Below, piece by piece: positions 1 through 36,617 of a stretch of 36,617 nucleotides of DNA; the first letter of the stretch is position 1; every line of letters begins with the position of its first letter. The position numbers and the translations under genes were made by a program. Source of the DNA: an uncultured bacterium (GTDB taxonomy: Bacteria > Verrucomicrobiota > Kiritimatiellia > RFP12 > UBA1067); the NCBI GenBank assembly GCA_903935195.1, contig CAIZQW010000096.1, positions 1 to 36,617 on the forward strand. The letters are read 5' to 3'. The notes beneath the pieces were generated by a model. That model was not told where the DNA came from and did no database searches. It was given only the letters and a program-made list of their open reading frames with translations.

Positions 1-93
1 ACCACGGGTTGCAATAGTTGGTATAAGTAATCCATTTTTTTCGTCTTCATCTAATGGAGTTTGACCATTGATATATTCTAAATCTAATCCCAT
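1..93 (-). CDS. Partial N-terminus of a mobile mystery protein B-like (Fic/DOC family) protein, running off the window edge
   Basis: My translation of the minus strand from ATG at 93: MGLDLEYINGQTPLDEDEKNGLLIPTIATRG. It resembles the start of TIGR02613-type proteins (G-x-TPLDxDE..GLIPxxxxTRG). AT-rich compared with the rest of the window. Not in the supplied ORF track because it is short. Confidence 0.6.
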   Translation of the reverse strand, partial: MGLDLEYINGQTPLDEDEKNGLLIPTIATRG

Positions 94-117
94 AATATTT
101 TAGGCATTTCGGTTTTT

Positions 118-177
118 AGTCAGGCTCATAATCCGGCAGCTGCCGGATCGTTGGTTCAAATCCAGCTCCCGCTACCA
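118..177 (+). pseudogene. 3' part of a tRNA-Met-like sequence (CAT anticodon loop, T-arm, acceptor 3' strand, CCA), 5' half absent
   Basis: CTCATAA anticodon loop, then GTTGG-TTCAAAT-CCAGC T-arm and TCCCGCTACCA 3' end. No recognisable D-arm or 5' acceptor strand upstream. The anticodon stem is imperfect and the variable region is replaced by a palindrome. Confidence 0.6.
131..148. repeat. 18-bp perfect palindrome ATCCGGCAG|CTGCCGGAT
   Basis: Direct reading: ATCCGGCAG and CTGCCGGAT are exact reverse complements. Confidence 0.95.
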
Positions 178-233
178 TTTTGAGGTGCCCACATTACCAA
201 CACTATAAGGTACTTGAACGGTAAGCCACTCCA

Positions 234-2066
234 CTAATCCATTCTCCGAGGCCAGACGACAACGTCGTTCTTCCCGGACCGGATATGCTGAAAGGGCCCC
301 GGCTTCACCTGGTTCGGGTCCATGGCGCGTCCGAAATAGTCGCTACTGATATCGAGGGGGGTTCCGTCCTGGTGCTCCATGTGCATCTCCGCCAGCGGGA
401 TCTTGCCGATGAACCGGGATGTGATGAAGGCTGCCTTGGCCTGCGCAACCTGTGCGCTGAGGGTGAGGCTCAGCGTCCACGTCCCCTCCTCTTTCTTGCA
501 GAGGAAGTCGCTCTTGGTGGCATCCACAAGACTCTCCTTGCCCTCGCACGGGAAGGGCGCCGCATCATCCAGGTAGATGTTATGCGTGGCCGTGTAGCCG
601 TCTCCGTCCGGACGCTTGGGCCCGCCGATGAAGATGTTGTTGTACCACTTCTTGAAACGCAGGGTCGTGCCGCCGCGCCCGGCCACTTCGGTGGTGTGCG
701 GCTTGTAATAGGGGACAAAATTCCTCTCGCCGCTGACGGTCTGCTCGAGAGCCGACCTGACAAAGAGGTTATGCGCGTAGATGTTGCCATCCGACCAATC
801 CCGTATTCCGGACGCGATCACGACATTATTATCAAAGAGGGTGGGACCGAAGGAGACTTCGGTGAAGAGTGCATAGTTCCGGTCGGCGATGAAATTGCCG
901 GTCACCCGCGCATTCTGCGAGCCCCAATCGAGCCAGATGCCGATGCCTGACCCGTCAGGCCCGTAAAGCTTGTTGTTGCGGATGATCACATCGATCGGAA
1001 AGAGGATCTTGATATCCGCCTGGTTCGCCCCGCGCCACTCTTTACGATAGACCGTTTCCGTAATCTCATTGCCCTCCAGGATGCTCCCGACCGCGCCGTA
1101 GCAGCCATAGATGCCGCACTGCCCGCAGCGCGAGATCCGGTTGTTCCGGATGAGGTGGAACCCGAAGGTGCCGTAGGGCGGGATATTATCGCCGCCCTTT
1201 GCAAGGTCAAAGGAAAAGATCACCTCATCCGAGACGCCCATGGAGATGCCGTTGTTACGTGAATAGCTGATCCGGCAGTTCTGGACCGTCCAGCGATAAC
1301 CGTACTTCATGCCGATCGCCCCTTCCTCCAGGCTGTAGATGTCACTCCACTGGCTGGCGGTGTGGCGCACATCAAAGCCGTCGAGGACAATGTATTTCAG
1401 GCCGCTTTTCTCCGGAAAGAAGGCCGTTGCCCGGGCATTCACCTCTGTCAGTCCGGCATTGGGGTCCGCCCCGGCAAAGTTCGCCCAGAGGATTGTCGTG
1501 CCTGCACCGTTTTCACAATACCAGCTCTGTTTTGTCTGCCCAACATCCTGGAGGCTGAACTTCTCAAAATAGGCCTCGTTGTTGAAATACAGATCCCCCA
1601 GATGGTACGGCAGGTATTTGTCCTCCGCTGGATTTCTCCCTTGCACGAGGACGGTCTTGATCGACTTACCTCCCAGCCAGGCGCCCGAGACATGGACGGT
1701 AAACGGGTTGAAGCCCTTGAAAAAAGAGTCCGGCAACTCCACCTTCCAGACCCCGCCCCCCTGCGCCACCCAGTTTGTCACAGGTTCCGAACCCCGGATC
1801 GAAACCTCCTCGCCCGGAGCGGCCTTGTAGGTGATAGGCGCCCCTTCCGTGCCGCCGCGCGGCGGTTTGATTGCTTCGCGATAAATGCCAGCCTTGACCA
1901 GGATGGTATCCCCCGGCTGTGCCTTGTCGGCGGCGGACTGGATCGTCTTCAACGGTTTGGCGGCGGAGCCATCGTTCGCATTGTCGCCAGCGACAGAAAC
2001 ATGATACTCGGCAGCAAAAGAAGTCGATACTGCCATCAGGATAAGAATCGGTATTAATGTTTTCAT
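234..2066 (-). CDS. Secreted right-handed parallel beta-helix (pectate-lyase-like/DUF1565) protein
   Basis: Signal peptide MKTLIPILILMAVSTSFAA; 'VSVAGDNANDGSAAKPLKTIQSAADKAQPGDTILVKAGIYRE' is typical of DUF1565/beta-helix N-termini; repeated RNN/GNxI turns. GGAG upstream of the ATG; start overlaps the end of the upstream gene. Confidence 0.85.
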   Translation of the reverse strand: MKTLIPILILMAVSTSFAAEYHVSVAGDNANDGSAAKPLKTIQSAADKAQPGDTILVKAGIYREAIKPPRGGTEGAPITYKAAPGEEVSIRGSEPVTNWVAQGGGVWKVELPDSFFKGFNPFTVHVSGAWLGGKSIKTVLVQGRNPAEDKYLPYHLGDLYFNNEAYFEKFSLQDVGQTKQSWYCENGAGTTILWANFAGADPNAGLTEVNARATAFFPEKSGLKYIVLDGFDVRHTASQWSDIYSLEEGAIGMKYGYRWTVQNCRISYSRNNGISMGVSDEVIFSFDLAKGGDNIPPYGTFGFHLIRNNRISRCGQCGIYGCYGAVGSILEGNEITETVYRKEWRGANQADIKILFPIDVIIRNNKLYGPDGSGIGIWLDWGSQNARVTGNFIADRNYALFTEVSFGPTLFDNNVVIASGIRDWSDGNIYAHNLFVRSALEQTVSGERNFVPYYKPHTTEVAGRGGTTLRFKKWYNNIFIGGPKRPDGDGYTATHNIYLDDAAPFPCEGKESLVDATKSDFLCKKEEGTWTLSLTLSAQVAQAKAAFITSRFIGKIPLAEMHMEHQDGTPLDISSDYFGRAMDPNQVKPGPFQHIRSGKNDVVVWPRRMD

Positions 2067-2069
2067 CTT

Positions 2070-4925
2070 CTACTCCATGACGATTACTGTTTGATTCATC
2101 TCTGGTGCGGTAGCAGGCCAGATAAGTTTTTCTCCTGCGGTAATGTAATACTCGAAATCATCCTGTGCTGCCGGAAGCTTCGCTTCGTACACGGATTGCG
2201 CAATGTGCGTGGCCACTATTGTCTGCCAGTCACCACGACCGAGCGGGCGGACGTGGACGATGACGGAACTTACCGGCTGCTTTGCAAGGGCGATGATTTT
2301 CAGTTTCAGCGATTCGCCCTTGTTCACCACACTGCGGACACACGGCACGATCATGCGCGGTGTTCCTTGGTAGTCCTTCGGGAACGGTTGGCCCGCCGCC
2401 TTGGCAACCGCCGGGCCCCACCCGGAATGGACCTCCATGTTCGCCACCATCCCGAATGCGCCGGGCGTGTTTGCCGTGGCCAGCAAACAGGTGTAGGCTT
2501 CCGCCCAGTGCTTGAACACATCGCCGGGTTGCTGCACGCCCATCGCGCACCGCGTCATCGCCAGCGCCCGATGGTATTTGAAGGTGTTCAGCCAGTAATC
2601 GAACCGGTCGAGATTGCCGGCCCCTTTCACTTGCGGGCGCAATTTCTCGAACCCATCCACAAACGCAAACTGCGGCGCGATCTTGTTCCACGGCGTTTTG
2701 TCGGGAGTAACATCTCCGGTCGGGCAGCCGTCCTGGACAGCTTTCGGCAGCTTGCCGGCACCGCCGTCAATCGCGGCGAAGATCGCGCCCGCTTCAGTCA
2801 GCCCGAAGTTGGCCAGCGCCCAGTCTGTGTAGAAATCGTCCACGGGCAACGAGCGCGGCTTGCCGGCGTCGGACTGCCAATCGTTGTATGCCGCGCCGCC
2901 GAGGTTCATCTTGTTGGTGAACCCGGCACCTTCAATGGCCACGCCGGAAATGCAGGGCAGCGACTTGCGCGCGACCAACTCGATGGTCAACGCGCCGTTG
3001 GTGACCGCGATGTCGTCGAAGGAGAAATCGAGCGCGGCGAACTTTCCGACCTTCGCAAAGATATCGAGGTTGGTCAGGACGGTGTTCCCCTGCACGCGCA
3101 CATCGCAGATGCGCTCGCCGGCTGCATCGAAATGCGGTTCGCAGAACTTGAGCGTGACCTTGTACCTGCCGGCGGGAGCTTGCAGCCGAATCGTGCCGAG
3201 ATCATACCGGCAGCTGCGATACAGCGGCGCGTCCGTCGTGCCGGCAATGGCGGCGTTCGAAAAGCTGCAGACCTTGCCCATGATTGCCCACGTGGCGCCT
3301 GTGCTCCATCTTTGGTCCCATGCGGCCTGCGCGAGAGCCGAGGCGTTCGGGCCAAGGTCTTCCGTGCGCCAGTGCAGCCCCATTAAACCAGTGCATCCGT
3401 AGTCGCGGGCGTCCACGGCATCGCGGCGCATCCGGCCGGCGTGCAGTTGAATGGTGGCCAGGCCGTAGTTCCAATCGCTTTCGAGCCACGGAATCGCCCA
3501 CAGCTCACGCCCCGCAATACGCGCGAACGCTGGGTCCACTTCGCTGAGGCCGGTGTTCCGGCTGATCGCGCTCATGGGGATGTTCTTGGGCATGTCATTG
3601 TCGAACGCGGCACGGTCGTGTTGCGGGCCGAGCACCCAGCCGGCGGTGGCGATCCGGAATGGCGCGTTGACTTTTTTCGCCGCCTCAATCGCGAGCTGGA
3701 TGTCGGCAACGGTATTGGAATACTCCGCCGGTTTATTCCCGCCCCAGGTCCAGCCTTCAGGAGTCCATATCCAGTAATAATCCAGGGGATGACTTGCCAT
3801 TATCCGGCGGAACGTACCTTCATATACGGCACGAACGTCCTTTGTTCTTTCGGAAAGGACTTTCGGCATTATCAGCGGCGCTTCAGTGCCAAGACACGTT
3901 TTCACGCCAAGATGCCGGGCAAATGTGAACGCATCCTTGAACTGCGCGGCCATGCGGTTGAACACCTCGTTGCAGTCCTCGGGCGTGACCGGCAGCGGCG
4001 TGTGACCGCGCAACACATCCGGAGCCCATGCCTTGTCGTCGAACAATTGCGAGCCGCCAAAATGAAAGTCGCTGGTCTTGGTGGGAACGTATTTTTCTGC
4101 TGGCGGCGCATGGACAGTGTTGTAGTAGCGAGAGACATAACTGCGTTGCACATGCCCCATCGCGTCGAAATCGCCGGGCAAGCCGTGCCATACCGTCGGC
4201 TCGGCCATCGGATGGCCCTCCGGGTAGCAGTGAACACCGAGGAAGTTCATCCGCATCTTTGCGAGTTGCGTAAAGACCGCCTTGTAATCATCAGCGCTCC
4301 ACGCATCCATGCCCTGCGGATGCCACCCCCACGTATTCACGCCGCGCAAGTTGAACAGCGGCTTGCCCGATTCCTCTTTCACCACCGGCAACTCCTTCAA
4401 CCGCTCATCCGGCACGACATCGCCGTGGAGATAGAACCGCACGCCGAGCAACTCTGCATACCGGTATGCGCCATACAGGACACCGACATCACTTCCGCCT
4501 GATATCTCGACCGCTCCGCCGGCAGTTCTGATCCGGAACTGCTGGGCTTGAAGTGTCGGATCAATTTTTAGCAGGAAATCTGATCCGTCACGCTTCCCAG
4601 AAATGACAGGCAGTTTCCCTGTCCGCAGATAGATATATCGGCGCAGCTCCGCGGCGGCAAGCTTCACAAGCGATTGTTTGCTTTCCCCAAACTGGTCAGG
4701 CGTTCCCTCCGCAACACACACACACATTGCCTCATCATCGCGACCATCCTTGACCAGCAGCGGTTTCGCCTCCGTGCCGGGATTCCCATTGCCGGCCTGC
4801 GGCGAGCGGTTGTTGACGACAATGGTCCTGGCCAGCGCCGGCGTGCTGAGCCCATACAGCAACCCCAGGAACGCGCCCGTCAGGCACATTTTCAGTGAAA
4901 GCACATCTCTTCTATTTTTACTCAT
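2070..4925 (-). CDS. GH67 N-terminal-like / DUF4838-type putative glycoside hydrolase with an embedded malectin-like domain
   Basis: 'LVKLAAAELRRYIYLRTGKLPVISG' and 'GVLYGAYRYAELLGVRFY' are alpha-glucuronidase N-terminal (GH67N)-like; 'GTIRLQAPAGRYKVTLKFCEPHFDAAGERICDVRVQG...' is malectin-like (about 2925-3230). ORF opens at 4955, but AAAAGGAGGATGGG-ATG supports a start at 4925. Confidence 0.75.
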   Translation of the reverse strand: MSKNRRDVLSLKMCLTGAFLGLLYGLSTPALARTIVVNNRSPQAGNGNPGTEAKPLLVKDGRDDEAMCVCVAEGTPDQFGESKQSLVKLAAAELRRYIYLRTGKLPVISGKRDGSDFLLKIDPTLQAQQFRIRTAGGAVEISGGSDVGVLYGAYRYAELLGVRFYLHGDVVPDERLKELPVVKEESGKPLFNLRGVNTWGWHPQGMDAWSADDYKAVFTQLAKMRMNFLGVHCYPEGHPMAEPTVWHGLPGDFDAMGHVQRSYVSRYYNTVHAPPAEKYVPTKTSDFHFGGSQLFDDKAWAPDVLRGHTPLPVTPEDCNEVFNRMAAQFKDAFTFARHLGVKTCLGTEAPLIMPKVLSERTKDVRAVYEGTFRRIMASHPLDYYWIWTPEGWTWGGNKPAEYSNTVADIQLAIEAAKKVNAPFRIATAGWVLGPQHDRAAFDNDMPKNIPMSAISRNTGLSEVDPAFARIAGRELWAIPWLESDWNYGLATIQLHAGRMRRDAVDARDYGCTGLMGLHWRTEDLGPNASALAQAAWDQRWSTGATWAIMGKVCSFSNAAIAGTTDAPLYRSCRYDLGTIRLQAPAGRYKVTLKFCEPHFDAAGERICDVRVQGNTVLTNLDIFAKVGKFAALDFSFDDIAVTNGALTIELVARKSLPCISGVAIEGAGFTNKMNLGGAAYNDWQSDAGKPRSLPVDDFYTDWALANFGLTEAGAIFAAIDGGAGKLPKAVQDGCPTGDVTPDKTPWNKIAPQFAFVDGFEKLRPQVKGAGNLDRFDYWLNTFKYHRALAMTRCAMGVQQPGDVFKHWAEAYTCLLATANTPGAFGMVANMEVHSGWGPAVAKAAGQPFPKDYQGTPRMIVPCVRSVVNKGESLKLKIIALAKQPVSSVIVHVRPLGRGDWQTIVATHIAQSVYEAKLPAAQDDFEYYITAGEKLIWPATAPEMNQTVIVME

Positions 4926-4944
4926 CCCATCCTCCTTTTGTTCT

Positions 4945-6105
4945 CTATTTTTCACGCCGATCCCCTCTTCCCCTCTTCAACAACCCAAACACGCGCCGGG
5001 CGACATCGGTGCGGTCGCGGCTTACGGCCTCGTACCTGCCCTTGTCTAAGGCGATGGCCGGGGCGATATACGAGGCAATGATCAACCCTTCCGGCCCGCC
5101 CATGTCCCGCTCCAACTCACGGTAGTAAGCCTCCATGCGCTGCTCCGAGGGCGCGAAGTCACAGGCCATGTAGACGATACCCTTATCCTTCAAGGCGTTC
5201 CGCATCGCAGCAGCCACCGAGATATTATCCAAATTGAGGTTATGAATGGCCCTCACGCCCTCGGTGTGAACATAGTTGCTGATGTTCTGTGTCGATTGCC
5301 CGCAGTAATGGATGCAACCGCCTCCAAACGCTTTAAGCACGCATTCATTATAGGGTTTTACGAACTCCTTGTACAGCTCACTGCTCATGATCACGGAGTC
5401 ATCATCGGAGAGCCAGACACCGCCGTAGCCGTCCGGAACTTTGATGCTGAGCGGGTAGCAGCACCCCTGCAGGGGCTGGCCGGCGCGCTCCTTCTGGAAG
5501 CGTACCCACTGGATCAGGGCTTCCGTCACCTTTTCCATAAGCGTGTGGATGCGCGTGGGATCATCGTGCATCCAGAAGCAGAATTTGTCGTACCCGGCAA
5601 TCTGGAAGGCTGTTGTCAGAGGTCCCTGGCAGTCGGTGATGCCCACCGGCAGATCCGCATGCGCTTTAAAATAATCCAGATAGTCGGTCACGCGCTTCAT
5701 GGCCCCTGCTTCACCGGGCACGGGAAGCACAAGGTCGTCAATCTCCTCCAGAGCGGTCATCGTTGAAAGGTCGACGGCCGGATCAGCCTTGGGATTGCAG
5801 ACGAGCTTGACGCCGAACGCGGAGGCCAGCACGCCCGTCCCGTACCAGGGGTGAAGAAAGGGAATATAGTCATCGTCTGGAAGCTGGTGAAAATGACGCT
5901 CGATCTTCTCGGTCTGATACTTGAAGGCTGAGGCCGGATTCGTGTAGTGATCGTCGGGGATCTCTTCCGGCAGATCGCCGAACGTCCAATAGTTACAGTC
6001 CACGATCACGACACCAGGCTCCGTATTCGTGAAGTCGAAGACGCGCTTCAGCCGAGCCTCCGCGCGTGCATTTCGTTCCAGCCATTTATCCTGTATGCGT
6101 TCCAT
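4945..6105 (-). CDS. URO-D-family (methyltransferase-like) protein, copy 1
   Basis: URO-D fold signatures with an HxCG motif ('GGCIHYCGQSTQNISNYVH'). Start taken at MERIQDKW (6105) because of the strong SD (GGGAGGAGAGTGAGT-ATG); the track ORF extends to 6156. Confidence 0.75.
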   Translation of the reverse strand: MERIQDKWLERNARAEARLKRVFDFTNTEPGVVIVDCNYWTFGDLPEEIPDDHYTNPASAFKYQTEKIERHFHQLPDDDYIPFLHPWYGTGVLASAFGVKLVCNPKADPAVDLSTMTALEEIDDLVLPVPGEAGAMKRVTDYLDYFKAHADLPVGITDCQGPLTTAFQIAGYDKFCFWMHDDPTRIHTLMEKVTEALIQWVRFQKERAGQPLQGCCYPLSIKVPDGYGGVWLSDDDSVIMSSELYKEFVKPYNECVLKAFGGGCIHYCGQSTQNISNYVHTEGVRAIHNLNLDNISVAAAMRNALKDKGIVYMACDFAPSEQRMEAYYRELERDMGGPEGLIIASYIAPAIALDKGRYEAVSRDRTDVARRVFGLLKRGRGDRREK

Positions 6106-6107
6106 AC

Positions 6108-7448
6108 TCACTCTCCTCCCGCCCGAAGCGCCTCCTCCTTCGCGATGCGACACCACCTCGTCACATGCTCAGGCCGCTTACTGATGGTATGATTATCCTT
6201 CATGATGATTTCGACAACGCACCCCCGCGTGATCTCAAGCGCGCGGCGAAGCCCCGCCCGGAGTTGCTCCTCGTTGATCGCCTCGCACGCCAGCTCCACA
6301 GGATTCGGCTTCAGGGAAAGAATATACTTGTTCTCGAGACAGGCCGCCATTTTTCCAAGGTCAGCCCACGGCGAGCAGGAGACACGGCGCAGGTTGTGAT
6401 GCCGCTTGACGGTCTGCCACCTCGCGTCAAGGGCTTCGCAGCAGCCATAGCAGTTGAGGCCAAAGCGCGCCAAGATAGGCTGCTCATACGGAAACACATA
6501 CGCTGCATACATGTCAGGGGATACACAGACCGTCTCCTGACTCTCAGCAAACCCCCACAGATCACGGCAACGCACGTGCCCGTCGAAACCGCTGCCTGGC
6601 AATTCATCTGTATAGCCGAAGCCCCCCGAGCCCACATACGTGCCGTTGTTGTTGAGACTCAGCAGGCCTTCGCGTTCCAGCTCATCCAACTTCTGCAGAT
6701 GAGCGTTTGAAACGAAGCTCAGAAGAGCCTTCAGTTCGTCCGGCTGAGCGGCAAAATCCATCAGGAGATTGGTCAGCCCGCGCAACATGACCGCTGGCAG
6801 TGTCAGGCCAAGTGACCACCACCAGGTGCCTTGAAGCTGGACATCCAGCGTCGTTCCGAAGGCTTCCCGTGCGAGGGCCAGACACCCCCTCGTCGTCTCC
6901 CAGTCAACCTGCACGCGCGGCGCGCGAAGCTTCGGAAAGTCCCGGTCATAGTCTTGAAGGGGACCCTCCCAGGACTGCGCCCCGTCAGCAAGCTCTGAAT
7001 GATGAAAGACCGTCTTCAACCCCCAGTCGTCAGGCAGAACCGTGTAGGGCACAACAAAGGATGCTTCCACCGGCCTGTCATCCCCCATCTCCTCGCCCCA
7101 GAAAATCTCCTTCCGGAGATCCATCTCCCAGCGTCTGGCAAGCCTGCCCGTGCATTCCATCAGGTCATCCGTGATGATTTCATTCCAACCGTTCTCAGGG
7201 TCGCAGAAGACGAGCGGACGGTTTCCGGCAAGCGCATTGTGCCCCTTCCAGAGACGTCTCTTCTCCTCCATCTCCGCCGTGCCGGCCAAAGACGCCACCC
7301 GCTCCCCCAGCCGTTGAAGGACACTTTTGTCCGCGGCCGACAGGATGACATCCTGCGGGGTGAGCCCCGTGGCGATCCTGCCAAGCGCTGTCTGATCAAG
7401 GCCCGTGGAGACCCCGTTGCCGTACAAATCTATGTTGCTGTTACGCAT
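6108..7448 (-). CDS. URO-D-family (methyltransferase-like) protein, copy 2
   Basis: 'GLNCYGCCEALDARWQTVKRHHNLRRVSCSPWADLGKMAACLENKYILSLKPNP' resembles the C-terminal part of URO-D family proteins; directly upstream of copy 1 with a 2-nt gap. Confidence 0.7.
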   Translation of the reverse strand: MRNSNIDLYGNGVSTGLDQTALGRIATGLTPQDVILSAADKSVLQRLGERVASLAGTAEMEEKRRLWKGHNALAGNRPLVFCDPENGWNEIITDDLMECTGRLARRWEMDLRKEIFWGEEMGDDRPVEASFVVPYTVLPDDWGLKTVFHHSELADGAQSWEGPLQDYDRDFPKLRAPRVQVDWETTRGCLALAREAFGTTLDVQLQGTWWWSLGLTLPAVMLRGLTNLLMDFAAQPDELKALLSFVSNAHLQKLDELEREGLLSLNNNGTYVGSGGFGYTDELPGSGFDGHVRCRDLWGFAESQETVCVSPDMYAAYVFPYEQPILARFGLNCYGCCEALDARWQTVKRHHNLRRVSCSPWADLGKMAACLENKYILSLKPNPVELACEAINEEQLRAGLRRALEITRGCVVEIIMKDNHTISKRPEHVTRWCRIAKEEALRAGGE

Positions 7449-7499
7449 AAAGAAACCTATTCGTTGTAGCGCTGTGCAGTTTGGCGATCAGAGGCTTGA

Positions 7500-7512
7500 C
7501 GCTATGATAGCG
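7500..7512. promoter_or_regulatory. Candidate operator: CGCTAT-G-ATAGCG inverted repeat in the divergent intergenic region
   Basis: Exact 6+1+6 inverted repeat between the URO-D gene start (7448) and the XylR-like regulator start (7669). Confidence 0.4.
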
Positions 7513-7668
7513 AATATGCGACAATTCAAAAGTCAGGTTCAAACAGGATCCATGTAAGCGAAATCATGCTTGTTCATAGCTCTCTTGCCTTTCATGCATT
7601 CTAAATTAACAAAACGCGCCTTTTGGGGCTAGAGCCTATTTTGCGGAAGTGTATAGTATTTTTGCGTC

Positions 7669-8856
7669 ATGCCTAACTTACCCAGAGTTGTCCTCCTGCT
7701 GGAAACCTCCATCGAATATGGACGTGCCATCTTACGCGGTGTGGCCCGCTATGAGCGCTTGCACGGCCCCTGGTCGGTCTATGTGGAGCCCGGCCATTTC
7801 CAGCATATCCTTCCCACGATAAACACCTCCGTGCCTGTCGGCATGATCGCACGCATGACATCGCCCACAGAGGTCCGTGTCCTGAAACGGGTCGGCTGTC
7901 CCGTGATCGTCCTGGAGCCCTCGTCTGATGTCCCGGCGCTCTCTGCAGCGCGACACGGCTTCCACAGCATTGTCACCGACTCCCCCGCGATCGCCCGGCT
8001 GGCGGCCCAGCACCTCCTGGGGCTGGGCCTCACGCGTTTCGGCTTCTGCGGCTATGCGGAGTGTCCCTGGTCTGAAACGCGACGGACAGCGTTCATCGCA
8101 CATCTCAAAGCCCAAGGGTTTTCCTGTTCGGTCTTCACGGAACCTGTGGATGTCGGAGGGCAAGGCGTCCTTTCCCAAAAACGGTTGAAGGCCTGGCTGC
8201 TCTCGCTGCCCAAGCCTGCCGGCGTCATGGCTTGTAACGATGCCTGCGGACGCCAGGTCGTCGCAGCGTGTTCCGAGGCCGGAATCGCCGTGCCGGATCA
8301 GATTGCCGTGATCGGCGTTGACAATGATGAGCTCCTGTGCGAACTGGCGGATCCGCCGCTCTCCAGTGTCGTACTGGACTGTGAGCAGGCGGGATACGCT
8401 GCAGCCGAGTTGCTGGATGGGCTCATGAAGGGAAACATAGCGAACGCCCCACAGATGATCTCTGTTCGCGCCCTGACAGTCATGGAGCGGCGCTCGACAC
8501 AGCCCATTCTGGTGCAGGATGCGCTTGTCGCCGCTGCTCTGCGTTTCATCCGGGACACGGTGACCCGCCTTATCAGCGTCCGGGACGTGACAGACCATGT
8601 CGGTGTTTCGAGGCGGACGCTGGAACGTCGCTTCGATCATGTTTTCGGTCACGGGATCTATGACGAAATCACCGACTGCCGCCTCGTCCGGGCCAAGCGT
8701 CTGTTGCTCGAAACAGACCTCCCCTCCTACCGCGTAGCCGAAGCCGCCGGCTTCAGCAACATTCAGCCCATGCTCCGCCTCTTTCACCGTCAGGAAGGGT
8801 GTTCTCCGCTGGCCTACCGGGCGAAGGCCAGGAAGTCAAAGCCTGACTTCGGCTAA
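7669..8856 (+). CDS. XylR-type transcriptional regulator: LacI/PBP1-like sensor domain plus C-terminal AraC HTH
   Basis: 'VVLLLETSIEYGRAILRGVARYERLHGPWSVYVEPG' N-terminus and 'VRDVTDHVGVSRRTLERRFDHVFGHGIYDEI...VAEAAGFSNIQPMLRLFHRQEGCSPLAYR' AraC HTH. Confidence 0.9.
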   Translation: MPNLPRVVLLLETSIEYGRAILRGVARYERLHGPWSVYVEPGHFQHILPTINTSVPVGMIARMTSPTEVRVLKRVGCPVIVLEPSSDVPALSAARHGFHSIVTDSPAIARLAAQHLLGLGLTRFGFCGYAECPWSETRRTAFIAHLKAQGFSCSVFTEPVDVGGQGVLSQKRLKAWLLSLPKPAGVMACNDACGRQVVAACSEAGIAVPDQIAVIGVDNDELLCELADPPLSSVVLDCEQAGYAAAELLDGLMKGNIANAPQMISVRALTVMERRSTQPILVQDALVAAALRFIRDTVTRLISVRDVTDHVGVSRRTLERRFDHVFGHGIYDEITDCRLVRAKRLLLETDLPSYRVAEAAGFSNIQPMLRLFHRQEGCSPLAYRAKARKSKPDFG

Positions 8857-8908
8857 CGCTTCGCCCGAGCCTCATGTTTTATTGTTTGTGAGTGGGCCGT
8901 CATTGAGC

Positions 8909-8986
8909 GGGTTGACATTGTTGACGGTGTGTTGCGACCGTGTTGAATGTGCAAGAACCCCATCAATGCGGTCAACAGGGTCAATA
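8909..8986. repeat. Imperfect inverted repeat (GTTGACATTGTTGACGG ... CGGTCAACAGGGTCAA)
   Basis: 13 of 16 positions complementary by hand alignment; surrounded by further GTTGAC/GTTGAA-like words. Confidence 0.5.
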
Positions 8987-9042
8987 CGATCACAACCCAT
9001 TCCCGCTCGACAGGCGAGACGCTTATCGCTACACTGTTGCTC

Positions 9043-9951
9043 ATGAATTTTTCGTATATTGGTGAGATTGCGGCACTGGCAACCGCCTTTCTCTGGATGC
9101 TGAGCGCCTTATGTTGGACTGCCGCAGGCGAGAGGATCGGATCCCTTGCCGTGAACGTAATACGCCTCCTGGTGGCATTGCCCATGGCAATGGCGTATCT
9201 CTGGGTGACAGAGGGGGTCATCGCTCCATTCTCCGCATCGGCAAATACGTGGTTCTGCCTCTCAATCTCTGGGATGCTTGGCTTTTTCGTCTGTGATCTC
9301 TTGCTTTTCAGATCGTTTCTCTTGATCGGTCCGCGGCTCGGGATGCTGATCCTATCTCTGGCGCCACCGATGACGGCGTTGATCGGAAGGTTTTTTCTGG
9401 AGGAACATCTGACCCTACTCAACTGGCTGGGGATGTCGCTGACCATCGCCGGGGTTGCCTGGGTCGTGCTGGAGTCGTCTACGCAGGAAGGGGCTGGCCG
9501 CCGCTATGTGTTTACCCTGCGCGGCGGGCTTTTGGCACTCTTCGCCGCAGCTTCGCAGGCGTGTGCCATGGTGGTGGCGAAGATGGGGTTGAAAGAGAAT
9601 ATCTCTGCCATTGCCGCCACTGAAATACGGCTGATTGCGGGGCTCGGATGCTTTCTGCTCTTGCTACTCGTCCTGCGGCGTTATCCAATGCTGTTCAAGG
9701 CGGCGCAGGATCGTCGCGCAGTGAGCATCATTGTATTTGGCGCGCTTGTCGGCCCCGTGGTGGGCGTGGCGATGCTGATGGTGGCGATCAGCCATATTCA
9801 AACAGGGTTAGCCCAAACCTTCCTAGCCCTCTCGCCCGTACTAATCATCCCGTTCATGCGTCTGCTCTACAAGGAGCGCATCACGGTTCACGCAGTGGCT
9901 GGCGCCCTGCTAGCCTTTGCCGGCATCGCCCTGCTGTTTGTAAAGAAATAG
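9043..9951 (+). CDS. EamA/DMT-family transporter
   Basis: About 10 hydrophobic segments, with EamA-like repeats ('GPRLGMLILSLAPPMTALIGRFFLEEHLTLLNWLGMSLTIAGVAWVV' and 'LALSPVLIIPFMRLLYKERITVHAVAGALLAFAGIALLF'). Start set at MNFSYIGEIAAL; the ORF track starts at 8947. Confidence 0.85.
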   Translation: MNFSYIGEIAALATAFLWMLSALCWTAAGERIGSLAVNVIRLLVALPMAMAYLWVTEGVIAPFSASANTWFCLSISGMLGFFVCDLLLFRSFLLIGPRLGMLILSLAPPMTALIGRFFLEEHLTLLNWLGMSLTIAGVAWVVLESSTQEGAGRRYVFTLRGGLLALFAAASQACAMVVAKMGLKENISAIAATEIRLIAGLGCFLLLLLVLRRYPMLFKAAQDRRAVSIIVFGALVGPVVGVAMLMVAISHIQTGLAQTFLALSPVLIIPFMRLLYKERITVHAVAGALLAFAGIALLFVKK

Positions 9952-9989
9952 GACTCTTGAAGGCTTGCAAAAAAACGAACGCAAAAACC

Positions 9990-10439
9990 TTATCCAATCG
10001 TATATTCGTCAACATGCTGAAAATCGGTCACAAAGATATATTTTGTCACCTGGATCTTGACCATTACACAGTTCGGTGTTGTGACAAACTCCTTTAACGA
10101 CGGGTGCTTTTGGAGATAGAGCGTACGTGCTTCCTCCTTGAATTCTGGCGCGATCTCCGTGGCTGTTCCTAAAACAGTCAACGCTTGAGCCTCAACAAGA
10201 TCATTAGCCTGATTGGTCTGGTTATTGACCAGAAGCGACACCCGAGGAGAGGCGCAGATATTCCTAAACTTCTGAGTCTCGCGAATGGTTGGAAAATAAA
10301 TGCTTTTGGCATCCTCCGACACAACATAGCCAACCAATGAGCAATAGGGATACTCCTGCCCCTGTGTTGCCAGCACCCCAAAGAGCTGCGCCTGCAGGAG
10401 GGTTTTAATTTGAGCCAATAACGTTTTTTTTGATTCCAT
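9990..10439 (-). CDS. Pyridoxamine 5'-phosphate oxidase-like (FMN-binding split barrel) protein
   Basis: 'FGVLATQGQEYPYCSLVGYVVSEDAKSIYFPTIRETQKFRNICASPRVSLLVNN' is typical of the PNPOx-like family. Confidence 0.8.
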   Translation of the reverse strand: MESKKTLLAQIKTLLQAQLFGVLATQGQEYPYCSLVGYVVSEDAKSIYFPTIRETQKFRNICASPRVSLLVNNQTNQANDLVEAQALTVLGTATEIAPEFKEEARTLYLQKHPSLKEFVTTPNCVMVKIQVTKYIFVTDFQHVDEYTIG

Positions 10440-10531
10440 ACCCTTTTTAGTATAAACGACCCTCCATCAGATTGTCCAACGGATTCCATCTAGCCCACCT
10501 GTGAAAAAGGAAAACAAAGCAAATTTGCCCT

Positions 10532-10559
10532 TTTACAACGCGTACACTTTTAGTATGAT
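10532..10559 (+). promoter_or_regulatory. Putative sigma70-type promoter: TTTACA - 16 bp - TATGAT
   Basis: -35 at 10532-10537 and -10 at 10554-10559, upstream of the aldolase-like gene. Confidence 0.6.
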
Positions 10560-10563
10560 TACC

Positions 10564-10584
10564 GCCTTTTGATTGACAAAAGGC
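10564..10584 (+). other. 5'-leader hairpin GCCTTTTG-ATTGA-CAAAAGGC
   Basis: Perfect 8-bp stem with 5-nt loop, followed by TTTT; begins at the predicted transcription start. Confidence 0.6.
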
Positions 10585-10625
10585 TTTTAAAGCTAGCAGA
10601 TGACCCACGAGGAGGTACTACGCGT

Positions 10626-11594
10626 ATGGATAAGAAAGGCACCTGGTTGACCTACAGACCCGACATCAAGATTTTAGACTGCACGATCCGCGATGGCGGA
10701 TTGATGACGGATTGCCATTTTGACGATTCCTTTGTGAAAGGGGTTTATCAGGCGTGCGTGGACTCTGGCGTGGACTACATGGAAATCGGCTACAAGAGTT
10801 CGAAAAAGATCTTTGCGCGTCCTCAATATGGGGACTGGAAGTTCTGTGATGAAGAGATGATCCGGCGTATTGTCGGCGACAATCCCTCTTCGCTGAAAAT
10901 AGCCGTGATGGCCGATGCTGACCGTTGTGACTACCACACCGACTTCAGTGCGAAAAAGGAGAGCGTCATTGACCTCGTCCGTGTCGCGACCTATATCCAC
11001 CAAATCCCGCTGGCGCTGGACATGATTAAGGCTTTTAATGATATGGGATATGAGACCACCGTCAACCTCATGGCGGTATCCGTGGTCAATGATGGCGAGT
11101 TGAACGAGGCGCTTGAGATTCTTTGCAAGAGCGAAGTACAGACCATTTATTTGGTGGACAGCTACGGTTCGCTCTATGGAGAGGAAGTGCAGGCACTCAC
11201 CCGTAAATATCGTGGCTTTGCAGAGGCGGGCGGCAAGCAAGTGGGTATCCACACCCACAACAACCAGCAACTCGCGTATGCCAATACCATTGAAGCATTA
11301 ATTCTTGGCGCCAGTTTCTTGGACTGCACCATCGGTGGTTTGGGCCGCGGCGCGGGCAACTGCCCCACGGAGCTCCTGTTGGGCTTTCTCAAAAATCCGC
11401 GCTACCATGTGCGTCCCATTATAAAATGCTTACAGGAACAGATCGTGCCGCTTCGCCAGAAGGTGCAATGGGGCTATGATATTCCCTACATGTTAACGGG
11501 CCAGCTCAACCAACATCCGCGTACCGCCATGGAATTCCTCGACGGCGAAACCCCGACAGATTACCTCACATTCTACGATCAGATCATTGAATAG
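10626..11594 (+). CDS. Aldolase catalytic domain protein (HMG-CoA lyase / 4-hydroxy-2-oxovalerate aldolase-like)
   Basis: 'ILDCTIRDGG' opening, 'IYLVDSYGSLYGEEV', 'GIHTHNNQQLAYANTIEALILGASFLDCTIGGLGRGAGNCPTE' HMGL-like motifs. GAGGAGG upstream of ATG at 10626; the track ORF starts at 10569. Confidence 0.85.
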   Translation: MDKKGTWLTYRPDIKILDCTIRDGGLMTDCHFDDSFVKGVYQACVDSGVDYMEIGYKSSKKIFARPQYGDWKFCDEEMIRRIVGDNPSSLKIAVMADADRCDYHTDFSAKKESVIDLVRVATYIHQIPLALDMIKAFNDMGYETTVNLMAVSVVNDGELNEALEILCKSEVQTIYLVDSYGSLYGEEVQALTRKYRGFAEAGGKQVGIHTHNNQQLAYANTIEALILGASFLDCTIGGLGRGAGNCPTELLLGFLKNPRYHVRPIIKCLQEQIVPLRQKVQWGYDIPYMLTGQLNQHPRTAMEFLDGETPTDYLTFYDQIIE

Positions 11595-11600
11595 CGGGGG

Positions 11601-11640
11601 TAGAGGACCGAGATCAGAGGGCTGAGGTCGGAGGTCAGTC
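11601..11640. repeat. Degenerate short-word repeat (GAGATCAGAGGGCTGAGGTCGGAGGTCAG)
   Basis: Successive GAGxTC/GGTC-like words between the aldolase stop and the TerB-like stop codon. Confidence 0.5.
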
Positions 11641-12204
11641 TTCACAGGCCACTGTAAAGGCGGCCTCCAACTTATCGAGCATGGCCTGCTCAGCATCGGA
11701 AATCTTTCCAAAGCCAAGAAATCCCCCTGCTGCTTCAGCAATACCACGGGCATCAGCCATCACATCCGCTTTAAGCGTTTGCCGCTCGTCTCGCGTCAGC
11801 TGTCCAGACAGCGCTTGAATATAAAGCTCCCAGGCTGTAAAGAGCTCAGGAGAGGGTTTGTTAATAATCCACGCCTGAAGGATCTCTGGATCCACCTGAC
11901 ACGTATGCATGCCTGGTTTATACACGGAATTTAAGAGGAGCGCTCGTTCGTTATCGTGGAGCTCGCCATCCGCCCATGCTATTTCGATCAAGGGAATCAT
12001 CAGCAACGTTGTAAGGATGTCTGGTCGGATATCCAGATCAACGAGCTTCTGAAGGACGGCATCATCCGTGATACCTGATACTGCTGAGAGATTCTCCTTG
12101 GTTTCCTGCATCAGCTCAAGTTTTTTTCTAGCTTCAGCAAGCTTCTTCTCTCGTTCCAAGAAGAAGAGATCTTCCATATTCCTGGCCAATAGTGTTTGAA
12201 ACAT
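11635..12204 (-). CDS. TerB-like protein
   Basis: 'LLMIPLIEIAWADGELHDNERALLLNSVYK' is TerB-like; GGAGGAATACAGCG-ATG start. Confidence 0.6.
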   Translation of the reverse strand: MFQTLLARNMEDLFFLEREKKLAEARKKLELMQETKENLSAVSGITDDAVLQKLVDLDIRPDILTTLLMIPLIEIAWADGELHDNERALLLNSVYKPGMHTCQVDPEILQAWIINKPSPELFTAWELYIQALSGQLTRDERQTLKADVMADARGIAEAAGGFLGFGKISDAEQAMLDKLEAAFTVACED

Positions 12205-12262
12205 CGCTGTATTCCTCCTACATTATAATGTCGACTGAAGGGAGACTCCCCATCAGCGCGAC

Positions 12263-15025
12263 CTAGTTGGATTTTTGTTCAAGAAAGCATCCGCAAGAAT
12301 GGTCATGGTTTTTATCTAAATGTCTGACAGAGGTCTTGGGGCGTGACAGTCGCTTACCAACCTCCAAAACACCCCAAACCAAAAACCCTGTACTCAGCGC
12401 AATCAACAGATCTGGCAGTTTCAGCGGGATCACAGAGAAAAACGAAGCTACAGGCGGAATATAGAGCACAGCCAACTGGAGAATCGTGACCAGCGTGGTC
12501 ATACCCAGCATCAGTGGATTGCTAAATAAGCCCAACGTCAGCAGTGATTCGCGGCTGGAACGGCTCGCGAGAGCCTGGCCGACTTGCGCAAAGGCGAGTG
12601 AACTAAAAATCATCGTCTGCCATTCCGGACGATCATTAAAGTAATACCACCCACCAATACCCAAACCTAAGCCGCCAATCAGGAGACCCACGCAAAGAGT
12701 CTGCACGCCTGCGCCCTTGCTGAAGACACCCTCATTGGGCGAGTAGGGAGGACGTTGCATGGTATCTTTCTCAGACTTTTCCACGCCTAGCCCCAACCCC
12801 AACAAACCATCCGTCAGCAGGTTGAGCCAGAGCAATTGCAAGGGCAGAAGCGGGATTGGTTTTCCGAGAAATGGGGCGATTAGCATGACCATGACTTTGC
12901 CAATATTCCCTGCGACACTGAAACGCACAAACTTTCGAATATTGTCATAAATCGTACGGCCTTCTTTTACGGCTGCCACAATAGTCGCAAAGTTATCATC
13001 CAGCAAGACCAAGTTGCTGGCCTCCTTAGAAACATCGGTCCCGGTGATGCCCATGGCCACACCGATATTGGCGCGCCGCAGGGCAGGCGCATCGTTGACG
13101 CCATCACCCGTCATGGAAACAATATGCCCCAGCTCCTGCAGAGCCTGGACAATCCTGATCTTATGCTCGGGAGAGACACGTGCAAAGACATTGACATTCT
13201 CGACCACGGCTTTAAGTTCGTCGGACGACATCCTCTCAAGTTCCGTCCCCGTCAGCACCAGTCCGTTTTCGGAGATACCCAACTGCCGGCCAATCTCGAC
13301 GGCGGTCAGCGGATGGTCACCGGTGATCATCACCGTACGGATACCCGCACTTTTGGTGAGCGCCACAGCCTCTTTGACCTCTGCACGCGGCGGGTCGATC
13401 ATGGCGAAGAGCCCGATAAAGGTCAGCCCTTGCTCGGTTTCACCAGATGCAGGAATCTGGTCATGGGTTCGAAATGCCATCCCCAGAACCCGCATACCCC
13501 TCGCGGCGAGCTTCTCTACTGAAGCGAGAATCTGGCTTCGCCAAGCTTCATCCAAGCTTTCAACTTTACCATTGACCCAGACATGAGACGAGACCTCCAG
13601 CAGACCATCCGCACTGCCCTTCGTAAATGCCAGATAAGGACTGCTAATTCCCCAGGCATCCAGTTTTCCGATGACCTTATGGACAGATGTCATGCGCTTC
13701 CGTTCACTGTCGAACGGAACCTCGGCCACACGCGGAAAATCAGCCTCCATGTCCTCTTTCCAAAAGCCACGGCGTGCGCCTGCCACTACCAACGCACCCT
13801 CCGTTGGATCGCCAAACGTACGGTACTGTCCTTCATTCTGCGCGATCAGCTTGGCGTCGTTACAGAGAACGCCACCCATGGACAAGAGATCCAGCGAGGA
13901 TTCCGGGGTGCAGGCGGAAGCAAGTTTTACACGGCTAAACTTGATGCAACCTGAATTTGCCATCTCCTCTGTCAAATCGACTGAGTGCCCGACCACATCC
14001 AACACCACAACTGTCATTTTGTTCTCGGTCAGTGTACCCGTTTTATCTGAACAGATCACGGTGACCGAACCAAGGGTTTCGACTGCAGGTAATTTTCGGA
14101 TCAACGCTTTACGCGCGAGCATGCGTTGCGCGCCGAGCGCCAGCGTGATGGTGACCACGGCAGGCAGCCCTTCAGGCACAATCGCAACCGCCACGCTGAC
14201 GGCGGTCAACAGCATATGGCGCATATCATCGCCATTCCAGAGTCCAATAACAAGAATAGCGCCTGCTATCACCAAGCCAACCACCGCCATGTTTTTGCCG
14301 AGCCGGTCCAGGCGCTTTTGGAGTGGCGTGGCCTCTTGGGGCACTTGCTGGATCAAGTTGGCAATTTTCCCTAGTTCGGTCTGCATGCCCGTGGCAACGA
14401 CCAACGCTTGCCCGCGTCCCTGGGAAACGATTGTACCCATAAAGCCCAAATTGCGGCGATCCCCCAAAGGGAGCTCTTCCATCGACAATGGGGCAATCTG
14501 CTTTTCGACTGCCTCGGATTCTCCTGTCAGAGCAGCCTCCTGAATCTGCAGGTTGACCGCCTCAAGCAGCCGCACATCCGCGGGAACAACATTGCCGGTT
14601 TCGAGCAGCAGAATATCCCCCGGAACCAGTTCGTGCGCGGAACATTCAACCAACTTCCCGTTGCGGAGTACCCGGACGTTCGGCACCGATAATTTTTTCA
14701 GTGCGGCGATAGCCTTCTCAGCACGGTATTCCTGGATAAAACCCAACAAGGCATAGAGCACCACAATCGAAAGAATCGCAACCAGGTTTTTAGTATCTCC
14801 CAGAAAGCCAGCGATCACGGCCGCAGCGATGAGGATAAGGACCATCGTGGCGGTGATCTGTTCCCAGAGGATTTGCCAGGGCGTACGCCCCTCTTTTTCA
14901 ATGAGCTCGTTAGGTCCATATGTTACCAAACGCTCTGCTACTTGTGTATCTGAGAGTCCCGAGGCGGAGCCAACGTCAAACTTTTTCAGGACGGAATCCA
15001 CGTCCAGAGTATGCCAGTTATTCAT
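12263..15025 (-). CDS. Cation-transporting (probably Ca2+) P-type ATPase, P2 type
   Basis: TGES, ICSDKTGTLTENKM, MTGDGVNDAPALRRANIGVAMG, IVPEGLPAVVTITLALG. Start at MNNWHTLDVDSVLKKF (15025); the ORF track opens at 15079. Confidence 0.93.
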   Translation of the reverse strand: MNNWHTLDVDSVLKKFDVGSASGLSDTQVAERLVTYGPNELIEKEGRTPWQILWEQITATMVLILIAAAVIAGFLGDTKNLVAILSIVVLYALLGFIQEYRAEKAIAALKKLSVPNVRVLRNGKLVECSAHELVPGDILLLETGNVVPADVRLLEAVNLQIQEAALTGESEAVEKQIAPLSMEELPLGDRRNLGFMGTIVSQGRGQALVVATGMQTELGKIANLIQQVPQEATPLQKRLDRLGKNMAVVGLVIAGAILVIGLWNGDDMRHMLLTAVSVAVAIVPEGLPAVVTITLALGAQRMLARKALIRKLPAVETLGSVTVICSDKTGTLTENKMTVVVLDVVGHSVDLTEEMANSGCIKFSRVKLASACTPESSLDLLSMGGVLCNDAKLIAQNEGQYRTFGDPTEGALVVAGARRGFWKEDMEADFPRVAEVPFDSERKRMTSVHKVIGKLDAWGISSPYLAFTKGSADGLLEVSSHVWVNGKVESLDEAWRSQILASVEKLAARGMRVLGMAFRTHDQIPASGETEQGLTFIGLFAMIDPPRAEVKEAVALTKSAGIRTVMITGDHPLTAVEIGRQLGISENGLVLTGTELERMSSDELKAVVENVNVFARVSPEHKIRIVQALQELGHIVSMTGDGVNDAPALRRANIGVAMGITGTDVSKEASNLVLLDDNFATIVAAVKEGRTIYDNIRKFVRFSVAGNIGKVMVMLIAPFLGKPIPLLPLQLLWLNLLTDGLLGLGLGVEKSEKDTMQRPPYSPNEGVFSKGAGVQTLCVGLLIGGLGLGIGGWYYFNDRPEWQTMIFSSLAFAQVGQALASRSSRESLLTLGLFSNPLMLGMTTLVTILQLAVLYIPPVASFFSVIPLKLPDLLIALSTGFLVWGVLEVGKRLSRPKTSVRHLDKNHDHSCGCFLEQKSN

Positions 15026-15136
15026 GCGTGTATTATCCCTATTCGTGATTGTAGAATCAAGGGGAAATGGAAGTGTCATGCCAAAACTTATTGATATAAA
15101 AGGCTCGTGGACGTGTAGAAAATTCGCAAGCCACGT

Positions 15137-17281
15137 TCAGAACGCATGCAGACGTTGCAGACTAGCCGGCAAGACAGCATCCAACAGTCCAAACAACCAC
15201 AAGATTGTCACCAACACGATGAGTATAACAATCAGAATAAGCCTGTTCCTCGCCACATTATCGTCAGCAAACGGATCGTTCAACTGACGTTCAGCATGAG
15301 CAGGCAACATTGCCTCTGTCGTAAAGATTCGCCCCAGCTTGAGCGTCAGGCGCAAATTACGGTTCACCGCCCACCCGCATGCGTTCAAGATAGGAGCCAC
15401 ATTACGCGCACGGAGCTTAAACCAGGTTAAGATCATGGAGGGGCCGGAAATAATGAGCAACAGCACAACGAGTCCCACTGCCGTCTTCCATAAGGGCATA
15501 CGGGAGAGGGCGCTGACAAACCCCGCCACAGCTGTACTGATCAAGCCTACCGCAATACCCATTGCCGCAGCGGTAGAGGCGATAGCAGCCCCCTCCGCTT
15601 TCTTCGGGGCTTCGACTGGTCCAAAGGTCGTCGTGGTCTCAATCTTCTTGGCGGCGTTCAATAACGTCGCATCCTGTTTGGCCGCCATCACCTTACGAAC
15701 TTGGGCGCCAATCATTCCTGCCATCTTGTTCCAAGGATCCCAAAAGGCCTCTTTGAGGCTAATCGAATGATCAATCACCTTGATGATCGTCGCATCCCAG
15801 TCCTTACCATCGCGATCATAAAAGATACCATTGCGCCCGACCCATAATGTCTTTGCGAAACCCGCTGTGAAGGTGGCGCAGATGGTCCGCGTCTCCTTGG
15901 TTCCCTGACGTGTCAGCGTGCAATAGGCAAGGCAGCACTTACTCGTTGAAGCCTGCCCGGCATGAGCTGTTGCATCATCAACATGAAAGCAGAGTGACGT
16001 TGCACGTGCGTCCATATAAAGGGTCCCCACTTGAAAGATGGCCGTGGCTTTTGGATCATAGAGGTGGGCCATATTTACAAAGTTTCGCAGCAAGGTGTAG
16101 AGAAAAGCGTTCAACCTAAGCACCTTTTCAACTTCGGCGATCTGTGCATTCTCCGTCGCCAATGCCGCGTCCTTGGCAATCAGCGCGTCGACGGATGCCT
16201 TCGCATCGCTCACGAGCAATGCAGAAAGACGTTGCATTCCCAAGGACTCCACCTCGGCACCTGCCTTCGAGTCAAGCCAGGCCTCATAAGGGACAAAAAC
16301 CTCTTTTATGCGCTGCCATTGCGCATCCGTGAGCTTTGTACAATCCGTTCCAAGCACGGGTACGACCACCTCCCATTCGAAAACACTCAATGCCTTAGCC
16401 CAATAGGGATTCACGTCGTCCGAGAGGGGTAACTCACGTGCAGGACCGATCGCGGAGAGAGGGAAAGATGCGATGGCGAGCAAGGACTCAGTAAGATCCT
16501 GATTTGCAAGGGCCGCAAAATTACCCTCCGCAGGATTCAATACCGCAGTAGCCCGTGCATCGAAGGCCGCGAGACGACACCGCGTAAAATAGTCATCTAA
16601 CTTCGTGCGGAGCGCACTCAACGCAGCATAAGCGCTCGCTGTCTTGTCTCCCAACGGCAGGATCACGCCATCGGCACGTTGCGCCCACTCGAGATAAGCT
16701 TTCACTGCTGCGAAAAAAGCATCCGTCTTCGTTTGATCGACACCTGGTTTACCACTGCGGTCCAATTCTGAGCCGAAGGTTGCGATGATTTCGGTGATAA
16801 CCTGTTGCGTTGAAGCATCATCGGTTGAGTCTGAGGGAACAATGCCATCGCCATTAAAACGGGTCTCGGCAAAAATCTTGGAGGTGTCTGTCACGTTCTC
16901 AAGTGATATTGTTTCCGAGGAAGACTTACCCAGATTCGAGAGGATGCGTTTGGCACTTGCCAAGAGAGCCGCGCCCTCGGGAGTCTGTTTATTGAACGCA
17001 GCAAGGCGTAATGTTTCTGAACCCTCCATAAGGGTGTCTAACGAGACAAGGCGAGCAGTGAGCCAGTGGATTGCAGCCAGTAATTCCGGAACGCGAATGC
17101 GTCCATCACCATCGGTGTCAAGTAGTTCAAGCGTTTTTTGGTCGAACCGTATCCCCTTGGTCGGACAACTTAAGACGGTCCAGAGCTTTTGATCCAATTC
17201 CTTCAACTGCGCAATATCCGCGCCGTTGCGAATAAGGACCTGATCTAACCCGCCTGTCCGATAGAATTTCCATGTGTGCAT
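15137..17281 (-). CDS. Large membrane protein with a canonical EF-hand loop; function unknown
   Basis: 'DTDGDGRIRVPE' matches the 12-residue EF-hand loop; second Asp/Gly-rich site 'RFNGDGIVPSDSTDD'; C-terminal hydrophobic helices. AAGGAGGGG SD before ATG at 17281. Confidence 0.75.
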   Translation of the reverse strand: MHTWKFYRTGGLDQVLIRNGADIAQLKELDQKLWTVLSCPTKGIRFDQKTLELLDTDGDGRIRVPELLAAIHWLTARLVSLDTLMEGSETLRLAAFNKQTPEGAALLASAKRILSNLGKSSSETISLENVTDTSKIFAETRFNGDGIVPSDSTDDASTQQVITEIIATFGSELDRSGKPGVDQTKTDAFFAAVKAYLEWAQRADGVILPLGDKTASAYAALSALRTKLDDYFTRCRLAAFDARATAVLNPAEGNFAALANQDLTESLLAIASFPLSAIGPARELPLSDDVNPYWAKALSVFEWEVVVPVLGTDCTKLTDAQWQRIKEVFVPYEAWLDSKAGAEVESLGMQRLSALLVSDAKASVDALIAKDAALATENAQIAEVEKVLRLNAFLYTLLRNFVNMAHLYDPKATAIFQVGTLYMDARATSLCFHVDDATAHAGQASTSKCCLAYCTLTRQGTKETRTICATFTAGFAKTLWVGRNGIFYDRDGKDWDATIIKVIDHSISLKEAFWDPWNKMAGMIGAQVRKVMAAKQDATLLNAAKKIETTTTFGPVEAPKKAEGAAIASTAAAMGIAVGLISTAVAGFVSALSRMPLWKTAVGLVVLLLIISGPSMILTWFKLRARNVAPILNACGWAVNRNLRLTLKLGRIFTTEAMLPAHAERQLNDPFADDNVARNRLILIVILIVLVTILWLFGLLDAVLPASLQRLHAF

Positions 17282-17305
17282 AAACCCCTCCTTCACGCAT
17301 GCTCG

Positions 17306-18316
17306 TTAGAATGACCAGCCGATGCCCAAGGTGTAACGCAGATCCTTTTTCTCTCTGTCATCTGAAGGTTGTGAGTTAAAAGCCAATTGTGCTTTAGCCT
17401 CCATGAAGATTCGTTCGGTCAGCTCTGCATGGAGACCCACATCGGTGTTGAGGAGAAACGCCTGGCAATCTTCGATATTGGGAATAATTTCAAAGTTATG
17501 AAATCCTTTGACAAACGCGTTGAGTGCATAATCAAAATGGTATGCAGCACGGGCAGCCATATAGTCACGCGTATCATCGGGGTTCGTATAGGCCTCATGG
17601 ACATAGGTCAAGCCTGCTTCAGTAAAGAAGTTAGCATCTGCTCGCTCAATCCATTGATAACCAAGACCTGCACCTGGAGTTAAACGCATGTCCAGATAGG
17701 CAATACGATCCTTCTCATACTTCATGTTGGCATAGCCGAAAAACTTTTTCGTGAAGAAGTAGTCGTATTTGCCCTTCAGGAACCAATTGTCCGCAATCGT
17801 ACTGTTATCCCCTGTATTGTTATCACGCTGATTGGCAAAATAGTAACCAGCCCCTAGAGATACCCGTGAATCATCAGAACGCCGCGCTGCATCAGCGCTG
17901 ACGCTGGCCGTGGAACTCTCAGTATTGCCACGAGCCAGCACTGCACCTGCGACGAGCTCACCCGTCCATTTAACTTTTTCTGGATTAATCGTCAAAATAT
18001 CCGCCAACGGGAGTGTCTGCGCTTGTTGAGTCGCTACAGGCTGAACCGTCACGGCCCCCATTGAACCTTCTGAAACCTTTTGCACAACAACGACTCCATT
18101 GGTCTGGACGATCTCGATGGGCTTGTCGGTCGAAAAGGTTTTAATCGCATCCATTTTCAGGGTGAGCGGTCCAGCCACGGTAGAATCAAAGACCATTTTC
18201 CCGCCGGCTACCGATTTGATCGTCCCCGAGAGACGGTCCCCGGACTTAAATTCAACTTGATCTCCATATACAAAAAAAGCTGTCGCACAACCAATGACTA
18301 TCCAACTATTTTTCAT
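17306..18316 (-). CDS. DUF481-family outer-membrane protein
   Basis: 'GDRLSGTIKSVAGGKMVFDSTVAGPLTLKMDAIKTFSTDKP' followed by a beta-barrel-like C-terminus ending in 'YTLGIGWSF'. Confidence 0.8.
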   Translation of the reverse strand: MKNSWIVIGCATAFFVYGDQVEFKSGDRLSGTIKSVAGGKMVFDSTVAGPLTLKMDAIKTFSTDKPIEIVQTNGVVVVQKVSEGSMGAVTVQPVATQQAQTLPLADILTINPEKVKWTGELVAGAVLARGNTESSTASVSADAARRSDDSRVSLGAGYYFANQRDNNTGDNSTIADNWFLKGKYDYFFTKKFFGYANMKYEKDRIAYLDMRLTPGAGLGYQWIERADANFFTEAGLTYVHEAYTNPDDTRDYMAARAAYHFDYALNAFVKGFHNFEIIPNIEDCQAFLLNTDVGLHAELTERIFMEAKAQLAFNSQPSDDREKKDLRYTLGIGWSF

Positions 18317-18395
18317 AGCGCATCTCCTTGATAAAAATCATAACCAACGTGTAGAAAGATTACACGCTCTCTCCAATACTTTCAAGAAGAATAAC

Positions 18396-18734
18396 TTACT
18401 CGTCAACGGTGAGCGAGTCCCCCACATGGAGGGAGGAGAGCGGAAGGAGGCCTGCCTCGGATTCGACAACACGACGTGCCCTCCAACCACCAGAGACCCA
18501 AAATCTTCCAGGTTGAACCTGTGGTGCAATCGCAGTGATCGTATTCTTTGAGTCTAGAAAAATGACATCAATTGCGAATCGCATGCCAAGTGTATGAATG
18601 GAGCTACAGGGATCGATGATCATTGCTGTGTCCGGGCCTAATGACTTTCGTCCCAAGAGGCCTTTCATGCGTGCGAAAAGGTTTTTGGCCACGAGCACCT
18701 GCTTCGCATAGATCAGCTGGTTATTTAAAATCAC
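18396..18734 (-). CDS. DUF192 family protein
   Basis: 'FARMKGLLGRKSL...AMIIDPCSSIHTLGMRFAIDVIFLDSKNTI' is the DUF192 signature. Confidence 0.85.
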   Translation of the reverse strand: MILNNQLIYAKQVLVAKNLFARMKGLLGRKSLGPDTAMIIDPCSSIHTLGMRFAIDVIFLDSKNTITAIAPQVQPGRFWVSGGWRARRVVESEAGLLPLSSLHVGDSLTVDE

Positions 18735-18756
18735 AGGTGCTCCTATTCTTGCTTTC

Positions 18757-18792
18757 TTCCATTATTCCAACCTTCCACTATTCCTTTATTCC
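18757..18792. repeat. Degenerate short-word repeat TTCCATTATTCCAACCTTCCACTATTCCTTTATTCC
   Basis: Consecutive TTCC(A)xTA-like words; shares the 12-mer TTCCACTATTCC with 28564-28575. Confidence 0.6.
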
Positions 18793-18793
18793 T

Positions 18794-19879
18794 CTAAAGA
18801 ATAAGCATGCAGTCGCCATAACTAAAGAATCGGTACTGCTGTCTGATCGCCTCTTGATAAGCTTTAAAAATGAGCTCGCGTCCAGCTAGTGCACTCACCA
18901 TCATGATGAGTGTGGATTGCGGGAGATGGAAATTCGTGAGCATGGCATCCACCACCTTAAAGGAGTAAGGCGGATAAATAAAGATCGAACTCGCGCCCTC
19001 AGTTGCGACAACACTTCCGTTATTCGCAGACGCCACGGTTTCCAAAGTCCGGACGGTCGTACTCCCAACTGCGACAACACGGCCCCCCTTTTCTTTGCAG
19101 TGCTGAACGGCCTCGGCAGTATCCTTTGACACTGAGTAGCGTTCAGGATCCATCTTATGGCTTTCAACTGTGTCGCACTTCACCGGCTTGAACGTCCCTG
19201 GTCCAACATGCAATGTCACGGTAGCACGTTTGATGCCCTTTGCCTCTAACGCTTCAAAGATCGCATCGTTAAAATGAAGTCCGGCAGTCGGGGCGGCAAC
19301 AGCACCCACCTCTCGGGCATAGATGGTCTGATAGCGTTCACGATCTGCTCTCTCCTTCGCGGGATCCCCTTTACGCCGGATATAAGGTGGGACTGGGGTC
19401 TGTCCAAACTGATGGAGAAGCTCCATGAGGGGGCGCTGGACATGGAAAAGAACCGTGCAGACCCCCTCCCCTGTGCGTTCAAGGATCTCGGCTTTAATCT
19501 GCCCCTCTGCAAAGTGCGCTACAAGGCCAGCGCGTACCCCACGGCCTGAACCGCTGATACAGGACCAACAGGTGGTTTCGAGAGTAGCGTATTTTTCATC
19601 TGCTCCAACAGGCAAGGGCAAAGGGTCCGTCAAGAGCAACTCAACCGCGCCTCCTGTGTCAGCCCATACCCCTTGCAGGCGGGCTGGAAAAACCTTTGTG
19701 TCATTCAGGACGAGCAGGTCCTTGGCTGTCAAATACTCGGGTAAGTCGCGCACCAGTCGATGTTCAATAGCCCTCGTCTCCCGATGGAGCACCATCATGC
19801 GAGACATCCCCCTCATCGGCAGGGGTTCCTGGGCAATCAATTCCTGAGGGAGGTCATAATAAAAGTCGGAGGTTAGCAT
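18794..19879 (-). CDS. queA: S-adenosylmethionine:tRNA ribosyltransferase-isomerase
   Basis: 'DFYYDLPQELIAQEPLPMRGMSRMMVL', 'PTAGLHFNDAIFEAL', 'VTLHVGPGTFKPV' motifs. Confidence 0.95.
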   Translation of the reverse strand: MLTSDFYYDLPQELIAQEPLPMRGMSRMMVLHRETRAIEHRLVRDLPEYLTAKDLLVLNDTKVFPARLQGVWADTGGAVELLLTDPLPLPVGADEKYATLETTCWSCISGSGRGVRAGLVAHFAEGQIKAEILERTGEGVCTVLFHVQRPLMELLHQFGQTPVPPYIRRKGDPAKERADRERYQTIYAREVGAVAAPTAGLHFNDAIFEALEAKGIKRATVTLHVGPGTFKPVKCDTVESHKMDPERYSVSKDTAEAVQHCKEKGGRVVAVGSTTVRTLETVASANNGSVVATEGASSIFIYPPYSFKVVDAMLTNFHLPQSTLIMMVSALAGRELIFKAYQEAIRQQYRFFSYGDCMLIL

Positions 19880-19883
19880 ACAA

Positions 19884-21170
19884 TCACTTTAGTTGAGGGG
19901 ACGATTCGATCCAACCCCGCTGTCCGTTGGCATCAACACGCTTCCAGTGACCCGCGGTTTCCAGAGGAACAACCGTTGTGTCAGGCTGAAGCACAAAGAG
20001 GGTTTTTGCACTCGTCGAGGGTGCAAAGCGTACCATGGTTCGCTCATGGATTTCAAGCGTTTGATGGACAGAAGAGCGACGGGCATAGAAACCCAGCACC
20101 AGCCCAAGAACCGTCACAACGACGGCAAGGAGAATGCCGAAACGGGTATGCGGCCCCTTCAACTGAAAAAAGAGGAAACAGGCCAACAAGAAGCCCCCAG
20201 CAGGAATCAGCAACGGAAGATAGTCCTGCAACTCTTTATTCACCTGTTCCAGAAGAACCCCCTGCCCTGTCGCAGAAGGACTGCGCAAAACAAGCGAGCC
20301 TGTTTCAATCACGCGCACGGTCGACACAACAGACTGTGCCGATTTTTCAGTAAATCTGATTTTGAAGGGGCCTGCTTTCGTAACCTCAAAGGTCCGCGTT
20401 TCCGGGTTAAAGTAGGAGAAGCTAATCTCGCCGATCTCAACTGCGTTCGTCGCCTGCGGAATAAAGATCTGCTCCGTACGCAAGAGGGCCATCTCCCGCG
20501 TCAGCTCTTTGAGCGGATAAATCTTAAAACCTGCGGCTCTCCTAGGAACAGGGGCCATTGCGGGCCGCAAGTCCCCTTCCCCTTGGAGCGTGGTGGAGAG
20601 GGTCAATATGTCCCCGGGCTGTGCCGTTAAAGATGAGAGTTGAGCCGAGAGGGTAAATTTTCCGACTGCACCACTGAAATCACTCGGTTTACCTGCCTCC
20701 GGAACCGCTTGAATCTTAAGGATAAAGGGTTCGACTTCACACTGTACGCCTCGTGATGCGTAGGAAGAGAAGAAAGCGTTTCCTTTGCGTTCAAGAATCT
20801 GGCATTGCAGACGCGTCCTTACAAGATGGTCCCCGACCCCGGTCGCTTGTCCGACGGCCTTGAAGCGAATCACATCTACGATTGTCTTGCCATTATCCAG
20901 CTGGCGTTGAATCTTGGGAAGAGGTTCAAAACTGCCGAGGCGAAAGAGTTGCTCATTCGCCGTAAAGCTCGTAAACTGCAAATCTTGAGCCTCGCAACCT
21001 ACTGAGAGCTCAAGCTCAAAACAGAGATCAAAGGATTGGTTGACAAAAATATGTCCGGGATTTGTGAAAAATCTGGCGGTGCGAATCTCCGCAGCCCGGG
21101 CCACCAGTGAAGAGCAAAAGCAGATCAGGAGGAGCAGATAACATGGAAGACGTAAACAAAGCTGACTCAT
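19884..21170 (-). CDS. BatD-like protein with C-terminal SH3-like domain
   Basis: Signal peptide, BatD-like beta domains, TM segment, then 'TMVRFAPSTSAKTLFVLQPDTTVVPLETAGHWKRVDANGQRGWIESS' (bacterial SH3-like). Confidence 0.65.
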   Translation of the reverse strand: MSQLCLRLPCYLLLLICFCSSLVARAAEIRTARFFTNPGHIFVNQSFDLCFELELSVGCEAQDLQFTSFTANEQLFRLGSFEPLPKIQRQLDNGKTIVDVIRFKAVGQATGVGDHLVRTRLQCQILERKGNAFFSSYASRGVQCEVEPFILKIQAVPEAGKPSDFSGAVGKFTLSAQLSSLTAQPGDILTLSTTLQGEGDLRPAMAPVPRRAAGFKIYPLKELTREMALLRTEQIFIPQATNAVEIGEISFSYFNPETRTFEVTKAGPFKIRFTEKSAQSVVSTVRVIETGSLVLRSPSATGQGVLLEQVNKELQDYLPLLIPAGGFLLACFLFFQLKGPHTRFGILLAVVVTVLGLVLGFYARRSSVHQTLEIHERTMVRFAPSTSAKTLFVLQPDTTVVPLETAGHWKRVDANGQRGWIESSPQLK

Positions 21171-21769
21171 AAGACCTCCTGTAATACTGTAACAATAACG
21201 GAGGCTGCAAAGATCACGGTTGTCACCCCGCCCACGAACATGCCTGTCTCAGAAAGGCTCGCCAAGGTATGAATATTATGATGGCGCATCAGCAGACGCA
21301 GGAAGAGTCCGCCCCAGAAGAGTGTCCACGCTACCAAGGCAATCCAGACACGCACCTGGCAGGGCAATGAGTAGTGCCAGAAGAGTGCTGTTCTCACCCA
21401 CGGCAACTCCTTACGTTGTTGCCCGCTTTGCTTTGATAGCGCGGCCAAGAGCCCCTGCTTGATCTCGGGAGTACTTCCCACATATCGCTCAGCCCTCAAA
21501 AAAGTATTCATCGCCTTTGATGACTCTCCAGCCATGACATAGGAGGCGCCGAGATTCATCAGCAAAGGTGCGGTGACCACACCCTCTGCGACCAAGCGTT
21601 CGTAGGTTAAGGCCGCTTTCCCAAACTCTTCTGGCTTGCTCGCTGAACTCGCCTGGGCATTCGCCTGCTCCCAGAGGAACTGCCGTGTCGCATATTCGGC
21701 ATGCAAAGGGGAGACGCTCGCGAAAATTATTCCAAGCAAGAGATGTGAGAGAACATTCTTCATCCGCAT
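21167..21769 (-). CDS. BatE-like TPR membrane protein
   Basis: TPR-like 'AALTYERLVAEGVVTAPLLMNLGASYVMAGESSKAMNTFLRAERY', two TM helices, overlaps neighbouring Bat genes. Confidence 0.65.
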   Translation of the reverse strand: MRMKNVLSHLLLGIIFASVSPLHAEYATRQFLWEQANAQASSASKPEEFGKAALTYERLVAEGVVTAPLLMNLGASYVMAGESSKAMNTFLRAERYVGSTPEIKQGLLAALSKQSGQQRKELPWVRTALFWHYSLPCQVRVWIALVAWTLFWGGLFLRLLMRHHNIHTLASLSETGMFVGGVTTVIFAASVIVTVLQEVL

Positions 21770-23694
21770 TTCTCCACCTCCTTGTCTATTTTTTTCAGTG
21801 TTTCTGCCAATACTTTCGCGCTTTGAGCAAGGGGCTCGGAGGCATCTGGACGATACAACGACTCCTCCAGTTGAATCAACAGCGTTTGGAGCTCTTGTGC
21901 AAGCCCTTCAGAAACCCCATGGGAAATCAAGGCCACAGCCGCATCACTGGGGGTCAAAGCCATCCCTGAAACTAATCCAAGCCGTTCTGCAAGATAACAG
22001 CGTACGGCCTGGATAAAGGCTGCTGGCGTCTTTGCCTTGTGACACGCCACACGTGAACGCCGCAGGGCTCCTGATGTCCGGTTATACGTGCGAAGATTAA
22101 CAAGCAATCGCCGAAAAGGGTTACTCACCAGCACCAACAGGCATGCAAGAGGCCCCGTCACGAAGAGTAGCAACATTGTTTGTCCCGAGGGCCATAGCAT
22201 ATCATTCTTCTTGGCAAGCGGAACAACTGTCATGCCACAGGGCAAGATCTCCTGGGCCTCCTGAAGCCCCTTCTCGTCAGTCAGCGGACCGCTCGTCGTT
22301 GCAATCTGCGTGGTCGGCTTGGCTTGCAGCGGAAGGGGCTGTGTTGTCAGAATTTCGTATGCCCGACGTTCGGAGTTATAGTATCCGATCTTGATTGGGG
22401 GAAACTCCAGCGTGCCTTCACGCAGGGGACGGACCTGATAGGTAAAGCGTTTACCATTAGCCAGTGTCTCAGCTTTCACATTCTCATCATAGATTCTGAA
22501 ATCTCTCGTCAGCGCAGATTGAAGCCCCAGAACCGGCGTTCGCATATTCGAAATACTGACCCTCCCTGTGACCTCGAGCGTCAATGTGAGCGGGTCACCT
22601 ACCTTACATGTACTTGCATCCAGCGCGGCCCTCGCTTCCACATTCCGACCCACTGCGCCGATGAAGCACTCGGGGCGCCCCTCGTCCGGTGGGGGCGTCA
22701 CACGCACTGTGACCGCAGGGCCGATCGTATAGATCTCTTGCGGAATCGCCTGATGCGCTTCATTCACCCCTGTAATGATCTTTCCCTTGAAGGTCAGGGG
22801 GCCAAAAGTAAACTCCCCCTCTTTGCTGGCGACATAGTTGAGTGTCAGCGTATACTCCCTATACGATTTGCCATTGATCTGTTTACGTGCCGCCGGCAGA
22901 CGGAAGCGGATGGGACGTGGCTGAAACGGATCTCCACCTAAGAAAGCACCGAGGTTCATCGCATCTCGACTCATATAGTTATTCAGTGTAAAGCAGGGCT
23001 GGCGTCCAGTCTGGTCAATCAGCCCATTCAACAGCTGATTCAAGTCTGGCCCTTTCAATCCTGGCTCCTGCTGGCGGTTAAGCTCAAGGAAATCGACGCT
23101 CAGATTCGGAGGTAAATTACCAAAGAGCGGCTCATTCTCTTTTGCAAACGGTTCTGGCAGATCAGCCACTGCCACAGTGAGTGTCACGGTAAAAGGCTCT
23201 TCCACAAGAATAGCCGTGGAGGAGGCAGAAACTTTCGCAAGGACAGCATCTTGGCGCTCTATCCCTGTTACCTCAACGAAAACCCCTTCATTCTGATAGG
23301 TCTTCGCGCCAACCTTGACGCGGATAGGACCAGACAGGAATCGTCCCTTTTCCAACGGTTTAATCTGATAAGCGAAGATACGTCCTTGGTAGATCTCTCG
23401 CTTCACGCGCCCATTGATAACCGAAAAACTCGACCGGCTGTTACTATGGGAGCCGAGAAATTGTATCTCCGCCTTTGACAGGGAAGAAAGATCAGGGGCT
23501 GACACGCCTTGGTCAGCCCCATCCAAAATAATATTGATGTTGAAGCTCTCGCCCAGATAAATCGCCTGGCGGGAGACCTGAACATTGAGCGTCACCTCTG
23601 CAGCTAGTACGGAAGAGAATGAAAAGAAGAAAAGCAGAGAGGCAACAGCCAGTCTCTGCAAAAGCACACTGTACGTCGTACGTAGCACTTTCAT
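21760..23694 (-). CDS. batD: BatD family protein (oxygen-tolerance)
   Basis: 'VTLNVQVSRQAIYLGESFNINIILDGADQ...PDLSSL', 'FIGAVGRNVEARAALDASTCKVGDPLTLTLEVTG'; located in a Bat operon. Confidence 0.85.
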   Translation of the reverse strand: MKVLRTTYSVLLQRLAVASLLFFFSFSSVLAAEVTLNVQVSRQAIYLGESFNINIILDGADQGVSAPDLSSLSKAEIQFLGSHSNSRSSFSVINGRVKREIYQGRIFAYQIKPLEKGRFLSGPIRVKVGAKTYQNEGVFVEVTGIERQDAVLAKVSASSTAILVEEPFTVTLTVAVADLPEPFAKENEPLFGNLPPNLSVDFLELNRQQEPGLKGPDLNQLLNGLIDQTGRQPCFTLNNYMSRDAMNLGAFLGGDPFQPRPIRFRLPAARKQINGKSYREYTLTLNYVASKEGEFTFGPLTFKGKIITGVNEAHQAIPQEIYTIGPAVTVRVTPPPDEGRPECFIGAVGRNVEARAALDASTCKVGDPLTLTLEVTGRVSISNMRTPVLGLQSALTRDFRIYDENVKAETLANGKRFTYQVRPLREGTLEFPPIKIGYYNSERRAYEILTTQPLPLQAKPTTQIATTSGPLTDEKGLQEAQEILPCGMTVVPLAKKNDMLWPSGQTMLLLFVTGPLACLLVLVSNPFRRLLVNLRTYNRTSGALRRSRVACHKAKTPAAFIQAVRCYLAERLGLVSGMALTPSDAAVALISHGVSEGLAQELQTLLIQLEESLYRPDASEPLAQSAKVLAETLKKIDKEVEKCG

Positions 23695-23762
23695 CTTTTC
23701 ACTTTCATTTTTCCTACACCTTTAAAAGTTTTTCAACTAATTAAACGAATTTGGCTAATTGG

Positions 23763-23853
23763 AATTCGTTCGATTCGTTTAATTCGTTGATAAAGAACTG
23801 GTTTGTTTCTTCCCGTTCTCCCACTGCCAACTGGTACTGCCAACTGCCACTTT
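23763..23853. repeat. Two adjoining degenerate repeat blocks: ATTCGTTCGATTCGTTTAATTCGTT and ACTGCCAACTGGTACTGCCAACTGCCACT
   Basis: Repeated ATTCGTT and ACTGCCA/ACTG words in the gap between batD and the batB-like gene. Confidence 0.6.
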
Positions 23854-26438
23854 TACCAATCCCTTTCCGAGGGTGACATCGGAAGGCGGTTCATCCGCTC
23901 CTTCTTCTCGTTTTCACGCTCTTTTTCGCGTTCAAGAGCTCGGCGCAACAATTCTTGGACATCCTTAGGAGCTTCATCTTTCTTCTTCTCTTGTTGTTCC
24001 TGTTGCTGTTCTTGCTGCTGTTGCTGCTCTTGTTTTTGCTGCTCTTGCTGTTGCTGCTGATCTTGTTGCTTATTCTGATCCTGTTGCTGTTGGTCTTGTT
24101 GCTGATCCTGCTGCTGTTGATTCTGGGAGCTGCTCGGATTCTTCGGAAGAAGGTCACGAATTTCGAGAAGATTCTTCAAAGCCTGCTGCTTCAACCCCAG
24201 ACGATCAATTGCCTTAGTCTTTGGATCGAGTATCTCCTCTTGCAACTTTTCGGTATGCGTTGCAAGCTCTTGTATCTTAGCCTGATCTTCCGCCTTGAAG
24301 GGGGGCATATTCGTGTTGGACTTCGCCTGTTCGACGTATTGCTTGGCCCACTCAGGAAAACGCTGCGAAAAAAGCTTGGTCAACTGCAAGGTCTCAGGTT
24401 GCGTATCGCGTTCCTGCAGATAACGCGCCGCTAACTTTTTAATTGCATTGCTCTGACAGACAATATCCTCTTCCACCAGATTGGGTGGCGCTACGACAGC
24501 CTTCCACAACTGATAGACCGCAGGTTCAGATTGAGCGACCTCACCCACAGACTCCGGAAGCAGATCCGCCAATGCCTCCGAAGAGCCCTTCATCATGTCC
24601 CGTGTCAATTCAACCTGTTGAAGAACCTGAGCTTGCTGTTGCTGATTTGTCACAGCCTGTATGACCTGCTGCTTTAAGGGTATCCAGAGATCAGCCTGTT
24701 TCTCCTGGCGCACACTTAAGGCATCCGCCAAGCGAACCATCTCAGGGGCTTCGTTTGTAAAGAGGCTGTAGGACTCGTCCATCAGTTTTCGCTGCTCTTT
24801 CAACATCCTCCCGAGCAGTTGGTCCGATGTCGTCTTTTCATGTTCCTTTAAAACTTTTGCAATATGCGCAGACTCCCTGGCTTCGGGGAGAGGCCAGGCC
24901 GCGCGAGAGAAATTCTGATTGCAGCGTTCATCCTTCGGAGCTTCACGCAAGGCGAGCTGAAAGCCCATCGCTGCATCTTTTAAGGCGTCATATTTAGCAG
25001 CAGGGTCCTCAGCTCCTTTTCCCTTGGCCTGCTCCATCTGAAGTTTCGCCATCAACTCTCCCGCCCGGGCCACAAACTTCTTGGAAGCGAGCAGCGGACG
25101 CACTGTTTCCAAACATTTGTCTGTGTTCTTGGCTTGGTAATACGAGTAGGCGGCGTTATAGCGATACCGGTCGGCCTCATCTTTGTCCGCGCCACGGGCA
25201 GCTGAGAGGAAGCCTTCCGCTGCCTCGCGATATTTACCCTGCTTAAGCCATGCCTGAGCGACACGGGCGCCATCCCTTCCGGGCGCGACAACAATCGGAG
25301 GTGGCGCATTGGTACTCCCCTGTCCTGATGCCTGTGCAGCAAGATTGGAGGTCTGCGCCTGCGCAAAGCCACTCAACAAAACAAGCAATGCCGCGGAGGC
25401 CAGAGGTTGTGCCCGACGAATAGCCCCGGTCAGCCTTCCACGGCTGAACCACGCGGCAACAAGCAAGACCAACAAGGCAGGGAATAAGAACCATTGATAA
25501 CGCTCTTGGATGCGATTGAGCATCGTCTCCTGCTGTTGCTTGGTGGCAACCTGCGCCAGATGATTACGATAGATCGAACCCAACGTGGTATGAGCAGTGC
25601 CTGCTGTGCGCAACGGGATATAGTAACCGTTTGAAGCCTTTGCAATAGCCGCCAGGGTTTCATCCATCAGTTTCGTCGTGACGGTTGATCCTCTAAATTG
25701 GATGGACCCTTTTTTTGTCTCATCAGGAATGGTCGCACCAGCAATGTCGCCGATCCCAACGGTAAAGATCGGTATATTACGCGTAGCTGCTTCACGGGCC
25801 GCATCCAAGGCGCCACCCTTCAAATCTTCGCCATCTGAGATAAGCAGAATCGCATTAAACTCATCCAAGGCAGGGTCTAGGGCTTCAAGACTCTTGCGAA
25901 TGGCGTCTCCGAGGTCAGTCTCGCCACGTGGCGCAGACTCCGGACCTGTTCCATCCAGCGCTTGTCTCAAAAAGGAATAGTCCGTGGTGAGGGGACAGAG
26001 CAGGGATCCCTTGTTGCGGAAGGCGAGCAACGCGGCTCGGTCACCCTTCAATTCATCGATCAAATCCATCAGGTCAGCCTTGGCACGGCCAAGACGATTG
26101 GGGTGCACATCCTGCGCCAGCATGGAACGCGAGACATCCAAGGCGATCACCAGATTCCGACCGCGGGTAAACACTTTCTCATCCCTCAGTCCCCATTGGG
26201 GACGTGCTGCAGCAAAAATAAGAGCTGTCAAACCAAAGAGGACCAAAACAAACTGCACAGTGAAACGTCCCTGCGTATGGACAGGCATCAGCTTAGCTTG
26301 AAGCGCGGGTGATATCAGACGCGAGAGCCCGGCACGTGAGCGTCTGAAGAGCCAGACCCACAAGATTCCGATAACCGGAATTAATGAGAGGAGCAAGAGC
26401 AAATATGGATAAGCAAATCTCATAATTTTTTCAAACAA
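23853..26438 (-). CDS. BatB-like vWA protein fused to TPR region and Gln-rich C-terminus (BatB/BatC-like)
   Basis: 'NLVIALDVSRSMLAQDVHPNRLGRAKADLMDLIDEL' vWA MIDAS motif; TPR-like segment; QDQQQ-rich tail. Confidence 0.85.
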   Translation of the reverse strand: MFEKIMRFAYPYLLLLLSLIPVIGILWVWLFRRSRAGLSRLISPALQAKLMPVHTQGRFTVQFVLVLFGLTALIFAAARPQWGLRDEKVFTRGRNLVIALDVSRSMLAQDVHPNRLGRAKADLMDLIDELKGDRAALLAFRNKGSLLCPLTTDYSFLRQALDGTGPESAPRGETDLGDAIRKSLEALDPALDEFNAILLISDGEDLKGGALDAAREAATRNIPIFTVGIGDIAGATIPDETKKGSIQFRGSTVTTKLMDETLAAIAKASNGYYIPLRTAGTAHTTLGSIYRNHLAQVATKQQQETMLNRIQERYQWFLFPALLVLLVAAWFSRGRLTGAIRRAQPLASAALLVLLSGFAQAQTSNLAAQASGQGSTNAPPPIVVAPGRDGARVAQAWLKQGKYREAAEGFLSAARGADKDEADRYRYNAAYSYYQAKNTDKCLETVRPLLASKKFVARAGELMAKLQMEQAKGKGAEDPAAKYDALKDAAMGFQLALREAPKDERCNQNFSRAAWPLPEARESAHIAKVLKEHEKTTSDQLLGRMLKEQRKLMDESYSLFTNEAPEMVRLADALSVRQEKQADLWIPLKQQVIQAVTNQQQQAQVLQQVELTRDMMKGSSEALADLLPESVGEVAQSEPAVYQLWKAVVAPPNLVEEDIVCQSNAIKKLAARYLQERDTQPETLQLTKLFSQRFPEWAKQYVEQAKSNTNMPPFKAEDQAKIQELATHTEKLQEEILDPKTKAIDRLGLKQQALKNLLEIRDLLPKNPSSSQNQQQQDQQQDQQQQDQNKQQDQQQQQEQQKQEQQQQQEQQQEQQEKKKDEAPKDVQELLRRALEREKERENEKKERMNRLPMSPSERDW
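23988..24126. repeat. Trinucleotide microsatellite encoding Gln/Asp/Glu/Lys-rich low-complexity segment
   Basis: Runs of TTG/CTG/TGC triplets on + strand; protein QNQQQQDQQQDQQQQDQNKQQDQQQQQEQQKQEQQQQQEQQQEQQEKKK. Confidence 0.9.
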
Positions 26439-26447
26439 AGCACTTCA

Positions 26448-27482
26448 TCAGAGTAAACGACGCGTCAGAGCCATGTGCAACGTGATTGCGAGAACAATCA
26501 GTGCGGCACCCCATAAAAGATAGTCCACGAAATGTTCGTTGTAACGTTCATAGACGTCTCGATTAACCTTGGTCGTCTCCAGTTTGGAAACCTCCTCAAG
26601 CGCACGCTTTAAACCTTCATTGTCGCGAACATTAAAATAGCGTCCTTGGGTCTTTTCAGCAATGGACTTGAGTTGGGGCTCATTAAAGGCGAGTTTCATG
26701 TACCCGACACTCTGACGCCCAAATATATCACGGGTGCGGAACGGCGTTTGACTGCTATTGCTCCCGACGCCGATCGTATAGACCCGTACCCCTAGCTTCC
26801 CGGCTGCCTCAGCTGCCTGGTCGGGCTGGATAATGCCCGTATTGGATTCACCATCGGAGAGGAGTATCACAATACGCGTTTTGGGTTCAGCATCCTGGAG
26901 GCGGGCAAGACCTGTCGAGAGGCCATCGCCTATCGCAGTCATCGTCTCCTCCTGATCCACAGGTCTTCCTTGATCGTCCAGTCGGTTCTTCGGAATCTCT
27001 ACGCCCTTCAAGACATGTGACAGCGCACGATGGTCCGCGGTGAGTGGCGCACGCGTGGAAGCATAGCCGCCGAAGGTCACCAGTCCGATCAGGTCATCAG
27101 GGCGCTTACTGATAAAGGTGGCAAACATCTCCTTTACAACATCGAGACGGGGCTTATCCATTTCAGGAGAGAGGTCGAGCGCCTCCATTGAGCCTGAGAC
27201 ATCGACGATCATCTCGATTGCGATTGAATTGACTGAACGATGTTCACGCGTGAGTGTTGTGCGAGGACGTGCGACAGCGATAATGAGGAGCAGGGCCGCC
27301 AGCAGGAAGAGCGCGGGCAAGAGCCTCGCAATCGCCACACGCCAGCCCGCTGTGTTGGCTGGCAGGCGACTGGCAGGCGCGAACAAGACGCCTGACTTGT
27401 TTCCTGTACGATAGAGCCGCCAGGCGGCGATCGCCCACGGGATCAGGAGCACAAAGGCTAAAGGTGTGGCAAAATTAAACAT
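26448..27482 (-). CDS. batA: BatA-like vWA domain protein
   Basis: 'IEMIVDVSGSMEALDLSPEMDKPRLDVVKEMFATFISKRPDDLIGLVTFGGYASTRAPLTADH', TM helices at both ends. Confidence 0.88.
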   Translation of the reverse strand: MFNFATPLAFVLLIPWAIAAWRLYRTGNKSGVLFAPASRLPANTAGWRVAIARLLPALFLLAALLLIIAVARPRTTLTREHRSVNSIAIEMIVDVSGSMEALDLSPEMDKPRLDVVKEMFATFISKRPDDLIGLVTFGGYASTRAPLTADHRALSHVLKGVEIPKNRLDDQGRPVDQEETMTAIGDGLSTGLARLQDAEPKTRIVILLSDGESNTGIIQPDQAAEAAGKLGVRVYTIGVGSNSSQTPFRTRDIFGRQSVGYMKLAFNEPQLKSIAEKTQGRYFNVRDNEGLKRALEEVSKLETTKVNRDVYERYNEHFVDYLLWGAALIVLAITLHMALTRRLL

Positions 27483-27487
27483 AGCAA

Positions 27488-28435
27488 TTAATTCTTGGCT
27501 GTTGCTGCAGGAGAAGCTGAGGAGGGTGTTGCCATCTGGCGGGAATCATCCTCGATGTAACGCTTCGCCTTTTGAGTCGCATCCTCGGCCATGGCAAGGG
27601 TCGCCTCTTGGCCTGCAAACTTGACCAGATCTGCAGACTCGAGGAAGGTTTGTAATTGAGCAAGGACCTCCCGCTTGAAAAGTGGATGTTTTGCAGCAGC
27701 TAGCAAAAATTCCTGCGTCGTCTGTTCCGGGGCATGAATGCCATGCGTACGTTCAATATAGCGACGGACCACCATGGTCAGCTCAACATAGAAATCCTTA
27801 TAAAGTCCTTTGCCGGGGAGGTTGCGACTAAGAAGGCGCTGAAGTTCGGCCCACGCGCGTTCAATCGGAGACATCTTATACTCCTTGACCCGGCGGGAAA
27901 TCTGGAGCAACCCATAGACAAGAGCGGCAAGGAGCAAAAGACCGAGGATCGCAACGAGTACCCAGATCGTCACGGTTTTTGCCGTAGGAGGAATCCACTC
28001 CGGTTTCAACGTCACCTCTGGATCTCCTGTCACAACAGGTCGAACCCCCTCTCCTGGAAAACGTACAGTCTTGGTCACAAAGGTTTGCCGGCGGGGCGGC
28101 GCGACACGTTGATCCAAGACCTCAACGGCGAAGGGGGCAAGCCGATACTTGGGCGCCACGGGTTCAGGAACAAGACGCCACTGATAACTCTGACGCGTCC
28201 GCTCATTGGCGGTCAGTGATTCCTGGGGGAAAAACTCCGCAAGGCTGAACCCCGAAAAACGTGACCGAAGGTCCGGCAGCACCACCTTCAGTGAGGCGGG
28301 AGCATCCACAACTAGCTTCAAGATGAGGTCCTCTGAGGGGGAGACCTTCTCAACGTCTGTTTCCAGCGTGATCTTAACTTCACCACTGAGCAACTCGTAA
28401 GTCGCGGCAGGGACAGAAGAACCGAGGAGTAACAT
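27488..28435 (-). CDS. DUF4381-like membrane protein of the Bat operon
   Basis: TM segment 'TVTIWVLVAILGLLLLAALVYGLL' with 'ELTMVVRRYIERTHGIHAPEQTTQEFLLAA'. The track ORF reaches 28582, but that extension reads through an intergenic-type inverted repeat, so I prefer the start MLLLGSSVPAATYELL (28435). Confidence 0.65.
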   Translation of the reverse strand: MLLLGSSVPAATYELLSGEVKITLETDVEKVSPSEDLILKLVVDAPASLKVVLPDLRSRFSGFSLAEFFPQESLTANERTRQSYQWRLVPEPVAPKYRLAPFAVEVLDQRVAPPRRQTFVTKTVRFPGEGVRPVVTGDPEVTLKPEWIPPTAKTVTIWVLVAILGLLLLAALVYGLLQISRRVKEYKMSPIERAWAELQRLLSRNLPGKGLYKDFYVELTMVVRRYIERTHGIHAPEQTTQEFLLAAAKHPLFKREVLAQLQTFLESADLVKFAGQEATLAMAEDATQKAKRYIEDDSRQMATPSSASPAATAKN

Positions 28436-28479
28436 CCCAACAAGAAAAATCACTTGCTTATAGCTGAATATGTTTTTTA

Positions 28480-28550
28480 CGCACAAAGACACAAGGCCAC
28501 AAAGAAATTCGATGTTGATTCTCTTCTTTGTGCCTTTGTGGCTTTGTGCG
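28480..28550. repeat. Imperfect inverted repeat, 27-nt arms (CGCACAAAGACACAAGGCCACAAAGAA / TTCTTTGTGCCTTTGTGGCTTTGTGCG)
   Basis: Arms 28480-28506 and 28524-28550 are complementary at 24 of 27 positions by hand alignment. Confidence 0.85.
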
Positions 28551-28578
28551 ATACAGTTACTCATTCCACTATTCCTGC

Positions 28579-29454
28579 TCACTTCTTGGCCCTCCTTCTA
28601 AACAGGGCACGCACATCGTCAATATAAGGACGTCCGGTTGACAACGAAATCGTATCAATTCCCGTCCGTTTAAAGAACCTCATGAGTTTCTCGTGATCTT
28701 CGTTGGCACGACTAGCAAAGGCTTTACGCACAGAGGCAGATCCGGTATCCACCAGCAGCAACTCACCTGACTCCGGATCCTGCATCTCAATAAGACCAAC
28801 ATCCGGGAGTTCAAATTCGCAGGGGTCCGAAATCGGACAGGCGATGACATCATGACGCCGAGCCGTAACACGCAACTCCTTTTCATACCCTGTGTCCTGG
28901 AAGTCTGAAACAAGAAAGACGACGGCCTTCCGCTTCTGAACATTATTTAAGAAACGCAAAGCACCAGTAATGTCGGTTCCCTCCCGCGTTTCATCGGCTG
29001 CCAGCACTTCACGGACAAGTCGCATGACCGAGGTTCGGCCTTTACGAGGGGGAATCGACTTCACAATACGATCGGTAAAGAGCATCAGTCCGATCTTATC
29101 CTGATTCCGGATGGCAGTCAGCGCGAGCAGACAAGTGATCTCTGCGGCGAGTTCCGATTTTGAGCGCGTCTTGGAACCAAAGACCTGAGAGCCTGAAACA
29201 TCAACCAAAAAGATGACGGTTAATTCGCGCTCCTCTGAAAAGCGTTTGACATGTGGCGCACCTGTACGCGCAGTCACATTCCAATCGATAGAGCGGATGT
29301 CATCCCCTGCCACATAGGGACGCACTTCATCAAACTCAACCCCCTGCCCTTTAAACATTGAGTGATAATCACCGGTCAACTGCTCGTCGATCAGGTGTGA
29401 CGTGAGGATTTTAATCTTCCCCACTTGTTTCATCAACTCTGCGGTATTAATCAT
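28579..29454 (-). CDS. DUF58 domain protein
   Basis: 'GDYHSMFKGQGVEFDEVRPYVAGDDIRSIDWNVTARTGAPHVKRFSEERELTVIFLVDVSGSQVFG'. Start set at MINTAELMKQ (29454); upstream 'MRREGWQFNSSLLPPNSYLLS' reads through a repeat. Confidence 0.9.
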   Translation of the reverse strand: MINTAELMKQVGKIKILTSHLIDEQLTGDYHSMFKGQGVEFDEVRPYVAGDDIRSIDWNVTARTGAPHVKRFSEERELTVIFLVDVSGSQVFGSKTRSKSELAAEITCLLALTAIRNQDKIGLMLFTDRIVKSIPPRKGRTSVMRLVREVLAADETREGTDITGALRFLNNVQKRKAVVFLVSDFQDTGYEKELRVTARRHDVIACPISDPCEFELPDVGLIEMQDPESGELLLVDTGSASVRKAFASRANEDHEKLMRFFKRTGIDTISLSTGRPYIDDVRALFRRRAKK

Positions 29455-29460
29455 ACTTAA

Positions 29461-29496
29461 AAGGTAGGAGTTAGGAGGGAGGAGGGAGGAGTTGAA
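29461..29496. repeat. Degenerate repeat GGTAGGAGTTAGGAGGGAGGAGGGAGGAGTTG
   Basis: GGAG(T/G)xx words repeated between the DUF58 gene and the moxR-like gene. Confidence 0.65.
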
Positions 29497-29513
29497 TTGC
29501 CATCCCTCTCTCC

Positions 29514-30497
29514 TCACGGAACTGGAATCGTGTTGAGGATGGTGGAAATCACGCTATCGGTTGTCAGTTCTTCTGCTTCAGCTTCGTAGGTGAGCATGAT
29601 GCGATGACGAAGGACATCGTGTGCGATCTCCTTGACATCCTGGGGCGTCGCGTAGGCACGTCCATGAATCATGGCATTGGCCCGTGCCGCAAGGTTCAAG
29701 CAAAGCGTGGCGCGAGGCGAAGCGCCCATCTGGATCTGTCCTGCAAGAGAGTCCAACTTATGCGCCTTGGGGTCACGCGTTGCAAAGACGATGTCGAGAA
29801 TATAATCGCCCACCTTCTCATCACAATAGACCTGTTCAAGTGTCTCTCGCAGATCTTTCACGTGATCCGCCGTGATGACAGGTTCAATGGTTGCCGTCTG
29901 CTTGTGTGTAAAACGAGTCATGATACGGCGTTCATCATCGCGGGAGGGATACGTAATCACGCATTTCAGCATGAAGCGGTCAACCTGAGCTTCCGGCAAA
30001 GGATAGGTCCCTTCCTGCTCAATCGGGTTTTGGGTCGCCATCACGAGGAAGGGCTCTGGCAATTTATATGTATTGTCCCCGAGTGTCACCTGATGTTCCT
30101 GCATGGCTTCGAGCAGGGCAGACTGAACCTTGGCTGGAGCGCGGTTGATTTCGTCCGCCAGGAGCAAGTTGGTGAAAACGGGGCCCTTCTTGGGAGCGAA
30201 GGTGGCATCCTTCGGATTATAGATCATGGTTCCAATCACATCCGCAGGGAGCAAATCCGGGGTAAAGGAGATTCGCTGAAAGAGGAGTCCGAGCGCATCA
30301 GCCAGACTCTTTACCGCGGTCGTCTTTGCCAAACCAGGGACACCTTCCAGCAAGATATGCCCCCCGGTAATCAGTCCGATAATCAGACGGTCTATGAGCT
30401 TCTCCTGTCCGACGATTACCTTGTTGACCTCTTGGCGAATCTTTGCAAGTGTTTCCGCCTGCGCCGCGATCTGATTCGTTGTCTTTTGCAAGTCCAT
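29514..30497 (-). CDS. MoxR-family AAA+ ATPase
   Basis: 'GGHILLEGVPGLAKTTAVKSLADAL', 'FQRISFTPDLLPADVIGTMIYNP', 'LLADEINRAPAKVQSALLEAMQEHQVTLGD'. AAGGAAGGTGAGT-ATG start at 30497. Confidence 0.93.
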   Translation of the reverse strand: MDLQKTTNQIAAQAETLAKIRQEVNKVIVGQEKLIDRLIIGLITGGHILLEGVPGLAKTTAVKSLADALGLLFQRISFTPDLLPADVIGTMIYNPKDATFAPKKGPVFTNLLLADEINRAPAKVQSALLEAMQEHQVTLGDNTYKLPEPFLVMATQNPIEQEGTYPLPEAQVDRFMLKCVITYPSRDDERRIMTRFTHKQTATIEPVITADHVKDLRETLEQVYCDEKVGDYILDIVFATRDPKAHKLDSLAGQIQMGASPRATLCLNLAARANAMIHGRAYATPQDVKEIAHDVLRHRIMLTYEAEAEELTTDSVISTILNTIPVP

Positions 30498-30595
30498 ACT
30501 CACCTTCCTTTTAATCATTAGAAAACAGTTTGAATTTTAGCACGTTCTATGCCATAAGCAAGCCTAGGAAGGGAGGGGAGGGAGAAAGTAGGCGT

Positions 30596-30662
30596 GAGGA
30601 GGGAGGAGTAGCAGTTAGCAGTAGCAGTTGGCAGTAATCGGTGATTAGTGATCAGTGATCAG
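30596..30662. repeat. Compound short tandem repeats: GGAGGAGTAGCAGTTAGCAGTAGCAGTTGGCAGTA then GTGATTAGTGATCAGTGATCAG
   Basis: Direct reading of tandem AGCAGTT/AGCAGT and GTGATYA words. Confidence 0.8.
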
Positions 30663-30674
30663 AATATATTGGAA

Positions 30675-30694
30675 GGACGCGCTCCGTCGCGTCC
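30675..30694. other. Hairpin GGACGCG-CTCCGT-CGCGTCC
   Basis: Perfect 7-bp GC-rich stem, 6-nt loop, between mutY stop and moxR start. Confidence 0.7.
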
Positions 30695-30744
30695 GGACTT
30701 TATCTGCGTAAAGCTGTCATGGCATACTGGACAAAATGACGCAC

Positions 30745-31782
30745 TTAGAGTGCCAATGCACGTCGCGTGACCGTAGTCAAGGGGAGGCCAGAGGGCTTTG
30801 CAAAGAGCAAGGTCGAGGTTACCTGTATCTTGCCCGTTGGAACTGGACGCTTCAGACGGTACAGTGTTGTGACCTGCTTGAAGTGGGAAAAGATGTGTTC
30901 GATCTGTCCAATATGCGTTGGCTTCGCCTTGGACAACCCTAGCGTCTGTAGGAGGGTTTTAAGGGCTTGCGCCTCTTCGTCGGGTGTTGCAAGGGGTTCG
31001 GCTGGAAGCTCCCAGAGTCCATTCAGCAGCTTCTCCTTGACCCGCTGGGCCAGAAGGATACGGCCTGCCGTGTCCCGGATATCGAGCGCAACTGCGAGAC
31101 GAACAGGAAGAGCCTTTTTTTTGAGTTTGAATGGGAGTTCGTCCTGAAGCCCCTTTGCCGAAGCGAGACAGCTCTTACGGAGGGGGCAGATCGCACAACT
31201 GGGATTCCGGGGTGTGCAAACAGTTGCCCCAAGATCCATCATCGCCTGATTAAAATCCCCTGGACGCTTTGACTTTTCGATAAACGGTTGGAGCCAAGCC
31301 GCGAGCTTCTCGCGTGCTGGTAGCTTTTGGAAGTCATCTCGCCATTCAAGAATACGTGCAAAGACGCGCGCGACGTTTCCATCCACCACAGGCGCGTACT
31401 CGCCAAAACTGATACTGGAAATCGCGGCGGCGGTATAGGGACCGATACCCGGCAACTTCGCCCATTCAGAAGAGGATGAGGGAAGTGCGCCCCCCTGCTC
31501 CATCACCTGTTGAGCGGCTTTTTGGAGATTCCGCGCCCGTGTATAATAGCCAAGCCCCTCCCACGCCTTGAGCACGTCCTGCTGAGGGGCTTTTGCTAAA
31601 GCCTGGACCGTTGGAAAAGCCTTCATGAAGCGAAGAAAGTAGCCTTTGACAGTCTCAACCTGAGTCTGCTGCAACATGATTTCACTGACCCAGACCGCAT
31701 AGGGATCCGGATGGTCACGCCACGGCATCTCGCGTGTCCGTGAGCCATACCAGATCAGTAATTTTTTATGCAGCAGGCTCAT
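30745..31782 (-). CDS. mutY: A/G-specific adenine glycosylase
   Basis: 'SEIMLQQTQVETVKGYFLRFMKAFPTVQALA', 'LPGIGPYTAAAISSI', Fe-S cluster 'CTPRNPSCAICPLRKSC', C-terminal NUDIX-like domain. Confidence 0.95.
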   Translation of the reverse strand: MSLLHKKLLIWYGSRTREMPWRDHPDPYAVWVSEIMLQQTQVETVKGYFLRFMKAFPTVQALAKAPQQDVLKAWEGLGYYTRARNLQKAAQQVMEQGGALPSSSSEWAKLPGIGPYTAAAISSISFGEYAPVVDGNVARVFARILEWRDDFQKLPAREKLAAWLQPFIEKSKRPGDFNQAMMDLGATVCTPRNPSCAICPLRKSCLASAKGLQDELPFKLKKKALPVRLAVALDIRDTAGRILLAQRVKEKLLNGLWELPAEPLATPDEEAQALKTLLQTLGLSKAKPTHIGQIEHIFSHFKQVTTLYRLKRPVPTGKIQVTSTLLFAKPSGLPLTTVTRRALAL

Positions 31783-31784
31783 CG

Positions 31785-32273
31785 TTAAGCGCGCAGATCG
31801 AGCGCCATAGCGATTTCAGGGCAGGTGAAAGGGTTCGCATGCTTGGTACAGTTAATGCACCCCATGTAGAGTTTATGCATGACCTGTGTCTTCTCAATGC
31901 GCCGAAAGCCAAGGGAGCCAAAAAAGTCAGGTGCAAAGGTCAGGACAATGGCCTGAGCAGGTTGAAAAACTTTGATGCGCTCTAAAATATGTTGAACAAT
32001 CTTCGTGCCAACATGATGCCGGCGATAGTCCGCATGAACGGCCACAGATTGAATTTCAACAGAGGCACGTTCAGGCACGCCAATTTCAGGGAGAATCTGG
32101 TAGGCAGCACAGGCGACCGCAATCCCCCCCACATCCGCTACAAAAAAACGATCGATGTTTTGAATAATATCCCCCATGGGACGCGAGATCAAATCCTCTT
32201 TATGCTCACGAATCAGTTCAAAGATCTGTTCCGCATCTTTTAGAACGGCCGAGCGAATGGTGGGAGTACTCAT
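31785..32273 (-). CDS. GNAT N-acetyltransferase (ArgA-like)
   Basis: 'IRSAVLKDAEQIFELI', 'VEIQSVAVHADYRRHHVGTKIVQHIL', 'FFGSLGFRRI' and a Cys-containing C-terminus 'CINCTKHANPFTCPEIAM'. Confidence 0.8.
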   Translation of the reverse strand: MSTPTIRSAVLKDAEQIFELIREHKEDLISRPMGDIIQNIDRFFVADVGGIAVACAAYQILPEIGVPERASVEIQSVAVHADYRRHHVGTKIVQHILERIKVFQPAQAIVLTFAPDFFGSLGFRRIEKTQVMHKLYMGCINCTKHANPFTCPEIAMALDLRA

Positions 32274-32285
32274 AGTCTCTTTCCT

Positions 32286-33656
<1,371 letters not shown>

Positions 33657-33676
33657 TTAAAAAACCGTGTTTCGTG

Positions 33677-34288
33677 TTACGCCAAAAAGGCTTTAATGCC
33701 CGTAAAGATCATCTGGCTCGCCAGCGCGGCAAGGATGATTCCGGTGATTTTACTGAAAACCGCAAGATTCGTCTTGCCCATCCATTGTTCAACCTGGGTG
33801 GCCATTAACAGAAGGCATCCTTGAACCAGTACCGCCGCCAAGACAGCCAGCGCGCCAGCCACTTTCATCGTCGGGGTATCCACATCAGCACCCATCACGA
33901 ACAAGACGCCGATCACTGCCGGACCGACGACAATCGGAAACGAGAAGGGGACCACCACCTTCTCCGTGTCAGACTCATTCTGGGCCTTTCTGGGTTCTTC
34001 TGCCCTACCACGAACAAGATCAACCGCCGTCAGAAAGAGGAGCGCCCCTGCCCCAATACGGAAGGCATCCAGCGTCAGACCAAAGATAGCAAAGATAATC
34101 GACCCAAAAAAGTAAAATGATAGACAGAGCGCTGCAATCGCAAAGGTCGCCTTCATCGCAAAGGCTTGCCGACGGGCATGTTTAAAATCGCGTGTAATGC
34201 CTAAAAATAAGGAGACCGTCAAGAAAGGACAAAAGATGAAAAAGAGCTTAAAGCCCGAGTTCATCGCAAACTGAAGGGGCTCTGTCAT
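33677..34288 (-). CDS. MarC family membrane protein
   Basis: 'KLFFIFCPFLTVSLFLGITRD', 'FRIGAGALLFLTAVDLV', 'VVPFSFPIVVGPAVIGVLFVMGAD' are MarC-like. Confidence 0.85.
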   Translation of the reverse strand: MTEPLQFAMNSGFKLFFIFCPFLTVSLFLGITRDFKHARRQAFAMKATFAIAALCLSFYFFGSIIFAIFGLTLDAFRIGAGALLFLTAVDLVRGRAEEPRKAQNESDTEKVVVPFSFPIVVGPAVIGVLFVMGADVDTPTMKVAGALAVLAAVLVQGCLLLMATQVEQWMGKTNLAVFSKITGIILAALASQMIFTGIKAFLA

Positions 34289-34446
34289 TGAACGTGCACC
34301 TCTACGCTTTCTTCAGGTCCAGCCGAAAGAAGACCCCATAACGTCTTTTGACGTCTCTCCTTGAGGGGGGTGGGAGACTCGAACCAACCGATGATGAACA
34401 CGAATAAATTTCCCATGTTTTCCTTTTAGACCCAACAGCCCCCCCA

Positions 34447-36302
34447 CTAGAAAGATTCTTGAGCCGTACGCGCAATGATCTCTTCCTGCAACTCTTTGCT
34501 GAGATCACAGAAGTAGTCACTATAACCGGCCACACGGACGATCAGATCACGATGCTGTTCCGGATTGCGTTGCGCCTCACGAAGGGTCTCTGCATCCACC
34601 ACGTTGAACTGCATGTGATGGCCGTCCAGCCGGAAATAGGATCTGATAAGCTGGGCAAGCTTATCAATGCCCTCTTGTCCGCGCAAGGTGCCAGGCAGGA
34701 ACTTCATGTTCAACAACGTGCCACCTGTCCGGAGCTGATCCATCTTCGCGGCAGAGGCAATCACTGCGGTTGGGCCGTGACGGTCCGCGCCCTGCACAGG
34801 CGAGATACCCTCCGAGACAGGCTGCTTAGCTTTGCGTCCGTCAGGTGTCGCGCACAGCACAAGCCCGAAGTAGATATGGCAGGTGGTGGGGAGCATATCC
34901 ACATGATATTCCCCTCCACGCAGGTTCGGGCGTCCGTCAATCGCGGCATAGAGCGAGTTGAAGACGCGCTTCATCAGATCATCCGCGGCATCGTCATCAT
35001 TGCCATAGCGCGGCGTCTTATTCCAGAGCTTTAAGCGCAACGCCTCTTGACCGGCAAAATCAGCCTTCAACGCATCCATGAGCTGAGGCAGCGAGATTGT
35101 ATCCTGTTCGAAGACATGTGTCTTTATGGCCGAAAGGCTGTCCGTAATGGTTCCGATGCCCACGCACTGGATGTAACTGGTGTTATAGCGCGCGCCACCG
35201 GCATTGTAATCCTTGCCCTTCTTGATACAATCGTCAATCAGAACAGAGAGGAAGACCGCGGGCATCTCGGTCGCATACATCTTTTCGATGAAGAGGTTGC
35301 CCGCCATTTTGATGTCCACGACAACCTTCAACTGCTTCTCAAAGGCAGTATAGACATCTTCAAACGACTGGAAGGACTTGGGATCACCTGTCTGCGGCCC
35401 GACCTGCTTACCCGTCCGAGCATCCACGCCATTATTCAACGCCAACTCAAAAATTTTGGGTGTGTTGAGATACCCGGTCAAAACGTAAGCCTCCTTGCCA
35501 AAGGCGCCAGTCTCGACACAGCCGCTGTTGCCGCCTTCGCGCGCGTCTTGAATGTTCTTGCCGACACGGACCATCTGTTCGACTACGCCGTCTGCATTGA
35601 AGACAGAGGGATAGCCATACCCCTGACGAATCACTTCGCAGGCGGCTTTTAAAAACTTGTCGGGGTTCTTGCGGCTGAGCTGGATATTCGACTGCGGCTG
35701 GAGCAGATGAATAGAGTCCACCACCTCCAACATCAGATAGGAGAGCTCATTGACGCCATCCGTGCCATCCGGCATAATACCGCCGATATTGATGTTGGTA
35801 AAATCGTTATAGGTGCCGCTCTCCTGCGCGGTCACGCCAACCTTCGGCGGAGCTGGCTGATTATTGAATTTGATCCAGAAGCACTCCAGCAATTCACGTG
35901 CGAGTTCGCGCGTCAAGATGCCGTCATCGCAATCCTTTTTAAAGAAGGGATAGAGATAGCGGTCAAGATGTCCGGGATTCATTGCATCCCAGCCATTCAG
36001 CTCGGTAATGGTTCCCAGGTGCATGAACCAATACATCTGCAGCGCTTCCCGGAAGGTGCGCGGGGCATTCTCTGGAACCCAGCGACAGGTCGCAGCGATC
36101 TGGTCGAGCTCAGCCTTACGTTGCGGATTCTTCTCGGCGAGGGCCATCTGTTCCGCCAGTTCAGCATGCCGTCTTGCAAAGGTCAATACCGCATCGCAGG
36201 CGATCGACATCGCCTTCAGCTCTTCACGCTTCGGCACTGCCTCTGGGTCGGTGATGAAATCCAAGGCTGCGATGGTCTCCGCAATATCCTGCTTAAAGCC
36301 AT
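34447..36302 (-). CDS. Glycyl radical enzyme (PFL-like; possibly 4-hydroxyproline dehydratase/PFL2-type), 5'-truncated
   Basis: C-terminal glycyl radical motif 'LIVRVAGYSDYFCDLSKELQEEIIARTAQESF' and active-site 'EGGNSGCVETGAFGKEAYVLTGYLN'. Reading frame continues beyond the track ATG at 36264 to a junction at about 36300, where an in-frame TGA appears; N-terminal part missing. Confidence 0.85.
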
Positions 36303-36304
36303 CT

Positions 36305-36458
36305 CATCTGTTTCAGCTGCTCCAATATCAGATACTGCTGTATTATCAGTTTCGTATTTATAGGTTATTCCTAAAGTCCTTCCAATTTCTCCAAATAATT
36401 CAGATTCTCTAAAAGGTTTACGAATAAAGCCTTGTAATCCAAATAATTTAGCTTTCTT
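36305..36458 (-). pseudogene. Fragment of a response-regulator receiver domain C-terminus (probably a hybrid histidine kinase)
   Basis: My minus-strand translation: KKAKLFGLQGFIRKPFRESELFGEIGRTLGITYKYETDNTAVSDIGAAETDEM. 'GFIRKPFRESELF..IGRTLGITYKYE' resembles receiver C-termini in sensor kinases. AT-rich. Confidence 0.5.
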
Positions 36459-36615
36459 TTAATGTATCAATGGTTTGCTTTATGCTATAAAGTTTTTGTG
36501 CAACACTTGCCTGATCGTTCGACCATTTATTATAGGTCCTTACTGTTTCTGCAATTTCTGCAAGATAGCGAACGCGTTGTGGTGGAATGATGAATATTTT
36601 TTCGGTAATTTCATC
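36448..36615 (-). CDS. Partial ORF, unknown (C-terminus of an AT-rich gene)
   Basis: Minus-strand translation DEITEKIFIIPPQRVRYLAEIAETVRTYNKWSNDQASVAQKLYSIKQTIDTLKES*; open from the window edge to a stop. Confidence 0.4.
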   Translation of the reverse strand, partial: DEITEKIFIIPPQRVRYLAEIAETVRTYNKWSNDQASVAQKLYSIKQTIDTLKES

Positions 36616-36617
36616 TA

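What the first reader, a model, noticed from the sequence alone, without database searches (positions are those of the whole stretch)
4945..7448. Tandem, divergent URO-D-family methyltransferase-like genes embedded in a glycan-degradation locus
Two URO-D-family proteins with different sequences are encoded 2 nt apart, downstream of a XylR-regulated promoter and upstream of two extracellular glycan-active proteins. Copy 1 has an HxCG motif (HYCG) and copy 2 a CYGCCE motif, more like MtaA/CmuA-type Zn-dependent methyltransferases than HemE. Hypothesis: the pair transfers methyl groups released from O-methylated sugars, linking polysaccharide breakdown to C1 metabolism. No corrinoid protein or reactivase is visible in the window.
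Basis: partly seen in the sequence, partly recalled or inferred. Interest (0 to 1): 0.62.

Follow-up and report, generated by a model that had tools for sequence, protein, structure and literature searches.

The report
Probable sugar-demethylating enzyme pair, xylan locus
Two unlike enzymes of the uroporphyrinogen-decarboxylase fold, encoded in one operon with a xylan-cutting enzyme, probably strip methyl groups from plant sugars without oxygen using a vitamin-B12 protein encoded elsewhere in the genome; I found no report of such systems acting on sugars.

Summary
In detail: two URO-D-superfamily genes, 2 nt apart, head a four-gene operon with a secreted 961-aa protein and a GH120 beta-xylosidase, divergent from a XylR/AraC-type regulator. 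They are not a duplication. Copy 2 (7448-6108) is an unnamed, widespread clade with no Pfam match but a confident UroD fold; copy 1 (6105-4945) is a separate clade. Neither is HemE, and neither meets the MtaA/CmuA criteria: copy 2 has no HxC motif, and copy 1 lacks the third zinc cysteine.

Evidence for methyl transfer from sugars: (i) in Sporomusa the copy-2 homologue lies between inositol-catabolism genes and a corrinoid protein plus a methyltetrahydrofolate-type methyltransferase; (ii) 31 of 32 genomes in the phylum sample with the family carry a corrinoid reactivase, against 40 of 163 without; (iii) divergent paralogues in this genome lie in L-fucose, alpha-rhamnosidase and GH4 loci; (iv) the genome has one corrinoid protein, two reactivases and CODH/ACS, none in the window.

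Best reading: copy 2 is the substrate-specific methyltransferase of a corrinoid O-demethylase acting on an O-methylated sugar, perhaps 4-O-methylglucuronate. Copy 1's role, the shared corrinoid protein and the substrate are inferred. No activity is shown.

The parts
6108..7448 (-). Copy 2, first gene of the operon: UroD-superfamily protein of an unnamed clade (446 aa), predicted substrate-specific (MTI-type) O-demethylase methyltransferase
   Evidence: ORF; no Pfam hit; AF2 pLDDT 93 and Foldseek match to UroD/MtaA; 69 related loci; own clade 100/100; reactivase co-occurrence
4945..6105 (-). Copy 1, second gene: URO-D-family protein (386 aa from the conserved ATG); role uncertain (second methyltransferase or partner of copy 2)
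   Evidence: Pfam URO-D 57.8 bits; orthologues next to copy 2 in L031 and L087; separate clade 100/100
2070..4925 (-). Secreted protein, third gene: signal-like N-terminus, GH67N-like N-terminal region, inserted malectin domain; candidate glycosidase of no assigned family (mechanical ORF of 961 aa starts at 4955)
   Evidence: Malectin 2.3e-18; 4 of 5 family members match Glyco_hydro_67N, best 7.6e-6; homologues directly followed by a URO-D/thioredoxin protein in G012 and G118
234..2066 (-). GH120 beta-xylosidase homologue with signal peptide, fourth gene
   Evidence: PDB 3VST XylC E 4.7e-78, catalytic-region motifs WLDW and EVS.GP kept; Pfam Glyco_hydro_120_ins; N-terminus
7669..8856 (+). XylR-architecture regulator (periplasmic-binding-like sensor + AraC HTH), divergent from the operon
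   Evidence: Pfam Peripla_BP_3 128 bits, HTH_18 67 bits
7449..7668 (.). Divergent intergenic region, presumed control region; no convincing operator found
   Evidence: sequence and repeat scan

Best explanation
The operon breaks down an O-methylated part of xylan. Outside the cytoplasm the GH120 beta-xylosidase and the 961-aa protein release sugars. In the cytoplasm, copy 2 acts as the substrate-specific methyltransferase (MTI) of a corrinoid-dependent O-demethylase: it places an O-methylated sugar next to the Co(I) corrinoid of a carrier protein, which takes the methyl group and leaves the free sugar for catabolism. The carrier is encoded elsewhere (contig C196, the only MtaC-type protein found in this genome) and would be shared by several sugar-specific URO-D-fold enzymes. 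Its cobalt is kept reduced by RACo-type activases (C354, C219), and the methyl group passes to tetrahydrofolate and to CODH/ACS (C282) or to oxidation. Copy 1 is probably a second methyltransferase, either a partner of copy 2 or acting on another position or sugar. Shown here: gene order, folds, presence of the parts in the genome, and co-occurrence. Inferred: the reaction, the sharing of the carrier, the substrate (4-O-methylglucuronate is the leading guess) and copy 1's role.
For: Sporomusa silvacetica L090: iolC-iolB-iolD-iolE-iolG, then the copy-2 homologue, corrinoid protein, pterin-binding methyltransferase and transporter in one run; the copy-2 homologue is the only MTI candidate there. 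A Spirochaetales locus (L099) also has inositol genes beside it. Corrinoid protein beside copy-2 homologues in L054 and L056. Reactivase in 46 of 50 genomes carrying the family; within the phylum sample 31/32 against 40/163, Fisher p 3e-15 (genus level 3e-9). Own-genome paralogues of copy 2 lie with L-fucose isomerase + GH29 (C119), with GH78 + GH127 + a tandem URO-D (C355), and with GH4 + MttB (C274). Other URO-D paralogues lie beside FGGY or ROK kinases, RhaT and sugar transporters. GH120 in the operon. The genome has an MtaC-type protein, two RACo proteins and CODH/ACS.
Against: No corrinoid protein, activase or tetrahydrofolate methyltransferase lies in the window; all are in trans, and the sole corrinoid protein is adjacent to a different, MtaA-like gene. 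The better-matching RACo is AcsV-like and the C298 methyltransferase may be the ACS-pathway enzyme, so both may serve the Wood-Ljungdahl pathway itself. Only 4 of 69 related loci hold a corrinoid protein. Distant family members in the phylum have mixed neighbours. Metal-site geometry was not measured. The fucose, rhamnose and inositol contexts do not prove methylated substrates.
Confidence: 0.6

Rival explanations
1. The URO-D-fold enzymes in sugar loci catalyse a corrinoid-independent reaction on sugars, for example decarboxylation, lyase chemistry or zinc-dependent transfer of a methyl group straight to a thiol.
For: No corrinoid protein in the window and only one in the genome against about 29 superfamily members; copy 1 keeps HxC; the superfamily also holds decarboxylases and zinc methyltransferases (general knowledge).
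Against: Strong co-occurrence with corrinoid reactivases within one phylum and across phyla; direct linkage of copy-2 homologues with corrinoid proteins in L090, L056 and L054.
Confidence: 0.2
2. The enzymes are corrinoid methyltransferases, but the substrate is not a sugar of this glycan (for example methanol from methyl esters, a methylated amine or a methylated thiol); the glycan context is incidental.
For: Some relatives lie in unrelated neighbourhoods; an MttB-type gene occurs near one paralogue.
Against: Recurring sugar-specific contexts in the same genome and elsewhere: inositol, L-fucose, rhamnosidase, GH120; a GH120-type gene is kept next to the pair in L031; Rbs-type sugar permeases in 20 of 69 loci.
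Confidence: 0.15
3. HemE or HemE-like tetrapyrrole enzymes, or inactive paralogues.
For: Foldseek's top hits are HemE structures.
Against: NCBIfam hemE is not among the hits of either copy; the three URO-D proteins of this genome that score best against Pfam URO-D reach only about 80-83 of the 303 bits needed for hemE and match MtaA/CmuA-type models better; copies 1 and 2 form their own well-supported clades; copy 2 keeps a large set of invariant residues over several phyla, which argues against decay.
Confidence: 0.03

Closest known systems
Corrinoid O-demethylase / methyl-halide MTI proteins of the UroD superfamily (OdmB, VdmB, MtvB, MtoB, CdmB)
   Same: UroD-fold enzyme expected to work with a corrinoid protein, a methyltransferase II and an ATP-dependent activase; the nearest relative with a full set (L090) has that operon layout. 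CdmB is described as a UroD-superfamily MTI without zinc (PMC13222342).
   Different: Copy 2 is in a sugar or cyclitol catabolic context rather than with methoxyaromatics or chloromethane; partners are in trans here; its profile did not match CdmB in a PDB sequence search. MtvB, OdmB and MtoB were not compared directly.
MtaA/CmuA family (methylcobamide:thiol methyltransferases)
   Same: Copy 1's best NCBIfam hits are of this family, and its HxCG aligns with MtaA's.
   Different: Copy 1 scores 38 bits where the family cut-off is 235; the third zinc cysteine is missing; copy 2 has no hit and no HxC.
Type 1 mlp gene clusters (Kountz and Balskus, PMC10418091)
   Same: Several MtaA-like proteins with corrinoid chemistry outside methanogens.
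   Different: No corrinoid protein or Ram in the cluster here, and a glycan rather than methyl-sulfur/selenium context.
Oxidative sugar O-demethylation by cytochrome P450 (6-O-methyl-D-galactose from porphyran, PMC10033563)
   Same: Removes a methyl group from a methoxy sugar inside a polysaccharide utilisation pathway.
   Different: Uses a P450 monooxygenase and releases formaldehyde; the system proposed here would be oxygen-independent and corrinoid-based.
GH67 / GH115 alpha-(4-O-methyl)-glucuronidases
   Same: The 961-aa family has a weak GH67 N-terminal match and lies with a GH120 beta-xylosidase homologue.
   Different: Pfam's cut-off is not reached for the window protein (15.4 of 24.3 bits), there is no match over the barrel, and there is a malectin insertion.

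Membership tests
UroD superfamily | UroD/MetE-type TIM-barrel fold | tested here: met
   Copy 2 model pLDDT 93, Foldseek probability 1.00 to 2eja and 4ay8; copy 1 Pfam URO-D and a lower-confidence model, pLDDT 68, with the same fold
HemE (uroporphyrinogen decarboxylase) | NCBIfam hemE model / grouping with HemE | tested here: not met
   hemE not among NCBIfam hits for either copy at 1e-3; clades separate from E. coli HemE, whose branch is long
MtaA/CmuA methyltransferases | Score above TIGR01463 cut-off | tested here: not met
   Copy 1 37.7 of 235.4 bits; copy 2 no hit
MtaA/CmuA methyltransferases | Zinc ligands H-x-C plus a C-terminal Cys (third ligand position from general knowledge) | tested here: not met
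   Copy 1 has HYC but SYIAP where MtaA has PGCGIAP; copy 2 has GCCE with invariant D418, and H420 invariant in the stricter set
Three-component corrinoid O-demethylase (MTI component) | Cognate corrinoid protein encoded with the MTI | tested here: inconclusive
   One MtaC-type protein in the genome, in trans; within two genes of copy-2 homologues in L090, L056 and L054
Three-component corrinoid O-demethylase (MTI component) | ATP-dependent corrinoid activase in the genome | tested here: met
   Two RACo proteins; 46 of 50 genomes carrying the family. The activase may also serve CODH/ACS.
Three-component corrinoid O-demethylase (MTI component) | Methyltransferase II to tetrahydrofolate | tested here: inconclusive
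   Pterin-binding protein at C298, 102 of 259 bits to PRK07535; may be the ACS-pathway enzyme. A strong one lies beside the copy-2 homologue in L090
Three-component corrinoid O-demethylase (MTI component) | Methyl transfer from an O-methyl substrate to Co(I) | not testable with these tools
   needs enzyme assay
[quoted passage not shown]
   no corrinoid protein or Ram among scanned window genes
GH120 (fourth gene) | Homology to XylC with its catalytic region | tested here: met
   266 bits to 3VST, WLDW and EVS.GP motifs kept
GH67 (third gene) | Pfam GH67 domains over cut-off | tested here: not met
   Glyco_hydro_67N 15.4 of 24.3 bits for the window protein; best family member 7.6e-6

The most novel reading that the evidence does not exclude
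Copy 2 defines a widespread, unannotated family of oxygen-independent, corrinoid-dependent O-demethylases for methylated sugars and cyclitols. In Kiritimatiellia it is built as a hub: many sugar-specific methyltransferases placed in separate glycan loci share one corrinoid protein and feed methyl groups into CODH/ACS.
Probability: 0.45. Interest if true: 0.78.

Novelty: new variant of a known kind. Interest (0 to 1): 0.62.

Why it matters
O-methyl sugars (4-O-methylglucuronate in hardwood xylan, O-methyl fucose and rhamnose in many glycans, O-methyl inositols in plants) are common (general knowledge), yet the only route I found described for removing the methyl group is oxidative (P450, PMC10033563). 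If this family does the job without oxygen, it explains part of the large URO-D expansion in a polysaccharide degrader, connects glycan breakdown to the acetyl-CoA pathway, and gives a testable function to a conserved clade that has no Pfam entry. The Sporomusa locus makes the test possible in a cultured acetogen.

Tried and rejected
HemE membership: rejected by NCBIfam and tree. Recent tandem duplication: rejected, the copies fall in different clades. MtaA/CmuA membership: rejected by score and third ligand. PDB sequence searches with each protein alone and with the copy-2 profile gave nothing useful. Literature searches for corrinoid demethylation of pinitol, O-methyl inositols or methylated sugars returned no direct report in the open-access library; subscription papers were not searchable. 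A phylum-wide neighbour tally for distant copy-2 relatives was diverse and not clearly sugar-dominated, so the sugar link rests on nearer relatives and on this genome's own paralogues. Copy 1 orthologues were sought in 195 phylum genomes; only distant (at most 35% identical) URO-D proteins were found beyond itself. Plasmid searches gave only weak hits. No operator-like repeat stood out in the intergenic region.

Full report
OBSERVATION. Transcription order is copy 2 (7448-6108), copy 1 (ATG at 6105, stop at 4945), a secreted 961-aa-ORF protein (likely ATG at 4925, stop at 2070) and a GH120 protein (2066-234), with gaps of 2, 19 and 3 nt. A Peripla_BP_3/AraC regulator diverges at 7669. HYCG in copy 1 and CYGCCE in copy 2 are as stated.

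FAMILY. Copy 1 matches Pfam URO-D (57.8 bits) and weakly MtaA-type NCBIfam models. Copy 2 matches no relevant Pfam family even at loose thresholds, but an iterative search from a URO-D neighbour recruits its family, and an AlphaFold model from 41 relatives (pLDDT 93.0, pTM 0.92) matches UroD and MtaA structures at probability 1.00. A 41-protein tree puts all ten copy-2-type proteins in one clade (100/100) and copy 1 with its two orthologues in another (100/100), apart from E. coli HemE and the MtaA-like proteins; many deep branches are long and their order is unsure. The two genes are therefore not a recent tandem duplication.

METAL SITE. Over 44 copy-2 relatives G335-C336-C337-E338 is invariant, as is D418; H420 is invariant in the stricter 41-sequence set. 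The HxCG of MtaA is not there. Copy 1 keeps HxC (aligned with MtaA) but has SYIAP where MtaA has the Cys of PGCGIAP. A zinc site of MtaA type is therefore not shown for either protein. CdmB, a UroD-fold MTI, is reported to lack zinc (PMC13222342), so this does not argue against methyl transfer.

COPY 1 AND COPY 2 TOGETHER. Close copy-1 orthologues were found only next to copy 2: in a Kiritimatiellia contig (L031: copy 2, copy 1, GH120-type protein with malectin insertion) and in a Spirochaetes contig (L087: copy 1, copy 2, then a sugar-type binding protein, ABC ATPase, another URO-D and a permease; a ROK protein upstream). The swapped order in L087 argues for a functional link. In other loci a different URO-D protein sits beside copy 2 (for example L053, L051, L098, L050, L056, L035).

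WHAT COPY 2 DOES: CONTEXT. The strongest locus is Sporomusa silvacetica L090: iolC, iolB, iolD, iolE, iolG, copy-2 homologue, corrinoid protein, pterin-binding methyltetrahydrofolate:corrinoid methyltransferase, transporter. A corrinoid protein and a methyltransferase II are present, and the copy-2 homologue is the only candidate for the missing substrate-specific methyltransferase. L099 (Spirochaetales) has iolD, iolC and iolB beside its homologue, and the two homologues group together (100/99). In L056 and L054 a corrinoid protein is also within two genes. In this genome the three copy-2 paralogues lie beside L-fucose isomerase, an MFS transporter and GH29 (C119), GH78, GH127 and a tandem URO-D (C355), and GH4 plus MttB (C274). 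Further URO-D paralogues lie beside FGGY kinases (C267, C151, C92), RhaT (C92, C75), a sugar transporter (C131), ROK and GH38 (C99) and GH95 (C85).

WHAT COPY 2 DOES: CO-OCCURRENCE. A RACo-type corrinoid reactivase is found in 46 of 50 genomes that carry a copy-2 homologue, over many phyla. Within a sample of 195 genomes of the window's own phylum, 32 have a strong copy-2-family match (my cut at about 80 bits, set after seeing the output); 31 of these have RACo, against 40 of the other 163 (Fisher p 3e-15; by genus 27/28 against 28/80, p 3e-9). Shared ancestry and a general link with anaerobic C1 metabolism make such p-values too small, so this is association, not mechanism.

THE REST OF THE PATHWAY. 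The genome (3.63 Mb, 92% complete) has 25 URO-D matches, one B12-binding_2 (MtaC-type) protein next to an MtaA-like URO-D/thioredoxin protein, two RACo proteins, a weak MTII-type protein beside a formate/nitrite transporter and CODH/ACS genes. The larger RACo is AcsV-like, so it and the MTII may belong to the acetyl-CoA pathway itself. That one corrinoid protein serves all the URO-D enzymes is an inference, and the genome is incomplete.

SUBSTRATE. The GH120 protein is a beta-xylosidase homologue with its catalytic region kept. The 961-aa family has weak GH67 N-terminal signals (best 7.6e-6; PDB alpha-glucuronidase E 0.03). Its homologues in two other genomes of the class are followed after 34 and 16 nt by the URO-D/thioredoxin type of methyltransferase, a separate link between this secreted family and URO-D enzymes. 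4-O-methylglucuronate is the common O-methyl sugar of xylan (general knowledge), so it is the leading guess, perhaps one in three; O-methyl xylose is an alternative.

CONFIDENCE. That copy 2 is a corrinoid-linked methyltransferase for an O-methylated sugar: about 0.6. The specific substrate and copy 1's role are open. Nothing here shows activity. I found no report of corrinoid-based sugar O-demethylation in the open-access library, which is not proof that none exists.

Noticed in passing
G000 contigs C282 (L277), C354 (L133), C298 (L275): CODH, acetyl-CoA synthase, CdhD-type subunits, an AcsV-like activase and a formate/nitrite transporter suggest a Wood-Ljungdahl pathway in this genome.
   Followed up: partly
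L100:2391-3941 and 4133-4825 (G000 C196): MtaA-like URO-D fused to a thioredoxin-like domain, flanked by a CobW-like GTPase and the genome's only MtaC-type corrinoid protein; related fusion proteins lie directly behind the 961-aa homologue in G012 and G118.
   Followed up: partly
window 34447-36264 (-): PFL-like glycyl-radical enzyme ORF that lacks the first 187 profile positions; the reading frame is closed before the contig end, so it may be truncated or a pseudogene.
   Followed up: partly
L103:1327-2724 (G000 C274): MttB-superfamily methyltransferase near a GH4 gene and a copy-2 paralogue: a second methyltransferase superfamily in a sugar locus.
   Followed up: no
L031:2673-4931: GH120-type protein with an inserted malectin domain, where the window has separate GH120 and malectin-containing proteins.
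   Followed up: no
window 8947-9951 and 10569-11594 (+): EamA-type transporter and an HMGL-type aldolase homologue downstream of the regulator; they may belong to the same sugar pathway.
   Followed up: no
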